Below are positions 1 through 64,000 of a stretch of DNA of 64,000 nt, piece by piece. The notes under the pieces are model-generated. The model did no database searches, was not told where the DNA came from, and saw nothing but the letters and a program-made list of their open reading frames with translations. A program made the position numbers and the translations under genes. The stretch covers positions 1-64,000 of the forward strand of contig MHAZ01000020.1 in NCBI GenBank assembly GCA_001803165.1, read 5' to 3'. Each line of letters opens with the position of its first letter. Position 1 is the first letter of the stretch. Source of the stretch: Stygiobacter sp. RIFOXYC2_FULL_38_25. GTDB taxonomy: Bacteria > Bacteroidota > Ignavibacteria > Ignavibacteriales > Melioribacteraceae.

Positions 1-24
1 CTGTTCAACATTATTATGAATCAT
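1..24 (-). CDS. Start of a gene running off the left edge
   Basis: Only the first eight codons are inside the window (reads MIHNNVEQ). The start is believable because on the minus strand an ATG at 24-22 is preceded by a GGAGG ribosome site at 29-33 with four bases between. No function can be proposed. A perfect 14-bp palindrome at 70-83 lies upstream and could be its operator. Confidence 0.4.
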
Positions 25-69
25 GATACCTCCGAATGAAGTGTTATAAAATAACTCTTCTTCCTTTGG

Positions 70-83
70 GTATCATATGATAC
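70..83. promoter_or_regulatory. Perfect 14-bp palindrome, possible operator
   Basis: GTATCATATGATAC is identical on both strands and lies 45 bases upstream of the gene leaving the left edge. Perfect short palindromes of this kind are typical binding sites for dimeric regulators. That role is an inference; AT-rich sequence makes such a palindrome possible by chance. Confidence 0.3.
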
Positions 84-106
84 TAACTATAAGTGAAATG
101 TTAAAG

Positions 107-226
107 TCCCTCTCCGTCATCCCGAGCGGAGTCGAGGGAAAGGAGAGGGATTTAGGGTGAGGTCGGAAAATTAAATAGCAAAAACTAACCTCTCTCTTTG
201 TCTCCCTCCTTAGTAAGGAGGGAGAG
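107..226. repeat. Composite palindromic repeat, diverged third copy
   Basis: TCCCTCTCC (107-115) pairs with GGAGAGGGA (142-150). It is followed by a GGGTGAGGTC block, a spacer, then a second hairpin CTCCCTCCTT-AGT-AAGGAGGGAG (202-224). The same order of blocks, in the opposite orientation, makes up the two repeats that flank the DUF559 gene at 48.5 and 49.1 kb. Inside the first hairpin sits an extra segment (GTCATCCCGAGCGGAG...) resembling a nested interspersed element. The rest of 25-347 contains nothing else recognisable. Confidence 0.6.
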
Positions 227-347
227 CGGAAGTTTTTTCTTTTCTTGATAATTTACTTCTCTATAGATAAGTTGTAAATAGTAAAGGGGCTCCATTAAAA
301 GCAATTGCCGGGGGAGCCGATTGAATGGAAGTCAATGCGGACCAAAT

Positions 348-881
348 ATGAAAATCAAATGTTTTATTGCTCTTATTGTTTCAAGTATTATCATTTTGTT
401 GAGTAATCCTACTACCGCTTACTCTCAAAATTGGGGTATGAGTTTAGGTATCTCAACAGAAAAAGTTGTTTTTGGAGACGTACTTTACAGAAACAACACA
501 CACTTTTTTCATTTTGGTCTAGGTTATCAATTAACTGATGCAAAGGGAGAGGAAAAATCTGAAAGGAAAACTAATTATGGACTTTCAACTTCTGGAAGCG
601 GTGTTAAATTCTATACTGTGGATTTGGGTTATGGATATGAAATCATTGATACTATAGAATTGTTTGTGGAATTATCAATCGGCCAAAGGAAATATTACAC
701 CAATTATATTGACAAAAGATTTAAGGATGGTGGCTATCATATGATTGATAGAGATGAGATGATAGCTGGGTTGGGTATAGGTGCGAGTTACTCGATTAAT
801 AGTCAATTCAAAGTATTTGCTAGTTATAATAGCATACGAAAACTTGGAGTCGGAGTAAGATACGTTTTCAATCTATACTAA
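348..881 (+). CDS. Secreted outer-membrane beta-barrel-like protein
   Basis: About 177 residues. The N-terminus MKIKCFIALIVSSIIILL followed by TTAYSQ is a signal peptide. The mature part has alternating polar and aromatic strands (LGYQLTD, VDLGYGYEI, VELSIGQR, GLGIGASYSI) and ends in an aromatic residue pattern (VGVRYVFNLY) typical of outer-membrane beta-barrels that use a C-terminal aromatic signature. Its size suits an eight-stranded OmpX/OprF-like barrel. I chose the ATG at 348 over the in-frame TTG at 321 because it starts the signal peptide directly. It stands alone between a repeat region and a convergent reductase gene. Exact function unknown. Confidence 0.65.
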   Translation: MKIKCFIALIVSSIIILLSNPTTAYSQNWGMSLGISTEKVVFGDVLYRNNTHFFHFGLGYQLTDAKGEEKSERKTNYGLSTSGSGVKFYTVDLGYGYEIIDTIELFVELSIGQRKYYTNYIDKRFKDGGYHMIDRDEMIAGLGIGASYSINSQFKVFASYNSIRKLGVGVRYVFNLY

Positions 882-997
882 TGTATTTGTCTGAAGATAA
901 AAAGCCGGAAAAGAGCTTACAGTTCTATAATGCTTTTCCACTCTTCACTCTACGCTCGGAATTTATCCGCCATCTTCTTGGCGGACTCGATACTAAG

Positions 998-1876
998 TTA
1001 CGGAATGTCTTGTCCGTGCGACGCCACCCAAATCTTAAACCACTCTTCGCGGGTTAGATTTACATTCAATCCTTTCATAGCCGCTTTAATTCTATCAATT
1101 TTGCCGGTGCCGAGTACAATAACAAAATTCACCGGATGGACGAGTAACCACGCGGCGGCAATCGCGTCAATTTCAACTTGGTATTTGTATGCAATCTCAA
1201 ACAAAACATTTCTCACGCGGTTGGCTTTCTCGCTATTCTCGTGGAAAATTCTTCCTCCGGCAAATGGCGACCAGACCATTGGCGGAATTCTTTTCTCTTG
1301 CAAGAAATCTATGTTGCCTTTATCAAAATGTTCTGTGCAGAGAACTGAAGCTTCAATCTGATTTGTTACCAAAGGGAAGTCTAATCTGGATTGAAGCAAA
1401 TTAAGCTGATGGGGCAAAAAATTTGAAACACCAAAGTGAAGAACCTTTCCGCTTTGCTTAAGCTCGTTCATAGCTTCAGCAACTTCATCTGCGTTCATCA
1501 AAGGATCGGGGCGGTGAATGAGAAGAACATCGAGATAATCTGTGTTTAGGTTGCGCAGAGAATTTTCAGCAGACCACAAAATGTGCGCTTTGGAGGTATC
1601 GTAAGAGTGCATTAAAAATTCCGGGTAACGGGGAGTCGCAAGTTTAATTCCGCACTTTGAAACAAGCTGAACCTTTTCTCTTAACGATGTATTTTCTTTT
1701 AAGATGTTGCCGAAGATGTTTTCGCAAGAATATTGTCCGTAAATATCGGCATGGTCAATTGTGGTTATTCCAAGCTCGAGTGATTGATTTACAAGTTCAT
1801 GTAATTGATGTGAGTTGTAGTTCCACTCTTTAGCCCGCCAGAAACCGAGCGAGAACCGGGACATTTTGAATTCCAT
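998..1876 (-). CDS. Aldo/keto reductase (YdhF-like)
   Basis: A 292-residue NADPH-dependent oxidoreductase of the aldo/keto reductase family, expected to fold as a TIM barrel and to reduce carbonyls in the cytoplasm. The catalytic tetrad is visible: Asp41 and Tyr46 in DHADIYG, Lys74 in SKCGIK and His121 in LLIHRPDP. The overall pattern (FSLGFWRAKEWN, ITTIDHADIYG) resembles E. coli YdhF more than classical AKRs. The N-terminus is a few residues shorter than YdhF. It is transcribed alone and diverges from the methyltransferase gene at 1.95 kb. Substrate cannot be deduced. Confidence 0.88.
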   Translation of the reverse strand: MEFKMSRFSLGFWRAKEWNYNSHQLHELVNQSLELGITTIDHADIYGQYSCENIFGNILKENTSLREKVQLVSKCGIKLATPRYPEFLMHSYDTSKAHILWSAENSLRNLNTDYLDVLLIHRPDPLMNADEVAEAMNELKQSGKVLHFGVSNFLPHQLNLLQSRLDFPLVTNQIEASVLCTEHFDKGNIDFLQEKRIPPMVWSPFAGGRIFHENSEKANRVRNVLFEIAYKYQVEIDAIAAAWLLVHPVNFVIVLGTGKIDRIKAAMKGLNVNLTREEWFKIWVASHGQDIP

Positions 1877-1950
1877 ACTTTACCATAATTCTTATTGATG
1901 ATATGCAATATACTGTTTAGATTGGATTTGTATAAAAAGTGACTAAAAAA

Positions 1951-2943
1951 ATGTTGAACAATCTGGTAAACAAAAACGATTTAAAAGAAGTAATACGACG
2001 AGTCAAGAGTAACCCCAATTTAGCCGGTTCAATCGCACGAAAATTTTTTTCAACCAAGAATAACAGAGCTATACAAGCTTGGTCTCATGTTTCTGCGCCG
2101 CAAGACAAGTGGTGGTACATTCCGGAAGTGATTAGTCGCTGGAATTATTTGATTACGGGTGATTACAATCTCGACTATTATGCCTATATCACAGAAAAAT
2201 ATTTGCGGAATGAGGGAAAATACAAGGCGCTTTCTTTGGCTTGCGGAACGGGTTCGCGAGAAATTGAATGGGCTAAGACAAACAGGTTCGGTGCAATAGA
2301 TGCTTTTGATGCTTCACCGAAGAGAATAGGCTTTGCAAAATCTCAAGCGGAAAAAGAAAATTTATCTGATATCATTTCTTTTAATGTTGGGAATGTGATA
2401 GATGTTCGCCCAAATGAAAGCGAATATGATCTTTTTCTAGGGGAGCAATCTTTGCATCATTTTTCTCCTTTGAATGAAGTAGTAGAAAAAATTAAATATT
2501 CCGTAAAGCCCAATGGATTAATTATAGTTAATGAATATGCCGGTCCGGATAGGTTTCAGTGGAGTGAAGAGCAAGTTTATTACGCTAAAGAACTATTGAT
2601 TAAACTCCCGGAAAAATACAGAACGTTTTATAACAGCGTGGAAATCAAAAGCGATATATATAAGCCTGGCAGGATGAGAATGATTATGAATGATCCTTCC
2701 GAAGCAATAGAATCAAGCAAAATATTACCGCTATTCTCAAAGAATTTTGAACTGCTGGAATTTAAACCTTGTGCCGGTACTCTGCTTCATCTTGTTTTTG
2801 ATGGAATTGCTCACAATTTTTTGAACGAAGAAACAGTAACGAAAGAACTGCTTAAAATGTGTTTTGATTTTGAAGATACGCTGTTAACACAGAAGAAAAT
2901 AGAAAGTGATTTCATTTTTGTGATGTATAGAAACAAAAAGTAA
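1951..2943 (+). CDS. SAM-dependent methyltransferase
   Basis: About 330 residues with a class I Rossmann methyltransferase core. The SAM-binding glycine motif is LSLACGTGSREIEWA (near residue 95); the acidic ribose-binding residue follows in AIDAFDASP. A QSLHHF segment after motif II is typical of small-molecule methyltransferases. The first 90 residues are an added N-terminal region of unknown role. A GTG at 1939 is in frame and could be used instead; neither start has a strong ribosome site. The gene lies four bases before the YiiX-like hydrolase, so the two are probably one transcript. Substrate unknown. Confidence 0.8.
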   Translation: MLNNLVNKNDLKEVIRRVKSNPNLAGSIARKFFSTKNNRAIQAWSHVSAPQDKWWYIPEVISRWNYLITGDYNLDYYAYITEKYLRNEGKYKALSLACGTGSREIEWAKTNRFGAIDAFDASPKRIGFAKSQAEKENLSDIISFNVGNVIDVRPNESEYDLFLGEQSLHHFSPLNEVVEKIKYSVKPNGLIIVNEYAGPDRFQWSEEQVYYAKELLIKLPEKYRTFYNSVEIKSDIYKPGRMRMIMNDPSEAIESSKILPLFSKNFELLEFKPCAGTLLHLVFDGIAHNFLNEETVTKELLKMCFDFEDTLLTQKKIESDFIFVMYRNKK

Positions 2944-2947
2944 GCGT

Positions 2948-4411
2948 ATGAAAAGAAAAATACTCTACATACTCGGCACGCTGCTATTCTTCTATTTAAT
3001 ATTGCTTATTCCTACCGAGAGTGTAATTACTCCAAAACTTGCAGCTAAGAAGCTGTTTGTCTGGGATAGAGATTCGCTTTGGCGCTCTTTGGAAAATGAG
3101 TATGTTAAATCAAAATCGCTTGGCTGCGAAAAGTTAGAAAGCCAAATCTTTAGAAACTTTGCATTTATTAATTCTTTATCGGATGAAATTACTAATCAAA
3201 AATTGCAACCAAGTGATCCGTTATTTGAGGACATTGGACAAGTGATGTTTTCAACGGCAGCTCTTATTGGTGGCTGCGAAAAACACACAGAGGAGTTTGT
3301 TGATTTGTTTTCCAAAGTAAGAAGCGTTATTAAGAATGAATCGCGTGAATGGAATTTGAAAGACATTATAGTGCGCCAAACACTCTACAAAATTATTTAC
3401 GGCGGAAGAGCCGCTGTAGAGGAGCTACTGCTTCAATCAAAAAAAGAAAATATACAAGAGCTTACTCTTGGCGATGATGAAGAATCCGCGACACCATACA
3501 CAAGTATTCTCGGAGTGAAAATTCATAGCGGGGATATTTTGGTTTCGCGCGGCGGAGCGCCGACCTCGGCATTAATCGCGCGTGGAAATGATTACCCGGG
3601 AAATTTCTCTCACGTTGCATTGGTGTATGTTGATGATGAAACAAAACTTCCTTACATCATTGAATCTCACATAGAGAGGGGCGTTACAATCTCCAGTATT
3701 TATGATTATCTGAAAGACAAAAAATTGCGTGTGATGGTTTTGCGTCTTCGAAAAGATTTACAGCAATTGCAGATTGATCCGATGCTTCCGCGCAAAGCAG
3801 CCCGGCTTGCATATCAAAGAGCCGAAGCCGAACACATTCCTTACGATTTCGAAATGGATTTTAGCAATGATGATAAATGGTTCTGCTCGGAAGTTGCTTC
3901 ATCAACTTATAAGAAACTGGGCGTAAATCTCTGGATGTCAGTTTCAAGTATTTCAACTTTGGGAACTGCAAAATGGCTTGCCGGATTTGGTGTAACACAC
4001 TTCGAAACACAAGAGCCCTCCGATCTCGAATACGACCCGCAGCTAAAAGTCGTAGCAGAGTGGAGAAATCCGGAAACACTTTATCAAGATCATGTTGATA
4101 ATGCAATTGTGGAAGCTCTGCTTGATGAAGCCAATGAAGGAAAAGAACTTTCTTACGACTGGTATATGCTTCCGTTTGCGCGGTTGATGAAATTCTACAG
4201 TGTGATTCAAAATAAATTTGGCGCTGAAGGAAGTATTCCGGAAGGAATGAGTGCTGAATCGGGACTCAGACACAAAAAATATGAAAGTATTTTCAATTCG
4301 ATAAAAGAGAAAGTTTTAGTTGATGCTGAGAAGTTTGCAAAAGAAAATCATTATCAACCACCTTATTGGAAAATTGTTGGCTTTGCTAAAAAGTATGCAA
4401 AAGAAAATTAG
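2948..4411 (+). CDS. YiiX-like permuted papain/NlpC-P60 cysteine hydrolase
   Basis: A 487-residue protein with an N-terminal membrane anchor (about residues 5-24). The central domain (about 185-340) carries the circularly permuted papain-like signature of the YiiX/YebB family: the catalytic His in FSHVALVY (near 221) precedes the catalytic Cys in WFCSEVASS (near 313). GDILVSRGG opens the domain. Family members are thought to cut amide or ester bonds in lipids or peptidoglycan, and the anchor implies action at the membrane. The helical N-terminal and C-terminal extensions are unassigned. It follows the methyltransferase gene by four bases. Confidence 0.75.
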   Translation: MKRKILYILGTLLFFYLILLIPTESVITPKLAAKKLFVWDRDSLWRSLENEYVKSKSLGCEKLESQIFRNFAFINSLSDEITNQKLQPSDPLFEDIGQVMFSTAALIGGCEKHTEEFVDLFSKVRSVIKNESREWNLKDIIVRQTLYKIIYGGRAAVEELLLQSKKENIQELTLGDDEESATPYTSILGVKIHSGDILVSRGGAPTSALIARGNDYPGNFSHVALVYVDDETKLPYIIESHIERGVTISSIYDYLKDKKLRVMVLRLRKDLQQLQIDPMLPRKAARLAYQRAEAEHIPYDFEMDFSNDDKWFCSEVASSTYKKLGVNLWMSVSSISTLGTAKWLAGFGVTHFETQEPSDLEYDPQLKVVAEWRNPETLYQDHVDNAIVEALLDEANEGKELSYDWYMLPFARLMKFYSVIQNKFGAEGSIPEGMSAESGLRHKKYESIFNSIKEKVLVDAEKFAKENHYQPPYWKIVGFAKKYAKEN

Positions 4412-4449
4412 TATTAGAAATATCAATTGGGTGTAGCTTCGCAGTTCAT

Positions 4450-4537
4450 GCTCTTGCTCGTGATCTTAATCTTGATCGTCTTTAGTGAAGTGTAAGCAGA
4501 TCAAGGTCAAGAGCCAGCCTCGCGTTGCCGGAGGCAA
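4450..4537. repeat. Intergenic inverted repeats
   Basis: The 208-bp gap before the transporter gene holds an imperfect inverted repeat (GCTCTTGCTCGTGATC at 4450 against GATCAAGGTCAAGAGC at 4499; 12 of 16 positions pair). Next to it is a GC-rich hairpin, TTGCC-GGA-GGCAA (4525-4537), set in a CCAGCCTCGCG...GGCGGGT context. The GC-rich part contrasts with its AT-rich surroundings and looks like an inserted interspersed palindrome. No promoter was recognised with confidence. Confidence 0.45.
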
Positions 4538-4619
4538 GGCGGGTAAGATCAAGATTGTAACAACGATGAAGATTAACTTAACATGAAATAACACAAAAGC
4601 ATTAACTCTTGGAGGTAGA

Positions 4620-6083
4620 ATGTCTCTGCAAGAAAAATCAATCGGCTTTAAGCGGGAACTTGGACTGCTTGATTCAACGATGATTGTCGTTGGCTCAATG
4701 ATCGGCTCCGGAATATTTATTGTGAGCGCTGATATTGCGCGCACTGTTGGCTCCAGCGGACTTCTTCTATTAGTTTGGTTAATCACCGGAGTAATTACTT
4801 TGATTGGCGCGTTAAGTTATGGCGAGCTTGCATCATTAATGCCCTTTGCCGGCGGGCAATATGTTTACATACGCGAAGCCTACAATCCCCTAGTTGGTTT
4901 TTTGTATGGCTGGACATTGTTTCTCGTAATTCAAACAGGAACGATTGCCGCAGTTGCAGTTGCGTTCGCAAAATATACCGGAGTTATAATTCCTTGGTTT
5001 AGCCCAAGCAATGTCTTGCTCGAGCTTGCCGGATTAAAAATCTCGGCGGCTCAATTACTGGCTATTGTAAGCGTAGTCTTTCTGACATTTGTAAATGTTG
5101 GCGGAGTTAAAGAGGGAAGATTTGTCCAGAATATTTTTACTGTTTCTAAAACAATTGCGCTGCTTGGTTTGATTGTACTTGGCTTCATCATTGGCTCAAA
5201 TACCGATGTTATTTCAGCTAACTTTACAGACATGTGGAGCGCAAAACAAATTCATCTAAAGAATGGATTGATTGATGTAATTGAACCGCTTGCCGGGTTT
5301 GCCGTTATAGCGGCAATTGGAACAGCTATGGTTGGCTCACTTTTCTCAAGTGTTGCGTGGGAAAATATTACATTCATTGCCGCAGAAGTTAAAGACCCAA
5401 AGAAAGTAATTCCCTGGAGTTTGTTTCTTGGAACAATGATTGTAACTGTGCTTTACATTCTTGCGAATGTTGCCTACTTAGTTGTTCTTCCTCTTCAAGG
5501 CGATCCTTCTGCTAATAGTGTTGCCGGAATGGGAATTCAATTTGCGGCTGAAGACAGAGTTGGCACTGCGGCGGCACATTTTATTTTTGGCGATGTAGCT
5601 GTTGCAGTTATGGCAGTCTTAATTATGATCTCTACATTTGGTTGCAACAACGGGTTAATCTTAGCCGGCGCGCGTGTTTACTATGCTATGGCAAAAGATA
5701 ATTTGTTTTTCAAAGTAACGGGTGAGTTAAACAGCAAGTCTGTTCCGGCAAAAGCTTTGTGGATTCAAGCGATTTGGACAAGCTTACTTTGCCTTTCCGG
5801 CACATACGGTCAGCTTCTCGATTATGTTGTGTGTACTGTGCTAATCTTCTACATACTAACAATTGCCGGTGTGTTTATTTTGAGGAAGCGGCTGCCAAAT
5901 GCCGAACGCCCATATAAAGCATTTGGCTATCCGTATCTGCCGGCGCTCTACATTTTCCTGGCGGCGTCAATTTCAATTATTCTATTAATCTACAAACCGG
6001 ATTCAACTTGGCCCGGTTTACTAATTGTTGCGCTTGGAATTCCGGTTTATTTTATCTGGAATAAATTTCGTGCGAAATCGTAA
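4620..6083 (+). CDS. APC-family amino acid permease
   Basis: A 487-residue integral membrane transporter with about 12 hydrophobic helices. The first helix contains the APC substrate/ion site GSMIGSGIF, an unwound-helix motif of the amino acid/polyamine/organocation superfamily. FAGGQYVYIREAYNP in TM3 and AWENITFIAAEVKDPKKVIP after TM6 are typical of the LAT/YfnA-like bacterial branch. It probably imports or exchanges amino acids at the inner membrane. The start is fixed by GGAGG at 4611-4615. The gene for the receiver-like/DUF3052 protein follows after 17 bases, so both are probably co-transcribed. Substrate cannot be told from sequence. Confidence 0.88.
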   Translation: MSLQEKSIGFKRELGLLDSTMIVVGSMIGSGIFIVSADIARTVGSSGLLLLVWLITGVITLIGALSYGELASLMPFAGGQYVYIREAYNPLVGFLYGWTLFLVIQTGTIAAVAVAFAKYTGVIIPWFSPSNVLLELAGLKISAAQLLAIVSVVFLTFVNVGGVKEGRFVQNIFTVSKTIALLGLIVLGFIIGSNTDVISANFTDMWSAKQIHLKNGLIDVIEPLAGFAVIAAIGTAMVGSLFSSVAWENITFIAAEVKDPKKVIPWSLFLGTMIVTVLYILANVAYLVVLPLQGDPSANSVAGMGIQFAAEDRVGTAAAHFIFGDVAVAVMAVLIMISTFGCNNGLILAGARVYYAMAKDNLFFKVTGELNSKSVPAKALWIQAIWTSLLCLSGTYGQLLDYVVCTVLIFYILTIAGVFILRKRLPNAERPYKAFGYPYLPALYIFLAASISIILLIYKPDSTWPGLLIVALGIPVYFIWNKFRAKS

Positions 6084-6100
6084 GTGAAAGAATAAAGAAA

Positions 6101-6886
6101 ATGAAAAAGAGGATTGTCTATTTTCACTGGAATCAAGATGAAGCAGCGGCGAACGCCAAGAAAATGAAATCGCTGGGTGTTGAGGTTGAACTTGGCGTGC
6201 TTAATTCTCAATCAGATTTCAAAACTATTAGAAATAATCCGCCGGATATTTTTGTGATTGATCTCAGCCGGCTTCCATCTCACGGAAGAGAGGTTGGAAC
6301 CGGTTTGAGATCGTATAAATCCACAAAGCATATTCCGATCATTTTCCTTGAAGGGGAAAAAGAAAAAGTTGAGAAGGTAAAGCAAGTCCTTCCGGATGCA
6401 ACATTTTGTACGTGGAAAGACTTGAAAGCTGGAATTAAGGAAGCTGAAAGTATTGATACTGTAAAGCTGATTCCGAAGAAAAATATTTTGCAAGCATACT
6501 GGAACACACCGCTTCCCCAAAAACTTGGTTTAAAAGAAAACAGTATTGTTGGATTGATTGATCCACCGAGAAAACTGAAAGAAATTCTTGGCGAACTTCC
6601 TCAAGGAGTGAAGCTTGTTAAAAATCCCAAGAAGCAGTGCGAACTATTTTTGCTGTTCACGCTATTTATGGGTGGACTTGAAAGCAATTTTGATGAAATG
6701 AATAAACTGCTTTCCGAAAAAGGCTCAGTTTGGATATTGTGGCCGAAGAAAACAAGTGGAATTGAATCCGACTTAAACCAGAACGAAGTTAGGAACTACG
6801 GATTGGCAAGAGGTTTTGTGGATTACAAAGTTTGCTCGTTTGATGAAACCTGGAGCGGATTAAAATTTTGTAGGCGTAAAAAGTGA
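6101..6886 (+). CDS. Receiver-like domain fused to DUF3052
   Basis: 261 residues in two parts. Residues 1-115 look like a degenerate response-regulator receiver: beta strand MKKRIVYFHWN, later PDIFVIDLSRLPSHGREVG, where Asp falls at the usual phospho-acceptor strand, then IPIIFLEG. Residues 150-260 match the DUF3052 pattern: IVGLIDPP, a GSVWILWPKKTSG strand-loop, DLNQNEVRNYGLARGFVDYKVCSFDETWSGLKF. DUF3052 has no established function. The classical acidic pocket at the start of a receiver is absent, so phosphorylation is doubtful. It follows the transporter by 17 bases and is closed by a strong terminator. Confidence 0.7.
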   Translation: MKKRIVYFHWNQDEAAANAKKMKSLGVEVELGVLNSQSDFKTIRNNPPDIFVIDLSRLPSHGREVGTGLRSYKSTKHIPIIFLEGEKEKVEKVKQVLPDATFCTWKDLKAGIKEAESIDTVKLIPKKNILQAYWNTPLPQKLGLKENSIVGLIDPPRKLKEILGELPQGVKLVKNPKKQCELFLLFTLFMGGLESNFDEMNKLLSEKGSVWILWPKKTSGIESDLNQNEVRNYGLARGFVDYKVCSFDETWSGLKFCRRKK

Positions 6887-6899
6887 AATTGTAGAAACA

Positions 6900-6927
6900 A
6901 AAAGACCCCGCTGGTGCGGGGTCTTTT
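6900..6927. terminator. Rho-independent terminator
   Basis: An 11-12 bp perfect stem, AAAGACCCCGC-TGGT-GCGGGGTCTTT, flanked by A and T runs on both sides. It lies between convergent genes (ends 6886 and 6947) and can serve both. Confidence 0.9.
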
Positions 6928-6946
6928 GTAAATATCATTTTAAGGT

Positions 6947-8203
6947 TTATAACGCATCTTCTTTCTTTTCGTCATATCTCACAACATGTTTCTTTCTTCC
7001 TTTCATGAAGAACGCAATTACTAAAAATACTATTACTGCGCCGCCGCCAATGTAAACCCAATTAAGTGAAGAGCCTGGAGCTACTTTCTCTTTCCACTTT
7101 GCAATGTGAGAATCAATTGAATCTTTGTTCGCGTCGGTCATCATATTATTTTCAATCAAAATTGGAATCCAAACCGGCTCTACAACTCTGAAGTAAACAC
7201 TGTCGGTAAAAGCGTTGTAAATATTTTCTGATTCACCGCCGCTCTTAACGCCAAGGTTTTTAATTTCATCGCCAACAAATGATTCAACGCTGTTAACAAA
7301 TTGTTCGCCCGATTTGAATTGCAGCATAGCAATTTTCTTTTCGCGGAAAAGTTTGTTTACCTGTCCCCACATTTCATCGTTAACTCGAATGTTCCAATCG
7401 GCAAACATTGCGTCTATGTTTGCAATCTGAGCAGTCTTGTCTTTTCTATTCAAATATACTTCTGCTAACTTCGGTCCAATCTGGCGCCAAACCTTGTTAA
7501 AGTCTTTGTATTGCTTTTTCATTTCGCCAAGATCAGCTGGAGTCATTTGCGTTACTTTCATAAACTGAACGTTATCGGCAATTGTTCTCTCGATATTGTA
7601 AAACAGATTTCCGGCATCAACTTTTGTGTAGATGTTTTGCTTTTCTGCTTCATTAAGTCCGCCAGGAAGCTGAACAAACTGAGCTAATAAGCTGTCAACA
7701 ATTCCGCGTACAAGTTCATCTCTCTGCTGAATGTTAGCTTTTAGTTGAGCAACAAGCTTTTGAAGCGAGGCAATTGTCTGCGCGTCTTTTGCAGAACGGA
7801 TTTGCAAAGTTCTTATCTGCGCGATCAAACCTTGGTTTTCTTGGCTTATCGTAGAAATTTTGTCTTTTAGAGTTCCTACTTCTGTGGTGAGTTCTGTAAT
7901 CTGTGTGAAATCGCCTTTGCGTATTTCTACAGCGCGTTCAATCTTAGAAAAAGATGATTCAAAATTTTCCGGATAAAGTGAGTTATCAAGCAAACCTTTA
8001 TCGGCGAGAAATTCCGATTTCAGCATGGCTATGTTTTCCGAAATTGTATTGCACTCATCGAGAGAGGTAGCATTTTTAATTGCTGTTTCAAGCTGCTGGT
8101 AGCGGGCTTTGAAATTTTGTGTCTTCTCGTAATCGGATTGTGCTCTAAGTGTCGCCCCAAACGCAATAGCAAAAAAAACAATTAGGAATAATTTTGTTCT
8201 CAT
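6947..8203 (-). CDS. Secreted coiled-coil protein with C-terminal membrane anchor
   Basis: 418 residues. A signal peptide (MRTKLFLIVFFAIAFGATLRAQ) is followed by helical sequence with heptad character, strongest around residues 95-165 (TTEVGTLKDKISTISQ..., SLQKLVAQLKANIQQ), a further helical domain, then one transmembrane helix near the end (about 380-400, VYIGGGAVIVFLVIAFFMKG) and a short basic tail. The topology places the bulk in the periplasm. No catalytic motif or family was recognised. It begins five bases after the lipoprotein gene, so the two form an operon and probably work together in the envelope. Confidence 0.7.
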   Translation of the reverse strand: MRTKLFLIVFFAIAFGATLRAQSDYEKTQNFKARYQQLETAIKNATSLDECNTISENIAMLKSEFLADKGLLDNSLYPENFESSFSKIERAVEIRKGDFTQITELTTEVGTLKDKISTISQENQGLIAQIRTLQIRSAKDAQTIASLQKLVAQLKANIQQRDELVRGIVDSLLAQFVQLPGGLNEAEKQNIYTKVDAGNLFYNIERTIADNVQFMKVTQMTPADLGEMKKQYKDFNKVWRQIGPKLAEVYLNRKDKTAQIANIDAMFADWNIRVNDEMWGQVNKLFREKKIAMLQFKSGEQFVNSVESFVGDEIKNLGVKSGGESENIYNAFTDSVYFRVVEPVWIPILIENNMMTDANKDSIDSHIAKWKEKVAPGSSLNWVYIGGGAVIVFLVIAFFMKGRKKHVVRYDEKKEDAL

Positions 8204-8208
8204 CTTTT

Positions 8209-8658
8209 CTACCTCATTAAACCTTTGAAATTGAGCAGGTACTTGTTTGGGTTATCAAGCAATTCTATGTTTGGGGATTTCTGATTAAAAGCCGGCGCTG
8301 TAAGTCCGCGCTGTTCCGAAATTAGAATTTTATTTTCAAGCTGCATTCCGCTTTCTATGGATTTAAAAACATAAACGTTCTTAAACTCTTTTGCCGTGAT
8401 AAAATAGTAACCGGCTTTATCCCGTATGATTCTGACTTCCTTGCCAATGTAGTTTGTAGAGTCTTGAAACTCTTCAAAGAAAAGAGGCTTTACGTTGAGA
8501 GTGAAAGAATAACGTTGTTCGATTACGTTTCCCTTCACATCAACTTTTAGAGCATTCTCAATAGGCCATGCATATTCTGCCGGTTTGAGAGTTAAAGTTG
8601 AACAAGCAATTGCAGTAATAAGAAGCACCAACAATGCGAAAGCATTCCTAAATCGCAT
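8209..8658 (-). CDS. Predicted lipoprotein
   Basis: 149 residues with a type II signal peptide: basic start MRFR, hydrophobic stretch, and lipobox ITAIAC with Cys at residue 19. The mature part is a small beta-rich domain (VIEQRYSFTLNVKPLFFEEF, KEVRIIRDKAGYYFIT) with no recognised family. It is the first gene of a two-gene operon with the downstream coiled-coil anchored protein, suggesting an envelope complex. It diverges from the MFS transporter gene, sharing a 64-bp intergenic region. Confidence 0.7.
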   Translation of the reverse strand: MRFRNAFALLVLLITAIACSTLTLKPAEYAWPIENALKVDVKGNVIEQRYSFTLNVKPLFFEEFQDSTNYIGKEVRIIRDKAGYYFITAKEFKNVYVFKSIESGMQLENKILISEQRGLTAPAFNQKSPNIELLDNPNKYLLNFKGLMR

Positions 8659-8722
8659 GAAAATCCTCCGGCTAATTTTTAACTAATGAAACATAATGAA
8701 TTAGCAACTCTTTTGTAAGAGG

Positions 8723-9985
8723 ATGATTGCGAGATCAAAGTTTTATAAGTTTGCCTTTGATTTGACTAATTACTTGGATCATCCTGTGAATCCCTATAAA
8801 GGATTAAAAAATATACCCAAAAGCATCTGGCTTCTATCATTAGCAACTTTAATTAACCGCTCCGGAACAATGGTGCTTCCGTTTCTTGTAATCTATATGA
8901 ACCGGAAAATCGGCGTTAGTCCTACTGCAGCCGGAATGGTGCTAATGGTTTATGGTTTAGGAGCGCTACTTACTTCACCATTTGTTGGAAGACTTGCCGA
9001 TAGAATCGGTTCACTTACGGTTATGCGGGTTTCACTTATCTGTACCGGATTAATGATAATTCTTTACTCATTTATTACAGATTACAATCTAATATTGATA
9101 GTAACTTTTGTTTGGTCGGTTATTAGCGAAGCGTTCCGCCCGGCAAATCTTTCCTTGATTTCTTTTGAAACTTCAACTGAGCAGAGAAAGACGGCGTTTG
9201 CTCTTAACCGTCTGGCAATAAATTTGGGCATGAGCATTGGTCCGGTAGTTGGCGGATTTCTAACGCAGATAGATTACTCGCTGCTTTTTTATGTGAACGG
9301 AACCAGCTCTATTCTTTCGGGAATCTTTTTGAGCTTCATAAAAATCGAAAGCCAATCATCGGAAAATAGACTTGAGGCATCCGAAGCGAAAAACAGCACG
9401 AAGTCCTTGCTAAATAAAGTTGCTCTTTTCAGCGATAAACGCTTTTTGTTTTTTATGATTGCTCTAATTCCGATTAATCTGGTTTTCTTTCAGTTTCTTG
9501 GTGGACTTCCGCTATATATAGTTAATGAGCTACACTATACGGAAGCAACATTCGGAATTCTTATGTCCATCAATACAATTATGATTGTACTGGTAGAAGT
9601 TCCGCTTAACAATGCAATGTCTAATTGGGATGATAGAAAATCATTAGCGCTTGGTTCATTGCTCGCCGCAGTTGGTTTTGGTATGATGAGCTTTTCCAGC
9701 TCACTTATTTGGCTTGTAATAACAATAGTAATCTGGACTTTCGGCGAAATGATTTTCTTTCCCTCCAGCGCTTCTTACAGCTCGGTAATATCTCCGGAAG
9801 AAAAGCGGGGAGAATACATGGGTTACTATCAAATGGTTTTTAGTTTTGGGTTTATGTTTGGTCCGTGGCTTGGCGCTGTTGTATTAGATAAACTCAACTC
9901 AACAATTTTGTGGGGCGGTGCGTTTGTGCTTGCGTTAATTTCAACAACCATGTTTGTTATGATGACCAAGAAAACTGAGAAATAA
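8723..9985 (+). CDS. MFS transporter
   Basis: A 420-residue major facilitator with about 12 transmembrane helices. The loop 2-3 signature is present as GRLADRIGSLTVMR, and a second cytoplasmic loop carries NAMSNWDDRKSLALG. The family mostly exports drugs or metabolites by proton exchange; the architecture resembles YdeE/MdtH-like efflux pumps. The start ATG lies directly after AGAGG, an unusually tight ribosome site, so the true start may be slightly different. It stands as a single transcription unit, diverging from the lipoprotein operon. Substrate unknown. Confidence 0.85.
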   Translation: MIARSKFYKFAFDLTNYLDHPVNPYKGLKNIPKSIWLLSLATLINRSGTMVLPFLVIYMNRKIGVSPTAAGMVLMVYGLGALLTSPFVGRLADRIGSLTVMRVSLICTGLMIILYSFITDYNLILIVTFVWSVISEAFRPANLSLISFETSTEQRKTAFALNRLAINLGMSIGPVVGGFLTQIDYSLLFYVNGTSSILSGIFLSFIKIESQSSENRLEASEAKNSTKSLLNKVALFSDKRFLFFMIALIPINLVFFQFLGGLPLYIVNELHYTEATFGILMSINTIMIVLVEVPLNNAMSNWDDRKSLALGSLLAAVGFGMMSFSSSLIWLVITIVIWTFGEMIFFPSSASYSSVISPEEKRGEYMGYYQMVFSFGFMFGPWLGAVVLDKLNSTILWGGAFVLALISTTMFVMMTKKTEK

Positions 9986-10058
9986 ATTTCTTTTCTTTCT
10001 CAAATTCACTTTATTATATTGCAACACACATCAAAAAACATCAAGAAAGGAACACCGT

Positions 10059-10625
10059 ATGAAATCATTTAAAACAATGATTGCTTCATTTCTATTATTG
10101 TCTGTTGCTGCTATAAGCGCGCAAGACCAAGCCGAGATGATGAAAAAATGGCAAGACTATATGACTCCGGGACCGGTTCACAAAACATTTGAAAAAAATT
10201 GCGGTACTTGGAAAGCCGATATTACTCAATATATGGGCGGACAGGAAATGAAAGCCGAAGGCAAAGCAGTTTTTGAAATGATTCTCGGCGGCAGGTATAT
10301 GAAATCATCTTTCAATTCTACAATTATGGGAATGCCTATGGAAGGTTTTGGTTTGGATGCGTTCGATAATATCACCAAAGAATATATCTCGATATGGTTA
10401 GATAACATGGGTACCGGAGTTATGCATATGAAAGGAAAGATTGATCCTGCAACAAACAAATTAACTTACTTAGGAAAAATGGTTGACCCGATGACTGGAA
10501 AAGAAACGACTGTAAAAACAGTAACCACCCAAGCTGATGATAACAAGATGCTTTTCGATATGTTTACCGTTGACGGCACTCAAGAAACAAAGAACATGTC
10601 AATAGTTTATACTCGCGTAAAATAA
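10059..10625 (+). CDS. Secreted DUF1579 protein
   Basis: 188 residues with a signal peptide (MKSFKTMIASFLLLSVAAISAQ). The mature chain matches DUF1579: a CGTWKADITQYMG opening, ILGGRYMKSSF, MGMPMEGFGLDAFDN and SIWLDNMGTGVMHMKG, which build a lipocalin-like beta-barrel. Members are widespread secreted proteins without an assigned reaction. An AAAGGA ribosome site precedes the ATG. The gene is alone on its strand and ends before a shared terminator. Confidence 0.8.
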   Translation: MKSFKTMIASFLLLSVAAISAQDQAEMMKKWQDYMTPGPVHKTFEKNCGTWKADITQYMGGQEMKAEGKAVFEMILGGRYMKSSFNSTIMGMPMEGFGLDAFDNITKEYISIWLDNMGTGVMHMKGKIDPATNKLTYLGKMVDPMTGKETTVKTVTTQADDNKMLFDMFTVDGTQETKNMSIVYTRVK

Positions 10626-10644
10626 ATTTTTCCCGTTAATGATG

Positions 10645-10682
10645 AAGCCTGGAGTGCTGTGAGGGCTATCCGGGCTTTTTTA
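10645..10682. terminator. Bidirectional terminator
   Basis: AAGCCTGGA at 10645 pairs fully (one T-G pair) with TCCGGGCTT at 10669, followed by a T run. It sits between convergent genes; the reverse-strand gene ends at 10680, inside the T run. Confidence 0.75.
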
Positions 10683-11099
10683 TTTCTTTTTTTTGATGTA
10701 ATACTTTTCGATATGCTTGTAAGCTAAAAAGCCTACCGCCCCAACTTGAACTGCGCCCAAAATTTGTTTGAACCACCCCATACTTTGATTAGCCATGTAA
10801 TTTTGGTAAAGTGGATTAAGAAGGTTTGCTTTTGCATCTGCCGGATTTTGATTGTTAAGCCAGGCAAGCTGCATTCTCGTTTGCATTAGGATGGAAGTAG
10901 AATCATTTAGGAAGTTGGTATTTATGTTTAGCGAGCTAAGTTCATTACCGAAATAAGAATCAGGCAAGTATCTCAACGGATTGAAGTAAGTTGAAAAGTT
11001 TAGTGGTGGTTCATTAATTTGCGAAGTATCGCGTTTAACGTTCTGAGCAAAGACAGAAATGCCTGCTAATAGAAGAATGTTAAAAATTTTCTTCTTCAT
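10680..11099 (-). CDS. Small secreted protein with C-terminal membrane helix
   Basis: 139 residues. An N-terminal signal peptide (MKKKIFNILLLAGISVFAQ) and a hydrophobic segment near the end (ILGAVQVGAVGFLAYKHI) followed by a lysine-rich tail suggest a periplasmic domain anchored at its C-terminus. The middle is rich in Asn, Leu and Tyr and matches no family I know. Its start overlaps the end of the acidic-protein gene by 20 bases in another frame, which suggests translational coupling and a shared function. Confidence 0.6.
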   Translation of the reverse strand: MKKKIFNILLLAGISVFAQNVKRDTSQINEPPLNFSTYFNPLRYLPDSYFGNELSSLNINTNFLNDSTSILMQTRMQLAWLNNQNPADAKANLLNPLYQNYMANQSMGWFKQILGAVQVGAVGFLAYKHIEKYYIKKKK

Positions 11100-11613
11100 C
11101 TTCGCTTAAATCTTCGTCACCAAAAATATCTTCGTCGTCAAGATTTAGATTATCGTCGGCGAGTCCGCCTGGCTCTTTTTCCTCAATTTCTTCTTCATCA
11201 ACGCGCTTACTCTTTTTAGAAGTATCTTCTTCCGTTGCGTAGAAAGCCCCGCTGGATTGATAGAGACTGCCGCCGGAATAATTATCATCCATTCTATCCA
11301 TAACTTGCCCAAGGATATCAGCTGTAAGGTCTTCCTTCATTTCTGCAGCATCTGCTTTTTTACCCTCATCAAATTTATCCATTCCTACATCGGTGCTCTT
11401 CCACAAGTCTGTAAGTTCTTTCTTTTCTAACTTGGATAGATGAACACCAATTTCTTTTTCAATTGTCTTCAAATCGTTCTGATCCCAGGTGGAATCAGAG
11501 TAAAGCTGCTCTTTCATAAAATCCCAGAATGAACTGCTGGATTTATCCGGAGAAGGTTTTTTCTTGAGAGAAGCAACCACATCGTTCGCAATTTTTTTCA
11601 TAGACGCTGGCAC
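11080..11613 (-). CDS. Acidic low-complexity cytoplasmic protein
   Basis: 177 residues. The first 110 are helical (WDFMKEQLYSDSTWDQNDLKTIEKEIG...), the last 50 almost all Asp/Glu (ends EDIFGDEDLSEDEEENF). No signal peptide. The GTG start at 11613 has AAGGG five to six bases upstream; an ATG four codons on is the alternative. Such acidic tails are seen in chaperone-like or nucleic-acid-mimicking proteins, but nothing here proves either. It is coupled to the following membrane-anchored protein gene. Confidence 0.6.
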   Translation of the reverse strand: MPASMKKIANDVVASLKKKPSPDKSSSSFWDFMKEQLYSDSTWDQNDLKTIEKEIGVHLSKLEKKELTDLWKSTDVGMDKFDEGKKADAAEMKEDLTADILGQVMDRMDDNYSGGSLYQSSGAFYATEEDTSKKSKRVDEEEIEEKEPGGLADDNLNLDDEDIFGDEDLSEDEEENF

Positions 11614-11788
11614 AATTACACCCTTTATTTTTTACTTAATAAACTTAGTAATAAATATAAAAAATCATCAAGTAGTTTTTTTATCACTTGAAAGTTTATA
11701 GAAAGTAATTGAACAATAATGTAAGATTCTTGCTATTTTTTACGTTGAATTAAGAAATTAATTGTTAGTTCTTGTCTAAAATATTTTT

Positions 11789-11860
11789 GCCCCTGTAGTT
11801 CAATGGATAGAACGCGAGCCTCCGAAGCTCGAAGTGTGGGTTCGATTCCCGCCGGGGGTA
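11789..11860 (+). tRNA. tRNA-Arg (anticodon CCG)
   Basis: A full cloverleaf can be drawn: acceptor GCCCCTG with CGGGGGT, D stem GTTC/GAAC, anticodon stem CGAGC/GCTCG with loop CTCCGAA, T stem GTGGG/CCCGC with loop TTCGATT, discriminator A. Anticodon CCG reads CGG (Arg). The CCA end is not encoded. It stands alone. Confidence 0.96.
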
Positions 11861-11863
11861 CAA

Positions 11864-11908
11864 CTGGCAGGTTCTCCCGAAGGGATTCCTTCGGAAGAGT
11901 CCTGTCAG
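11864..11908. repeat. Hairpin directly after tRNA-Arg
   Basis: CTGGCAGG pairs with CCTGTCAG, enclosing an internal loop and a perfect inner stem CCGAAGG-GATT-CCTTCGG. It begins three bases after the tRNA. It lacks a proper T run, so it could be a processing or weak termination structure, or an interspersed palindrome. Confidence 0.6.
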
Positions 11909-11990
11909 GGTACAGAAAGAAAAAACTTATGCAACTAACTTATAGCTCTCCACATAAACATATCTTTTCAATTTGCTATCAGAGGAACTT

Positions 11991-14246
11991 ATGAAAAACG
12001 CCGCCAGTTTTATTCTATCAGCATTATTTGTTTTCATTCTATCTCAGAACGCATTTCCGCAAACAGAAGATAAATCACTTCTAACGCTTAACAGAATTTT
12101 TAACAGCGCAGATTTTTCTGCAGAAAGATTTGGTCCAGCCAGATTTGTTGAAGAAGGAATATTTTACACAACGTTGGAAGCCTCCAAAGATGCACCAGGC
12201 GGTAGAGACATAGTTAAATATGAAACTGAAACCGGAAAACGAGAAGTCTTGGTTTCGGCTAAACTTTTAATTCCGGAAGGGCAAACAAAGCCGTTGGGAA
12301 TTAGCAATTACACTTGGTCAGCCAATAGAAATTTGCTGATGATTTATACAAATACCGCAAGAGTCTGGCGGCAGAACACTCGCGGCGATTATTATGTGTT
12401 GAACCTTAAAACGAGCAAGCTTCAAAAGATTGGCGCCTTTGCAAAGCCTTCCAAATTGATGTTTGCTAAAATTTCCCCGGATGAACAAAAAGCGGCATAC
12501 GTTTGCGAAAACAACATCTATGTAGAAAACCTTGCTGATGGAAAAGTAACTCAGCTTACCTCTGATGGTTCAAATACAATTATTAACGGAACATTTGATT
12601 GGGTTTATGAAGAGGAGCTGGATTTACGCGACGGATTCCGCTGGAGTCCCGACAGCAAAAGTATAGCTTACTGGCAGTTAGATGCATCCGGCGTAAATGT
12701 ATTTTATATGATTAATGACACCGATTCACTTTACTCAAAAGTAATTCCGGTTCAGTATCCAAAAGTTGGAACAACAAATTCGGCAAGCAAAGTTGGTGTT
12801 GTAAATATTGCCGACGCGAAAACAGTATGGATTAATGTTCCCGGCGACCCGAGAAACAATTACATCGCAAGAATGGACTGGGCGGCAAGCTCAGATGAAA
12901 TTGTAATTCAGCATTTAAACCGGCTGCAAAATCAAAATGAAGTAATTCTTGGTAACGCTAAGACCGGCGAAGTAAAGACAATCTTTACAGAAAGAGATTC
13001 TGCTTGGATTGATATTCACGACGAGCTGATGTGGCTGAAGAATGGAAAAGAGTTAACATGGATTAGCGAAAGAGACGGCTGGCGGCATCTTTATATCATT
13101 TCACGCGATGGAAAAAATGTTAAGCTTGTAACTCCCGGCAATTATGATGTAATTGATTTGCAGCTTGTTGATGAAAAAAGCGGCTATGCTTACTTCATCG
13201 CATCGCCGGATAACGCTACGCAAAAATATCTTTACAGAACAAAGCTTGACGGCAAAGGAAAGCCCGAACGTTTAACGCCGAAGGAATTTACCGGAACAAA
13301 TTCGTATCAGATTTCAGAGGGAGCTAATTACGCGATACACAATTTTTCTTCCGCTAACTCAACACCAATTTCTCAATTAATTAAACTCCCGGATCATGCT
13401 GTAATTAAAAAGGTAGTTGAGAACAAAGCCTTATCAGAAAACATAGCAACTCTAAAAAAGCTTCCGACTGAGTTTTTTCAAGTTGATATTGGCGGCGGTG
13501 TAATGCTTGATGGCTGGATAATGAAGCCCTTTAATTTTGATCCCGCAAAAAAATATCCGGTTCTATTTTTAGTTTATACTGAACCAGCCGCGCAAACAGT
13601 TGTAGATCGTTGGAGCGGAGATTTTCTCTGGCATACGATGCTTACCCAGCAAGGTTATATTGTTGTGAGTGTAGATAACCGCGGTACTCCTTCACCCCGC
13701 GGAAGAGATTGGAGAAAATCTATTTATAAAAAGATTGGTATTCTAAACTCAAGCGACCAAGCTGAGGCGGTTAAGGCATTGCTGCAAAAGTTTACTTTTC
13801 TTGATGCCGATAGAGTTGGTGTTTGGGGTTGGAGTGGCGGCGGTTCTGCAACTCTCAATGCAATGTTCCGTTTTCCGGATTTGTACAAGACCGGAATGGC
13901 TGTTGCGGCAGTCGGTCACGAAAAACTTTACGATACAATTTATCAAGAGCGTTACATGGGCTTGATTTCGGTAAATCCGGAAGTTTATGAAGAGGGCTCG
14001 CCGGTAACTCATGCGAAAAATCTTAAGGGCAACTTATTAATTGTTCACGGCACCGGAGATGATAACGTTCACTATCAAGGCGCGGAGTTGGTTATTAACG
14101 AATTGATTAAACACACTAAGCCTTTTACAATGATGGCATATCCAAACCGCTCACACGGAATTTATGAAGGAGAGGGAACAACACTTCATTTGTTTAGTCT
14201 CTTAACAAGATATTTAAACGAAAACCTTCCGGCGGGAGCTAAATAA
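11991..14246 (+). CDS. Dipeptidyl-peptidase IV-like S9 peptidase
   Basis: 751 residues, secreted (signal peptide MKNAASFILSALFVFILSQNAFPQ). Residues 50-480 form the beta-propeller of the DPP IV N-terminal region, including the dipeptide-binding Glu pair in DWVYEEELDLRDGF. The alpha/beta-hydrolase domain follows, with nucleophile Ser615 in GWSGGG (many homologues have GWSYGG), Asp in GTGDDNVH and His in NRSHGIYEGEG. It releases N-terminal dipeptides, often Xaa-Pro, in the periplasm. AGAGGA precedes the ATG at 11991. A second S9 peptidase of the same type lies at 38.4 kb; the two are not close copies. Confidence 0.92.
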   Translation: MKNAASFILSALFVFILSQNAFPQTEDKSLLTLNRIFNSADFSAERFGPARFVEEGIFYTTLEASKDAPGGRDIVKYETETGKREVLVSAKLLIPEGQTKPLGISNYTWSANRNLLMIYTNTARVWRQNTRGDYYVLNLKTSKLQKIGAFAKPSKLMFAKISPDEQKAAYVCENNIYVENLADGKVTQLTSDGSNTIINGTFDWVYEEELDLRDGFRWSPDSKSIAYWQLDASGVNVFYMINDTDSLYSKVIPVQYPKVGTTNSASKVGVVNIADAKTVWINVPGDPRNNYIARMDWAASSDEIVIQHLNRLQNQNEVILGNAKTGEVKTIFTERDSAWIDIHDELMWLKNGKELTWISERDGWRHLYIISRDGKNVKLVTPGNYDVIDLQLVDEKSGYAYFIASPDNATQKYLYRTKLDGKGKPERLTPKEFTGTNSYQISEGANYAIHNFSSANSTPISQLIKLPDHAVIKKVVENKALSENIATLKKLPTEFFQVDIGGGVMLDGWIMKPFNFDPAKKYPVLFLVYTEPAAQTVVDRWSGDFLWHTMLTQQGYIVVSVDNRGTPSPRGRDWRKSIYKKIGILNSSDQAEAVKALLQKFTFLDADRVGVWGWSGGGSATLNAMFRFPDLYKTGMAVAAVGHEKLYDTIYQERYMGLISVNPEVYEEGSPVTHAKNLKGNLLIVHGTGDDNVHYQGAELVINELIKHTKPFTMMAYPNRSHGIYEGEGTTLHLFSLLTRYLNENLPAGAK

Positions 14247-14258
14247 TATTTGTGATTG

Positions 14259-14291
14259 AATCATCCTCTTCGTTAATTGAAGAGGATGATT
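14259..14291. terminator. Intergenic hairpin, likely terminator
   Basis: A perfect 13-bp stem (AATCATCCTCTTC / GAAGAGGATGATT, 7-base loop) directly after the peptidase gene. The T tract is short. Its presence shows that the following gene cannot begin at 14252 and supports the ATG at 14333. Confidence 0.65.
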
Positions 14292-14332
14292 TACAACTTA
14301 TTGCTTCCAAAATTTTCCAAGAGGAAAATGCA

Positions 14333-16498
14333 ATGAAAAAACTATCATGCTTTTTTCTTTCACTCCTTCTCTGTTTCAATATTTCTTTTGCACAACAACT
14401 TAAAGTTTCCGATTCATACCTTAAAATTTCTGCAAAGCAAACCGATCCGCTTTATACAACTTACACTTCGGCAATGGAACGATCCCGGCTTTATGGCGAT
14501 AAAGGTTATAAGATGGATTACTATTCCGATCATCTGCCGATAAACTATTCCGGAGATCAAGCGGGCAGATTTTATTGTGTGTGGAAAGTTGATCAAGTTG
14601 TTGTAATGAACACCGGTGAATTTTTTCGTAAGCCGGTGGTAACATCTTCCTTTCCTGATATGGCTATTATAAATTATCAACCTTTCAACGGAATTGAGGT
14701 TCAAGAAACATTTTTTGTTTACAGCTCATCCATCGCAATGGTGAATCTGCAAATCAAAAACGTAGATAAGATTAAGCATGAACTAGAATTGTATCCAATT
14801 TTAGAACTTGGCAATGATTCGTTGCTCATTAAAGAATTTGATGCTGGAAGAAACGCTTACGTTACAAATCATCACGAATCAAAATATAGATTGATTAGCT
14901 CACTTTATAAAAACGCTCCTTATCCAACAGAGACAAGGGATTACCTCACAGCAAGTTTTCCAGCTTATTCGTTTGGCGGCTATCATAATTCGCTCGAAGC
15001 GTTCTACAATACAATTAAAACAGATTTCTATGCAGAGAATAGAAACGATTCTCTTAACAAAAAGCAGAATGGTCTAGTAAATTTTGTTTCGCTTCACGGC
15101 AAGTTTTCGTTACAGCCAGGCGAAGAAATTAATGTTTGCTACTTCCGTGGCTGGCAGGATCAGAAAGAGGATTTGCAAAAACTTGCAGATGAAATTGAAA
15201 AGCTCAAAATAGAACCGCTTCAAAAGTATGTTGATGATAATGTAAAATTGTTTGTCAAAATCCCCCGAATAAATTTTAAAAAGCAAGACGAAAAACTTGT
15301 TTACTTAAGCTCATTCAATCTTGCCCGTGGAAATTTTTATCCGCCAGCAGAAAAAGCCAATCACAATTTTTATGTCTTCTCCCGCCAGCCGCTTTGGGGT
15401 TGGGGACACGGGCATCAAGTATTGCATGAATCGTTGAGCATGTTAGCATACGCTTATCTCGATCCGCAATCGGCACAAGGCTCGCAGAGAATTTATATTG
15501 ATCAACAACGGGAAGATGGTTTGATTGCATATCGCCACGGTCCACGCGGGTTGCAAGACTATCCTCACTTCAGCAAAGAACTTAATAAGAATATGTCAAC
15601 GACGTCCGCACCATTTTTTAGCTGGATAAACTGGGAAGTTTACAAAGTTAGCAAAGACAAAAACTTTCTTTCCGATTCATACGAGAGCGGAACGAAATAC
15701 TTAAAGTGGCTGATTGAAAACCGGGATCTGGATAAAGATGGTTTGTACGAGTGGGGACCTTACGGAATAATTGAAAACGTGCGCGATTGGTACAATGCAG
15801 TTTTCCAAGTTAGCAAAGACCGCCATCTCGATATTGACAAGGAAGATATTTCCGATGAGCTGGAGTGTGTTGATTTGACCTTGATGATGATTAAAGAAAT
15901 GCGCTCGCTTGCAAAGATGGCTAAGGAACTTGGGCAGAAAGATGCTTCTAATGCCTGGAAAGAAATGGCGGACTTAACGAGCAAGTTAGTAAATGAAAAA
16001 ATGTGGGACGACAGCAGCAAGTTTTATTATTCAATCAATAAGAAAGATCACACATTCAAGTTTCTAACAAGGGATTTACGGCGAATGGAAATAATTGGCT
16101 TCTTGGCTTTGTGGGCTGAAGCTGCGACGAAGGATAGAGCAAAAGAGCTGGTGAAGCATCTTACAAATCCGGAAAAGTTTTGGCGCAAGTATGGAATTCC
16201 AACTCTTGCCGCAGATGATGTTTGGTACACGCCCTATGTAGATTATTGCTGCAAGTGGAACGGTCCGGTTTGGCTGCTGTGGAATTACATGGTCTTGGAT
16301 GGACTGAAAAAATATGGCTACAAAAATTTAGCTGCGGAAGTTGCTGACAAAATGATGCTTGCTGTTTCAACTCAACTAAAAAAGAATCATAACTTTTGGG
16401 AATCGTATAGTCCCGACAACGAAGTTCTCAACTCGCCCTCAAACTACATCTGGGATTCAATAATGGCGCGCGTGCTGATAGAGAAATACAAAAAGTAA
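14333..16498 (+). CDS. Secreted GH63/MGH1-like glycoside hydrolase
   Basis: 721 residues with a signal peptide (MKKLSCFFLSLLLCFNISFAQ). After an N-terminal beta-rich region the chain from about residue 320 has the (alpha/alpha)6 toroid seen in GH63, GH37 and mannosylglycerate hydrolases: PLWGWGHGHQVLHE, DKDGLYEWGP, WKEMADLTSKLVNEKMWD, YVDYCCKWNGPVWLLWNY. Conserved acidic residues in EWGP and WGHGH segments suit an inverting glycosidase, but I cannot fix the catalytic pair or substrate. A GAGG ribosome site precedes the chosen start. Downstream lie the TIR pair and another (alpha/alpha)6 hydrolase, so this is a glycan-use locus. Confidence 0.8.
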   Translation: MKKLSCFFLSLLLCFNISFAQQLKVSDSYLKISAKQTDPLYTTYTSAMERSRLYGDKGYKMDYYSDHLPINYSGDQAGRFYCVWKVDQVVVMNTGEFFRKPVVTSSFPDMAIINYQPFNGIEVQETFFVYSSSIAMVNLQIKNVDKIKHELELYPILELGNDSLLIKEFDAGRNAYVTNHHESKYRLISSLYKNAPYPTETRDYLTASFPAYSFGGYHNSLEAFYNTIKTDFYAENRNDSLNKKQNGLVNFVSLHGKFSLQPGEEINVCYFRGWQDQKEDLQKLADEIEKLKIEPLQKYVDDNVKLFVKIPRINFKKQDEKLVYLSSFNLARGNFYPPAEKANHNFYVFSRQPLWGWGHGHQVLHESLSMLAYAYLDPQSAQGSQRIYIDQQREDGLIAYRHGPRGLQDYPHFSKELNKNMSTTSAPFFSWINWEVYKVSKDKNFLSDSYESGTKYLKWLIENRDLDKDGLYEWGPYGIIENVRDWYNAVFQVSKDRHLDIDKEDISDELECVDLTLMMIKEMRSLAKMAKELGQKDASNAWKEMADLTSKLVNEKMWDDSSKFYYSINKKDHTFKFLTRDLRRMEIIGFLALWAEAATKDRAKELVKHLTNPEKFWRKYGIPTLAADDVWYTPYVDYCCKWNGPVWLLWNYMVLDGLKKYGYKNLAAEVADKMMLAVSTQLKKNHNFWESYSPDNEVLNSPSNYIWDSIMARVLIEKYKK

Positions 16499-16615
16499 AT
16501 CAAAGAGATTCATATATTGTGGTGTACAACGGAACTGTCTGACCCTGACATAAAAAATATTTTATGGGTTATATTAACCTCCGGGCTGTTAAAGAAGTAG
16601 TGAAATTAAATTAAA

Positions 16616-17197
16616 ATGAGTCAAACGCTTATGAAATTAGTGCAAATGATATTCTTGGTTATAGTGGTAACTACAAATTTGTTTTCGCAAACAATTTGGA
16701 TTAAAGACATAAACAAGAGGCTGGTTTCTAAGGCATCTGTTTCCGTGCAAGTGATATATAAGGACACACGGTTTCTTCTGGAAGATGCCAAAGAGAAATT
16801 CTTTACAGCGGTTACCGATACTCTGGGAAAAATGATAATCTCCGGTGAATACGGTAAAGAAGAATTCTCTGTGGAATCTATAACTATAAAGGTTCAGCAC
16901 AAAGATTATGATCCGTTTGAAGTTATAACAAAAGAATATTCAAGCTCGCCGACCTTTAATTACATAGTTTATCTTGTTCCTAAAAACTCTAAAGTAAACC
17001 TTAGCGGAAAAATAATTGCTAACAGACAAGAGATGAATGAACTCGACATTTATTCTTCATCAGAAATAGCTGAAAAATTGCAAATAAAGGAAGATGATAT
17101 TTTGAATCTGATAAAGAAAAAGAAGATTAAAGGAAAAAAAATTGGTGATAAATACTTTGTTAGCGGAGATGAACTTAGAAAATATTTGGAAGAATAA
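16616..17197 (+). CDS. Secreted beta-domain protein with C-terminal excisionase-type HTH
   Basis: 193 residues. An N-terminal hydrophobic stretch (MKLVQMIFLVIVVTTNLFSQ, starting at residue 6) reads as a signal peptide. Residues 25-125 look like a carboxypeptidase-regulatory type beta-sandwich (IWIKDINKRLVSKASVSVQV, ITIKVQHKDYDPFEV). Residues 143-193 match the MerR/excisionase helix-turn-helix: IYSSSEIAEKLQIKEDDILN, then IKGKKIGDKYFVSGDELRKYL. An HTH on an exported chain is odd; the stretch may instead be a membrane anchor, leaving the topology open. The TIR gene follows after 15 bases with a strong GGAGG site, so the two are almost certainly co-expressed. Confidence 0.6.
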   Translation: MSQTLMKLVQMIFLVIVVTTNLFSQTIWIKDINKRLVSKASVSVQVIYKDTRFLLEDAKEKFFTAVTDTLGKMIISGEYGKEEFSVESITIKVQHKDYDPFEVITKEYSSSPTFNYIVYLVPKNSKVNLSGKIIANRQEMNELDIYSSSEIAEKLQIKEDDILNLIKKKKIKGKKIGDKYFVSGDELRKYLEE

Positions 17198-17212
17198 ATA
17201 TTTGGAGGAATT

Positions 17213-17974
17213 ATGTTGGTGTTTATTAGTTGGTCTGGTAGTGTAAGTAAGTTTATAGCAGAAAACCTAAAGAGTTGGCTTGAAAATGTTTTACAGTCTC
17301 TTGAACCGTGGTTGTCTATTGATATAGAAAAAGGGAAGAGATGGAATACTGAGGTAGTTGATAAACTCGAAAAATCAAAAATTGGAATAATCTGCTTAAC
17401 CAAAGAGAATCTAGACGAAAGGTGGATATTATTTGAGGCTGGTGCGCTTTCTAGAAAGACTGACTCGTATGTATGTACCTTACTTTATGAACTTGAAAAT
17501 ACCGATGTAGAATATCCTCTTGCACAGTTTCAGCATACACTATCTAATAAAGAAGATATGCTTAAGCTTCTTCAAAATATTAATTCTTGTGTTGGGGAAA
17601 AAGGCGGAAAACCCTTAAAAGAACAAAATCTCAATAAAAGTTTTGAAAAATTTTGGCCAGATATAGAGAACGTGTTTAGAGAAGCAAAAACAAAGTATAC
17701 TAACAAATCAAAGCCTGCTAGAAACGACCGGGAATTACTTGCCGAAGCTCTAGAGTTATTAAGAGCACAGGACAATAAGGTAAATATTATTTACGATAAA
17801 CTAGTTTTTAACGAAATACTTTCCAGTATTTCTAAACTGAGTAAAAATTCTGATAATAGACAGCAAAAGGGTGTTCTTGATATGCTGTTTTCAGGAGAAG
17901 AATTTGAAAAACATGTAAAGGAAGTTAATAAGAAAGAAGAAATAAGAAAAAGGATTAACAAAGAATACAGATAA
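17213..17974 (+). CDS. TIR-domain protein
   Basis: 253 residues. Residues 1-125 form a bacterial TIR domain: VFISWSGS strand and loop, LSIDIEKGKRWNTEVVDKLE, IGIICLTKENLDERWILFEAGAL. Glu75 in FEAG sits where NAD-cleaving TIR enzymes carry the catalytic Glu. The rest is helical and charged with no second known domain, so sensing must lie in the partner or in the C-terminal coil. Bacterial TIR proteins often act as NADase effectors in antiphage systems. It lies 15 bases after the HTH protein gene and 20 bases before a glycoside hydrolase gene, with GGAGG at 17204-17208. Confidence 0.8.
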   Translation: MLVFISWSGSVSKFIAENLKSWLENVLQSLEPWLSIDIEKGKRWNTEVVDKLEKSKIGIICLTKENLDERWILFEAGALSRKTDSYVCTLLYELENTDVEYPLAQFQHTLSNKEDMLKLLQNINSCVGEKGGKPLKEQNLNKSFEKFWPDIENVFREAKTKYTNKSKPARNDRELLAEALELLRAQDNKVNIIYDKLVFNEILSSISKLSKNSDNRQQKGVLDMLFSGEEFEKHVKEVNKKEEIRKRINKEYR

Positions 17975-17994
17975 TGTCATAATAGGAATAATTT

Positions 17995-20595
17995 ATGATT
18001 AGAAGAATTTTTTTCACTTTAGTTTTGGTTGTGGTGGTCCTAAAAGCGCAGGACATTACTCTTGATAAATTCAAACTGAATGAGAATAATTTAATACTCT
18101 CTCGCCCGGCTCAGCCAAACCAATACATGGACAAGATTGGGCAGAAAGCGGCGTTGCTTGGGTTTGAAAGCGGCTCTTTCGAAATGTGGATTTGGCCTTG
18201 GAAAGTTCTTAGAAATTTTGAAATACAGTTTTTCGTTGGTACAACAACTCAGGCAATTCTTGCAAAAGATATTCTACGAGATATTTCCGTAACGCCGGAA
18301 GCAACAACGCTAACGTATGTGTACGAATCGTTTACTGTTAAGGAAATCATTTTTGTTCCCCACAATAAACCCGCCGCAGTAATTTTGTTAGACGTAAACA
18401 CAACCACTCCGCTTACAATTGTTCCCGGCTTTATGCCGGTTATGCAGCCGCAGTGGCCTGCCGGAATTGGCGGGCAGTACAGTTATTGGGATGATGGTGT
18501 AAAAGCTTATGTAATTTCCGAATCGCAGCAACGAGGACTATTTTTATGCGGCTCGCCTGCAGCACAACAAATGGCGGCTCCGCCGGCACATATGTTTGCA
18601 GATAATCCAATTCAATTTAAGATGGATATAAAACCGGGCGATGCACAAAACAGTTTTATCCCCATTGTAATTGCCGGCTCACCGGTAAAAACAAAATACG
18701 ATTCAGTGAAAGCGCTTTATAAAAACTTGCTTGTTAATATTGAGCGGAACTACAAAGACAATTTTGAATATTATAAAAATCTCCGCGAGAATACTTTAGA
18801 AGTAATAACGCCCAATCAAAGACTGAATCTGGCTTATGAGTATGGAAAAGTAGCACTAAATAATTTAATAGTAGATAACGCAACACTTGGCAAGGGATTA
18901 GTTGCCGGTTATGGATTAAGCGGCGGCGGCGGTCGCCCGGGTTTTGCCTGGTATTTTGGCGGCGATGCGTTTATTAATACACTCGCAATGAATACTTACG
19001 GAGATTATTCAACAGTAAAAGACGCATTGGTGTTTACGCAAAAATGGCAGCGGCAAGATAACTTTCCAATTCGGAAAAAAAATGCCACCGATAAACCAAC
19101 TGATATTGGTAAAATGTCCCACGAGCTCTCTCAAAGCGATGGCTTAATTGATTGGTGGAATGATTATCACTACGGATACAATCACGCTGATACTACTCCA
19201 TGGTATTTAGTTGCTATGGGGGATTACTTAAGAAAAAGCGGCGATATTGGATTTATTAAGCAAAGTTGGAAATCAATTGTGCAAGCATATAATTGGTGCA
19301 AAAGCAAAGACAGCAACGGCGATGGCTTAATGGATTTGCGTGGTGCCGGGCTTGGTGTTCTTGAATTTGGCTCACTCGTGAAAATATTTAATGATAACTA
19401 CACTCAAAGTTTGTGGACGCAAGCAATAAAAGAAGTTAAGCTGATGGCTGGCTATTGCAGCGATAAAGAAATTGAGGCTGACGCTGAAAAATCTTTTGCT
19501 GTTGCAAAGAAAGCATTAGAAAAAATTTACTGGGTTGAAGATTTGGGATTTTACAGTTTTGGCGCTGCGGAAGATGGTAAGCAAGTCCGGGATAAAAATA
19601 TTTACTCTGCAACTCCGATTCTTTTCGGTTTGTACGATGCAACGAGAAGTGAAAGCACTATAAAGCAGTTCAACGAAAGTGACATGGTAACGGATTGGGG
19701 TGTTCGCAACTTAAGTAGTAAATCATCTATGTATGAACCTACCAACTACAACTATGGAACAATCTGGCCGTTTACTTCATTCTTTATTGGCGCCGCACAA
19801 TTTGCAACACACTTCAACTTACAGGGTTACCAAACAGTTCGGAACACTGCACAGCACTCATTTGATTATGGATTGGGAATATTACCGGAAGTTTTTTCCG
19901 GCGATATCAATACTAAACTTGGAGAAGCTTATAATAACCAAGGATTTAGCGTAAGCGGATATATTTTCCCAATGGTACGCGGCTTGCTCGGTTTAGAAGT
20001 TGACGCGTTAAACAACAAAATCTCTTTTTCACCAAAGCTTCCGGCGGATTGGAAATATCTCAAAGTTAATAAAGCTAAGATTGGTTCTTCAAGCGTTTGT
20101 TTTGATTTGAAAATAGATAAAACCGGAATGGAATTGTTAGTAAAGAAAGTTGGCGGTAAAAACATTCAAATAGAATTCTCGCCGGAGCTTCCGCTTGGTA
20201 CGGAAATAATTTCAGCAAGGATCAACAAGAATGCTGTAACGCCCAAAATGATTCACCACAGTCAATCGGAACAATTAAACATCACGCTAGATCTTGAAAG
20301 CGAAAGTAAAGTTATATTTGAATATAGACCAACCGTGGCGATATACATGATTGAGACTGCTGCGTCAATTGGTGCGACAAATGAGGGAATAAAAATCGTA
20401 TCTCAAGAACTGAACGGAAAAATACTTTCGATATTCTGTGAAGTTAAACCAGATAAAGAATACGAACTTGGCGTGTTGAACGGAGAATTAATTAAATCTG
20501 TATCCGGCGCTGAATATAAAAACGGCAAGTTGATGGTTAAAAACATTGGCAATGAAAAAAAATTGGTGAAACACAAGATCGAAATCGTTTTATAG
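17995..20595 (+). CDS. Secreted amylo-alpha-1,6-glucosidase-like glycoside hydrolase
   Basis: 866 residues with a signal peptide (MIRRIFFTLVLVVVVLKAQ). The first 260 residues are beta-rich; from about 280 to 670 runs an (alpha/alpha)6 barrel of the glycogen-debranching/GH15-like type: RPGFAWYFGGDAFINTLAMN, LIDWWNDYHYGYNHADTTPW, DSNGDGLMD, PTNYNYGTIWPFTSFF. The GDAF and HADTTPW segments hold acidic residues typical of the GDE active site. A C-terminal beta domain follows. The signal peptide indicates action on external oligosaccharides rather than on stored glycogen. It lies 20 bases after the TIR gene. Confidence 0.82.
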   Translation: MIRRIFFTLVLVVVVLKAQDITLDKFKLNENNLILSRPAQPNQYMDKIGQKAALLGFESGSFEMWIWPWKVLRNFEIQFFVGTTTQAILAKDILRDISVTPEATTLTYVYESFTVKEIIFVPHNKPAAVILLDVNTTTPLTIVPGFMPVMQPQWPAGIGGQYSYWDDGVKAYVISESQQRGLFLCGSPAAQQMAAPPAHMFADNPIQFKMDIKPGDAQNSFIPIVIAGSPVKTKYDSVKALYKNLLVNIERNYKDNFEYYKNLRENTLEVITPNQRLNLAYEYGKVALNNLIVDNATLGKGLVAGYGLSGGGGRPGFAWYFGGDAFINTLAMNTYGDYSTVKDALVFTQKWQRQDNFPIRKKNATDKPTDIGKMSHELSQSDGLIDWWNDYHYGYNHADTTPWYLVAMGDYLRKSGDIGFIKQSWKSIVQAYNWCKSKDSNGDGLMDLRGAGLGVLEFGSLVKIFNDNYTQSLWTQAIKEVKLMAGYCSDKEIEADAEKSFAVAKKALEKIYWVEDLGFYSFGAAEDGKQVRDKNIYSATPILFGLYDATRSESTIKQFNESDMVTDWGVRNLSSKSSMYEPTNYNYGTIWPFTSFFIGAAQFATHFNLQGYQTVRNTAQHSFDYGLGILPEVFSGDINTKLGEAYNNQGFSVSGYIFPMVRGLLGLEVDALNNKISFSPKLPADWKYLKVNKAKIGSSSVCFDLKIDKTGMELLVKKVGGKNIQIEFSPELPLGTEIISARINKNAVTPKMIHHSQSEQLNITLDLESESKVIFEYRPTVAIYMIETAASIGATNEGIKIVSQELNGKILSIFCEVKPDKEYELGVLNGELIKSVSGAEYKNGKLMVKNIGNEKKLVKHKIEIVL

Positions 20596-20740
20596 AAAAA
20601 AATATTTTTCTTGTTGACTTTTGTTCAGACAAAACATTTTTCAAATAAAAAAAATTTTTTCTTATTAGGAATAAAAAAACATTTTTAATATGTTGTTTTA
20701 AGATAAATTAAAAGCTCACCACACTTTTAATTAGAGATTA

Positions 20741-20950
20741 ATGTTACAAATTACACTAGAACCCCAAGGGCAAATAGTACAAAATCCATCGCACAAGAGT
20801 AACGATTGGGATTTTAAATTGAAGGTCGTTCGTGAGGGAGACCTTACCGAACTACGTGTTTGTTTTGAGGATTCGCTAGACTCCGGCACAACTGAAAATC
20901 TAAATTCAATTGATGTCGGACAAGAGGGACAAAACAAAAAGCTTCTTTAA
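20741..20950 (+). CDS. Possible small protein
   Basis: 69 residues (begins MLQITLEPQGQIVQN). It has no signal peptide, is rich in Asp and Glu near the end, and matches nothing I know. The ATG has only a weak purine stretch (AGAG) upstream. An opposite-strand frame covers the same DNA but has less natural composition. The 145 bp before it is very AT-rich and holds a TTTTGT-TCAG-ACAAAA palindrome at 20622-20637, with no clear promoter. Confidence 0.35.
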   Translation: MLQITLEPQGQIVQNPSHKSNDWDFKLKVVREGDLTELRVCFEDSLDSGTTENLNSIDVGQEGQNKKLL

Positions 20951-21012
20951 AATCCTTGACGTACGGTAGGATTACAAAACTAACTATACCTTAATCTAAC
21001 AGATGAAAGGTT

Positions 21013-22167
21013 ATGGCAGAACAATCAAATCGCTTGTTATCGCTTGATATTTTCCGCGGATTAACTATTGCGGGAATGATTTTAGTAAACAATCCCGGCG
21101 ACTGGGGAAATATTTATCCCGCACTTGAACATGCTAAATGGAACGGCTGCACACCAACTGATCTTGTTTTTCCTTTTTTTCTTTTCATAGTAGGTGTTTC
21201 AATTATGCTCTCTCTTTCAAAAAGAAAAGAAAGAGGTGACAATCAAAATAAATTGATGATGCAAATATTTAGACGGGGCTTACTCATCTTTATAATCGGT
21301 ATTGCTCTTGGCGGATTTCCAACTTATAATTTTTCCCTCATTCGTATTCCAGGGGTACTTCAAAGAATTGCTATTGTTTATATAATAGCCTCATTTATAT
21401 ATCTTAAAACAAGCTGGAAGACGCAAGTTATTATAGCAGTAGTATTTCTTTTTGTCTATTGGGCGTTAATCACTCTTATTCCTGTTCCCGGTATTGGCGC
21501 TCCAGATTTATCCCAACCAACTATAATTGATAAACTGAACAATAAAGAAATTGCACCGAACCTTGTTGCGTGGATAGATAATCAAATACTATCCGGGCAT
21601 CTTTGGCGGCAATCAAAAATTTGGGATCCGGAAGGATTGCTTAGCACACTTCCGGCTATATCTACCGGCTTGCTGGGAATTCTTCTTGGAACATTTCTAA
21701 AAAGCGGATTAGACAAAACACAAAAAGTTGGCTGGATTTTCTTCTTCGGGAATGTTGGACTAATAACCGGTATAGTTTGGGATATGTACTTCCCGATGAA
21801 CAAAGCATTGTGGACAAGTTCTTATGTTGTGTTTACTGCCGGAATGGCGCTTCACTTTTTTGCAATGTGTTACTGGCTTGCAGATATAAAACAAATTACC
21901 TGGTGGATAAAACCTTTTGTTGTTTATGGTACGAACGCAATAACTGTTTATGTGCTCTCCGGCTTGGTTAGTATACTGCTTTCAAGAATTCACTGGATTG
22001 ATACTACCGGCGGAACAGTCTCTGTTAAATCATTTCTCTACAATACTTTTTTCACACCATTTTTATCTCCAACAAACGCCTCGCTTGCATGGGCATTATT
22101 CTATGTTTTATTTTGGCTTGGCATAATGTGGATTTTCTATAAGAAAAAAATATTCCTAAAAGTGTAA
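21013..22167 (+). CDS. NagX/HGSNAT-like membrane acyltransferase (DUF5009)
   Basis: 384 residues with 10-11 transmembrane helices. The N-terminus RLLSLDIFRGLTIAGMILVN and NGCTPTDLVFPFFLFIVGVS are the signature of the heparan-alpha-glucosaminide N-acetyltransferase family (NagX). These proteins pass acetyl groups from cytosolic acetyl-CoA to sugars across the inner membrane. The active-site His of the human enzyme would correspond to the ALEHAKWNG segment (inference). Its place after two secreted glycosidases fits modification of an imported or periplasmic amino sugar. Confidence 0.85.
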   Translation: MAEQSNRLLSLDIFRGLTIAGMILVNNPGDWGNIYPALEHAKWNGCTPTDLVFPFFLFIVGVSIMLSLSKRKERGDNQNKLMMQIFRRGLLIFIIGIALGGFPTYNFSLIRIPGVLQRIAIVYIIASFIYLKTSWKTQVIIAVVFLFVYWALITLIPVPGIGAPDLSQPTIIDKLNNKEIAPNLVAWIDNQILSGHLWRQSKIWDPEGLLSTLPAISTGLLGILLGTFLKSGLDKTQKVGWIFFFGNVGLITGIVWDMYFPMNKALWTSSYVVFTAGMALHFFAMCYWLADIKQITWWIKPFVVYGTNAITVYVLSGLVSILLSRIHWIDTTGGTVSVKSFLYNTFFTPFLSPTNASLAWALFYVLFWLGIMWIFYKKKIFLKV

Positions 22168-22239
22168 TTCATCCCCACGGCTATTCTACGGAACAAACGA
22201 AGCTCTTCATTCATCTAAAATTGAAAGAGGAGAGTTATC

Positions 22240-22482
22240 ATGGCTACGGAATTCAAACTCAGCGCAAAAGAATTGCTTGCAAAGATTGAAGAGCTTATTA
22301 AAGAAGGCAACGCGCGCAGAATCATCATTAAAGATGAAAAGGGAAGAACATACATAGAAATTCCCGTAACGATTGGTGTTATTGGCGTTGTGCTTGCACC
22401 AATAATGGCAGCGGTAGCAGCCATTGCGGCGCTGGCTTCAAACTTTACTGTTGAAGTAATAAAGCCGGACGATCAAGAGTGA
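22240..22482 (+). CDS. DUF4342 protein
   Basis: 80 residues. KIEELIKEGNARRIIIKDEKG followed by TYIEIPVTIGVIG and a small-residue-rich hydrophobic helix is the DUF4342 pattern. The hydrophobic part (about 43-69) probably enters the membrane. Role unknown. The ATG follows a GAGGAG ribosome site. It lies 73 bases after the acyltransferase gene and is convergent with the PAS protein. Confidence 0.75.
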   Translation: MATEFKLSAKELLAKIEELIKEGNARRIIIKDEKGRTYIEIPVTIGVIGVVLAPIMAAVAAIAALASNFTVEVIKPDDQE

Positions 22483-22493
22483 TATAATTTTAG

Positions 22494-22826
22494 CTATGAG
22501 CGGACATGATGAGGCATGTCAAAAGGAATTTCGATTGAGAATTCTACTAATCCTTTAAGTTCGCCGTTTTCAAACCAAGGTGTTTGATGAATTAACTTTT
22601 TCTTTCCAGCCTTCTCAATTGTGTATGTATTCGGCTTTTGTTCAGCAATAATCTGTTTTATTTTTTCGTTTGATTCATTTGAATGACAAGCGAATAAATT
22701 TTGTCCAATCAATTTATAACCACCGTCATCTTTAAAAACCTCGGCAGATTTCTCGTTCATAAAAATTATTTTTCCATCCAGATCGCATATTGTAATTGCT
22801 GAAGGTAATTCTTTTGCCCAATCCAT
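22494..22826 (-). CDS. Stand-alone PAS domain protein
   Basis: 110 residues making up one PAS fold: LPSAITICDLDGKIIFMNEKSAEVF, YKLIGQNLFACH, and the closing strands HQTPWFENGELKGLVEFSIE. There is no output domain. Similar single-PAS proteins bind small ligands, possibly haem or flavin; the CHSNES segment has a His next to Cys but this is not diagnostic. It starts 18 bases after the TonB receptor gene on the same strand and may be co-transcribed with it. Confidence 0.7.
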   Translation of the reverse strand: MDWAKELPSAITICDLDGKIIFMNEKSAEVFKDDGGYKLIGQNLFACHSNESNEKIKQIIAEQKPNTYTIEKAGKKKLIHQTPWFENGELKGLVEFSIEIPFDMPHHVRS

Positions 22827-22843
22827 TTTTGTTTCCGTTTTTA

Positions 22844-25012
22844 TTAGAAGAATAGCTCAAAGCTGAGCGAGTAATTGCGTATTGGCGCTAAGTTGCCAAT
22901 GAACTCAACGTAATTATAGTTAAATATATTCTTTGCGTTGATGTAAACCTTTGCCGGAATATTCATTATAAAAAAGTTGCATCCAGCCATTAAATCCGTA
23001 ATATATGCCGGAACGCGCTGTTCGCCATCAACGACTAAAGCTAATGGCGGCTCGGTCAAAGCGAAATCAATTTCTTCTACTCTACTCCAATAACGGAAAT
23101 CAACGCCAAACTCAAATTGAGCTGGAGTAAAGCGCAAATTTGTATATACTGTATTGCGCGGACGGTACTTCATAGATTTATTTTTTTCAATATCACGTGA
23201 CCACATATAATTGTAGCCGACAGAAAAGGTCAACATAGATGGAATAATATTCCAGTCGCTTACCAATTCCAATCCTTGAATTCTTGCTTTGGAAATGTTG
23301 AAGAACTGGATATCTCCTTCCTTTGTTAGATTCGGCTCAATGAAATTATTGTAATCGGTTTGGTAGAAAGCAGCATCAAGAGAAATGTCTTTCATCATGT
23401 AATGCATTCCAACTTCAAAAGAAAAACTTGTTTCGTATGTGAGATTGGGATTCTCAATTACACTAACTCCTCCGCCTACAGCTGTGCTGGTAAAAACTTC
23501 CGAAGGAGTTGGTGCGCGGAATCCTGTTCCTACTGACGCTCGTAAAATTAAGTCATTGGTAAATTTATAATTCAATCCGGCGCGCGGAGTGACAGCGTTC
23601 TTTCCGTTTGTTGTGTCTAACTTGATGTAATCATAACGAAAACCGGCGGTTAAAATTAAATCCGGAATTCCTTTGTATTCTGCCTGAGCATAACCGGCTC
23701 CGCCGAAAAAGGTTGGGTTCTTAAAAATATTTGAGGCAACATTTGCATATGAGAGTTCTATTCCGCCGGTTATTAAAAATTCGTTGGAAGTCTTATAATT
23801 TACAAGCGCTTCCCCACGTAAAAGATCTGCGGTTGAAGTTGTAATTTCCAAACCATAACCGGTAAATTTTGTTCTGTAATAACTCGTTTTGAACTCTGAA
23901 GTTAATTCATCGCTAAAATGATGATGATAAATTAATCCGGTGAAAATTCTATTTGATTTAACAGTATTGCCGTTATCTTCATCTTTCGGAACAAGAACAT
24001 TGCGGGAGTCTTTCCAGTAAAGAAAGTTTCCGCGGTTCATCGAAAAATAATTAGCAAAGAAGGTTAATTTGTTTTCCTGTGTTAAATCATAATTCAACTT
24101 TACATAGCCGAGATAACGTTTAGTGAAATCATTTTGGCGGTAGCTGTCGTTATCAAATTTTTTGATAGAGAAAGTGTAACCAAGATTCTCGTATGAGTTA
24201 GAGTGAGTTAACTCAGCGCCGAAGAACTGTCTGTATGAGCCGCTCCAATCCCAAACATCGTAAGATGGCTTATCATATGCGCCAAAGTAACTCCTAAAAT
24301 TTGTGATTGGTTTCTTTACAGAGCCTTTCGTGATGATATTTATTACTCCGCCAATTGCAGTTGAACCGTAAAGCGAACTCGCCGGACCCTTAATGATTTC
24401 GACGCGTTCAATATCTGCAACTGGAATCATTTCCCAAACAATATCGCCATTATCGCCGGAGTACATTGGCAAGCCATTAAGAGCTACCAAAACTCTGGCG
24501 CCCGCTCCTTTGCTGTATCCGCTTGAGCCGCGAATGCTTACTTGTTCAAGATTCATTTGAATGCCCGGAACGTAGCGGAGTAGATCATCAAAAGTGAGGT
24601 GATTTTTTTTGCTGATTACTTCCGGCTGGAGTACTGCCGTACTAACTGTTAAATCTTGAACCCGTTGCTCATACTTTCCCGCGCTTACAATAATCTGCTC
24701 GGTTTGAATTAATGCCTCAGTCAAAATAATAGTTATAGCTTTTGTTGATTCATTTATCAAAATATTGTTTAAAGTTTTCTTCTCATAACTGATTGCGGAA
24801 ACCTGAACGTCATATGTTCCTCCCGGGATGTTTTGTATTTCAAAATTGCCGTTCTCATCTGCGGAAGCACCGCGAGCCGTTCCGGCAATTAAAACACTTG
24901 CGCCAAAAACCGGTTGCCCTTTTTCATTTATTACTTTGCCTGTAAGTATTCCGGTTTGTGCGGTTATATAAACAAGAGGGAATAAAAACATTATTAGAAA
25001 AATCTTTTTCAT
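22844..25012 (-). CDS. TonB-dependent outer-membrane receptor
   Basis: 722 residues: a signal peptide (MKKIFLIMFLFPLVYITAQ), then a carboxypeptidase-regulatory domain (about 20-105, TGKVINEKGQPVFGASVLI), a plug domain (about 115-225, GSSGYSKGAGARVLVALNGLP, VERVEIIKGPASSLYGSTAIGG) and a 22-strand barrel ending in SFELFF with terminal Phe. It takes up a large ligand such as a siderophore, cobalamin or peptide with TonB energy. The ligand cannot be deduced; no iron box was seen. The lipoprotein gene upstream on the same strand probably belongs with it. Confidence 0.92.
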   Translation of the reverse strand: MKKIFLIMFLFPLVYITAQTGILTGKVINEKGQPVFGASVLIAGTARGASADENGNFEIQNIPGGTYDVQVSAISYEKKTLNNILINESTKAITIILTEALIQTEQIIVSAGKYEQRVQDLTVSTAVLQPEVISKKNHLTFDDLLRYVPGIQMNLEQVSIRGSSGYSKGAGARVLVALNGLPMYSGDNGDIVWEMIPVADIERVEIIKGPASSLYGSTAIGGVINIITKGSVKKPITNFRSYFGAYDKPSYDVWDWSGSYRQFFGAELTHSNSYENLGYTFSIKKFDNDSYRQNDFTKRYLGYVKLNYDLTQENKLTFFANYFSMNRGNFLYWKDSRNVLVPKDEDNGNTVKSNRIFTGLIYHHHFSDELTSEFKTSYYRTKFTGYGLEITTSTADLLRGEALVNYKTSNEFLITGGIELSYANVASNIFKNPTFFGGAGYAQAEYKGIPDLILTAGFRYDYIKLDTTNGKNAVTPRAGLNYKFTNDLILRASVGTGFRAPTPSEVFTSTAVGGGVSVIENPNLTYETSFSFEVGMHYMMKDISLDAAFYQTDYNNFIEPNLTKEGDIQFFNISKARIQGLELVSDWNIIPSMLTFSVGYNYMWSRDIEKNKSMKYRPRNTVYTNLRFTPAQFEFGVDFRYWSRVEEIDFALTEPPLALVVDGEQRVPAYITDLMAGCNFFIMNIPAKVYINAKNIFNYNYVEFIGNLAPIRNYSLSFELFF

Positions 25013-25097
25013 TACAATTCCTTATTCAATTGTATATGAATTATGATGCTGAAAATTCTAAATTCTCCATTCACAATTCTCAATTTTCCATTGCTCC

Positions 25098-25610
25098 TTA
25101 CATCGGCGGTTGAGGCGGCGGATTCTGAAAATCAACAGTAATGTTTACATCTGTCGTAGTTTTGCCGGGATTTACAATCATCGTTTTGGGGTTTGCCTGG
25201 TTTCCGGATTCACAGTAAACGCCAACCACAGTCCAATCGGCACGGTTAAATGTAAGCACTGGAGTTTTAGATTGAGCAACTACAACATATTTGTAAGTAC
25301 CCGGCGCAAATTTGAAAATTGTACTAAACGGTTTTTCTAAAGAGTTGTAAGTGAATTCTTTCGTCCCGTAAGGAATCGAATCAACAACAAAACTTAAGTT
25401 AGGTAGAAAAAAATCACCAACGGATTTTATTTCTTCCTTGAAGACAACAACGTGAGTTCTTTTTATTCCCTCCGGCCACTGACCTTCAAAAGTTACCTTA
25501 CCGCTAAAAGCACTCGGTCCAACAACTTCGAGCGGTTCAATTCCTTTATCGCAAGAAATCATTAAAACTGTTAAACCGAGAACTGAAATAAGAGCCAATA
25601 GCTTACGCAT
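25098..25610 (-). CDS. Lipoprotein upstream of TonB receptor
   Basis: 170 residues from the ATG at 25610, which has AAAGGA upstream; a start 17 codons earlier is possible but would bury the signal. The N-terminus (MRKLLALISVLGLTVLMISC) ends in the lipobox LMISC. The mature part is a beta-sandwich-like domain (FSGKVTFEGQWPEG, TYKYVVVAQSKTP, TTTDVNITVDFQNPPPQPP). It probably sits at the outer membrane and may bind ligand for the adjacent TonB receptor, 85 bases downstream. No family identified. Confidence 0.7.
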   Translation of the reverse strand: MRKLLALISVLGLTVLMISCDKGIEPLEVVGPSAFSGKVTFEGQWPEGIKRTHVVVFKEEIKSVGDFFLPNLSFVVDSIPYGTKEFTYNSLEKPFSTIFKFAPGTYKYVVVAQSKTPVLTFNRADWTVVGVYCESGNQANPKTMIVNPGKTTTDVNITVDFQNPPPQPPM

Positions 25611-25749
25611 AAAACTATCCTTTGCTTGCACGTCTAAAATATAATAGAACTTGAGCTTCAATCATAAAAAAATCTAATGTGTGAAAATGGAATATTAATT
25701 AAGTAGATTTTATTTGTCTTAATTCGCATACTTGCTAAAAGATTAACCA

Positions 25750-28700
25750 GTGAAGCAAAAATTAATTATTTACATACTTCTAATTGCCGGGCTATGTTTC
25801 GCCGGCAAAAACTTAGCGCAAGAAGATTACCGCTTTAGCCATGTAAGGATTGAAGAGGGACTTTCGCAAAGTTCTATTCACTGTATTCTTCAAGACAAAA
25901 TTGGCTTCCTTTGGTTTGGAACTGCTAACGGGCTAAACCGTTACGATGGTTACTCCTTTAGAATTTTTTCTAACGATCCTTCAGATTCAACAACAATTTC
26001 CGACAATGGAATTTTATCAATCTACGAAGATTCGAAAGGTTATATATGGATTGGAACTGTTGAGGGAAATTTAAACCGCTACGATAGGCGAAGCGGAGTT
26101 TTTAAGCGGTATAATATTACAGCAAGTTTAACCGCTAATGGAGATGCTGAAGAAAACTTTTTTGATTTCCCTTTACCGCTTTCAAGAAACAACGACCGCT
26201 CCATCACATCAATTGCCGAAGACAAAAACGGCAATATTTGGTTTGGTACATGGGGCAAGGGTCTTGTTAAGTTAAATCCGGTAAATGATAAAATAGAACA
26301 TTTTCATTATCAGAAAGAGAAGCCAAATTCATTTCATTCAAACCGGATTAAAACAATTTTAGTTGATGCTAAAGGCAATATTTGGGTTGGTACGCTTGGC
26401 AGCGGGCTGTTTCGCTTCAATTCAGATAATGGCGGGCTAACAAACTATTTCTTTGATGAAAACAATACTTTCAGCATCGGCAGCAATAATGTTACGGCTC
26501 TCGCCAACGATAGCTTTGGTAATTTATGGATTGGAACATTTGGCGGCGGAATAAATATGCTTTCCGTTCAAGAGCAAAGTATTAACTCTACAAAAGCAAA
26601 ATTTTTCAGATATAATACCAACCCGCAACAGTCAAATTCATTTACGAAAGAAATAATAACTTCGTTGTTTCAAGATACTAATGGCAGACTCTGGATTGGC
26701 TCTCTCGGCGGCGGGCTCTATCAATTGGATTTCCGTACCAACAGATTTTTGAATTTCAAAAACGATCCGGATGACGAAAGCTCTCTTTCCAAAAATGAAG
26801 TTATATCTATATTTCAAGACCGCTCCGGCAATCTCTGGGTTGGAACTCATTTGGGAAGAGGATTAAATAAACTTGAACATAGAACAGAAAAATTTGAACA
26901 CGTTTCTAAAAATACATTTCGTAAAGCCGGTCTTAATGATGAGGTTGTTTGGTCTTTATCTGCCGATAATGAAGAACGTGTTTGGATTGGGACTTTTAAG
27001 GGTGGCTTAAATCTTTGGGACAGAAGGAAAAAAAAGTTCAGTTATTTCAAAGCTCAACCGGGGTCTCTTAGCGATAATCATATTCGTTCTATAAAAGATG
27101 ATGGTAAAGGAAATCTTCTAATTGGCACTTACTCGGGCGGGTTGAATGTTTTTAATAAACAGGCTAAAACCGCACGCACGTATAAGAATATTGCGGGTGA
27201 TCAAACTTCTCTTGGCGCAAATCAAGTTCAGTCTATCTTGATTGATAGAGATGGCAATTACTGGATTGGAACGTTTGGCGGCGGACTAAACAAGGTTGGT
27301 AAAGAGAACGTTGTTAAAGGTGATATAAAATTTGAGAGATACACTTTTAACAGTAACGATCCTTTCAGCATTAGCGATAACCGCGTTTACACTATTTATG
27401 AAGACTCAGACGGTGTTTTATGGATTGGAACATTTGGCGGCGGCTTAAACAAGTTTGATAAAACCACCGGACATTTTATTTCCTATAAAAATTTACCGGG
27501 CGATAGATCCAGTTTGAGCGACAACCGTGTAATGGCTATTCACGAAGATGGTTCAAAAAATCTTTGGATTGGAACATACGGCGGCGGCTTAAATCTTTTT
27601 GATAAGAAGAAGGAAACGTTTCAGCGGTTTAATGATAAAACGAGATTAAAAAGTTCTGTTGTGTATGGAATTCTTGAGGATAACTTTAAGCAGCTTTGGA
27701 TGAGTACGGACAATGGACTTTTTAAGCTGGACATTCCGACAAAGCAGTTTACACAATATGACCAGAATGACGGATTGCAAAATCTTGAGTTTAGCGGCGG
27801 CGCTTACTGTAAATCTGAAAAAGGAGAAATGTTCTTTGGTGGAATTGCCGGGTTCAATTACTTTTTCCCCGACAGTGTTATAGATAACGCTTATGTACCA
27901 CCAGTGGCAATAAGCTCCATAAGAATTTTTGATGAACCGATGCGGGAAGACCGCGATACAATAACATTATCCTACGAGCAAAATTTTTTCTCATTTGAAT
28001 TTGCTGCTTTAGATTACACAAACTCCAGCGACAACCAATACGCGTTTATGCTTGAAGGCTTTGATAAACAATGGCGCTTTGTTGATTCACGCAGACGAAT
28101 TGCCAACTATACTAACCTTTCTCCCGGCGAATATGTTTTTAGCGTTATTGGTTCTAACAACGATGGTGTTTGGAACTACGAAGGCAAAAATGTTTATATA
28201 ATAATTTTGCCTCCATTCTGGAAACGCTGGTGGTTTATTCTATTAACCATATCTCTTGCGGTTGTAATCATTTACTATATAGTTGCTGCGCGTTACAGAA
28301 GTTTACTCGCTATAGAAAGGCTAAAGAGTAAACTATCTGCGGATTTGCATGATAATGTTGGAAGCGGTTTAACTGAAATTTCCATTCTAAGCGAGTTAAC
28401 CGCGCACGATGTTCAAAATTTAACTGGAAGTGTCTCTCACAATTTATCTGCGATTAGTGAAAAGGCAAGACAGCTAATAGACAGTATGAGTGATATTGTC
28501 TGGATGGTAAATCCCCAGCGAGATTCTTTCTATGATTTGATTGTTCGGCTAAAGGATACTTACAGCGATTTAATGATGGCTGCCGGCATTTCATACAAAA
28601 CAGCAAATTTGGAAAAACTTAGCTCCGTAAAATTGCCGATGGAATACAAACAAAACCTATTTCTGATTTTTAAGGAAGCATTAAACAACGCGATAAAACA

Positions 28701-28950
28701 CAGCAAATGCAAAAAGATATCCTTGGAAGCGGATATCACAAAAGATATTCTAACGCTCGCTCTAATTGATGATGGAAATGGAATTGAGAATAGCCGGATT
28801 GATTCCGGTAATGGAATTAGGAATATGAAAGCGAGGGCGAAGACAATTGGCGGCAAGCTTGAAATAGCAAGCAGTAGTGAAGGTACATCACTTAAGTTCA
28901 ATGGTAAGCTTAATTCAACTATTAAACTGTCTTTTCTACCGTTTAAGTAA
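25750..28950 (+). CDS. Propeller-type sensor histidine kinase
   Basis: 1066 residues: signal peptide or anchor, about 12 two-component regulator propeller repeats (recurring NxWIGTxGGGLN, residues 30-690), a Y_Y_Y domain (about 740-815), one transmembrane helix (about 830-850), a HisKA_3 dimerisation domain with the phospho-His in SADLHDNVGSG, and a HATPase domain (NLFLIFKEALNNAIKH, DDGNGI). This is the sensor half of the hybrid systems that Bacteroidota use to detect glycans, but receiver and DNA-binding domains are on a separate protein encoded just downstream. The GTG start lies before a clear signal sequence. It likely senses a periplasmic ligand. Confidence 0.9.
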   Translation: MKQKLIIYILLIAGLCFAGKNLAQEDYRFSHVRIEEGLSQSSIHCILQDKIGFLWFGTANGLNRYDGYSFRIFSNDPSDSTTISDNGILSIYEDSKGYIWIGTVEGNLNRYDRRSGVFKRYNITASLTANGDAEENFFDFPLPLSRNNDRSITSIAEDKNGNIWFGTWGKGLVKLNPVNDKIEHFHYQKEKPNSFHSNRIKTILVDAKGNIWVGTLGSGLFRFNSDNGGLTNYFFDENNTFSIGSNNVTALANDSFGNLWIGTFGGGINMLSVQEQSINSTKAKFFRYNTNPQQSNSFTKEIITSLFQDTNGRLWIGSLGGGLYQLDFRTNRFLNFKNDPDDESSLSKNEVISIFQDRSGNLWVGTHLGRGLNKLEHRTEKFEHVSKNTFRKAGLNDEVVWSLSADNEERVWIGTFKGGLNLWDRRKKKFSYFKAQPGSLSDNHIRSIKDDGKGNLLIGTYSGGLNVFNKQAKTARTYKNIAGDQTSLGANQVQSILIDRDGNYWIGTFGGGLNKVGKENVVKGDIKFERYTFNSNDPFSISDNRVYTIYEDSDGVLWIGTFGGGLNKFDKTTGHFISYKNLPGDRSSLSDNRVMAIHEDGSKNLWIGTYGGGLNLFDKKKETFQRFNDKTRLKSSVVYGILEDNFKQLWMSTDNGLFKLDIPTKQFTQYDQNDGLQNLEFSGGAYCKSEKGEMFFGGIAGFNYFFPDSVIDNAYVPPVAISSIRIFDEPMREDRDTITLSYEQNFFSFEFAALDYTNSSDNQYAFMLEGFDKQWRFVDSRRRIANYTNLSPGEYVFSVIGSNNDGVWNYEGKNVYIIILPPFWKRWWFILLTISLAVVIIYYIVAARYRSLLAIERLKSKLSADLHDNVGSGLTEISILSELTAHDVQNLTGSVSHNLSAISEKARQLIDSMSDIVWMVNPQRDSFYDLIVRLKDTYSDLMMAAGISYKTANLEKLSSVKLPMEYKQNLFLIFKEALNNAIKHSKCKKISLEADITKDILTLALIDDGNGIENSRIDSGNGIRNMKARAKTIGGKLEIASSSEGTSLKFNGKLNSTIKLSFLPFK

Positions 28951-29007
28951 AATAATTTTAGACCAGAGAAAAAAAGCATAACTTTACAATAAACAAATGA
29001 TGATAGA

Positions 29008-29646
29008 ATGATCAAGGTTGTTATAACAGAAGATAATAACACAATCCGGGAAGGGTTGGCAGCACTGATAAACGGAACCCCGGGTTACAGTTGTGTTGGC
29101 GCTTTTTCTGAATGTGAATCTTTCCTTGCGAAAATTCCAACTTTACCAGCCGATGTTGTTTTAATGGATATTGGTCTGCCCGGAATGAGCGGAATAGATG
29201 GAATTGTGAAAGCTAAAAAGATGAGGCCGGAACTCAATATTCTTATGCTTACTGTTTACGAGGATAGCCAGACAGTTTTCAAAGCGTTGTGTGCCGGAGC
29301 TTGCGGCTACCTTGTAAAGAAAACTCCTCCGGCAAGATTGCTGGATGCGATTAAAGATGCCAACGATGGCGGCGCGCCAATGAGTTCCTTAATAGCGAGA
29401 CAAGTTATAGATGTGTTTAAGCAGACTCAAGGTAAGCAGAACGAAGAAAAAGATACCGAGCTTTCTTCGCGTGAGAAAGAAGTCTTAACATCATTATCCG
29501 ATGGAAATAATTATCAAGAAATTGCCGACAGGCTTTTTATAAGTGTTGATACTGTTCGTCACCACATAAAAAATATATATAGAAAGCTCCACGTACACTC
29601 GCAATCCGAAGCAGTTGCAAAAGCAATTCGCAAGGGAATTATTTAA
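29008..29646 (+). CDS. NarL/LuxR-type response regulator
   Basis: 212 residues. Receiver domain 1-125 with EDN near the start, phospho-acceptor Asp in DVVLMDIGLPG (residue 53-54 region), conserved Thr in MLTVYED and Lys in YLVKKTPP. A LuxR-type HTH follows (LSSREKEVLTSLSDG, EIADRLFISVDTVRHHIKNI). It is encoded 57 bases after the propeller kinase whose HisKA_3 domain is the natural partner type, so the pair is almost certainly cognate. Confidence 0.93.
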   Translation: MIKVVITEDNNTIREGLAALINGTPGYSCVGAFSECESFLAKIPTLPADVVLMDIGLPGMSGIDGIVKAKKMRPELNILMLTVYEDSQTVFKALCAGACGYLVKKTPPARLLDAIKDANDGGAPMSSLIARQVIDVFKQTQGKQNEEKDTELSSREKEVLTSLSDGNNYQEIADRLFISVDTVRHHIKNIYRKLHVHSQSEAVAKAIRKGII

Positions 29647-29794
29647 CTCATCTGTAATACCACTACATAATCATGTAGGTCAATCCCAAAATTTGCCTCC
29701 ATTTCCGGAAAAACCACACACATGTGCGGTTTCCAAAAGAAATACCGTTGCGTATTTAGGAAACAGAAAATCATCAACCATGAATGGAGGAAGA

Positions 29795-30043
29795 ATGGAA
29801 AGCGTATTAATTAACGAAAGAAATCCACTCGCTGATTTAATTAGCGATGAGATTTATGACCTTCTTTGCACAAGGGGTCTCATTGATGAAAAATCAGTTC
29901 GTGATTTTATCATCAGAAGAAAATTTAAGAATATGCGCTCGAAGAAAGTGAGTGCAAGCGACGCAATCGAAACACTCCGTAACGAATATCCATACCTTCA
30001 ATTTGACACCATTCGCAAGATAGTTTATCAACCTAAAAATTAG
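29795..30043 (+). CDS. Small conserved-looking protein, function unknown
   Basis: 82 residues starting MESVLINERNPLADLISDEI. GGAGG at 29786-29790 sets this start; the frame is open much further upstream but that part overlaps the regulator gene and has no coding character. The sequence is helical and basic (LIDEKSVRDFIIRRKFKNMRSKKVSASDAIE), which suits nucleic-acid binding, but no family was recognised. A strong terminator follows. Confidence 0.6.
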   Translation: MESVLINERNPLADLISDEIYDLLCTRGLIDEKSVRDFIIRRKFKNMRSKKVSASDAIETLRNEYPYLQFDTIRKIVYQPKN

Positions 30044-30067
30044 ACACAACCTCCTCAAAAGAAAAGT

Positions 30068-30104
30068 AATCCCGTCTGTTTGGTTAAAGGCGGGATTTTT
30101 TTTT
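30068..30104 (+). terminator. Rho-independent terminator
   Basis: AATCCCGTC pairs with GGCGGGATT (one T-G pair) across a 12-base loop and is followed by a run of nine or more T. Confidence 0.9.
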
Positions 30105-30191
30105 GAATAGCGGAAACCAAATCTTCCTATTTTTGTCTAAGAAACAAAATTGATTTGGCTATTTACCACCAACCAAATAAATGAGGCAGTT

Positions 30192-30899
30192 ATGAAACTA
30201 CGTTATTTCCTATTAGTATTATTTGTTATTAGCCTTCCGCTTACGGCACAAGAGAAGCATGAAGTTAATTCAGAGGTAAAAGAACTTTCGGAATTTCACG
30301 ATGTTGTTTATCAGATTTGGCACACAGCATGGCCGGAAAAAAATATCCAAATGCTAAAAGACCTTCTTCCGGATGTTGAGAAATCATACGCAAAAGTTAA
30401 AGACGCAAAATTGCCTGGAATTCTACGCGATAAGAAAGGCAAGTGGGATGAAGGATTAAAAAAATTCAGTGCATCGGTTGCTGCTTATAAAGATGCTTCC
30501 GGTAAAGACAATGCACAAGCTTTATTAGACGCCGCTGAAAAAATGCATGCTGATTATGAAGGATTGGTAAGAATAGTAAAGCCGGTGTTAAAAGAAGTTG
30601 ATGCTTTTCATCAAGAACTTTATATGATGTACCATTATTACTCGCCTAATTTTGAAGTAGAGAAAATTAAAACATCAGCTACGGTTTTGAAGACCAAGAT
30701 GGATGAAATGATGAGTGCGAAACTGACAAAGCGTTTAGAACCAAGACAAGAGAAATTCGATTTAGCGAGGAAAGAGTTAATGGACTCAGTTGTTAAATTG
30801 AATGAAGTTGTTGCAATGAGTAAAGATAAAAAAGCGATTACAGATGCAGTTGATGGAATGCATACAAAATATGCTGAGTTAGAGAAAGTTTTTGATTGA
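30192..30899 (+). CDS. Secreted helical protein
   Basis: 235 residues from the ATG at 30192 (GAGG upstream). Signal peptide MKLRYFLLVLFVISLPLTAQ. The mature part is almost entirely helical with two similar halves (FHDVVYQIWHTAWPEKNI... and FHQELYMMYHYYSPNFEVEK...), each starting FH and rich in His, Tyr and Lys, which suggests an internal duplication of a four-helix-bundle type domain. The paired His residues could bind metal, but no CxxCH haem site is present. Role unknown; it is followed by a MITE-like element. Confidence 0.65.
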   Translation: MKLRYFLLVLFVISLPLTAQEKHEVNSEVKELSEFHDVVYQIWHTAWPEKNIQMLKDLLPDVEKSYAKVKDAKLPGILRDKKGKWDEGLKKFSASVAAYKDASGKDNAQALLDAAEKMHADYEGLVRIVKPVLKEVDAFHQELYMMYHYYSPNFEVEKIKTSATVLKTKMDEMMSAKLTKRLEPRQEKFDLARKELMDSVVKLNEVVAMSKDKKAITDAVDGMHTKYAELEKVFD

Positions 30900-30908
30900 T
30901 TTGATTAA

Positions 30909-31016
30909 GAGGCTGTCTCATAAGTAATTCTTCAAATAAATAATCTGCGAAAATCAGTTTAATCTGTGTTATCTGCGGGCTATTCTACGATTAAACATTA
31001 CTTTTGAGACAGCCTC
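30909..31016. mobile_element. MITE-like element with 20-bp terminal inverted repeats
   Basis: GAGGCTGTCTCATAAGTAAT (30909-30928) and its inverted counterpart at 30997-31016 agree at 19 of 20 positions. The 68 bases between hold no reading frame. Ends beginning GAGGCTGTCTCA resemble those of some transposase-bearing IS families, so this could be a non-autonomous derivative. No clear target duplication is visible. It lies between convergent genes and could also end transcription both ways. Confidence 0.65.
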
Positions 31017-31020
31017 AAAC

Positions 31021-31686
31021 TTAATTCTCACATTCCTCGTTTTCGCAACCGCAATGCTTCCCCGATTTAACTTTTTCAAATGCTTCTTTTCCCTCATTAA
31101 AAGAAAAATAAGCAATAGCCAAAGCGCCAAGAGAATCTATTCCGCCGAAGCCGGTTATTTCGTAGCCAATGCTGGAAATTAGCAACGCGATTGAAAGATA
31201 GAGACAAGTCTTAGTGCAGTTTGCATCAGCAATTAATGCTGCGGAGTTTAACGCTCTTCCGGCAATCAATTTGTATCTGATTAGCACTGACATCGTTACA
31301 ATTGAAATCAGCGAAATAACAATTCCCCAGAAGGTTGTTTCCGGTTTCTGATTTGTAACAAGATTGAAAATAGATGTAACAACCAAGCCGGCGGCGAGAA
31401 TGTAAAATCCGGTTCCGGTAATTTTAAGTGCGGTTTTTTCAAACTCGTCTCTTCGTTCATCACCATTTTGCTTAAGCCGCCTAAGCATGTGCCAAATGCC
31501 AATTCCGGAAAACACTTCCACAAAAGAATCAACGCCAAAGCCAAAAAGTGAAAGCGTTTCATCTTCATAACCGAATGCTACGGAAATTAATCCTTCGGCT
31601 ATATTGTAGCAAATTGTAACAAGAGAAAGAATGTAAGCTAAGCGATACATTTTTTCTTCATGGTCAGAGGTAATCTGTTCTATCAA
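31021..31686 (-). CDS. CDF-like cation transporter
   Basis: 221 residues, about six transmembrane helices. Aspartates in FGFGVDSFVEV (TM2) and ALIADANCTKTC (TM5) sit where cation diffusion facilitators bind metal, and GGIDSLGALAIAY follows in TM6. The long cytoplasmic C-terminal domain of classical CDFs is missing; instead the chain ends in a Cys/His tail (KHCGCENEECEN) that could bind metal. It probably moves a divalent metal across the inner membrane. The gene ends within five bases of the MITE-like element. Confidence 0.72.
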   Translation of the reverse strand: MIEQITSDHEEKMYRLAYILSLVTICYNIAEGLISVAFGYEDETLSLFGFGVDSFVEVFSGIGIWHMLRRLKQNGDERRDEFEKTALKITGTGFYILAAGLVVTSIFNLVTNQKPETTFWGIVISLISIVTMSVLIRYKLIAGRALNSAALIADANCTKTCLYLSIALLISSIGYEITGFGGIDSLGALAIAYFSFNEGKEAFEKVKSGKHCGCENEECEN

Positions 31687-31699
31687 AATAATCCTTTCT

Positions 31700-32119
31700 C
31701 TATAATGTGCTGTAGGATGGGGAAGTAAGTAGAGCGCCCAATCCTGTGGTGAATAAGTAAATAAGTAAAATTATATATAGTACTGTAAAAACAATTCCGA
31801 TGATGATTAAGATTTTGATGATTCGAAAGTATTTGCCTTGTAATTCAAAGCCTTGCCTTAAAGCGGCAGCGTTATTTGTTGCCTTGTACATAGAAAACTG
31901 ATCTGCCGCTTCGCGCATACGAAGACCAATAATGATTGTTGGAACACCGAAAAGCGCACCAATAATTGTTAGACAGGTTATTACGCCATATATAATTGTA
32001 AACATGCCAACAAAACGCATATCGCCGGTCATCTTATCAAAAAGAAACTGAAACTGGCTTGGTGGTTTGATAGCCGGTGTAGATTCTGATTCAATGTTCA
32101 AATCGTCAAATTGTTCCAT
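31700..32119 (-). CDS. DUF5362 membrane protein
   Basis: 139 residues from an ATG at 32119 preceded by GGAGAT. The N-terminal 30 residues are polar; then FVGMFTIIYGVITCLTIIGALFGVP (helix 1), a helical linker with MREAADQF, and a second long hydrophobic segment (ILIIIGIVFTVLYIILLIYL). This matches DUF5362, whose role is not known. It lies 13 bases upstream of the CDF-like gene on the same strand and probably shares its transcript. Confidence 0.7.
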   Translation of the reverse strand: MEQFDDLNIESESTPAIKPPSQFQFLFDKMTGDMRFVGMFTIIYGVITCLTIIGALFGVPTIIIGLRMREAADQFSMYKATNNAAALRQGFELQGKYFRIIKILIIIGIVFTVLYIILLIYLFTTGLGALLTSPSYSTL

Positions 32120-32143
32120 ACACAATCTCCATTTGTTGATTTG

Positions 32144-32216
32144 TGGAACTGAAGGGATTCGAACCCTCGGCCTATTCGTTGCGAACGAATCGCTCTCCCA
32201 ACTGAGCTACAGTCCC
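32144..32216 (-). tRNA. tRNA-Ala (anticodon CGC)
   Basis: On the minus strand: acceptor GGGACTG with CAGTTCC, giving the G3:U70 pair that identifies alanine tRNAs; D stem GCTC/GAGC; anticodon stem ATTCG/CGAAT with loop TTCGCAA; T arm GAGGG-TTCGAAT-CCCTT; discriminator A. CCA is not encoded. Confidence 0.96.
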
Positions 32217-32380
32217 AAATTGGAAAACCTTTAATTCTCAGTTACCAAATAACAAACTTTTATGAATCAATCAAGATGATTTAAAAATTAAACTTACTTA
32301 TAAGACATAAATGACTTGCAAATTTCGGACTATTCTGCTTTAACAAGAGCATTAAACATATCAAAACCGGCATATATTAC

Positions 32381-32411
32381 TTTGAGATGGTGTCTGATTA
32401 ACCTAACTTTG
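32381..32411 (+). promoter_or_regulatory. Bacteroidota-type promoter for the helicase gene
   Basis: TTTG (32381-32384), exactly 19 bases, then TAACTTTG (32404-32411) matches the -33/-7 consensus TTTG-N19-TAnnTTTG known from Bacteroidota sigma factors. It would start transcription near 32418 and leave an untranslated leader of about 125 bases. The rest of the 325-bp gap between tRNA-Ala and the helicase holds no gene. The long leader would suit cold-regulated control, an inference from other DEAD-box helicases. Confidence 0.55.
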
Positions 32412-32541
32412 CAACGTATTTATTTGTAAGGCTTCAGTATCTACATTTGTTTGCAATTCTTTATGAGATATTCATTCATTTATCCACTGATCCGGAACAT
32501 AATAAAATTTCAAAAAACCGATTTAAAAGGAAAATGAATTA

Positions 32542-33828
32542 ATGTCATTCGAAAAAATTAATCTTATCAAACCAATCCAAAAAGCTTTAGCCGAAGAAGG
32601 CTATTCAGTTCCAACACCAATTCAGAAGCAAGCGATACCAATCATACTTGAAAGAAAAGACTTACTTGGCTGTGCCCAGACAGGCACAGGAAAGACTGCC
32701 GCTTTTGCTTTACCTATTCTACAAATTCTTCACGATGAAAAAAGAAGCAGCCATGAGAAAAGAATAATTCACTCATTAATAATTACTCCAACTAGAGAAT
32801 TAGCAATTCAAATTGGAGATAGTTTTACCGCATACGGTAAACACACCGGACTTAAAAATATGGTTGTATTTGGTGGAGTTCCACAAAAATCTCAAACCGA
32901 CAAATTGAAATCCGGAATTGATATTTTAATTGCTACACCGGGAAGACTGCTTGATTTGATGAACCAAAATTTTATTGATCTCCGCCACATAAAATTATTT
33001 GTACTTGATGAAGCAGACCGTATGCTTGATATGGGATTTATTAATGATATTAAAAAGATAATTGCCAAATTACCTTCTAAGCGACAATCATTATTTTTCT
33101 CCGCAACTATGCCGGCTGAAATAGTAAAACTTGCTAACACAATTTTAATTAGTCCGGTTAAAGTAGAAATTACGCCAGAGCAGCCAACCGTTGAAGCCAT
33201 TAAACAAAGTATTTACTACGTAGCTAAGTCTGACAAGAAAGCTTTGTTGATTCATTTGTTGAAGGATCCAGCTATTGCTTCTGCGCTTGTGTTCACTAGA
33301 ACAAAACATGGCGCCGATAATGTTGCGAAAGTATTGAACAAAGCTAAAATACATGCCGAAGCAATTCATGGAGATAAAGCGCAGAATACGCGTCAGCGCG
33401 CGTTGAATAATTTTAAGTCCAGACAAATAAAAGTTCTGGTTGCGACAGATATTGCCGCGCGTGGAATTGATATAGACGAGCTTTCGCATGTTATTAATTT
33501 TGATATACCAAACGTTCCAGAGACGTATGTTCATCGTATTGGCAGAACCGGGCGTGCCGGACTAAGCGGAGTAGCAATTTCACTTTGTGACTCGGAAGAG
33601 AAAGCTTACTTAAAAGACATTCACAAACTAATTTCGATACCGATTCCGGTCGTTGAAAATCATCCCTACGTTCTAACAGAATGGGTATGGGAAAATTCAA
33701 AACAGCTTATCAATAAAGAAGATGTAAAGAAGCCTAAGAATAGAAAAATTTTAGAAACAGCGGCTTCCAAACCAAAGAGTAGAAATAGATCGAGAAGAAA
33801 ATCTTGGGCCAAAAAGGGGAGAAGCTAA
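32542..33828 (+). CDS. rhlE: DEAD-box RNA helicase (RhlE-like)
   Basis: 428 residues with all helicase motifs in order: Q motif [11 protein letters not shown], Walker [21 protein letters not shown] box [12 protein letters not shown], then the second RecA domain with ARGIDID and [11 protein letters not shown] basic tail ([18 protein letters not shown]) ends the chain, as in RhlE proteins. It unwinds structured RNA in ribosome assembly and cold adaptation. AAAGGA lies upstream of the ATG. ywbE follows after three bases. Confidence 0.95.
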
Positions 33829-33831
33829 TTC

Positions 33832-34026
33832 TTGGAATCCAATAGCCGTAAGCAGATAAAGCAAGGATTACATGTAGCAATCGTACTCAAGGAAGATCAG
33901 CGAAGCATGAAACTAACGGAGGGAATTGTTAAGGACATTCTTACCAACTCACCGAACCATCCGCATGGAATTAAAGTACGCCTCGAAACCGGTGAAGTTG
34001 GGCGCGTGAAAAAAATATTGGATTAA
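33832..34026 (+). CDS. ywbE: YwbE family protein
   Basis: 64 residues, the usual family length. KQGLHVAIVLKEDQRS, GIVKDILTNSPNHPHGIKVRLE and GEVGRVKKIL match YwbE throughout. Function is unknown; the fold is a small KOW-like beta barrel, suggesting RNA contact. It starts with TTG three bases after the helicase stop, so it is translationally linked to an RNA helicase, consistent with an RNA-related role. Confidence 0.88.
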   Translation: MESNSRKQIKQGLHVAIVLKEDQRSMKLTEGIVKDILTNSPNHPHGIKVRLETGEVGRVKKILD

Positions 34027-34038
34027 ACCACAAAACCA

Positions 34039-35670
34039 TTAAAGATTTATTGCCGATGCGTGATAGGTTTCGTAATGAATCTTTTTGATTCCCTCATCAT
34101 TCAAGTACTCATCAAACGTCATCCGTTTATCAATAATTCCGGAAGGAATAATTTCTATAATTCTATTCGCGATTGTATGTATGAACTGATGATCGTGCGA
34201 GCTGAAGAGAACCGTTCCCGGAAAATCAATTAAACTATTATTCAGTGCGGAGATTGTTTCAAGATCAAGGTGATTTGTCGGTTCATCAAGAATAAGAACA
34301 TTTGCTCCGGTCAACATCATTTTTGCAAGAAGGCAGCGTACCTTTTCTCCGCCGGAAAGCACACTGGCTTTCTTCAGAGTTTCTTCACCGCTGAAAAGCA
34401 TTCTTCCTAAAAACCCGCGAATGTAAGTTTCTTCTTTCTCCGTCGAATATTGACGGAGCCAATCTATTAGATTCAAATCAACATTGAAGAAATCTGCATT
34501 GTCTTTGGGGAAGTAAGCGAATTTAGTTGTGGCTCCCCAAACAAAATTTCCTTTATCAGCTTTTTCTTTGCCGGTAAGAATATTAAACAAAGTAGTTTTA
34601 ACCAAATCGTTAGGACCAACCAGAGCAATCTTATCACACTTCTCAACTTTGAATGTGAGATCGTTCAAAATAATTTCTTCGGCTGAACTCTTAGTTAGAT
34701 TATTGATTTCAAGCAGATTGTTTCCGGCTTCACGTTCCTGCTTAAAAGCAATGTACGGCATTTTACGTGAAGAAGGCTTTATGTCTTCAAGCGTAAGATT
34801 TTCCAGCTGCTTTTTTCTTGATGTGGCTTGTTTGGATTTTGACGCATTGGCGCTGAAACGGAAAATAAATTCTTGTAACTCTGCTCTCTTAGCTTCAATC
34901 TTTTTGTTTGCGTCTTTGGCTTGTTTTGCCGCGAGCTGACTGCTTTCCAGCCAGAAATCATAATTGCCGGTGTACATCTGAATCTTTCCAAAATCAATAT
35001 CGGCAATGTGTGTACACACTTGATTCAAAAAGTGTCTATCGTGGGAGATAGCAATAACTGTGTTTTTAAACTTCTCGAGAAAATCTTCCAGCCATCCAAT
35101 CGAAATTATGTCGAGGTGGTTTGTAGGCTCATCCAAAAGCAATATATCCGGATTGCCGAATAACGCTTGAGCCAAAAGAACTTTTACTTTTTCGTTTCCG
35201 GACATTTCTTTCATCAACTTTGTATGATCTTCCGAGTTGATGCCAAGTCCGCTTAACAGTTCTGCCGCTTCGGATTCAGCTTCCCAGCCGTATAACTCAG
35301 CAAATTCACCTTCAAGTTCGGAGGCGCGAATTCCATCTTCATCACTGAAGTCCGGCTTTGCGTACAAAGCATCGCGTTCTTCCATAATCGTAAAAAGTCT
35401 TTGATGTCCCATCATAACAGTTTTAATAACCTGGTATTCATCGTATTCAAATTGATTTTGTTTCAGTGTTGCAAGGCGTTCGCCTTTGGTAATGCTAACT
35501 TCGCCGGAAGTCGGTTCAATTTCGCCTGAAAGAATCTTTATGAATGTTGATTTGCCGGAACCGTTAGCACCGATAATTCCGTAACAATTTCCCGGAGTAA
35601 ATTTTAGACTTACTTCTTCGAATAATGTCCGCTTGCCAAATCTTAAAGAGAGGTTGCCTGTACTTATCAT
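34039..35670 (-). CDS. ABC-F ATPase (YbiT-like)
   Basis: 543 residues with two ABC domains and no membrane part. Domain 1: Walker A GANGSGKST (about 33-41), a changed signature KEMSGNEKVKV, Walker B DILLLDEPTNHLD. The linker (about 240-310) contains FSANASKSKQATSRKKQL, typical of the YbiT branch. Domain 2: a Walker A that lacks the second glycine (GPNDLVKTT), a normal LSGGEKVRC signature and LILDEPTNHLD. ABC-F proteins act on the ribosome and can relieve stalling or confer drug resistance; this branch is usually housekeeping. It is convergent with ywbE. Confidence 0.9.
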   Translation of the reverse strand: MISTGNLSLRFGKRTLFEEVSLKFTPGNCYGIIGANGSGKSTFIKILSGEIEPTSGEVSITKGERLATLKQNQFEYDEYQVIKTVMMGHQRLFTIMEERDALYAKPDFSDEDGIRASELEGEFAELYGWEAESEAAELLSGLGINSEDHTKLMKEMSGNEKVKVLLAQALFGNPDILLLDEPTNHLDIISIGWLEDFLEKFKNTVIAISHDRHFLNQVCTHIADIDFGKIQMYTGNYDFWLESSQLAAKQAKDANKKIEAKRAELQEFIFRFSANASKSKQATSRKKQLENLTLEDIKPSSRKMPYIAFKQEREAGNNLLEINNLTKSSAEEIILNDLTFKVEKCDKIALVGPNDLVKTTLFNILTGKEKADKGNFVWGATTKFAYFPKDNADFFNVDLNLIDWLRQYSTEKEETYIRGFLGRMLFSGEETLKKASVLSGGEKVRCLLAKMMLTGANVLILDEPTNHLDLETISALNNSLIDFPGTVLFSSHDHQFIHTIANRIIEIIPSGIIDKRMTFDEYLNDEGIKKIHYETYHASAINL

Positions 35671-36027
35671 TTATAAATTATTCCATATTCTTATTAGTGA
35701 ACAAAAATTTGTAACGCTTTAATCGGTGCGCAATTTATGCTTGACTTGTTTCCACAGCTGTTTTGCATCAATTAAGATTTGCAAAGAAGAAGATGTTTGT
35801 TAACCAAGGCAATTTTTGAAAACCGGAGAGGAAAAGACACAAATTCGTTTGTTTGAGGGTGTTCTTATCCAAAACTCATTACAAAAATACTAATTAATCG
35901 GCTCGGTAACAATTTGGGTGATGTTGTTGGATTTGAGGTGATTCAGCTATTAGAGTAATAGCCCTGAATTAAAAGAAAGAATAGAAACGCAAACGAACAA
36001 AAAACATCGTTATGTGGTTGCCAATGC
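35671..36027. other. Non-coding gap with a nested hairpin
   Basis: This 357-bp gap between two minus-strand genes holds no convincing gene. At 35941-35969 there is a nested hairpin: outer ATTCAG/CTGAAT and inner CTATTA-GAG-TAATAG. It lacks a T run but may help end or separate transcripts. No promoter for the ABC-F gene was recognised with confidence. Confidence 0.35.
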
Positions 36028-37020
36028 TCATTTCAACAGTAGCATTTTCTTAGTTTCAGAATAACCGTTAGTTTGTATTCTATAGAAATAAATTCCGCTT
36101 TGTAGAGACGCCATATATGGCGTCTTTACATTAAATGCAACTTCATAATTTCCCGGCTGTTTGAACTCATCTACAAGTGTTGCTACTTCTCTTCCAAGTA
36201 CATCGTAAAATTTTAACGTTACGTGCTGTAAAGACGATCCGCCATTGGCGGAATGCCTCGTCTCTACCGGTATAGAGTAGCTAATTGTAGTTTCCGGATT
36301 AAATGGATTAGGGTAGTTCTGACTTAATGAAAATTTGGTTGGAATTACTTTGCTTACATCATTATCAATTGCTGATGCAGAATTATTTTTTATACAGCGA
36401 ATACAATATCCAAACTCTTTATCTCCGCCGCCAAATGCAATATTCCCAAGGTTATTATATAGCTGCATAATGCTTGCCTCAAACGAACTAAAAGTTTCGG
36501 AGCTCCAGAATCTTACAAAAGAATTAAGAAACGAAAAGTTACCATCATTTCCACGGTAACCGGAAAGTAAAGCGGAGAATCCGCTGGTGTTGGTACCAGC
36601 ACCAGCTCCTGTACCACTGCCAAAAACTTTTAATGAATTCCCATTGTTTTGGACAAAGTCTGCAAGTACTTGAAATTCTTTTAAGGTGGGAATGTGCCAA
36701 CCAGGCGGACAAATACCTTGCGCGCCCGGTGTGCTTTTATATTGCATGGCTTCATCCCACTGGTAATATCCTCCGTATGATTTATTATTTATCGAATCAT
36801 TATTATAGAAATACTTTTCAATAGCGTTGTTGTTGCTCGGATTTTCTTTGCCAAATATCATAGTCCCGACTTCAAGATTTTCTTTTAGCCAGCATTGAGT
36901 TCCTATTTGATCCGTATTATAAACTTTACCGGAATAATTAACTGTGGGTGTATCGGGACAAGGATTTTGCGAATAATATATTTGGCTGAATAAGAGTAAA
37001 ATCAAAAATAACTTTTTCAT
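36028..37020 (-). CDS. FISUMP-domain protein with type IX secretion sorting domain
   Basis: 330 residues from the ATG at 37020 (GAGGG upstream). Signal peptide MKKLFLILLLFSQIYYSQ. Residues about 25-215 are a FISUMP domain: TDQIGTQCWLKENLEVGT, YYQWDEAMQY, GICPPGWHIPTLKEF, FWSSETFSS, GYCIRCIK. Residues about 230-330 are the type A sorting domain with FSLSQNYPNPFNPETTISYS, FYDVLGREVATLVD and a closing YSETKKMLLLK. The protein is exported by type IX secretion to the cell surface. Two loops of the sorting domain are lengthened by palindromic DNA repeats inserted in frame (36101-36130 and 36227-36268). Confidence 0.88.
   Translation of the reverse strand: MKKLFLILLLFSQIYYSQNPCPDTPTVNYSGKVYNTDQIGTQCWLKENLEVGTMIFGKENPSNNNAIEKYFYNNDSINNKSYGGYYQWDEAMQYKSTPGAQGICPPGWHIPTLKEFQVLADFVQNNGNSLKVFGSGTGAGAGTNTSGFSALLSGYRGNDGNFSFLNSFVRFWSSETFSSFEASIMQLYNNLGNIAFGGGDKEFGYCIRCIKNNSASAIDNDVSKVIPTKFSLSQNYPNPFNPETTISYSIPVETRHSANGGSSLQHVTLKFYDVLGREVATLVDEFKQPGNYEVAFNVKTPYMASLQSGIYFYRIQTNGYSETKKMLLLK
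36101..36130. repeat. Palindromic repeat inside the sorting domain, copy 1
   Basis: A 30-bp near-perfect palindrome (14 of 15 pairs): TGTAGAGACGCCATA facing TATGGCGTCTTTACA. It is read in frame on the minus strand as VKTPYMASLQ, placed in a loop before the SGIYFYR strand. Other sorting domains of this family usually have a shorter loop here. Confidence 0.75.
36227..36268. repeat. Palindromic repeat inside the sorting domain, copy 2
   Basis: Outer stem GTAAAGACGA / TCGTCTCTAC, almost the same as copy 1, enclosing an inner palindrome TCCGCCA-TTGGCGGA. Read in frame as VETRHSANGGSSLQH between the SYSIP and VTLKFYDVLG strands. The inner part also resembles the TCCGCC...GGCGG block in the repeats at 48.5 and 49.1 kb. 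Confidence 0.75.
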
Positions 37021-37194
37021 GTTACCCTCATTTTCATTTGAAATCAACTTAGCAAAGTATCATCAACCAGTCAATCAAAATAAATTGAAATGGAACAACT
37101 TCTATTATTAAAATTGCATAGCACTTTTAGCAAGCTTAATTAACAAAAGAATAATTTCTTTTATAGATTTGAGCAAACATTAAAAGGGAATAGC

Positions 37195-38175
37195 ATGGAA
37201 TATGTAAATCTTGGCAGAAGCGGATTGAAGGTTAGCCGGCTTTGTCTTGGTACAATGAATTTTGGTCCTTACACAACCGAAGCTGATAGCTTCAAAATTA
37301 TGAACCGCGCGCTTGAGCTTGGAATTAATTTTTTTGATACTGCCAATGTTTATGGCGGAATCGAAAACCCAAGCGGTCTTGGCGATACTGAAAAAATTAT
37401 AGGCAACTGGCTTACAGAAGACAAAAGCCGCAGAGATAAAATTGTTTTAGCAACAAAAGTTTACGGTAGAATGGGAACCGCACCAAATCAATCAAAGCTT
37501 TCGGCGTATCATATCCGCAAGGCTTGCGAAGATAGCTTGAAGCGAATGAAAACCGATCATATTGATTTGTATCAGATGCATCACATAGATCGCGAAACTC
37601 CATGGGAAGAAATCTTTCAAGCGATGGAGCAGTTGGTACGTGAAGGAAAAATTACTTACTTGGGCAGCAGCAACTTTGCGGCATGGAATATTGCCGAAGC
37701 ACAAATGACTGCTAAGCAGAGAAATTTTCTTGGACTTATGTCCGAGCAAAGTATTTACAGTTTGAGGAACCGCAATATTGAATTGGAAGTGATTCCAGCT
37801 TGTAAACATTTTGGTTTAGGATTAATTCCCTGGAGTCCATTGGGCGGCGGAATTCTATGCGGAGTTTTGGAAAAAAGTAAAGAAGGAAGAAGAACAAGAG
37901 AACCTTTGCAAAAATCTGTTGAGAAACTTCGTCCGCAACTTGAGGCTTACGAAAAACTCTGCAAAGAAATAAACCTAGCTCCGGCTGATGTTGCTTTAGC
38001 TTGGGTGTTAAGCAACCGTGTTGTAACGGCACCTATTATTGGTCCGCGTACAGTTGAGCAACTCGAGCAGAATGTAAAATCGCTTGATATTAAACTTGAT
38101 ACTGAAACCCTTAAGATGCTGGATGAAATTTGGCCCGGACCGGGAAACCAAGCACCGGAAGCTTACGCATGGTAA
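37195..38175 (+). CDS. Aldo/keto reductase (Tas/YajO-like)
   Basis: 326 residues. NLGRSGLKVSRLCLGTMNFG at the start is typical of the KCNAB/YajO-type aldo/keto reductases. Catalytic residues: Asp48 and Tyr53 in FFDTANVYG, Lys in LATKVYG, His in YQMHHID. The cofactor loop PWSPLGGGILCG and the IIGPRTVEQL segment near the C-terminus support NADPH binding. It is a cytoplasmic carbonyl reductase of unknown substrate, only distantly similar to the reductase at 1 kb. A TAGATTTG -7-like box lies at 37164-37171, without a matching -33. Confidence 0.92.
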   Translation: MEYVNLGRSGLKVSRLCLGTMNFGPYTTEADSFKIMNRALELGINFFDTANVYGGIENPSGLGDTEKIIGNWLTEDKSRRDKIVLATKVYGRMGTAPNQSKLSAYHIRKACEDSLKRMKTDHIDLYQMHHIDRETPWEEIFQAMEQLVREGKITYLGSSNFAAWNIAEAQMTAKQRNFLGLMSEQSIYSLRNRNIELEVIPACKHFGLGLIPWSPLGGGILCGVLEKSKEGRRTREPLQKSVEKLRPQLEAYEKLCKEINLAPADVALAWVLSNRVVTAPIIGPRTVEQLEQNVKSLDIKLDTETLKMLDEIWPGPGNQAPEAYAW

Positions 38176-38229
38176 AATAGTTATTAGTGATTCGTGATTT
38201 GTAGCTGGACATAAGAATTTATCAACAGT

Positions 38230-38357
38230 GACCTCCGAAATATTAAGACTAAGTCATGGTGAGCTTGTCGAACCATGACAATACAAACTTAATTGTCACA
38301 CTTCGATCCGTCAACCGACGGACTTCAGGGTGACACTAAATTAATTATTCAGAGGTC
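38230..38357. repeat. MITE-like palindromic element
   Basis: Outer inverted ends GACCTCCGAAATATTAA (38230) and TTAATTATTCAGAGGTC (38341) match at 14 of 17 positions. Within are two hairpins: GTCATGGT/ACCATGAC (38253-38279) and a nested TGTCAC...TCCGTC-AACC-GACGGA...GTGACA (38294-38335). There is no reading frame. This is the whole content of the 261-bp gap apart from AT-rich flanks. Confidence 0.55.
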
Positions 38358-38436
38358 TCCAACAATAATTAAATTGGCTGAGGATAAATAATTTGATAAT
38401 TTTTGTTCACCCACTTAAAAAGAATTTGGAGAACAG

Positions 38437-40644
38437 ATGAAACATCAAAAAAGAATTTTAATCATTTTGCTAGCAATCGTTGGAGTGATATTTAGTTTTT
38501 CTGATTTAAGTGCGCAAAAAAAGAGACTTACTTATAAACAAGTTTTTGAAGGTAGCGGCGGCATGCGCGGAATGATGGGTATGATGGGAACGAGTCGTGC
38601 GATTGGCTGGGTTGATGATGAACATTACATTGAAGTAAAATACAACCAGAAAGAAGGTGGTTTGCGTGCAGAATCATTTAAAACTAATGTTAAGGATGGT
38701 TCATCAGTTCCGTTGGTTGACAACAGCAAAGTTCAACTACCTGAAGGCTTTTCTATTGATCGTCCAAACTTATTCTCAAGTGATTACAACTATTATCTCT
38801 TTTATTCAAAAAAGAATATTTATTACTACTCACGTCCCGAAAATACATTTAAGCAATTAACGAATGATGAGGCTGAAAAAAATATTTTTCAGCTTTCTCC
38901 CGATGGTAAAAAAGTAGCTTATGTAAAAGGCAACAATCTTTATGTCTTTGATATTGAGCTTGAAAAAGAAACACAGCTTACAAAAGACGGATCTGAATTA
39001 ATTTACAACGGAAGAGCAAGTTGGGTTTATATGGAAGAAATTCTTGGCAGAGCGACTAAGTACTCTGCTTTCTGGTGGTCGCCAAAGAGTGATAAAGTTT
39101 GCTTTCTAAGATTTGATGACAGCCCGGTTCCGGAATTTCCAATTTACCACGCAGATGGTCATCATGGAGAACTTGAGCGCCAGCGTTACCCCAAAGCCGG
39201 CGACCCAAATCCTTATGTGAAATTTGGGATCGCGAATGTTGCTGATGGAAAAATTACCTGGTCAGATTTTGATGAAAAAGCCGATCACTACATTGCCTGG
39301 CCGACTTGGACAAAAGACAATAAGCTTACAGTTCAATGGATGAACCGTGCGCAAGACAACATCATAATTTATTGGATTGATACAAACACCGGAAAGAAAA
39401 CCGAACTCTACAATGAAAAACAAAAAGAATGGGTTGAGTGGTTTGAAGATTTGTATTTCTTCGATAACAACAGCGGTTTCTTGCTCAAATCAAATGTTGA
39501 CGGATGGGATCATCTTTACTATTACGATTTTAATGGAAAGTTAAAAAAACGTTTAACACAAGGCGATTGGCAAGTTACAAACGTTGCGTTGGTTGATGAA
39601 GCAAACAAGAAAGTTTATTTCCATAGTCCGCTAAAGAACAGCACGGATAAATATCTTTGCGTTGTAGGACTTGACGGCAAAGACTTCAAACAGTTAACAA
39701 CTTTTCCGGGACAGCATACCGCAACAGTTTCTCCAAAAGGAAAATATTACATTGATTCTTACAGCAACGTTACTACTCCAGCAAAGAGTGAGTTGTATTC
39801 AACAGATGGTAACTTGGTGAAAGCTTTGAGCGACAGTAAAAACACACAGTACGATGAATACGAAATGGCTAAACCGGAATTGTTTAGAATTCCTTCCGGT
39901 GATGGATTTGAACTTCCCGCAATTTGGTATTTGCCGGCTGATCTTGATCCAAACAAAAAATACGCTGTAATTTTTAATGAGTATGGCGGACCAAACAGCG
40001 GCTCGGTTAGAAATTCTTATTCGGTTGGAGTAGTACAAAGTTATCTTGCTCAAAAAGGAATAATTTCTATTTCAGTTGATCATCGCGGTTCGGGTCACTT
40101 TGGTAAAAAAGGTCAAGCTCTAATGCACCGCAATCTCGGCAAATGGGAAATGTATGATTACTCCGCAGCAGTGAAATGGCTAAAGAGTAAACCGTTTATT
40201 GATTCAACACGAATTGGAATTACCGGTGGGAGCTACGGCGGTTATGTTGCCGCTCTTGCTTTAACAAAAGCCGCGGATTACTTCACTCACGGAATTGCAG
40301 AGTATGGAGTTATGGATTGGAAACTTTACGATAACGTTTATACGGAAAGATACATGGACACTCCGGCAGAAAATCCGGAAGGCTACAAAGCCGGTTCGGT
40401 TCTTTCTTATATAGATAAATACAAAGGCAAAATGCTTATCACTCACGGAACAATTGATGATAATGTTCATCTCCAAAATTCTGTTCAATTGGTAACGGAG
40501 CTTCAAAAGCAAAACAAAGATTTTGAAATGATGTTCTATCCAAACTTCCGTCACGGTGTTGGAATGCCTCACGTAACTAGATTGAGAAATCAATTCTGGT
40601 TTAAACATTTGCTCGGCAAAGAGTTAGATGTAAACAAAGACTAA
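38437..40644 (+). CDS. Dipeptidyl-peptidase IV-like S9 peptidase
   Basis: 735 residues, signal peptide MKHQKRILIILLAIVGVIFS. A beta-propeller domain occupies about 40-490 with the substrate-binding Glu region SWVYMEEILGRATKYSAFWWS. The hydrolase domain carries Ser599 in GGSYGGY, Asp in HGTIDDNVHLQNS and His in NFRHGVG. It releases dipeptides from peptide N-termini in the periplasm. A glycine/methionine-rich stretch near residue 36 (GGMRGMMGMMG) is unusual. The ATG has GGAG upstream. With the S9 peptidase at 12 kb and the S41 protease at 57 kb it points to peptide feeding. Confidence 0.92.
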   Translation: MKHQKRILIILLAIVGVIFSFSDLSAQKKRLTYKQVFEGSGGMRGMMGMMGTSRAIGWVDDEHYIEVKYNQKEGGLRAESFKTNVKDGSSVPLVDNSKVQLPEGFSIDRPNLFSSDYNYYLFYSKKNIYYYSRPENTFKQLTNDEAEKNIFQLSPDGKKVAYVKGNNLYVFDIELEKETQLTKDGSELIYNGRASWVYMEEILGRATKYSAFWWSPKSDKVCFLRFDDSPVPEFPIYHADGHHGELERQRYPKAGDPNPYVKFGIANVADGKITWSDFDEKADHYIAWPTWTKDNKLTVQWMNRAQDNIIIYWIDTNTGKKTELYNEKQKEWVEWFEDLYFFDNNSGFLLKSNVDGWDHLYYYDFNGKLKKRLTQGDWQVTNVALVDEANKKVYFHSPLKNSTDKYLCVVGLDGKDFKQLTTFPGQHTATVSPKGKYYIDSYSNVTTPAKSELYSTDGNLVKALSDSKNTQYDEYEMAKPELFRIPSGDGFELPAIWYLPADLDPNKKYAVIFNEYGGPNSGSVRNSYSVGVVQSYLAQKGIISISVDHRGSGHFGKKGQALMHRNLGKWEMYDYSAAVKWLKSKPFIDSTRIGITGGSYGGYVAALALTKAADYFTHGIAEYGVMDWKLYDNVYTERYMDTPAENPEGYKAGSVLSYIDKYKGKMLITHGTIDDNVHLQNSVQLVTELQKQNKDFEMMFYPNFRHGVGMPHVTRLRNQFWFKHLLGKELDVNKD

Positions 40645-40652
40645 TTTTTTAA

Positions 40653-40709
40653 CCCTGAGCGAAGCGTCCGTAGGACTCCTTTGGAGAAGGGTCTCATTAT
40701 TTGAGATTC
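40653..40709. repeat. Chain of short palindromes
   Basis: Between the peptidase and AlaX genes are GTCC-GTA-GGAC, CTCC-TTT-GGAG and TCTCA-TTATT-TGAGA in a row. They resemble interspersed CCTGAGCGAAG...AGGGT elements. They could end transcription of the peptidase gene, although no long T run follows. Confidence 0.35.
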
Positions 40710-40741
40710 TTCGTTTCGTTTCACTTTACTCAGAATTATAA

Positions 40742-41203
40742 GTGGACTACAACGAAAATCCAAAATCATATTACGCGCCGATGCACACTGCAGAGCATCT
40801 TCTGAACGGAACGATCAATCAAATGTTCGGCTGCGGAAGAGCATTCAGTGCGCACATCGAAAAGAAAAAATCCAAATGCGATTACCGCTTTACCCGTGAT
40901 TTAACAGCGGAAGAGATTGCTGTAATTGAAGAAAAGGTTAACTCGGTAATTCTCGCCGATATGAAAATTGCCGAGAGCTTTATCACAAGAGATGAAGCAG
41001 AGAAAGAGTTTAGCCTTTCCCGTTTGCCTGATGAAGCCGGCGAAACTTTGCGCGTAATTACAATCGGCAATTACGATAAATGTTTGTGCAGCGGTCCGCA
41101 CGTTGAATCAACGAAAGTTATCGGCGGATTCAAAATTGTCTCAACAAGTTTTGAAAATGATGTGCTTCGGGTTCGCTTCAAAATAAATGAGCTGAAAACA
41201 TGA
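40742..41203 (+). CDS. Alanyl-tRNA editing protein (AlaX type)
   Basis: 153 residues equal to the second additional domain of threonyl/alanyl-tRNA synthetase. The zinc/active-site pattern is HTAEHLL (His15 and His19) with Cys and His in CLCSGPH near residues 116-121. AlaX proteins free-standing in the cytoplasm hydrolyse mischarged Ser-tRNA(Ala) or Gly-tRNA(Ala). It is short, lacking the N-terminal part of larger AlaX forms. The start is GTG. The stop overlaps the ATG of the next gene by four bases. Confidence 0.82.
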   Translation: MDYNENPKSYYAPMHTAEHLLNGTINQMFGCGRAFSAHIEKKKSKCDYRFTRDLTAEEIAVIEEKVNSVILADMKIAESFITRDEAEKEFSLSRLPDEAGETLRVITIGNYDKCLCSGPHVESTKVIGGFKIVSTSFENDVLRVRFKINELKT

Positions 41204-41634
41204 AACACTTTTTAACGGTTGTAATCTTTATTTGTTTAGTCGGTTTTACTTTTGCTCAGAATGTTAAGAATGCAGACCGCGAAGCAATCCTGAAGGTTCT
41301 TGAAGATCAGCGGATCGCATGGAATTCCGGCAATTTCGAAGGCTACATGCTAGGTTACTGGAAATCCGATTCATTACGCTTTGTTGGCAAAACCGGCGTA
41401 AGATATGGCTGGAACGAAACTCTGAACTCCTACAGGAAAGGTTATCCTTCAAAAACTGAAATGGGGAACCTTACTTTTAATTTAATTTCGCTGGAATTTC
41501 TCAGCCAGACTTCCGCATTCATGATTGGCAAATGGAGTTTAGAACGTGCGGAAAACAGCGTTTCCGGCCATTTTATGCTTATTTGGAAGAAGATAGAAGG
41601 GAATTGGCTTATTACCGCTGATCATTCCTCTTAA
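41200..41634 (+). CDS. Secreted DUF4440/SnoaL-like protein
   Basis: 144 residues. Signal peptide MKHFLTVVIFICLVGFTFAQ. The mature domain is an NTF2-like cone: DREAILKVLEDQRIAWNSGNFEGYMLGYW, GWNETLNSYRKGYP, and closing strands SGHFMLIWKKIEGNWLITADHSS, as in DUF4440. Such proteins bind small molecules or act as isomerase-like enzymes; no catalytic residues can be assigned. The ATGA overlap with alaX shows translational coupling, but a secreted protein and a tRNA editor are unlikely to share a function. Confidence 0.75.
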   Translation: MKHFLTVVIFICLVGFTFAQNVKNADREAILKVLEDQRIAWNSGNFEGYMLGYWKSDSLRFVGKTGVRYGWNETLNSYRKGYPSKTEMGNLTFNLISLEFLSQTSAFMIGKWSLERAENSVSGHFMLIWKKIEGNWLITADHSS

Positions 41635-41729
41635 TGTCCAATTTAAATCTTTTCTTCTTCGTCAATTAAATTTGTAAAATTATTCCATTAGGGTTTATTT
41701 TTGCGTGTCAAAATTAGAGGGATTGCGAC

Positions 41730-41924
41730 ATGCCGGAAGAACTCTTCCTGAACATTAAATTCAAAAACCGTAAAACCGGAGAACTTAAGGATGGTTATGT
41801 TAAGGTTCCGGATCTTACCAAGTACGCCAACGGTTTAAAAAAGTATTTCGATATTCACGAATTCCGTATCTGCGAAAAAAGATTGGTGAGTCGTGACGAA
41901 TATGAAAACAAGGGAAAGGCATAA
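41730..41924 (+). CDS. Small protein, function unknown
   Basis: 64 residues (begins MPEELFLNIKFKNRKTGELK), beta-rich and basic, with GAGGG upstream of the ATG. It overlaps the next gene in a different frame, suggesting coupling. A TAAATTTG box about 60 bases upstream resembles a -7 element of Bacteroidota promoters, without a matching -33. No family recognised. Confidence 0.5.
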   Translation: MPEELFLNIKFKNRKTGELKDGYVKVPDLTKYANGLKKYFDIHEFRICEKRLVSRDEYENKGKA

Positions 41925-42471
41925 ATTGCCAAAATTGGTAATTAAACTTCGGTCACTTCTTTTTCACGTACTGTTTTATTCTTACATCGGGTTCTCATTG
42001 CTTTCCTTGGAAAACTGTACAAAGAGCCGTGAAGATTCATCAACAGCGGATGAGCTTCTCAGAAACAAAGAGTCGGTAGTTAAATTGCTGCTTCAAGAGT
42101 TTGATGCAATAGTTTTTGACTGCTCGACTCAAAACATTTTCAGCAAACCGGTTGTGGTTGATACAACTATGCTGGGAGTCTCTATAAATGGTGAAGATGT
42201 TTTCTTGAGCGCACAGATTAATTTATCATGCGCAAAAAGATACTTTGTTAAGCTTAAATGCTCTCAAGAAGTTTTGGAACAGTACAGCAAAACCAAAAGC
42301 AACAACGCATTGCTTGCCGCAAGATTTACGCGCATGGATAATGAAAAACTGGTAGCCGAAGCGGATTCACTTGATGGCTCCGATCCAACAATTAATCTGG
42401 GCGAAACAGTTATCCTTTCCGGCGAATGTCTTGCAATCAGAGAGATTCCTTCGGTAGAAAATGCAGACTGA
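41902..42471 (+). CDS. Predicted lipoprotein
   Basis: About 189 residues. The N-terminal part has a basic region (KLPKLVIKLRSLLFHVLF) and a lipobox-like LSLENC, then a polar region (TKSREDSSTADELL). The mature domain is beta-rich with several Cys (VFDCSTQN, NLSCAKRYFVKLKCSQE, SGECLA). The exact start is unsure: ATG 41902 lies inside the preceding gene, and TTG 41926 is an alternative just after its stop. It overlaps the thioredoxin-like gene downstream by 11 bases. No family recognised. Confidence 0.55.
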   Translation: MKTRERHKLPKLVIKLRSLLFHVLFYSYIGFSLLSLENCTKSREDSSTADELLRNKESVVKLLLQEFDAIVFDCSTQNIFSKPVVVDTTMLGVSINGEDVFLSAQINLSCAKRYFVKLKCSQEVLEQYSKTKSNNALLAARFTRMDNEKLVAEADSLDGSDPTINLGETVILSGECLAIREIPSVENAD

Positions 42472-42787
42472 TTTACTCGATTTCGAAAGTTTTGGTTCCT
42501 TCATTCAAACAAACAAAGCCGCTGTTGTTTACTTCAGCACGCCGGATTGCAATGTTTGCAAAGTATTAAAACCCAAAGTGATGGAACTGCTCACCGAGGA
42601 TTACCCGAATTTCGTTTTTGGTTACGTTAACTGCGATGCAAATAAAATTACTGCGGCTCAAAACTCTGTATTTACCGTACCAACCATAATTGTATTTGTT
42701 GAAGGCAAAGAAGTTCTGCGTAAGTCCAGAAATATTGGGCTGGCAGAACTGGATAACGAAATGAGCAGAATCAGCTCTTTTATGTAA
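42461..42787 (+). CDS. Thioredoxin-like protein
   Basis: 108 residues with a full thioredoxin fold: AAVVYFSTPDCNVCKVLKPKV holds the CxxC redox centre (Cys-Asn-Val-Cys, near residue 30), and the cis-proline loop is VPTIIVFVEGKE. The centre differs from the WCGPC of classical thioredoxin, so its potential is probably different. No signal peptide, so cytoplasmic. It overlaps the lipoprotein gene upstream by 11 bases. Confidence 0.85.
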   Translation: MQTDLLDFESFGSFIQTNKAAVVYFSTPDCNVCKVLKPKVMELLTEDYPNFVFGYVNCDANKITAAQNSVFTVPTIIVFVEGKEVLRKSRNIGLAELDNEMSRISSFM

Positions 42788-42960
42788 TGAAAATTTGCGC
42801 TATTAATTTTTAGCAGAATTGTTCGATAATGCAACCGGATAGGTTTATCGAGTATAAGGTGATGGAAATTGTTCGTTAATAGTGGTAGAATAACAGTAGT
42901 AAATTCAAGGAAACAACAACAAAAGATGCAATTGACTAATATTCTTGTGCGGGAAAACAG

Positions 42961-43344
42961 ATGAGTGAAGAGACGGTAAAGAAAAAAATTCTTGTAGTAG
43001 AAGATGATGAAATATCCAGAGACGTTTTAATTCTATTTCTCAAGAATCATTTTGAAATTGATGAAGCCCGCAACGGACAGACCGCTCTTGAAAAGGCAGA
43101 CAACAATCAATACGATTTGATTTTGATGGATGTGAATTTAGGCAGAGGCATGACCGGACTTGATATTACCAAGAATCTGAAACAAAGACCTAATTACACC
43201 AACGTGCCGATTATTGCAATTACTGCTTTTGCTATGAAGGGTGATAAAGAAGAATTCTTGCAAGCCGGGTTCGATCACTATCTTGCAAAGCCATTCACCC
43301 GCGAAGAACTGCGAGCTACTATTAAAAAGTATCTGCCACAGTAA
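42961..43344 (+). CDS. Single-domain response regulator
   Basis: 127 residues, a receiver domain only: acidic pair VVEDDEISR, phospho-acceptor Asp in LILMDVNLG, Thr in IAITAFAMKGD and Lys in HYLAKPF. It probably relays phosphate within a larger chain or works by protein contact, like CheY-type receivers. No kinase gene is adjacent. A strong terminator follows, so it is the last gene of its unit. Confidence 0.9.
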   Translation: MSEETVKKKILVVEDDEISRDVLILFLKNHFEIDEARNGQTALEKADNNQYDLILMDVNLGRGMTGLDITKNLKQRPNYTNVPIIAITAFAMKGDKEEFLQAGFDHYLAKPFTREELRATIKKYLPQ

Positions 43345-43352
43345 GTCTCAAT

Positions 43353-43377
43353 AAAAAACCCGTTAAGCGGGTTTTTT
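43353..43377. terminator. Bidirectional terminator
   Basis: AAAAAACCCG-TTAAG-CGGGTTTTTT: a 10-bp perfect stem with A and T runs on both sides. It separates the convergent response regulator and HepT genes. Confidence 0.92.
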
Positions 43378-43442
43378 CATATAAAACGCATATCAAATTT
43401 GTTCGATAAACCGCATTAATGAGATGGATGTCCGGCTCTTAC

Positions 43443-43787
43443 TCATATTTGTTCTATGATTTCTTTGATTTGTAATTTTAAGGAAACAATATCATTATTA
43501 ATTATATCCCACACGATTTTAGTATCAATTCCAAAATATTCGTGAATCAAGATATTTCTAAGCCCAATTATTTCGCGCCATTGTATTTCAGAATAAAGCT
43601 TTTTGAAGTTAGGGGTAACATGATTAGCTGCTTCCCCAATAATTTCTAATTGTTTTACGCAAGCATATTGCATCATTGTGTTCAAGAGAAATGTATCGTA
43701 AGTCGTTTTATGAATGTATGATTCTATTTCAAGAATAGCATCATAAATATGTTGTAACCGCGCTTTATCGCCTAAACTATTTCTCAT
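43443..43787 (-). CDS. hepT: HepT-like HEPN ribonuclease toxin
   Basis: 114 residues of the DUF86/HepT family. The RX4HXY motif is present as RNILIHEY (Arg77, His82, Tyr84). In characterised pairs the HEPN motif gives RNase activity and the partner MntA adds AMP to this Tyr to silence it. The gene follows mntA and overlaps it by 11 bases, the standard order of the module. It opens the accessory island. Confidence 0.9.
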   Translation of the reverse strand: MRNSLGDKARLQHIYDAILEIESYIHKTTYDTFLLNTMMQYACVKQLEIIGEAANHVTPNFKKLYSEIQWREIIGLRNILIHEYFGIDTKIVWDIINNDIVSLKLQIKEIIEQI

Positions 43788-44064
43788 ATATCAATATTTT
43801 TTCTGAATCAATGAATGGTTGGATATACTTTGAAATACTGTTGCTTGTGAGAAGATCTACTTTTCTTTTTAATAAATCTTCCAGTTCCAGTTTCATTCTA
43901 ACAAAACCAAGACCAATGGGCTGCGAATAATCCAACTCTACCAATATATCTATATCGCTTAGTTCATCATCTTCATTCCTTGCAGCGGAACCAAATAAAA
44001 AAGCTCTCTTTACCGGTTTGTTTCTGAGACAGCTGGCAATCTTTTCTGAATATTCGTTATTCAT
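43777..44064 (-). CDS. mntA: MntA-like nucleotidyltransferase antitoxin
   Basis: 95 residues with the minimal nucleotidyltransferase core: FGSAARNEDDELSDIDILVE gives Gly25-Ser26 and Asp37/Asp39, and KRKVDLL gives the third acidic residue Asp70. In type VII modules it AMPylates HepT and so neutralises it. It precedes hepT with an 11-base overlap. The 153 bp upstream holds no further gene. Confidence 0.9.
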   Translation of the reverse strand: MNNEYSEKIASCLRNKPVKRAFLFGSAARNEDDELSDIDILVELDYSQPIGLGFVRMKLELEDLLKRKVDLLTSNSISKYIQPFIDSEKILIYEK

Positions 44065-44217
44065 ATTTTTACTTTGTATTAAATACCTTCAAAAATATAC
44101 TTGAAAACATTATAAAACACTATGCTATTTGCTAAGAGGTCTTTCTTTTTAATAGAAAATTCTCCGGCAATATAACGGGCAATAGCAGAAGAAATAATAA
44201 TGCGCTGCTTGTTAATT

Positions 44218-44625
44218 TCATTTTGCTTCTACGTATTTCTTAAAATTGTCCAGAATGCATTGCCAGCCTTGTCTTTGCCGCTCGGCGGAATTCTCATCTT
44301 CAATTTCAAATGTTTCTACAACCTTTATTCCATTTTCAGTTTCGGAAAAAGATACTCTCACTTTCCGGTCATCATCAAGTACATATTCAATACTTGAATT
44401 TGTAATTATGGAAGTAAACGTTCCTTCGAAGTTAAAACCCATTGAGCCGTCTTTAGCTTCCATGCGTGAGTTAAATTTTCCACCCACCTTTAAATCAATT
44501 TTAGCATCCGAACAGCGCCAATCATCCGATGCAAAATTCCATTTCTTAATGTCATCCGGTGTTACCCAAGCCGACCAAACTTGCTCAATTGCGGCTTTAA
44601 TTGTTGTATCTATTGAGATTTCCAT
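44218..44625 (-). CDS. SRPBCC/AHSA1-domain protein
   Basis: 135 residues: a START-like helix-grip fold of the AHSA1 type. IDTTIKAAIEQVWSAWVTPDDIKKWN opens the domain, DLKVGGKFNSRMEAKDGSMGF follows, and RQGWQCILDNFKKYVEA is the closing helix. These proteins bind hydrophobic ligands in a cavity; no partner can be named. It is transcribed towards mntA but separated from it by 153 bp. Confidence 0.85.
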   Translation of the reverse strand: MEISIDTTIKAAIEQVWSAWVTPDDIKKWNFASDDWRCSDAKIDLKVGGKFNSRMEAKDGSMGFNFEGTFTSIITNSSIEYVLDDDRKVRVSFSETENGIKVVETFEIEDENSAERQRQGWQCILDNFKKYVEAK

Positions 44626-44741
44626 TTTCTTCCTTTCTTGAATGGAGCCTGTTGTTTTTGCAACATACTTATTGAAGCTAAGATTATCAAGAAGGAAAAT
44701 ACCGGCGGGCAGTGGGCATTATTTGTTTTGGTTTACCGCCA

Positions 44742-45323
44742 TCATTGTTTAGCGCGAATATTCTTTGAGGCAGATGTAACAGTTTCTTGAATTCGTTTTG
44801 CGCGCGTTTCCGGCTTTTTAGCGCTGCCAATCCAAAATAGAATTGCACGTTTTGCAGAACGGGGAAACTCATTGAAATATTTGTTAGCCGTTTTGTTTGC
44901 GGCGAAAGCCTTTTCCAAATCGGGCGGAATTTCCAACTCTTCAACATTGTCTAACGAACTCCACGATCCATCTTTTTTCGCGGCTTCAATTTTAGCAAGC
45001 CCCGACGGCAACATTAATTTTGCGGCAATTAGTTTTTCTATACGGCTTTTGTTTAGCTTAGACCAGCCGGAACCTTTTTTGCGTGGAGTGAACCAGAGCA
45101 TCGTTCGTTCTTCATCAAGTTTGTTTCCTTTGCTGTCAACCCAGCCAAAGCAGAGCGCTTCTTCAACTGCCTCAGCATAATCCAGTTGTTGTTTACCGCT
45201 GGATTTTTTAAATGTAATTAACCAAACTCCTTCTTCTTGAGTGTGATGGCTACTCAACCACTCGCGCCACTCAGCGCGTGATTTTGGTTGAATAGAATTT
45301 GGTGGTGGTTTGATCATATTCAA
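44742..45323 (-). CDS. YdeI/OmpD-associated family protein
   Basis: 193 residues. FKKSSGKQQLDYAEAVEEAL, CFGWVDSKGNKLDEERTMLWFTPRKKGSGWSK and the C-terminal FPRSAKRAILFWIGSAKKPETRAKRI match the YdeI family. E. coli YdeI has been linked to peptide and stress resistance, but the biochemical role is open. The domain resembles DUF1801/YdhG proteins. It is alone between the SRPBCC gene and a structured direct repeat. Confidence 0.85.
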   Translation of the reverse strand: MNMIKPPPNSIQPKSRAEWREWLSSHHTQEEGVWLITFKKSSGKQQLDYAEAVEEALCFGWVDSKGNKLDEERTMLWFTPRKKGSGWSKLNKSRIEKLIAAKLMLPSGLAKIEAAKKDGSWSSLDNVEELEIPPDLEKAFAANKTANKYFNEFPRSAKRAILFWIGSAKKPETRAKRIQETVTSASKNIRAKQ

Positions 45324-45418
45324 AAAACCTAATTACGTTGTAGCGAACTGGCAGCCAGAGCAGCAATGTCGAATAGAAGCAACAACTTTTAGTTATTAAA
45401 AATATTTCTTAGAACAAC

Positions 45419-45501
45419 CTACCTTAAAGAGCAACTTAGTTTTGTAAACACAACTTTATTATTACTCAAATGCCGCAATGAAAAACGCTGTCCGCGTTGA
45501 G
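45419..45501. repeat. Structured direct repeat, copy 1, after the CBASS operon
   Basis: Positions 45419-45482 align with 47514-47578 over about 65 bp at roughly three-quarters identity (shared core AAAGAGCAACT..GTTTTGT.AAC). On the minus strand the element starts with a 37-nt hairpin at 45465-45501 (CTCAA/TTGAG and CGC/GCG, with a four-base bulge), then the shared part. It begins 18 bases after the CD-NTase stop codon. Confidence 0.65.
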
Positions 45502-45519
45502 CGGCGGGCTACGCAGTTT

Positions 45520-46410
45520 TTACCAATTATTCCACAAATTTATTATTGATTTTATGAATTCATCAGCATTATCTGGGCCCCAACAAACTAATACGTCTTT
45601 TCGAAGAAGATAGTACTGTTCATTGGCACAAACAAATTTTGTTTTATCAGCAGAATCAATCCAATTTATAGCGTTTACAAAAGTATCAGCATAACTTTTA
45701 CCAAATTTATCATTTGGCACATTATACAGCAGTCCTTCGATATAATATGATGGGGCTATATCATTTTTAATGATTCCATCAGCAACTAACTTACTGCGCA
45801 TATTTTTAAAAATACGTACTATTGGTTTAAACCACGAATTGGTAGCTTGATGTTTTGCTGTAGAGTTTTTTGAATGTTGTTGTGGGTAATTTGCAATTCT
45901 AAATCCATTTGAATTAAAAAAACAAATACCCTCATTATAATTTTGATCAGAAGGGGAATTGAACTTGTAATATCTTCGGAATTGGGCGGCTGCAATGACA
46001 TCTGCGCTTCGACGATTACCAGATGCCGAAATTTTTATTGCCTTTTCTCCAGAACTAATAGCCGAAGGATATTTAGAAGAAAGATGAGTTAGAACATCAT
46101 TCTTAAATTGTGCCCATGAATATGTTGCATTTGTTAGAGAGTTCTGAAAAGCTTCCTTTTGGTTTTGTGGCAAATCATCAATGTCGTAATAAAATGTTGA
46201 ATCTAATTGTATAACAACATCAACATCACTTTCGCTATATATGTTCGTGTCGTTGCCGTATGAACCTTGAAGAAAGACTTTATAATTTTTATCATGATAT
46301 GCTGACCCAACTTCCTCAAGTGCATTTTTTACAGTCGCATAAGTTGAGCTAGATTGCGTAATTGAACCTTGATGTGACCATGTTTCTAATTGTGCTTCAG
46401 GAATAGCCAT
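45520..46410 (-). CDS. CBASS CD-NTase (cGAS/DncV-like cyclase)
   Basis: 296 residues. The nucleotidyltransferase signature is [11 protein letters not shown] (Gly49-Ser50) followed by SDVDVVI (Asp62, Asp64), with a third acidic residue, Asp137, in [11 protein letters not shown]. The C-terminal half is helical ([29 protein letters not shown]), as in CD-NTases. On phage infection such enzymes make a cyclic oligonucleotide that activates the paired effector. The effector gene, a patatin phospholipase, lies 33 bases upstream on the same strand. No Cap2/Cap3 or HORMA/TRIP13 genes are adjacent, so this is a minimal type I system. Clade and nucleotide product cannot be told. Confidence 0.85.
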
Positions 46411-46443
46411 AGTATACCCTGCATAAATAATTATATTATTTTT

Positions 46444-47385
46444 TTAAATAAGAAATTCAATTAGTTGGCTTTCATGTTTTGCAAAAGATTCCCGTCCCCG
46501 TTGATACAATAGGTTAAGTTTTTTAAGATTATGTTCCAAAAGGTCAGTTGCCATCTCTGGTCTTTCAAATTTATCGTTTATCCTTATTGTTGGGATCTCT
46601 TTGAACAAAACGGTTCGCAATTGATCCATTGACAATGCATTTATATTCAAAGTCTTTTGAAGTAATTGAACGCTAATTAATCTTTGTATTAACCACGGCC
46701 AACCAAATTTATTCGGTTTTGGGTAAACACCTACTCCTAGACTAATTACACGAAGATCTTCATATTCTTCTTTTAGTGCCATTACTGCATCAGCAATAGC
46801 ATATAATGTCGGATTGTTGGCACAGTAACCCCCATCAATAAGTTCAACCAAATTGCCATCGCTGGTGGTCAATTGTTTCCTTTTAAAAAATGGGTAAGCT
46901 GAACAAGAGGCTTGAACTGCCTCAGATATCGTACAACCAAATCCAGGAACAAAAGTTGCCTTTCTACCATGTGCTTGTGCTATATTGGATTTAAATATCA
47001 TTGGAGTCTCAAAATCCCAACGAGCACACACAATTCCAAGACCAGTTTTTACTTCATCAAATTTTGAATTTCCAAAAACCTCATTTGCTAATATTTCTAA
47101 CTTCTTTGATTTCTTTGATTTCGTGAAAGCCTTCATGATACTCGGTAAATGTTTTTTATAAAGTAAATGGATATCATCAACGCTCTTTCCAAGGGCTATC
47201 AAGGCGGCAATAATAGCACCAGTACTAGTGCCAAATATTAGGTTAAACTTTTCTGATAGTGGTTGGTTTATCAATGCTTCAATTTCTTTTAGAATTCCTA
47301 ATGTGTAAAAACCTTTTGCCCCTCCACCGTCAAGAGCAAGGATTCTACAATATTTGTTCATGGGCTGTGATGGCTGTGGATCCAT
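46444..47385 (-). CDS. capV: Patatin-like phospholipase effector CapV
   Basis: 313 residues of the patatin family. The oxyanion loop is LALDGGGAKGFYTLG (Gly20-Gly22), the nucleophile Ser54 sits in FGTSTGAI (GxSxG), and the catalytic Asp184 in ELIDGGYCANNP (DGG). In CBASS, CapV binds the cyclic dinucleotide and then degrades the inner membrane, killing the infected cell. No signal peptide or membrane anchor. It is the first gene of the operon; the CD-NTase follows after 33 bases. Confidence 0.88.
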   Translation of the reverse strand: MDPQPSQPMNKYCRILALDGGGAKGFYTLGILKEIEALINQPLSEKFNLIFGTSTGAIIAALIALGKSVDDIHLLYKKHLPSIMKAFTKSKKSKKLEILANEVFGNSKFDEVKTGLGIVCARWDFETPMIFKSNIAQAHGRKATFVPGFGCTISEAVQASCSAYPFFKRKQLTTSDGNLVELIDGGYCANNPTLYAIADAVMALKEEYEDLRVISLGVGVYPKPNKFGWPWLIQRLISVQLLQKTLNINALSMDQLRTVLFKEIPTIRINDKFERPEMATDLLEHNLKKLNLLYQRGRESFAKHESQLIEFLI

Positions 47386-47425
47386 TGAAATCTCACTCTA
47401 TTTTATTTTCTTATTATATAAACGT

Positions 47426-47464
47426 GTCTAACGGTGTCGTTTTTAGGACGCCGCCCATAACAAC
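47426..47464. repeat. GC-rich hairpin upstream of capV
   Basis: GTCTAAC at 47426 is followed by a hairpin GGTGTC / GACGCC (47433-47452, one T-G pair) and then GCCCATAACAAC. On the minus strand this reads GTTATGGGC...CCGTTAGAC and ends 41 bases before the capV start codon. GTTAGAC fits the GTTRRRY core of integron recombination sites. A proper opposite core was not found, so the match is only suggestive. Confidence 0.35.
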
Positions 47465-47513
47465 AATGAAACTTTGAAAACCAACGTCAATAATTTTTAT
47501 TTTTCTTTATAGT

Positions 47514-47595
47514 CTACTTCAAAGAGCAACTATGTTTTGTCAACCAACTCTTATATTACTTCAAACGACCGTATTGAAGATGCGGTCGTTTGAAG
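47514..47595. repeat. Structured direct repeat, copy 2, after the UDG-like gene
   Basis: Counterpart of 45419-45501. It contains a 37-nt hairpin with a perfect 13-bp stem (CTTCAAACGACCG / CGGTCGTTTGAAG, 47559-47595) at the same relative place as in copy 1. It begins 18 bases after the stop of the UDG-like gene, the same distance as copy 1 from the CD-NTase stop. Confidence 0.65.
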
Positions 47596-47613
47596 AACTT
47601 GTTGGCCACTTAT

Positions 47614-48162
47614 TTATAATAATGATTTTAGTTCTTCAAATATTTTTAGTTTGGGTCCATCTGGAATATTATTTCCATTCGGGAAATAATTATAAAAGAA
47701 AACTGATGGACAATCTTTTAATATAGTTCCGCAATTACCATAGACAAGATTTCCAACTATATGTTCATTGGGAAATCTTTCAAAAGCTGCTTTAACTTTA
47801 GAATGAATTATGCAAACATACTTTGGTGAATAGTTAATTATGGTATTACACAATGATAAAACATCTTCTCTTGTTGCTTTCACTTTTGAACTGTTTGTTT
47901 CAACAATGTGCTGTATTAAATCTGTGACACCATACTTGGATTTTTTGTGGTTGTATAAAATATCACCAAAGACCTTTTCGTCTGCTTGAGATCTATCAAT
48001 GTTGGTTGTAATTAGTCCACTTAAGGATAACAACTGAAAAAATCTTGATTGACTACCAGAAAAATAATGTTCGTTTTTATTTGATTGATAAGGTGGATTT
48101 AATGCAACAAACAAAACATCTAAGTTCTTTCTAATGAATGGTTTTAATTTCGTTTCAGTCAT
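47614..48162 (-). CDS. Uracil-DNA glycosylase superfamily-like protein
   Basis: 182 residues from an ATG at 48162; an earlier in-frame TTG is less likely. LDVLFVALNPPYQSNKNEHY resembles motif A of Mug-type glycosylases (GxNPG/S), SGSQSRFFQLLSLSGLI resembles the following helix, and the end FPNGNNIPDGPKLKIFEEL takes the place of the HPS/NPSG loop. If active it would remove uracil or mismatched bases from DNA, but the changed motifs leave that open. Its place directly upstream of a CBASS operon, with a shared type of 3' repeat, suggests a defence or cassette cargo role. Confidence 0.6.
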   Translation of the reverse strand: MTETKLKPFIRKNLDVLFVALNPPYQSNKNEHYFSGSQSRFFQLLSLSGLITTNIDRSQADEKVFGDILYNHKKSKYGVTDLIQHIVETNSSKVKATREDVLSLCNTIINYSPKYVCIIHSKVKAAFERFPNEHIVGNLVYGNCGTILKDCPSVFFYNYFPNGNNIPDGPKLKIFEELKSLL

Positions 48163-48210
48163 ATAATAATCCAAATATCGAATCTTTGGTGGCTAACTTA
48201 TAATTATACT

Positions 48211-48271
48211 GCACCGTAATATTGGTTTAGGCATATATATCCGCCTTTCGTCGGACAGGTATGCACGGTGC
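48211..48271. repeat. Intergenic inverted repeat
   Basis: GCACCGT (48211-48217) pairs with ACGGTGC (48265-48271) and encloses a smaller TCCG/CGGA hairpin. It lies about 50 bases upstream of the UDG-like gene. The remainder of 48163-48459 holds no gene or promoter that I can support. Confidence 0.45.
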
Positions 48272-48459
48272 TGCATATCTATCATCTTGTAAAAAGCCTT
48301 TATTTACTGAAATCTATTTGGTGTTACTTCGTAATTCGTACTTGCAGTTTCCGGTTTCCCCAATAGCGTATAGAATGGAGCCCCGTTGCTTTTGGCAAAT
48401 TACTTATTAGTGTTTGCAATTTCAAGAAAAGAAAATTTGTCGCTCTCTCTTCTTACTAA

Positions 48460-48622
48460 GTGAGTCTTCAATCCCTTCTCCTTTTTTAAGGAGAAGGTGC
48501 CCGAAGGCCTGTCCGCCTATGGCGGGGCGGATGAGGTCAGCCTTTAGCAATTCATTTTTCACCTCACCCCAACCCCTCTTCCCGAAAAAACTCGGGACAG
48601 GCCTTATTAAGGAGAGGGGCGT
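48460..48622. repeat. Composite palindromic repeat, copy A
   Basis: Starts GTGAGTCTTCAATCCCTTCT, then hairpin CTTCTCCTT/AAGGAGAAG, a GC-rich TCCGCC-TAT-GGCGGGGCGGA block, GAGGTCAG, CACCTCACCCCAACCCCTCT and ending TTATTAAGGAGAGGGG. It equals copy B (49076-49192) except for two insertions, of about 20 and 22 bp; the second carries its own palindrome, CCCGAAAAAACTCGGG. The end of the DUF559 gene lies within it. Confidence 0.85.
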
Positions 48623-48990
48623 TTAATTGAAAGTTTTTTAATTGTTCCCTTTATTTTGTTTTCAGCGTAATCACCGTTATCAACAAATTCATCGTTTGTG
48701 AACCGCAAAAAAGTTATTCCCAAACTTTCTAAAAATTTTTGTCGTTCAATATCATATAACTTTTGATCCGGTTCGTTGTGGACACTCCCATCAAGTTCTA
48801 TTGCAAGTTTTAGTTCGGGCGAATAAAAGTCAATTACATACCTATCAACAGAGAATTGCCTTCTGAACTTATATCCGAATGAACTTCGATTTCGCAATAC
48901 CATCCAAGCAATCTTCTCAGCGTAAGTTTGTTCTTTGCGCAATTTTCTTCGTGTATTCTTCAGTTCTATTTTGTTGTAGATGCGTGTCAT
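48607..48990 (-). CDS. DUF559 endonuclease-like protein
   Basis: 127 residues of the DUF559 family, related to Vsr and PD-(D/E)XK nucleases. NRSSFGYKFRRQFSVDRYVIDFYS and KLAIELDGSVH hold the likely catalytic set: Asp54, Glu65, and His71, with Glu25 in the N-terminal helix. Family members are found next to repeats in many genomes but their substrate is not established. The last residues (RPSP) and a double TAA stop are supplied by repeat copy A, and copy B lies 86 bp upstream in the same orientation, so the gene is enclosed by its repeats. Confidence 0.85.
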   Translation of the reverse strand: MTRIYNKIELKNTRRKLRKEQTYAEKIAWMVLRNRSSFGYKFRRQFSVDRYVIDFYSPELKLAIELDGSVHNEPDQKLYDIERQKFLESLGITFLRFTNDEFVDNGDYAENKIKGTIKKLSIKRPSP

Positions 48991-49075
48991 TTAATATTCC
49001 CCTTACTTATTAACAAAATAAATGTCGGCTATAGCATTATAAATAAATAAAACTTGTTGTTCTCCCTCCTTAAAT

Positions 49076-49192
49076 GTGAGTCTTCAGTCCCTTCTCCTTT
49101 TTTAAGGAGAAGGTGCCCGAAGGTCTGTCCGCCAATGGCGGGGCGGATGAGGTCAGACCTCACCCCAACCCCTCTCCTTATTAAGGAGAGGG
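49076..49192. repeat. Composite palindromic repeat, copy B
   Basis: Direct repeat of copy A without the two insertions, about 117 bp. The hairpins CTTCTCCTT/AAGGAGAAG and CCCCTCTCCTT/AAGGAGAGGGG are perfect. It lies upstream of the DUF559 gene, before the terminator of the large secreted protein gene. Confidence 0.85.
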
Positions 49193-49198
49193 GCTTCA

Positions 49199-49236
49199 AT
49201 AAAAAACCCCGCCGGTTAATAACCAACGGGGCTTTA
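49199..49236 (-). terminator. Terminator for the sortilin-like gene
   Basis: On the minus strand, AAAGCCCCG pairs with CGGGGTTT around an inner GGTTATTAACC hairpin, followed by a run of six T. It starts 25 bases after the stop of the gene ending at 49261. Confidence 0.85.
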
Positions 49237-49260
49237 ATTCCTACTAATACTAAAACAATT

Positions 49261-52200
49261 TTATTTTTTCAGTTCCGGCATTCTGCCCGGAGTCCAAGGA
49301 GCGTTTATTTTGTTCAAAGCATCACCCAAAGTTTTAATATCAACATCATTAATTCTCTTCAGCTGTTCAAGAACCGGCTGAATTTCTTCATACAATGTTT
49401 GATAAGCAACTTTTTCATTCTGAGTAACATTTGTTGTTGTTCTCATAGATGTATAAAGCATAGTTGAAATGCGTGAGTTAAATGTAACCGGAGATGGCGG
49501 AGTTTCTTCTGAGCTTGCGGCTTTGCCCGGCAGTCCGCGGAACGCGGTATTAATTTTATCAAGTTCGCGGCTAATTTCGTTTGCGCGGTTCAACAAACTA
49601 ACTGCGCCTTGCGGAGTGTTGTTAATAGCTTGTTTCATCGCTTCAACTTTCTTAGCTAATTCTTCGGCTAAACGCTGAGCGCCTTGAGCTGTGCGCGCTA
49701 ATTCAGCGGCTTTCTTTTGGAACGCAACTAAGTCCGCTCTGTTTGCTGCCGGAATTGACGTGTTGTTTAACGGAACAACATTAAATTCTGTTGCCGGTAC
49801 AAGTTCTTTTTCTTGATTGTTAGCAACAAGAGAAATAGCGACTTTGTATTTGCCCGGCATTACCAAAGCTCCGCCGCCACCGCCGAATCTTCTTCCACCG
49901 CCGGCAGCAGCAACCGGCTCAAATTTTTCAACTGCAATTGGAGCTGTGCCTTCGTTTCTCAAATCCCAGTTTAGTCTGCTTAATCCGCCGGAAGCAGCTT
50001 TGTTAATTTTCCTTACAACTTCTCCGGCTTCATTCGTAATTGTGAAGACTAGATATGGTGCAATCTCTAAAGCTTCTTCGTGCAGTTCTTCAAGAGTTGG
50101 CTGTGGAACCGGCTTGTTATCTTTAGCGGCAGCTTTCTCTTTCTCTTTACGAATAGCTTTTAATGTCTTTGGTGCCTCTTTCAAATAATAAGTGAATGTT
50201 GCGCCGAACTCTGGATTAGCTGCGCGGTAATAAGATGAACCGTAAGAACCGCCTCTTCCGCTAGGAACATACATCAACGCATCTTTGATCGGGAAGATGT
50301 GAGCATCTTTTTCGAAGAGTTCTTTTGTAACTGTACGGAGCGGCGAGTAATCATCTAAGATGTAGAAGCCGCGACCGAATGTAGCTACAACTAAATCTTT
50401 TTCTCTTTCTTGAATTGTAATATCCGGAACTTTTACTAACGGCATTCCGGCTTTTAACTGAATCCACTTATCGCCGCCATCAACAGAAAAATAAACGCCC
50501 CACTCGGTTCCAACAAAAAGCAGTTTCGGATTTTCCGGATCTTCCACAATTGTATTAACCGCGCCGTTCGCCGGAAGATTATTCGCGATTGATTTCCAAG
50601 TTAAGCCTTTATCAACGCTCTTAATTAAGTAAGGTTTGAAATCATCCCGTTTGTGATTGTTGAATGAAGCATAGACAACATTTTCATCGTGGCGCGATGG
50701 GCAAACATCGCTAACGAGTGTGAATGTTGGAACGCCGGGAAACTCGGAAATTTTACGCCATGTTTTTTGATCTTCAGTTACTTGAATTAATCCGTCATCA
50801 GTTCCGGCATAGAGCAAATCTTTTTTCTTTTGTGATTCGGCAAGTGAAGTAATCAAACCAAATTGAGATGTGCTAACATCTTTAGCCACGGCATCGTAAT
50901 TCCAATATTTGCCCATTACTTGGAATGTGTTGCGGTCGGTTTGAGTTGTTAAATCGCCGCTGATCTCTTTCCATGAATCACCGCGGTCATCACTTCTGAA
51001 AACTCTTTCTGCCGCTGTGTAAAGAGTTGTATGGTTATGGTTACTTAAGATAAGCGGAGTATCCCAATACCATTTAAATGTTTTTTGTCCTTTAACCGGT
51101 TCGGGACGAATATCTGTCGCTTCGCCACTCTTTTTATCGTAACGAACCATTCCGCCATACTGAGATTCTGCGTAAACAATGTTTGGATCGGTTGGATCAA
51201 TCGCAGTCCAGAAACCATCTCCGCCATTGGTTACAATCCAATCATCATTAACAGCGCCGCTGGAATAAATTGTTCTCGATGGTCCGCCGAAACTATTGTT
51301 GTCTTGCGTTCCGCCATAAACATTATAGAATGGAAAATCGTTATCAACATTTACACGGTAGAATTGAGTCACCGGGAAGTTAGCTTTGAAGTTCCAAGTC
51401 TTACCGGAATCGAACGACTCATAAATTCCGCCATCGCCGCCAATCATTAAATGTTTTGTATCTGTAGGATCAATCCAAATTGCATGATCATCTACGTGGC
51501 GGCCATCGTTGCCAATTGCTTTCCAAGTTCTACCAGCATCAACAGTAACTTGAGAAACTGTTTCGGCAGAATAAATTTTATCTATATCAACCGGATCGCA
51601 GTAAATTTCATTGTAGTATTGACCTGAAGCAGTATAATCGCTCATCTTTTCCCACGAAGCGCCGCGGTTCATCGAACGGAAAAATCCACCACCCTCAACT
51701 GCTTCAACTATCAAATAAAGTACATCGGGATTAACTGGCGAGATAGCGATTCCCATTCCACCTTTATCGGAGCCGGGAAGTCCGCTCATAATTTTATCCC
51801 AGGTAGTGCCGGCATCTGTAGATTTATAAACTGCCGATTCGGGTCCGCCGCCAATCTTTGTAAAGATGTGTCTGCGTCTTTGTTCTGAAGTAGCATAGAG
51901 AACATTAGAATCGCGCGGGTCCATTACAACATTATTTACACCGGTGTTCTCGCTGATGTTAAGAACTTTGTTCCAAGTTTTTCCGCCGTCAATAGTTTTA
52001 TATAAACCACGTTCGCCGCCAGGTCCCCAAACAGAACCTTCCGCAGCAACATAAACTACATTTGGATTTTTCGGATCAACAACAATAGCACCAATCTGGC
52101 GCGAGTCTTTTAAGCCTTTGAAAGTCCAGCTTTGTCCGCCATCGGTAGATTTGTAAACGCCGCATCCGTAACCAAGCGCACGCTGATGATTATTTTCTCC

Positions 52201-52554
52201 AGTACCAAGCCAAACAACATTAGGATTAGTCGGATCGAGAACAACAACTCCCATTGAGTAAGATTGAACTGTATCTGCAAGCGCTTGCCATGTAGTTCCG
52301 TTGTTTGTAGTTTTCCAAAGTCCGCCGCTAGCAACAGCAACGTAATATTCGCTATGGTTTTTAGGATTTACTGCAAAGTCGGCTATGCGTCCGCTTGCAA
52401 ACGCGGGACCAATACTGCGGAATTTTAATCCGCTGAAAGTGCTACTGACAAGTTTGTCTTTCTCTTTCTTTTCTGATTTTGCGTCATCCTTTTTTTGTGC
52501 CGGAAGAAATTGCGCACAGGTTATTAAAAGAAGAAGTAAAAGCTTAAGCTTCAT
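49261..52554 (-). CDS. Large secreted sortilin/BNR-repeat protein
   Basis: 1097 residues. Signal peptide MKLKLLLLLLITCAQFLPAQ, then a lysine-rich stretch. Residues about 45-760 hold many Asp-box/BNR repeats (KSTDGGQSWTF, KTIDGGKTWNKV, KSTDAGTTWDKI) that build beta-propellers as in VPS10/sortilin and photosystem II assembly factor-like proteins. A region from about 830 has a glycine-rich loop (AAAGGGRRFGGGGGA), then a helical C-terminal part (FQKKAAELARTAQGAQRLAEE). No sialidase catalytic residues were identified. It probably works outside the cell; partner unknown. Confidence 0.82.
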   Translation of the reverse strand: MKLKLLLLLLITCAQFLPAQKKDDAKSEKKEKDKLVSSTFSGLKFRSIGPAFASGRIADFAVNPKNHSEYYVAVASGGLWKTTNNGTTWQALADTVQSYSMGVVVLDPTNPNVVWLGTGENNHQRALGYGCGVYKSTDGGQSWTFKGLKDSRQIGAIVVDPKNPNVVYVAAEGSVWGPGGERGLYKTIDGGKTWNKVLNISENTGVNNVVMDPRDSNVLYATSEQRRRHIFTKIGGGPESAVYKSTDAGTTWDKIMSGLPGSDKGGMGIAISPVNPDVLYLIVEAVEGGGFFRSMNRGASWEKMSDYTASGQYYNEIYCDPVDIDKIYSAETVSQVTVDAGRTWKAIGNDGRHVDDHAIWIDPTDTKHLMIGGDGGIYESFDSGKTWNFKANFPVTQFYRVNVDNDFPFYNVYGGTQDNNSFGGPSRTIYSSGAVNDDWIVTNGGDGFWTAIDPTDPNIVYAESQYGGMVRYDKKSGEATDIRPEPVKGQKTFKWYWDTPLILSNHNHTTLYTAAERVFRSDDRGDSWKEISGDLTTQTDRNTFQVMGKYWNYDAVAKDVSTSQFGLITSLAESQKKKDLLYAGTDDGLIQVTEDQKTWRKISEFPGVPTFTLVSDVCPSRHDENVVYASFNNHKRDDFKPYLIKSVDKGLTWKSIANNLPANGAVNTIVEDPENPKLLFVGTEWGVYFSVDGGDKWIQLKAGMPLVKVPDITIQEREKDLVVATFGRGFYILDDYSPLRTVTKELFEKDAHIFPIKDALMYVPSGRGGSYGSSYYRAANPEFGATFTYYLKEAPKTLKAIRKEKEKAAAKDNKPVPQPTLEELHEEALEIAPYLVFTITNEAGEVVRKINKAASGGLSRLNWDLRNEGTAPIAVEKFEPVAAAGGGRRFGGGGGALVMPGKYKVAISLVANNQEKELVPATEFNVVPLNNTSIPAANRADLVAFQKKAAELARTAQGAQRLAEELAKKVEAMKQAINNTPQGAVSLLNRANEISRELDKINTAFRGLPGKAASSEETPPSPVTFNSRISTMLYTSMRTTTNVTQNEKVAYQTLYEEIQPVLEQLKRINDVDIKTLGDALNKINAPWTPGRMPELKK

Positions 52555-52654
52555 GTTCGCTCCAATTGATTTGAATTAATTGTTACATTAGTGGTAAGTT
52601 TTTGGGAAGAGTTTTTGAGTTTTTTGTTAAACAACATCGTCTTTCGATAGAGTT

Positions 52655-54199
52655 ATGACGAAACCTATAAAAAAAATCATTCTATTTCTAATACTAATTA
52701 TTGCTTTGCCAATTCTTTTCTTTTTGTTCAAAGAAGCTTCCAATTTGAATGAAACAGAGAAAATGATTGAATCCATTTACCAAAAGCAGTTGGATGCAGT
52801 TCTATTCTCGGTAAACCAGTATTCGGAAGACCTTGCAAGAAATTGGATGAACCGGATTGAAGCTTATGATAATGGAAGAAATTCCTTATTTATTTCAGAC
52901 GAAAATATATTCAAGGAGATGCTGAGCGAAAATCCTTCTATCAAATACATTTTTGCTTCGGATACTTCTTTTAGCTTCAATGCCATTTTCAGAACAAGCG
53001 GAGAAACCCTAAATGATCCTTATCTTAAAAAATTGCTTGTAAAACAAAACAAGCTGGTTAAACGTCTATTTACATATCAGTCGGCAAACTTTAATAAAAT
53101 TGAGCCGCTTCCGGCACCGGATGAAACAGCTCTTCAATATTTGATTTCAATTTCGAAGAGCAAACTTGTTTATGGAATCGCGATTGATAAAGCTGAGTTT
53201 GTAAACAAAGAACTTTCGGCTAAGTTCATAAGTATTTCGCAAAGTGAGTTCTCCTTTGCAGTATTTGATACAACGACAAGCAAACAGATTTTAACGATTG
53301 ATTATTCGGAAGGACAAAAATTTCAGCGTACAAGAAATTTATGGATGATTCCAGATTACAAAATGGGAATTGCGCTTCAAGGAAAAACCATAGATCAGCT
53401 TGTAAGCGAGCGCAATAAATCCAATGTGATATTATTAGTCGTTCTTGCGATTATTATGATAGCAGCAGCTTGGTTTGGTTTCAAAAGTATTAAAAAAGAA
53501 ATTGAACTGGCACAAATAAAAAATGATTTCGTTTCTAATGTTTCGCATGAACTAAGAACTCCGCTCGCGCTGATTAATATGTTTGCCGAGACACTTTCTC
53601 TCGGACGTGTGAAGACTGAAGAAAAGAAAGTTGAGTATTACGGAATCATTCAGCAGGAAACCGAGCGGCTTTCAAAAATTGTAAACAAGATTCTCAACTT
53701 TGCAAAAATTGAAGCCGGCAAATGGAAATATAACTTTGCGGAGATAGAATTAAATCAGATTGTTGCCAAGGTCTTTGAGGTTTATAAGTTTCATCTAACC
53801 AGCAATGGTTTTGAGTTTGCATTGAATGTGGAAGAAAGAGAAATGAAAATTCTTGCCGATGCCGAAGCTATTTCGGAAGCTGTTATAAATCTTTTGGATA
53901 ATGCCTTAAAGTATAGCGGCTACAACAAAAAAGTTGTAATCAAAACCGGTACGGAAGGGAAGAAAGCTTTTGTAGAAGTTGAAGATTACGGAGTTGGAAT
54001 TTCTCAAGAAGATCAGAAGAGAATTTTTGAAAAATTCTTCCGTGTTTCTACTAAAGAAGTACACAACGCAAAAGGTACCGGTTTAGGATTGACCTTAGTT
54101 AAACACATTGTTGACGCAAACCATGGTGAAATATCTTTGAAAAGTGAACTCGGAAAAGGAAGTTGTTTCCGGCTGACTTTTCCTTTGTTAGAAAGTTAG
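52655..54199 (+). CDS. Sensor histidine kinase
   Basis: 514 residues. N-terminal transmembrane helix (about 8-27), a periplasmic sensor region (about 30-255), a second helix (about 258-278), then HisKA with phospho-His in FVSNVSHELRTPLALI and a HATPase with NLLDNALKYS, DYGVGISQEDQKRIFEKFFR and GTGLGLTLVKHIV. It responds to an unknown periplasmic signal and phosphorylates the regulator encoded ten bases downstream. It is divergent from the sortilin-like gene. Confidence 0.94.
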   Translation: MTKPIKKIILFLILIIALPILFFLFKEASNLNETEKMIESIYQKQLDAVLFSVNQYSEDLARNWMNRIEAYDNGRNSLFISDENIFKEMLSENPSIKYIFASDTSFSFNAIFRTSGETLNDPYLKKLLVKQNKLVKRLFTYQSANFNKIEPLPAPDETALQYLISISKSKLVYGIAIDKAEFVNKELSAKFISISQSEFSFAVFDTTTSKQILTIDYSEGQKFQRTRNLWMIPDYKMGIALQGKTIDQLVSERNKSNVILLVVLAIIMIAAAWFGFKSIKKEIELAQIKNDFVSNVSHELRTPLALINMFAETLSLGRVKTEEKKVEYYGIIQQETERLSKIVNKILNFAKIEAGKWKYNFAEIELNQIVAKVFEVYKFHLTSNGFEFALNVEEREMKILADAEAISEAVINLLDNALKYSGYNKKVVIKTGTEGKKAFVEVEDYGVGISQEDQKRIFEKFFRVSTKEVHNAKGTGLGLTLVKHIVDANHGEISLKSELGKGSCFRLTFPLLES

Positions 54200-54208
54200 G
54201 AGCCACAC

Positions 54209-54886
54209 ATGCAAAAGATTCTAATAGTTGAAGACGAACCGAACATGAGAATGGGATTAAAAGATAATCTCGAGTTTGAAGGCTACACTGTTGAAACCGC
54301 AACAGATGGCGAAGCCGGGCTTTCTCTGATTATGACTAACACATTCGATTTGGTAATTCTTGATGTAATGATGCCAAAGATTTCCGGATTTGATGTTTGC
54401 AAGCGTGTGCGCGAGAAAGGAATTAAAACGCCAATCATTTTACTTACTGCTAAAGGTGAAGAGATAGATAAAATTGTAGGACTTGAACTTGGCGCTGATG
54501 ATTACATTACAAAACCATTCAGCTTGCGCGAACTGCTTGCCCGCATAAAAGCAATATTGCGCAGAGTTGAAATCCCAACAACTCAAATTCCGGTAGTTCA
54601 TATCGGAAAACTTGAGACAAACTTTTCTACTTATAATGCTTATGAAGAAGGAACAAACGTTCCGATGTCTCACAAGGAGTTTGAGCTTCTTAGATATTTA
54701 TATGAAAGAAGAAATCAAACTGTTAGCAGAGATGACATTCTTAAAAATGTTTGGCAGCAAGAAGCTACTACAACACGAACGATAGATAATTTTGTTGTTA
54801 AGCTTCGTCAGAAAATAGAAGTCAATCCTAACGAGCCAAAGATTATAATAACCGTACATGGAATTGGTTACAAACTAATTCAGTAA
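54209..54886 (+). CDS. OmpR-type response regulator
   Basis: 225 residues. Receiver domain with VEDEPNMR, Asp in LVILDVMMPK (near 52), Thr in ILLTAKG and Lys in YITKPFSLREL. A winged helix follows (about 130-223): MSHKEFELLRYLYERRNQTV, ILKNVWQQEATTTRTIDNFV, IITVHGIGYKLI. Its gene follows the kinase by ten bases with GGAG near the start, so they are a cognate pair. Confidence 0.95.
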   Translation: MQKILIVEDEPNMRMGLKDNLEFEGYTVETATDGEAGLSLIMTNTFDLVILDVMMPKISGFDVCKRVREKGIKTPIILLTAKGEEIDKIVGLELGADDYITKPFSLRELLARIKAILRRVEIPTTQIPVVHIGKLETNFSTYNAYEEGTNVPMSHKEFELLRYLYERRNQTVSRDDILKNVWQQEATTTRTIDNFVVKLRQKIEVNPNEPKIIITVHGIGYKLIQ

Positions 54887-55034
54887 TTACATTCTACAAG
54901 ATTCTAATTAGTCCTTCGTTGTAATTCTCAGTTACAACTTTTTACAATTGCTTACTCACGCATGACAACTTCCCACACACACCGTTAGTCTTAATATGTG
55001 AAGATCAAAAAAATAATTACAACGGAGGTGTGAG

Positions 55035-55466
55035 ATGAGAGCAGCTAACATTACAATGCAGTTAACCAAAACTTTAGTTTTCACATTGGTTTTAGTTTTA
55101 TTAACCGGCAACATAAGCAATGGACAAACGGCAAGCGCAGAATTAAAAAAACACAAAAGGATGATTGAGAATTTAATAATCGGCATTCAATCGCCTAATG
55201 AAGGTGTAAAGAGAGAATGTATTTACTACGCCGGCAAATATGAATTTACAGAAACAGTAGATGTTCTAATTGATGTTTTGAAAAACGAAAAAAACCCTAA
55301 GAACAGAGCATTAATTGCATTGGCGCTTTATAGAATAGGCGACGAAAAGGGAATTCAAGCGGTTTACGATGCCGCGTCAACTGAATCTGACGCAAAAGTA
55401 AAACGTACTTATAGCGCCATTGTTGCCGAATACAAAGCCGCAAAAGCTATAGCTGCAAATGAATAG
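55035..55466 (+). CDS. Secreted HEAT-repeat protein
   Basis: 143 residues. Signal peptide up to about residue 32 (LVFTLVLVLLTGNISNGQT). The rest is helical, with HEAT-like pairs VKRECIYYAGKYEFTETVDVLIDVL and NRALIALALYRIGDEKGIQAVYDA. HEAT repeats bind partner proteins, here in the periplasm. GGAGGTG lies before the ATG. The next gene begins within a few dozen bases, so the two are likely co-transcribed. Confidence 0.75.
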   Translation: MRAANITMQLTKTLVFTLVLVLLTGNISNGQTASAELKKHKRMIENLIIGIQSPNEGVKRECIYYAGKYEFTETVDVLIDVLKNEKNPKNRALIALALYRIGDEKGIQAVYDAASTESDAKVKRTYSAIVAEYKAAKAIAANE

Positions 55467-55558
55467 TCGTGACAATTTTTTACAATTACTTACTTACTTG
55501 TGGCAATCGTTATATGAGAGAATTTTATTTTGCACTTAAAAATGGTAAGACTGAGTCT

Positions 55559-56608
55559 ATGCTTTCAAAATACATATTAGTGATTGTTTTGGCGTTGCTC
55601 AACGCTGAATATAAAGCCCAAGATTGGCAGCGGCTTGTTAGCTTGAAGGGCTTTTGGAAGTTTTCGATTGGCGATGATATGAACCGAGCCAAACCTAACT
55701 ATGATGATAAAGATTGGGAAACAATTACTGCCCCATCTTCCTGGGAGAATGAGGGATTCAATGGTTATGATGGACATGCTTGGTACAGAAAAACTTTTGT
55801 TGCTTCCGGTGATTTGAAAAATCACACAGTTACACTTCGCTTAGGCAGAATAGATGATGTTGATGAAGTTTACTTAAACGGATATTTAATTGGTGCTACC
55901 GGAACATTTCCGCCGGAGTATAACACAGCTTACTTTGCTTGGAGAGAATATCATGTGCCGCAGAAGTATCTAAACATTGGCGGCGAAAATGTGATTGCAA
56001 TAAGAGTTTATGATTCTCAATTGGAAGGCGGATTAATTGAAGGTGACCTTGGTTTGTATGAAAAGAAAGGAGCGATGCGGCTTGATCTTGATCTTGCCGG
56101 GCAATGGAGTTTTGAAAAAGGTGATGATAAGGATTGGAAAGAGAAAAATTATGATGATAAAATGTGGGATAAGATTTTTGTTCCGGCACATTGGGAGCGG
56201 CAGATTGGAGATGATTATGACGGTTTTGCTTGGTACAGATTATCATTCACTGTTCCTCAATCATTCAAAGGAAAAAAGCTTGTGTTGGTTCTTGGCAAAA
56301 TAGATGATATAGATGAAGCTTACTTAAATGGAAAACAAATCGGTTCTACGGGAAACATGAAAGGTGATCCTATTCGCTACGATACACGAAGTGAATATAA
56401 ACTTACGAGAGGATATTTTATTCCCGATGATCTGCTTGAATATGGAAAAGAAAATGTTGTTGCGGTTCGTGTTTATGATGGTTTTAGAGATGGCGGTATT
56501 TATGAGGGACCGATTGGATTGATTGAACAAAGCAAGTACACAAAATATTGGCGCAATTATAAACCGCCTAAACAGAAGAAAGATATCTGGGAATTGATCT
56601 TCCAGTAA
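55559..56608 (+). CDS. Secreted protein with two GH2-like sugar-binding domains
   Basis: 349 residues from the ATG at 55559, chosen because it begins a signal peptide (MLSKYILVIVLALLNAEYKAQ); earlier in-frame starts at 55469 and 55514 are possible. Two similar jelly-roll domains follow. Each has GFWKFSIGDD/GQWSFEKGDD, then WENEGFNGYDGHAWYRKTF or WERQIGDDYDGFAWYRLSF, then LRLGRIDDVDEVYLNG or LVLGKIDDIDEAYLNG, and ENVIAIRVYD or ENVVAVRVYD. These match the N-terminal sugar-binding domain of GH2 beta-galactosidases, but no catalytic TIM barrel is present. It may be a carbohydrate-binding protein. Confidence 0.8.
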   Translation: MLSKYILVIVLALLNAEYKAQDWQRLVSLKGFWKFSIGDDMNRAKPNYDDKDWETITAPSSWENEGFNGYDGHAWYRKTFVASGDLKNHTVTLRLGRIDDVDEVYLNGYLIGATGTFPPEYNTAYFAWREYHVPQKYLNIGGENVIAIRVYDSQLEGGLIEGDLGLYEKKGAMRLDLDLAGQWSFEKGDDKDWKEKNYDDKMWDKIFVPAHWERQIGDDYDGFAWYRLSFTVPQSFKGKKLVLVLGKIDDIDEAYLNGKQIGSTGNMKGDPIRYDTRSEYKLTRGYFIPDDLLEYGKENVVAVRVYDGFRDGGIYEGPIGLIEQSKYTKYWRNYKPPKQKKDIWELIFQ

Positions 56609-56731
56609 AAAATTTGTGCCTCCTATAGAATTGCGATCCTTGTGGTCGCTTTTCTATTTATATAAACTCCCATCTTCATACTCCAAATAATTAGATGATG
56701 TAAAAAAAAGACGCCTAAAAGCGCGATGTCG

Positions 56732-56830
56732 TCATGTTTAGCTTTAGGCTAAAAGCCCCTCTTTATTTTTATTTGTGTTAACCCCACGCTTAAGCGTGGG
56801 GTTAACAACAACCATGTCTCAACTGGACTT
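56732..56830. repeat. Palindromic repeat cluster
   Basis: The 236-bp gap between convergent genes has a perfect 30-bp palindrome at 56777-56806 (each arm GTTAACCCCACGCTT read on opposite strands). Beside it are partial palindromes TTTAGCTTTAGGCTAAA (about 56739) and GGACTTTAGTCC (about 56825). These short elements resemble REP-type sequences. The central hairpin may also end transcription from both sides. Confidence 0.6.
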
Positions 56831-56844
56831 TAGTCCCAAAAAGT

Positions 56845-59800
56845 TTATCTCTTCTCCATTGCTTCATGTTTAGGATTAATAACTGGATTCTTTTTCAGCT
56901 CATTCATTACTTCTTGAATTGCTCTTTCCAGCTGAGGATCAATACCTTTTGCTAACAGAGCCGGATCGTCAAGAACTTCAATATCAGGATCAACACCGTA
57001 ACCTTCCTTAAACCATTTTCCATTCGGATCAAACATTCTAAAAGTTGGAACAGAGATATTACCGCCGTCAATTAAAGCCGGAGCGCCGCTTATTCCAATT
57101 AATCCGCCCCAGGTTCTTTCGCCAATTAGTTTTCCTAAACCAGCTTTGCGAAAATAATCGGGGAATGCATCACCGCCGGAACCGCTCCATCCATTTATTA
57201 ACATTGCTTTTGGACCAAAGTTAGCATGAGGCGGCCATTGCCAATCAGCACCGTCGCGTGTTTTCCAAAACGCCAAAGGTTTTCTATCAAGCAGTTCTAT
57301 GAATCGGTCAGGTATTTGTCCGCCGTTGTTGAAGCGCTCATCAATTATCAATCCCTCTTTTGTAATCTGTGCAGCAAACTGACGGACTAGTTCTGTTTGA
57401 CCATCCGTGCCTGTACTTGGAACATAGACGTAACCAATTTTTCCATTGCTGGCTTCATCAACTCGTTTACGGTTGCTTTCAATCCAAGCCAAATTTCTTA
57501 AACGGGTTTCATCAGCAAGAGTCTGCACATAAATTTTTCTCGAGCCTTCTAATGATGGTTTATCATTAACAGTAAGCTCAACTGTTTTGCCGGATAATCC
57601 TTGGAACGAAATCCATGGTGCTTGGTTTACATCAAGTTTCTCACCGTTAACTTCTAAAATATAATCGCCTTCTTTTACTTTAACGCCGGGCAGAGCAAGT
57701 GGCGATTGAACTTCGGTATCCCAAACAGCGCCTTTAATTATTTTAGATATTTTGAATACGCCATTCGAAACAGTCCAATCAATTCCTAAATAACCGGTAT
57801 TCTTTGCCGGAGCTTCATCTGTATCTCCGCCGCCTCTGTAGGTATGGGAAGCGTTAAGCTCGGAAATCAATTCACCAAGTAAGTAGTTTAGATCCCAGCG
57901 TGTAACACAGTAATCAACCAGCTTGCCGTAACGTTCTCCAACTTCTTTCCAATCAACGCCATGCATGTTCTCATCGTAGAAATAATCGCGGAATATGCGC
58001 CAAGCGTCTTTATAGATTTGTTTCCACTCAGCTTTAGGATCAACAGTTACTTCCAGCTGAGCAGTCGGCATTGGTTTATCCATCTTCTGGTTTTCGGCAA
58101 TATCAACAACCGCATACTGATTGCCCTTCCAGACAAGCATTTTTTTCATATCAGCAGTAAGCTGATAACCATTCGCGTCATCTATAATTGTTTTCTCTTC
58201 ACGTTTATCCAGGTCATAAAAAATTATCGGATTCTTTTTATCAGCAGAACCGGTGTTAGGTGCTCTTTGAAAAATAATTTTCCCGCTGACTGCGGAAATT
58301 CTATTGTAATTACCTGCCGGAACCGGAACAATAACAACTCTGTTTTCAAAACCGGTTAGAACAATTTTAGTTTCTTTCGGTTTTTCTTTTTCGGCGGATT
58401 TATCCTTTGCGGCATCTGCTTTTTTATCATCCTTCTTTTCTTCTTTCTTCGGTTCCTCTTTCTTCGCGGAGGTTGTATCTACCTTTGGAGAAAGAGGGAA
58501 GATAGTATCATCGCTCAGTGTTGCAATAGCAATGTTTGTTGTGTTAGGGTAAATCCAAGAATTTCCAATATCGCTGTACACCGGATTCAATGTTCTGTTG
58601 GTTAAATAGTAAAGAAATTTTCCATCGGGATCGAAAGCTGGATCAGAATCAGCATAGTAGCCGGTTGTAATCTGGTGAGTTTTTTCTTCTTTTGTGTCGA
58701 ACATATAGAGTGCGCTGCTTTGTCCTTTTGTATCGTTAGTATAGGCAATCCATCTGCTATCCGGAGACCAGCTAACTTTAAATCCTTGCAATGCGCCATG
58801 CATGTGATAAAGAGCTTGATCAACTTTATATGTTTTGTCTTTCTCAGAATCATAAATATTGATTTTCATTGATTGATCAATGAAGGCTAACATCTTAGAA
58901 TTAGGCGACCAATACAAACGATATCTATAGCCTTCGCCGTACGAGGTCAATTTCTTTTCTTCGCTTGGTTTGTTTAAGTCTTTTACTGTGAGTTCGTACT
59001 CGCCGCTTCGGTCACTCCAGTAAGCAACTTTTTTCCCATCAGGAGACCATGATGGAAATCTCTCTGCAACGCCATTTGATTTAGTTAAATTAAATGAAGG
59101 TCCGTTTTGTGCGGGAACATTAAATAAATCACCACGAGCCTCGAAGATTGCTCTCTTTCCATCGGGTGAAACAGAAGCGCTGGAAATTAATCCCGATACA
59201 TTTTCTGTTTTCGGCATTAAAGTAATTTCATCTGTAACAACATTTACCTTTACTTCATGCATTTTTTCTGAAGCAAGATTTAACAGATATAATTTTCCGC
59301 CAGCTTCAAAAACAATTTCTTCCGGTCCCATTGCCGGAAAGTGAATATCAAAATCTGTGAACTTGGTTAATTGTTTAGTCTGCTTGTTTGATAAATCATA
59401 GCTCCAAATATTATAACGCTTATCAGCGCCGCGGTCGCTAATCCAATAAATTTTATTCTGTGAAGACCACATCGGGATTTCATTGCCGACGCTTTTATCA
59501 AAAATTTGTTCGGCGGATTTTTTTTCTAAATCAAAAATCCACATATCGGAATTCAAACCACCACGGTACCTTTTCCAAGTTCTAAAGGCGGTTGTTCTTG
59601 GAGTGTAAACAATTTTCTTGGCGTCAGGAGAAATGCTGCCAAACTCTGCATAAGCTAAAGGAAGTTGGTTTGGCATTCCGCCTTTAGTTGATACTTCATA
59701 AAACTGGTTAAATCTTTGCTTGCCGCTGTTCATTGAAGAAGCGAAAAGCAGACTATTGCCGTTTGGATACCAATCTACTAAACGGTCCGCCATTCCATGA

Positions 59801-60117
59801 TTTGTAACGCGCTGCGGAATTCCTCCGTTAGTAGGAATTACATAGATGTCTGTGTTGCCGTCATAATTGGCGTTGTAAGCTATTTGTGTTCCATCGGGAG
59901 AAAAGCGCGGAAATACTTCCTGTCCGGCTGGCGAACTTAGCTTAATAGCAGTTCCACCCGTTTTAGAAACCAACCATAAATCGCCGCCATAATTAAAAAC
60001 GATTTGAGTCTTTGATACATCCGGAAACTGAATCATTCTGGCATCAATTTGTGCAGAAACTTTTGCGGCAAATAAAACCAAAATTAATAGGAATAGTTTA
60101 CTGTGGGATTTTGTCAT
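56845..60117 (-). CDS. Tricorn-like S41 protease
   Basis: 1090 residues from an ATG at 60117 with GAGGAG eight bases upstream. Signal peptide MTKSHSKLFLLILVLFAAKVSA. Two WD40-type beta-propellers (about 30-560; repeated SPDGKxIAY units), a Lys/Glu-rich linker near 550-590, then a tricorn C1-like domain, a PDZ domain (about 760-850, VKEGDYILEVNGEKL) and the S41 core with the nucleophile Ser in NGWSGSGGDAFPDYF and TWGGLIGIS. Tricorn proteases degrade peptides passed in through the propellers. Being exported, this one probably acts in the periplasm. Confidence 0.9.
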   Translation of the reverse strand: MTKSHSKLFLLILVLFAAKVSAQIDARMIQFPDVSKTQIVFNYGGDLWLVSKTGGTAIKLSSPAGQEVFPRFSPDGTQIAYNANYDGNTDIYVIPTNGGIPQRVTNHGMADRLVDWYPNGNSLLFASSMNSGKQRFNQFYEVSTKGGMPNQLPLAYAEFGSISPDAKKIVYTPRTTAFRTWKRYRGGLNSDMWIFDLEKKSAEQIFDKSVGNEIPMWSSQNKIYWISDRGADKRYNIWSYDLSNKQTKQLTKFTDFDIHFPAMGPEEIVFEAGGKLYLLNLASEKMHEVKVNVVTDEITLMPKTENVSGLISSASVSPDGKRAIFEARGDLFNVPAQNGPSFNLTKSNGVAERFPSWSPDGKKVAYWSDRSGEYELTVKDLNKPSEEKKLTSYGEGYRYRLYWSPNSKMLAFIDQSMKINIYDSEKDKTYKVDQALYHMHGALQGFKVSWSPDSRWIAYTNDTKGQSSALYMFDTKEEKTHQITTGYYADSDPAFDPDGKFLYYLTNRTLNPVYSDIGNSWIYPNTTNIAIATLSDDTIFPLSPKVDTTSAKKEEPKKEEKKDDKKADAAKDKSAEKEKPKETKIVLTGFENRVVIVPVPAGNYNRISAVSGKIIFQRAPNTGSADKKNPIIFYDLDKREEKTIIDDANGYQLTADMKKMLVWKGNQYAVVDIAENQKMDKPMPTAQLEVTVDPKAEWKQIYKDAWRIFRDYFYDENMHGVDWKEVGERYGKLVDYCVTRWDLNYLLGELISELNASHTYRGGGDTDEAPAKNTGYLGIDWTVSNGVFKISKIIKGAVWDTEVQSPLALPGVKVKEGDYILEVNGEKLDVNQAPWISFQGLSGKTVELTVNDKPSLEGSRKIYVQTLADETRLRNLAWIESNRKRVDEASNGKIGYVYVPSTGTDGQTELVRQFAAQITKEGLIIDERFNNGGQIPDRFIELLDRKPLAFWKTRDGADWQWPPHANFGPKAMLINGWSGSGGDAFPDYFRKAGLGKLIGERTWGGLIGISGAPALIDGGNISVPTFRMFDPNGKWFKEGYGVDPDIEVLDDPALLAKGIDPQLERAIQEVMNELKKNPVINPKHEAMEKR

Positions 60118-60323
60118 GAAGTAACTCCTCTCTAAGTTATTATGATTTGACAAACATTAGACGCGTAAGGATATGAGATTCTTCGAAATAAAAACAACGG
60201 AGACGGCAGCGTCCACCTAAGTCCGCCGCCTTGGTTTATTAAACCCAGTCTCCACAACTAAACTAAATATCAAGAGAAGAAAAACCAACTTCTATTTCTA
60301 CTCTAAATTTTTTCACAAAGGTC

Positions 60324-60352
60324 TTGACCTGAATTTTTCTTTATCGTATAAT
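60324..60352 (+). promoter_or_regulatory. Promoter of the ars operon
   Basis: TTGACC (60324-60329), 17 bases, TATAAT (60347-60352) fits the sigma-70 consensus nearly perfectly. Transcription would start near 60359, so translation cannot begin at the ATG of 60357; the GTG at 60378 with AAAGG six to seven bases upstream is preferred. Confidence 0.7.
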
Positions 60353-60369
60353 TGCGATGAACGATAAAG
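60339..60369. promoter_or_regulatory. Putative ArsR operator
   Basis: CTTTATCG (60339-60346) and CGATAAAG (60362-60369) form a perfect inverted repeat that brackets the TATAAT box. A repressor bound here would block RNA polymerase, as ArsR does when arsenite is absent. The direct match is seen; the binding is inferred. Confidence 0.65.
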
Positions 60370-60377
60370 GAACTTCG

Positions 60378-60725
60378 GTGGCTAAATCAAAAATAGAAGA
60401 ATTCTCCCAAGAAGAAAGCAGACTGGCTGATATAGCTAAAGCTCTTTCCCATCCGGCGAGAATAAAAATATTGAAAATTCTTTCCGAGATGGATGTTTGT
60501 ATGTGCGGAGAAATAGTGGATTTACTCCCTCTAGCACAAGCAACCGTATCGCAGCATCTCAAAGAACTAAAACGGGTTGGTCTTATTCAAGGCGATATAG
60601 AGGGACCAAAAACATGTTACTGTATTAACACAAATTCGATAAATGAAGCCTACTCACAAATACAAAATTATTTTGATACAATTAATAAGGAGTGTAAAAG
60701 ATCATGCAAAACGAACAAGAAGTAA
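60378..60725 (+). CDS. arsR: ArsR-family arsenic repressor
   Basis: 115 residues from GTG 60378. Winged-helix fold: RLADIAKALSHPARIKILKIL, then DVCMCGEIVDLLPLAQATVSQHLKELKRVGLI. Cys41 and Cys43 in DVCMCGE are the classical alpha3 arsenite-binding pair (CxC), with further Cys near the C-terminus (KECKRSC) that could give the third ligand. It binds DNA when metal-free and releases it with As(III). It is the first gene of the operon; its end overlaps arsM by 22 bases. Confidence 0.93.
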   Translation: MAKSKIEEFSQEESRLADIAKALSHPARIKILKILSEMDVCMCGEIVDLLPLAQATVSQHLKELKRVGLIQGDIEGPKTCYCINTNSINEAYSQIQNYFDTINKECKRSCKTNKK

Positions 60726-61543
60726 AAGATATAGTAAAAGAAAAATATGGAGAGATCGCGCGCAATAATTCTTCCGGCTGTGGATGTGGCTGCGGTACTA
60801 CATCAAACAAAAATGCCGGTTACACAATTATGAAAGATGAATACACCGAAATGGATGGTTACGTTGCCGAAGCTGATTTAGGTTTAGGCTGTGGCTTGCC
60901 AACGGAATTTGCAGATATCAAGCCGGGCAATGTTGTTGTTGATCTTGGCAGCGGAGCCGGAAACGATGTATTTGTTGCTCGCGCTTTAGTTGGCGATTCC
61001 GGAAAAGTTATTGGAATTGACATGACCGAAGATATGATAGCTAAAGCCAGAAGAAACAATGAAAAATTAGGCTACGGCAATGTTGAATTCTATCTCGGTG
61101 AAATTGAAGCTATGCCTCTTGAAAAAGAAACTGCCGATGTTGTTGTAAGTAACTGCGTACTCAATCTTGTTCCAAACAAACAAAAAGCATTTGAAGAGAT
61201 TTATAGAATAATGAAAACCGGCGGACACTTCTGCGTTTCCGATATTGTGATTAAAGGGGAGCTTCCAGCTAACTTGAAAAAATCTGCTGAGATGTATGCC
61301 GGATGCGTCGCCGGCGCGGTACAACAAGATGAATACCTCGAAATTATAAAGTCAGCCGGATTCACTAATGTCGAAATCAAAAAGACAAAAGTGATTAATC
61401 TGCCGGATGATATACTTGCACAGTATTTAACAAAAGAAGAAATCAATTCTTTCCGCGAAATGAAAACGGGAATCTTCAGTATAACAGTTGTTGCTGATAA
61501 GAAAGATAAGGGATGCTGCGATGACGGATGCTGCAAAAACTAA
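60704..61543 (+). CDS. arsM: Arsenite methyltransferase
   Basis: 279 residues. ArsM family: a Cys-rich N-terminus (SGCGCGCG), the SAM motif VVDLGSGAGNDVFVAR (near 82-97), IGIDMTEDMIAKAR and VVSNCVLNLVPNK with the conserved Cys, then MYAGCVAGA with a second. These two Cys bind As(III). The end has another Cys cluster (GCCDDGCCK), which may deliver or hold arsenic. It methylates As(III) with SAM to volatile forms. GGAG lies upstream of the ATG; arsC overlaps its end by 23 bases. Confidence 0.94.
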   Translation: MQNEQEVKDIVKEKYGEIARNNSSGCGCGCGTTSNKNAGYTIMKDEYTEMDGYVAEADLGLGCGLPTEFADIKPGNVVVDLGSGAGNDVFVARALVGDSGKVIGIDMTEDMIAKARRNNEKLGYGNVEFYLGEIEAMPLEKETADVVVSNCVLNLVPNKQKAFEEIYRIMKTGGHFCVSDIVIKGELPANLKKSAEMYAGCVAGAVQQDEYLEIIKSAGFTNVEIKKTKVINLPDDILAQYLTKEEINSFREMKTGIFSITVVADKKDKGCCDDGCCKN

Positions 61544-61955
61544 AAGAATACTAATTCTTTGTACGGGCAACTCTTGCAGAAGCCAGATGGCTGAAGGATT
61601 GCTGAAATCGTTTGATTACAAATTAGAAGTGTATTCAGCCGGAACAAAACCGGCTGAACGCGTTCATCCCAAGGCAGTTCAAGTGATGAAGGAAATTGGA
61701 ATTGACTTATCGGCAAATTATCCCAAGATGGTTGACCGGTTTTTGAATGATGAATTTGATTATGTAATAACTGTTTGCGGAAATGCAAAGGAAAACTGCC
61801 CGATGTTTATTGGCAAGGTTGGCAAGCAGCTTCACATTGGGTTTGAAGATCCGGCGGAAGCTACCGGAACGGAAGAAGAAATTCTGGCTGAGTTTAGAAG
61901 AATCAGAGATCAAATAAAAAATGATTTTTATACATTTTATAGAACTATAGTTTGA
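61521..61955 (+). CDS. arsC: Arsenate reductase, thioredoxin-coupled
   Basis: 144 residues from ATG 61521. A low-molecular-weight phosphatase fold: ILCTGNSCRSQMAEG gives Cys14 and Arg20, and TVCGNAKENCP gives Cys86 and Cys93. The spacing of the last pair equals that of Cys82/Cys89 of S. aureus pI258 ArsC, so electrons come from thioredoxin. It reduces arsenate to arsenite in the cytoplasm. The gene overlaps arsM; the redox protein follows after seven bases. Confidence 0.95.
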   Translation: MTDAAKTKRILILCTGNSCRSQMAEGLLKSFDYKLEVYSAGTKPAERVHPKAVQVMKEIGIDLSANYPKMVDRFLNDEFDYVITVCGNAKENCPMFIGKVGKQLHIGFEDPAEATGTEEEILAEFRRIRDQIKNDFYTFYRTIV

Positions 61956-61962
61956 GGCAAAA

Positions 61963-62208
61963 GTGAATTCAATTAAAGTTTATGGAACCGGCTGTGCCAG
62001 ATGTAAGCAGTTAGAAGAATTATGCAAACAAACAGTAGCGGAATTAAACATCGAGGCAACTGTTGAAAAAGTAAGTGATCTGGAGGCAATCGTTAAATCG
62101 GGTATTATGATGACCCCCGGTTTGGAAATTAACGGTAAAGTGGTATCTGCGGGTAAAATTCCTACCAAAGAAACATTAATTCATTGGATTAAAGAGAACT
62201 CAAATTAA
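61963..62208 (+). CDS. Small thioredoxin-fold CxxC protein
   Basis: 81 residues, the length of the MTH895/TM0996-like 'redox-active disulfide protein 2' family. The centre is GTGCARCKQLEELC (Cys-Ala-Arg-Cys near residue 9), and the cis-Pro loop is MMTPGLEINGKV. It starts with GTG. Proteins of this family often accompany ArsP-type permeases, and this one lies between arsC and the permease; it may supply electrons or handle As(III). Cytoplasmic. Confidence 0.85.
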   Translation: MNSIKVYGTGCARCKQLEELCKQTVAELNIEATVEKVSDLEAIVKSGIMMTPGLEINGKVVSAGKIPTKETLIHWIKENSN

Positions 62209-62216
62209 TCGCATCC

Positions 62217-63230
62217 ATGAAAAATAAAATTCTCTTACTGTTTGTAGTGCTGGCGGTTTGGATTTTAATCTATACTAACCTTTTAACTATCACGGATTAT
62301 TTGGTTTATTCTCTTTTAGGAATGGAAAAGGAACGGCATCTAACAAATGCAGCTCACTTTTTTGTCTATGAGGTACCAAAAGTTCTTTTGCTGTTAACAA
62401 TAATTGTTTTTGTTGTTGGGGTTATCCGAAGTTATTTCTCACCCGAGAGGACAAGAAAAATTTTAGGCGGTAAGTCGCTGTTTACTGGTAATGTACTTGC
62501 AAGCTTACTTGGAATAGTAACTCCATTTTGTTCCTGTTCTGCAATTCCATTATTTATTGGTTTTGTTCAAGCCGGGGTGCCTCTTGGCGTAACATTCTCT
62601 TTTCTTATTGCCGCGCCTATGATAAATGAAATAGCAGTTGTATTGCTGTTTGGATTATTCGGTTGGAAGACGGCGCTTATATACATCTCGACCGGTTTGG
62701 TAATAGCAATAGTTTCCGGCTTTGTAATAGGGAAACTAAAACTTGAACATCTAATTGAAGATTGGGTGAGAAAACTATCTGCTTCGCAAACAGAAATAGA
62801 ATCAGAGAAAATAACTTTTACAGAAAGAATAGATTCCGGAATTATCGCTGTTAAAGAAATCGTTGCGAAAGTTTGGTTGTATATCTTAATCGGAATTGCA
62901 GTGGGTGCCGGAATACATGGCTATGTGCCGGAAAATTTTATGGCTGGATTGATGGGGAAAAGCGCATGGTGGTCGGTACCGGTTTCGGTACTGATTGGCG
63001 TTCCAATGTATTCAAATGCAGCCGGTATTATTCCGGTAGTTCAAGCACTTTTAGAAAAAGGAGCTTCGCTGGGAACTGTTCTCGCATTCATGATGAGCGT
63101 TATCGGTCTCTCTCTTCCGGAAATGATAATTCTTAGAAAGGTGTTAAAGCTGAAGCTTATTGTTGTCTTTGTCTGTGTCGTTGCTTCGGGTATAATAATG
63201 GTCGGCTATTTGTTCAATGTAATATATTGA
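62217..63230 (+). CDS. arsP: ArsP-like permease (DUF318)
   Basis: 337 residues with eight or more transmembrane helices. The signature TPFCSCSAIPLFIGFVQAG contains the two Cys that bind trivalent organoarsenicals in ArsP. A second half repeats the pattern (VPMYSNAAGIIPVVQALLEKG), where Asn replaces Cys, as is usual. ArsP exports methylated As(III), which suits the neighbouring ArsM. The gene begins nine bases after the redox protein gene. The family also includes permeases of unknown substrate, so arsenic export is context-based. Confidence 0.85.
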   Translation: MKNKILLLFVVLAVWILIYTNLLTITDYLVYSLLGMEKERHLTNAAHFFVYEVPKVLLLLTIIVFVVGVIRSYFSPERTRKILGGKSLFTGNVLASLLGIVTPFCSCSAIPLFIGFVQAGVPLGVTFSFLIAAPMINEIAVVLLFGLFGWKTALIYISTGLVIAIVSGFVIGKLKLEHLIEDWVRKLSASQTEIESEKITFTERIDSGIIAVKEIVAKVWLYILIGIAVGAGIHGYVPENFMAGLMGKSAWWSVPVSVLIGVPMYSNAAGIIPVVQALLEKGASLGTVLAFMMSVIGLSLPEMIILRKVLKLKLIVVFVCVVASGIIMVGYLFNVIY

Positions 63231-63248
63231 TTAAACGGAGTTCCTAAA

Positions 63249-63632
63249 ATGAAAACAAAATCTATCATCATCTATTTATTGATTGCAGCTTCTATTATGG
63301 TTTACGTATCGGATGCCGATGCAATTCAGAAGCAGAAAAGTAAAGTTACATTTGTAGAGTTGGGTTCGGTCAATTGTATCCCTTGTAAAAAAATGCAGCC
63401 GGTTATGAAGGCTATTGAAGAGAAATATGGCGAGCAAATCTCGGTGATCTTCTATGATGTTTGGAAAGAAGAGCAAAAGAAATATGCCGGGCAGTACAAA
63501 ATAAAGCTAATACCAACTCAAGTTTTTTTAGATGAAAACGGAAAAGAATTTTTCCGCCACGAAGGATTTTTCGCGGAATCCGAAATAGACAAAATTCTTG
63601 CTAAAAGAGGACTAAGGGTAATTTCAAAATGA
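63249..63632 (+). CDS. Secreted thioredoxin-like protein
   Basis: 127 residues with a signal peptide (MKTKSIIIYLLIAASIMVYVSDADA). The redox centre is VNCIPCKKMQPVMKAIE (CIPC) and the cis-Pro loop is KLIPTQVFLDENGKE. It works in the periplasm. Its stop overlaps the ATG of ccdA by four bases, and CcdA is the usual electron donor to periplasmic thioredoxins, so they form a redox pair. Confidence 0.88.
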   Translation: MKTKSIIIYLLIAASIMVYVSDADAIQKQKSKVTFVELGSVNCIPCKKMQPVMKAIEEKYGEQISVIFYDVWKEEQKKYAGQYKIKLIPTQVFLDENGKEFFRHEGFFAESEIDKILAKRGLRVISK

Positions 63633-64000
63633 TTGACTCCATTTTTACATACTTAAGCGAAGCAATGTATAATAGCTTTTGGTTGGCGCTATTGGCTTCT
63701 TTTGGCTGGGGAGTGTTAAGCATCTTACTTAGCCCTTGTCATCTTTCCAGCATTCCGCTAATTGTTGGGTTTATTAATTCCCAAGGTGAAATTACTCTTT
63801 GGCGAACGTTCAAAATATCCTTAGTCTTTGCTTTAGGAATATTAATAACAATTGGACTCATTGGAATAATAACAGCCTCTCTGGGAAGATTAATGGGCGA
63901 TGTAGGTGCCGTCGGAAATTATTTGGTGGCATTAGTGTTCTTTATCGTCGGGCTTAATTTGCTGGATATACTAAAGCTGCCCTGGGATTTTAATCTAATT
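63629..64000 (+). CDS. ccdA: CcdA-type membrane electron carrier, cut by window edge
   Basis: 124 residues are inside the window, without a stop codon. The chain has three or more hydrophobic helices, and the first CcdA Cys lies in LLSPCHLSSIPLIVGFINSQ. The second conserved Cys would be beyond the edge. CcdA carries electrons from cytoplasmic thioredoxin to the periplasm; here it would feed the thioredoxin encoded just upstream. The ATGA overlap shows tight coupling. It may be a link between arsenate reduction and envelope redox control. Confidence 0.85.
   Translation, partial: MIDSIFTYLSEAMYNSFWLALLASFGWGVLSILLSPCHLSSIPLIVGFINSQGEITLWRTFKISLVFALGILITIGLIGIITASLGRLMGDVGAVGNYLVALVFFIVGLNLLDILKLPWDFNLI

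Follow-up and report, generated by a model that had tools for sequence, protein, structure and literature searches.

Palindromic repeats that are read in frame within genes have been described in several settings. Passages of Quentin et al. (2018; PMC6006769) deal with TnpAREP/RAYT subclass 2.4, its double-foot REPs and the in-frame REPs inside tnpAREP. Passages of Di Nocera et al. (2013; PMC3733652) describe intragenic GTAG/CGTC REPs, suggest that loops tolerate them, and note REPs in pseudouridine synthase genes. Rickettsia palindromic elements (RPE), according to the same passages (PMC3733652), are also palindromes lying in frame in genes. In the top-ranked open-licence literature (without supplements) on GTAGAGACG, RAYT/REPIN, RPE, T9SS and Ignavibacterium/Melioribacter repeat topics, no report of REPs in sorting domains was found. 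The terms 'T9SS' and 'type IX' do not occur in the passages of PMC6006769, and those of PMC5317091, PMC3534657 and PMC8049555 hold nothing on REPs in sorting domains; a different REP-like 18-mer in Caldithrix is mentioned in part of PMC5317091.

We analyzed two palindromes of one family, here called F1, located in a T9SS sorting domain (CTD) in a window, which is the whole stretch of 64,000 nucleotides studied. F1 resembles the subclass 2.4 double-foot REPs, as the passages of PMC6006769 present them, in the GT[AG]G / C[TC]AC ends of many of its copies, palindromic form, RAYT linkage and occurrence in many phyla, and also in lying in frame in RAYT genes between the HUH and Tyr motifs. Unlike in that account, F1 is found in sorting domains, at fixed junctions, with apparent renewal apart from the host. 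With the REPs of PMC3733652 it shares the in-frame position in coding DNA, the GTAG tags and the RAYT association, but those REPs, as portrayed there, are scattered over unrelated proteins, many of them in DNA repair, whereas F1 lies mostly in one domain family. Like the REPINs in the passages of Bertels and Rainey (2011; PMC3116915), F1 forms a population of short hairpins in the genome with a RAYT as likely mover; unlike these REP doublets, it is a single 28-nt palindrome. The sequence-only reading had compared the palindromes with the Rickettsia elements. The likeness holds as far as both are palindromes inserted in frame in genes, but a double-foot REP with its RAYT is the nearer relative. 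RPE-4 and RPE-6 are filed in PMC3733652 under CGTC repeats without RAYT association, a description that sets them apart from F1. On published descriptions the double-foot REP is the better fit in RAYT link and end motifs, and the RPE label was dropped. In-frame REPs are already known, and those inside RAYT genes were described by Quentin et al.

The sorting domain and its two palindromes

The locus contains the following features:
36028-37020, minus strand: host gene, FISUMP domain protein with a C-terminal T9SS type A sorting domain (translation, 330 aa from ATG)
36040-36315, minus strand: T9SS type A sorting domain (CTD), TIGR04183 30.8 bits in the whole-genome profile search
36102-36129, minus strand: 28-nt F1 copy in loop 2 with the core CCATATATGG, translated as VKTPYMASL(Q)
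36228-36267, minus strand: composite 40-nt F1 copy in loop 1, translated as VETRHSANGGSSLQ(H)
36238-36252, no strand given: nested hairpin TCCGCC-ATT-GGCGGA close to the tip of the loop-1 F1 copy, read from the sequence

In a profile scan of 36028-36996, the host protein scored 113.8 bits with TIGR02145 and 29 bits with TIGR04183 (cut-off 23). The AlphaFold model of the sorting domain has a mean pLDDT of 82.5, and the six best Foldseek rows include the CTDs of PorU, RgpB and mirolase, mixed with other Ig-like domains, at weak E-values (best 1.1e-3, no row at or below 0.001). Assignment to the CTDs is based on a TIGR04183 score above cut-off and on CTD structures among the best Foldseek rows, with the weak E-values just given.

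The inverted-repeat search found a repeat at 36101-36130 with 15-nt arms that are 93% complementary and no spacer. It missed 36228-36267 because the stem there is interrupted, and this stretch has the same GTARAGACG/CGTCTYTAC ends as the loop-2 palindrome. The motif GTARAGACG occurs four times in the window, always in these two palindromes, and at least four times in none of 100 shuffles. In the loop-1 composite, the TCCGCC-ATT-GGCGGA hairpin is set near the tip of a AGGCATGCCT-type palindrome; the same nested form is present in the own genome (G000) at C3:263 and in several CTDs of the relative G042. The in-frame minus-strand readings are VKTPYMASLQ in loop 2 and VETRHSANGGSSLQH in loop 1. 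In the AlphaFold model the loop-1 insert corresponds to residues 22-36, with a strandless stretch at 21-34, and the loop-2 insert to residues 68-77, with a strandless stretch at 67-78. The sequence-only reading had claimed two palindromes with a shared stem in one CTD, read in frame and placed in loops between strands; positions and ends are as claimed, the minus-strand translation bears out the frame, and the strand-free stretches of the model agree with the placement.

F1 as a dispersed family and its RAYT link

The 4.4 Mb genome contains 46 exact matches to the pattern GTARAGACGN{4,34}CGTCTYTAC and none to the reversed control pattern. TIGR04183 has 150 matches, which total 35,472 bases or 0.8% of the genome, and 28 of the 46 copies lie inside them. 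The 27 CTD copies listed share a single reading frame, and the 28th has identical surroundings. Among the 18 non-CTD copies, the one in L016 is read in frame within a RAYT, another ends an ORF of 219 aa, and 16 lie outside ORFs of at least 100 aa, so that 16 of 46 show the dispersal outside genes that goes with double-foot REPs. CTD, intergenic and RAYT copies have F1 versions in common. That the loop residues are ordinary protein sequence, palindromic by chance, has a negligible probability and is ruled out by the dispersed copies: there are 46 against none for the reversed pattern, 18 of them outside CTDs, and a palindrome-free orthologue (below) lacks the residues.

A target motif for insertion was considered and rejected, the flanks of the 18 non-CTD copies having no common motif by eye. 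The copy that ends the 219-aa ORF (L034, G000 C21:174567-174594) makes up its last codons; this ORF resembles a pseudouridine synthase. Nested hairpins within the F1 core were also seen in G049, G019, G042 and G015, with nested sequences differing among genomes. In two genomes F1 also lies in frame at similar positions within a different domain (…NNYGFxVER-[F1]-W..IGF…), in L074 (G049), positions 1501-1528, and in L216, positions 511-538; this is perhaps a second recurrent loop.

Eight RAYT ORFs contain F1 in frame, from G000, G002, G005 and five collection records, three of which are named Falkowbacteria, Nostoc and Dolichospermum. In all eight a copy lies between the HUH and the C-terminal Tyr motif, with motif positions assigned by eye. 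By motif alone, further F1-bearing RAYTs were found in G015, in G033 (three) and in G042 (one). Among the matches listed for the collection, RAYT ORFs contain 7 of 147 F1 copies, and 17 copies have a RAYT motif at a distance of 1.5 kb or less. F1 is read in two frames in RAYTs and in one in CTDs. The motifs are NHVH, WQ and YVEQNP in L016, and NHIH, WQ and YIEQNP in L339 and L153, the subclass 2.4 expectation being NH[IFV]H, WQ and YIxNNP. Another RAYT of the own genome (L071:1150-1716, C17) has a different palindrome, TGGGATGGGTCTGAGACCCATCCTA, between its HUH and Tyr motifs, perhaps its own REP family.

We consider it probable that F1 is a double-foot-type REP, very probably served by a RAYT (an HUH transposase like TnpAREP subclass 2.4), which would have entered the loops of T9SS CTDs and would be renewed there from a pool. 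For this we counted the in-frame copies in RAYT ORFs, the G002 RAYT with an F1 close to the CTD version of that genome, the concentration of 28 of the 46 copies in 0.8% of the genome, the empty and refilled orthologues, the low divergence inside the element relative to its flanks, and the presence of loop-2 copies in many passenger clusters. Several findings count against it. Seven F1-bearing RAYT ORFs scored 52.6-63.4 bits with NF047646, below its cut-off of 80, and many CTD copies have GTAA or TTAC in place of one canonical foot. In two of three gene pairs with different versions the CTD flanks are no closer than those of paralogues (below), and six relatives have F1 but none of it in CTDs. 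Among 23 chosen CTD versions, 15 start with GTAG, 8 end with CTAC, 4 do both and 19 have at least one foot; many F1 copies of relatives have both canonical ends.

Divergence of elements, flanks and orthologues

Differences at third codon positions inside the element were set against those in 28 other 9-codon windows of the same domains, taking the window with the least divergence and leaving out 'GGG-core' copies, in which CTD and non-CTD copies are mixed. Some copies are duplicates and so not independent, and the differences are therefore given without binomial values. For the CCAT core in loop 2 (n=12), the difference was 0.019 inside the element versus at least 0.406 in the other windows, which differ by about 0.50 on average. 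The value was 0.113 versus 0.467 for the TTGC version (n=11), 0.000 versus 0.333 for the CGCC version (n=4), 0.000 versus 0.148 for loop 1 of G042 (n=12), and 0.000 versus 0.345 for G002 (n=8). Of 14 matches in G002 at up to 2 mismatches, 10 are GTAGAGACTTGCCGCGGCAAGTCTTTAC or close to it, a version peculiar to this genome; at 3 mismatches the reversed control matches as well. Eight CTD copies in G002 are identical over 28 nt at the same junction, with flanks that differ by 0.40 and 0.39 at third positions, and the copy in the G002 RAYT is one base off this version. The 29 loop-2 copies are spread over 22 passenger clusters. Near-identical elements beside diverged codons suggest that the elements were renewed or homogenized apart from their hosts; we infer the route of renewal and spread from sequence comparison, no movement having been seen.

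These values bear on a rather unlikely explanation in which a small number of CTDs, perhaps a single one, carried F1 along as they were copied between genes, and the element itself was passive. Such spreading agrees with the fixed junctions, with F1 or the repeat F5 (below) occupying loop 2 in 42 of 59 PNPFNPET-type CTDs versus 5 of 82 others, with two 95% identical passengers having different CTDs (L084), and with the slight likeness of some orthologous CTDs. Element and flanks should then diverge together, yet third positions differ far less inside the element than in the other windows, and non-CTD copies have the same F1 versions.

An old insertion held unchanged because the palindrome itself is functional in these genes, as DNA or RNA hairpin, would also leave a conserved element. 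The arms are conserved, and over the 23 versions 95.7% of cells still pair, and 47 cells have changes on both sides, as high as in 0 of 500 shuffles; these versions are our own pick, many of them found via a palindromic pattern. Two of the five pairing measures, pairs with two-sided change and pair types, lie within the shuffles (102/500 and 100/500). Whole versions differ between species and the same F1 sequence is kept outside CTDs, and we regard selection on the hairpin as highly unlikely.

Orthologues in the same genus show loops in different states. For the peptidase L269, the loops are native in the orthologue of G001, with DASSL at loop 2; that of G003 has another insert, that of G004 F1 in loop 1, and that of G002 another F1 version in loop 2. 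For L299, the G002 orthologue has the same junction and nearly the same element (26/28 nt), and those in G001 and G003 have other inserts. In loop 2, the element and two bases replace five codons of the empty orthologue (L271 versus L269); the element was not simply added, because five native codons stand in its place there. An orthologue without the insert, as the sequence-only reading had proposed to look for, thus exists in L271, and it lacks the insert residues. The opposite case, named there as pointing to ordinary protein, in which the loop residues are kept in the absence of a palindrome, did not turn up on visual inspection of 56 orthologous CTDs (60 loci, 4 without CTD).

Replacement also bears on site-specific insertion, in which a transposase would recognize CTD-coding DNA and insert anew at the same nucleotide in many genes. 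The exact junctions common to diverged CTDs and the near-identity of the elements, which appear young, are as this explanation predicts. It is nevertheless distinctly unlikely, given the motif-free flanks of the 18 non-CTD copies (by eye), the exchange of about five native codons in loop 2, and the genomes that have F1 and none in CTDs.

Three G000/G002 gene pairs have different versions. In two of them the left CTD flanks agree at 49/72 and 50/72 nt, no closer than paralogues within one genome (48-58/72 nt), which may reflect a swap of the whole CTD. The third (left flank 55/72, right flank 33/42, element 20/28) is the best candidate for a change in place. The orthologue case for replacement in place is weakened by this paralogue-level likeness of CTD flanks.

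In the probable reading given above, the loops would tolerate inserts because they are set apart from the conserved strands, in an export signal that is removed once it has served. Between genes, F1-bearing CTDs would pass by duplication, conversion or swapping, in line with the loop-2 counts for PNPFNPET-type CTDs and the two 95% identical passengers. Resident elements would be renewed or replaced from a genome-wide pool, perhaps by the RAYT acting on the conserved ends, which is the least certain step, and renewal from the pool could leave each species with its own F1 version. In Porphyromonas the export signal is cut off by PorU, according to passages of PMC4804311. PorU homologues are present in G000, G002 and G042 (E at or below 1e-297), and by analogy the CTD is probably removed after export in this host as well. 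The proposal of the sequence-only reading that the inserts diversify secreted proteins is not supported, as the insert lies in the export signal that PorU removes in Porphyromonas (PMC4804311, in the part cited) and a PorU homologue is present here.

In-frame REPs have so far been known as scattered oddities; here most exact F1 copies sit in one domain family at fixed codon junctions, next to other repeat families, and element and host evolve at different paces. As each genome offers dozens of parallel sites, one can read how REPs spread, are replaced and decay, which bears on the movement of REPs by RAYTs, and CTDs offer a record of how probably mobile hairpin elements live inside coding DNA. 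In many annotated sorting domains, loop residues are inserted repeat DNA and not signal. A bolder proposal, which we hold to be doubtful, is that CTD loops are standing docking sites, where resident REPs are exchanged in place for the current version of the species, and that the shared palindromes act as handles by which unrelated secreted proteins exchange their sorting domains. If so, it would create a two-way link between a transposase family and secretome evolution.

Relatives and other repeats in the same loops

REP-like palindromes have indeed accumulated in T9SS sorting-domain loops, and this accumulation is lineage-specific. F1 is present in 23 of 58 genomes, the own genome included, and its copies were examined in 13 of the 22 relatives, three of them in part. 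The share in CTDs is 28/31 in G042, 4/6 in G004, 3/3 in G006, 2/2 examined in G017 (3 in all) and 1/1 examined in G047 (4 in all), and these 38 CTD copies have one common reading frame throughout. None were in CTDs in G005 (16 copies), G015 (9), G018 (10), G019 (13), G033 (5) and G049 (9), 0/62 when pooled, and the single copies examined from G041 (2 in all) and G050 are outside CTDs as well. A CTD preference as a property of F1 was rejected on these six relatives; colonization of CTDs is history and not a rule of the element. The idea that such elements persist by keeping frame and targeting surface loops stands for the frame and the loops. 'Targeting' is too strong, with six relatives at 0/62 and the same few junctions recurring in the genomes that were colonized.

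In the collection scan, loop-2 junction and F1 occur together in at least 8 loci among at least 118 matches listed; as the pattern was modeled on this junction, 8 among 118 is no rate. Two of the eight (L240 and L248) look identical to G006 copies. Of the four named loci, two lie on separate contigs of a MAG titled Melioribacter, one in an Ignavibacteriaceae MAG and one in a Parachlamydiaceae MAG. In the last (L170), the F1-bearing T9SS sorting domain stands on a contig assigned to Chlamydiae that is likely mis-binned. The host of the window is probably an ignavibacterium. In genomes of two families, CTDs of G004 (L273, L422, L423) and G042 have the same loop-1 F1 version and junction, VETSYMTSLR then IY.ILG, by either transfer or shared ancestry.

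Repeat families F1-F6 were defined by regular expressions of our own making on 141 of the 150 CTD matches, after dropping 8 without PNPFN and 1 that was not retrieved. Hairpins with a stem of at least 8 pairs number 59 in the 141 CTDs; codon-shuffled CTDs gave 15.0 (sd 4.5), and 140 segments taken upstream in the same genes gave 16. Loop 1 also holds the hairpin families F2 (LNxxKGxT) and F3 (DANFAS), loop 2 also F5 (HLERSRE), and loop 3 F6 (DPSLRSGHG). F5 is quasi-palindromic, below the hairpin threshold save for one inverted copy. For F6 no hairpin above the stem threshold was found among the 141 CTDs, and its search pattern had no matches. At least two of the other loop families, F2 and F3, are thus hairpins, a statement that leaves F6 and the 'NSQFS' loops aside.

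At up to 3 mismatches F5 has 36 matches in the genome, 15 of them in CTDs, one of these inverted. F2 has 9, 8 of them in CTDs, and is hardly dispersed in this genome. In the DNA subset searched by pattern, F2, F3 and F5 were not found outside CTDs; the whole-genome search did find F5 outside. Third-position difference is 0.098 in F2 versus 0.52 and 0.58 in its flanks (n=8), and 0.179 in F5 versus 0.38 and 0.50 (n=9), a less clear contrast than for F2. The inverted F5 (L138, G000 C21:642816-643085) sits at the usual loop-2 site and reads HLSTPLEMT for HLERSRE, the other 14 CTD copies having one orientation. In the window, positions 115-140 match F5 with 3 mismatches, outside all sorting-domain matches. 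At L084, the three adjacent sorting domains (G000 C2:102410, C2:104533 and C2:106624) resemble mosaics of each other.
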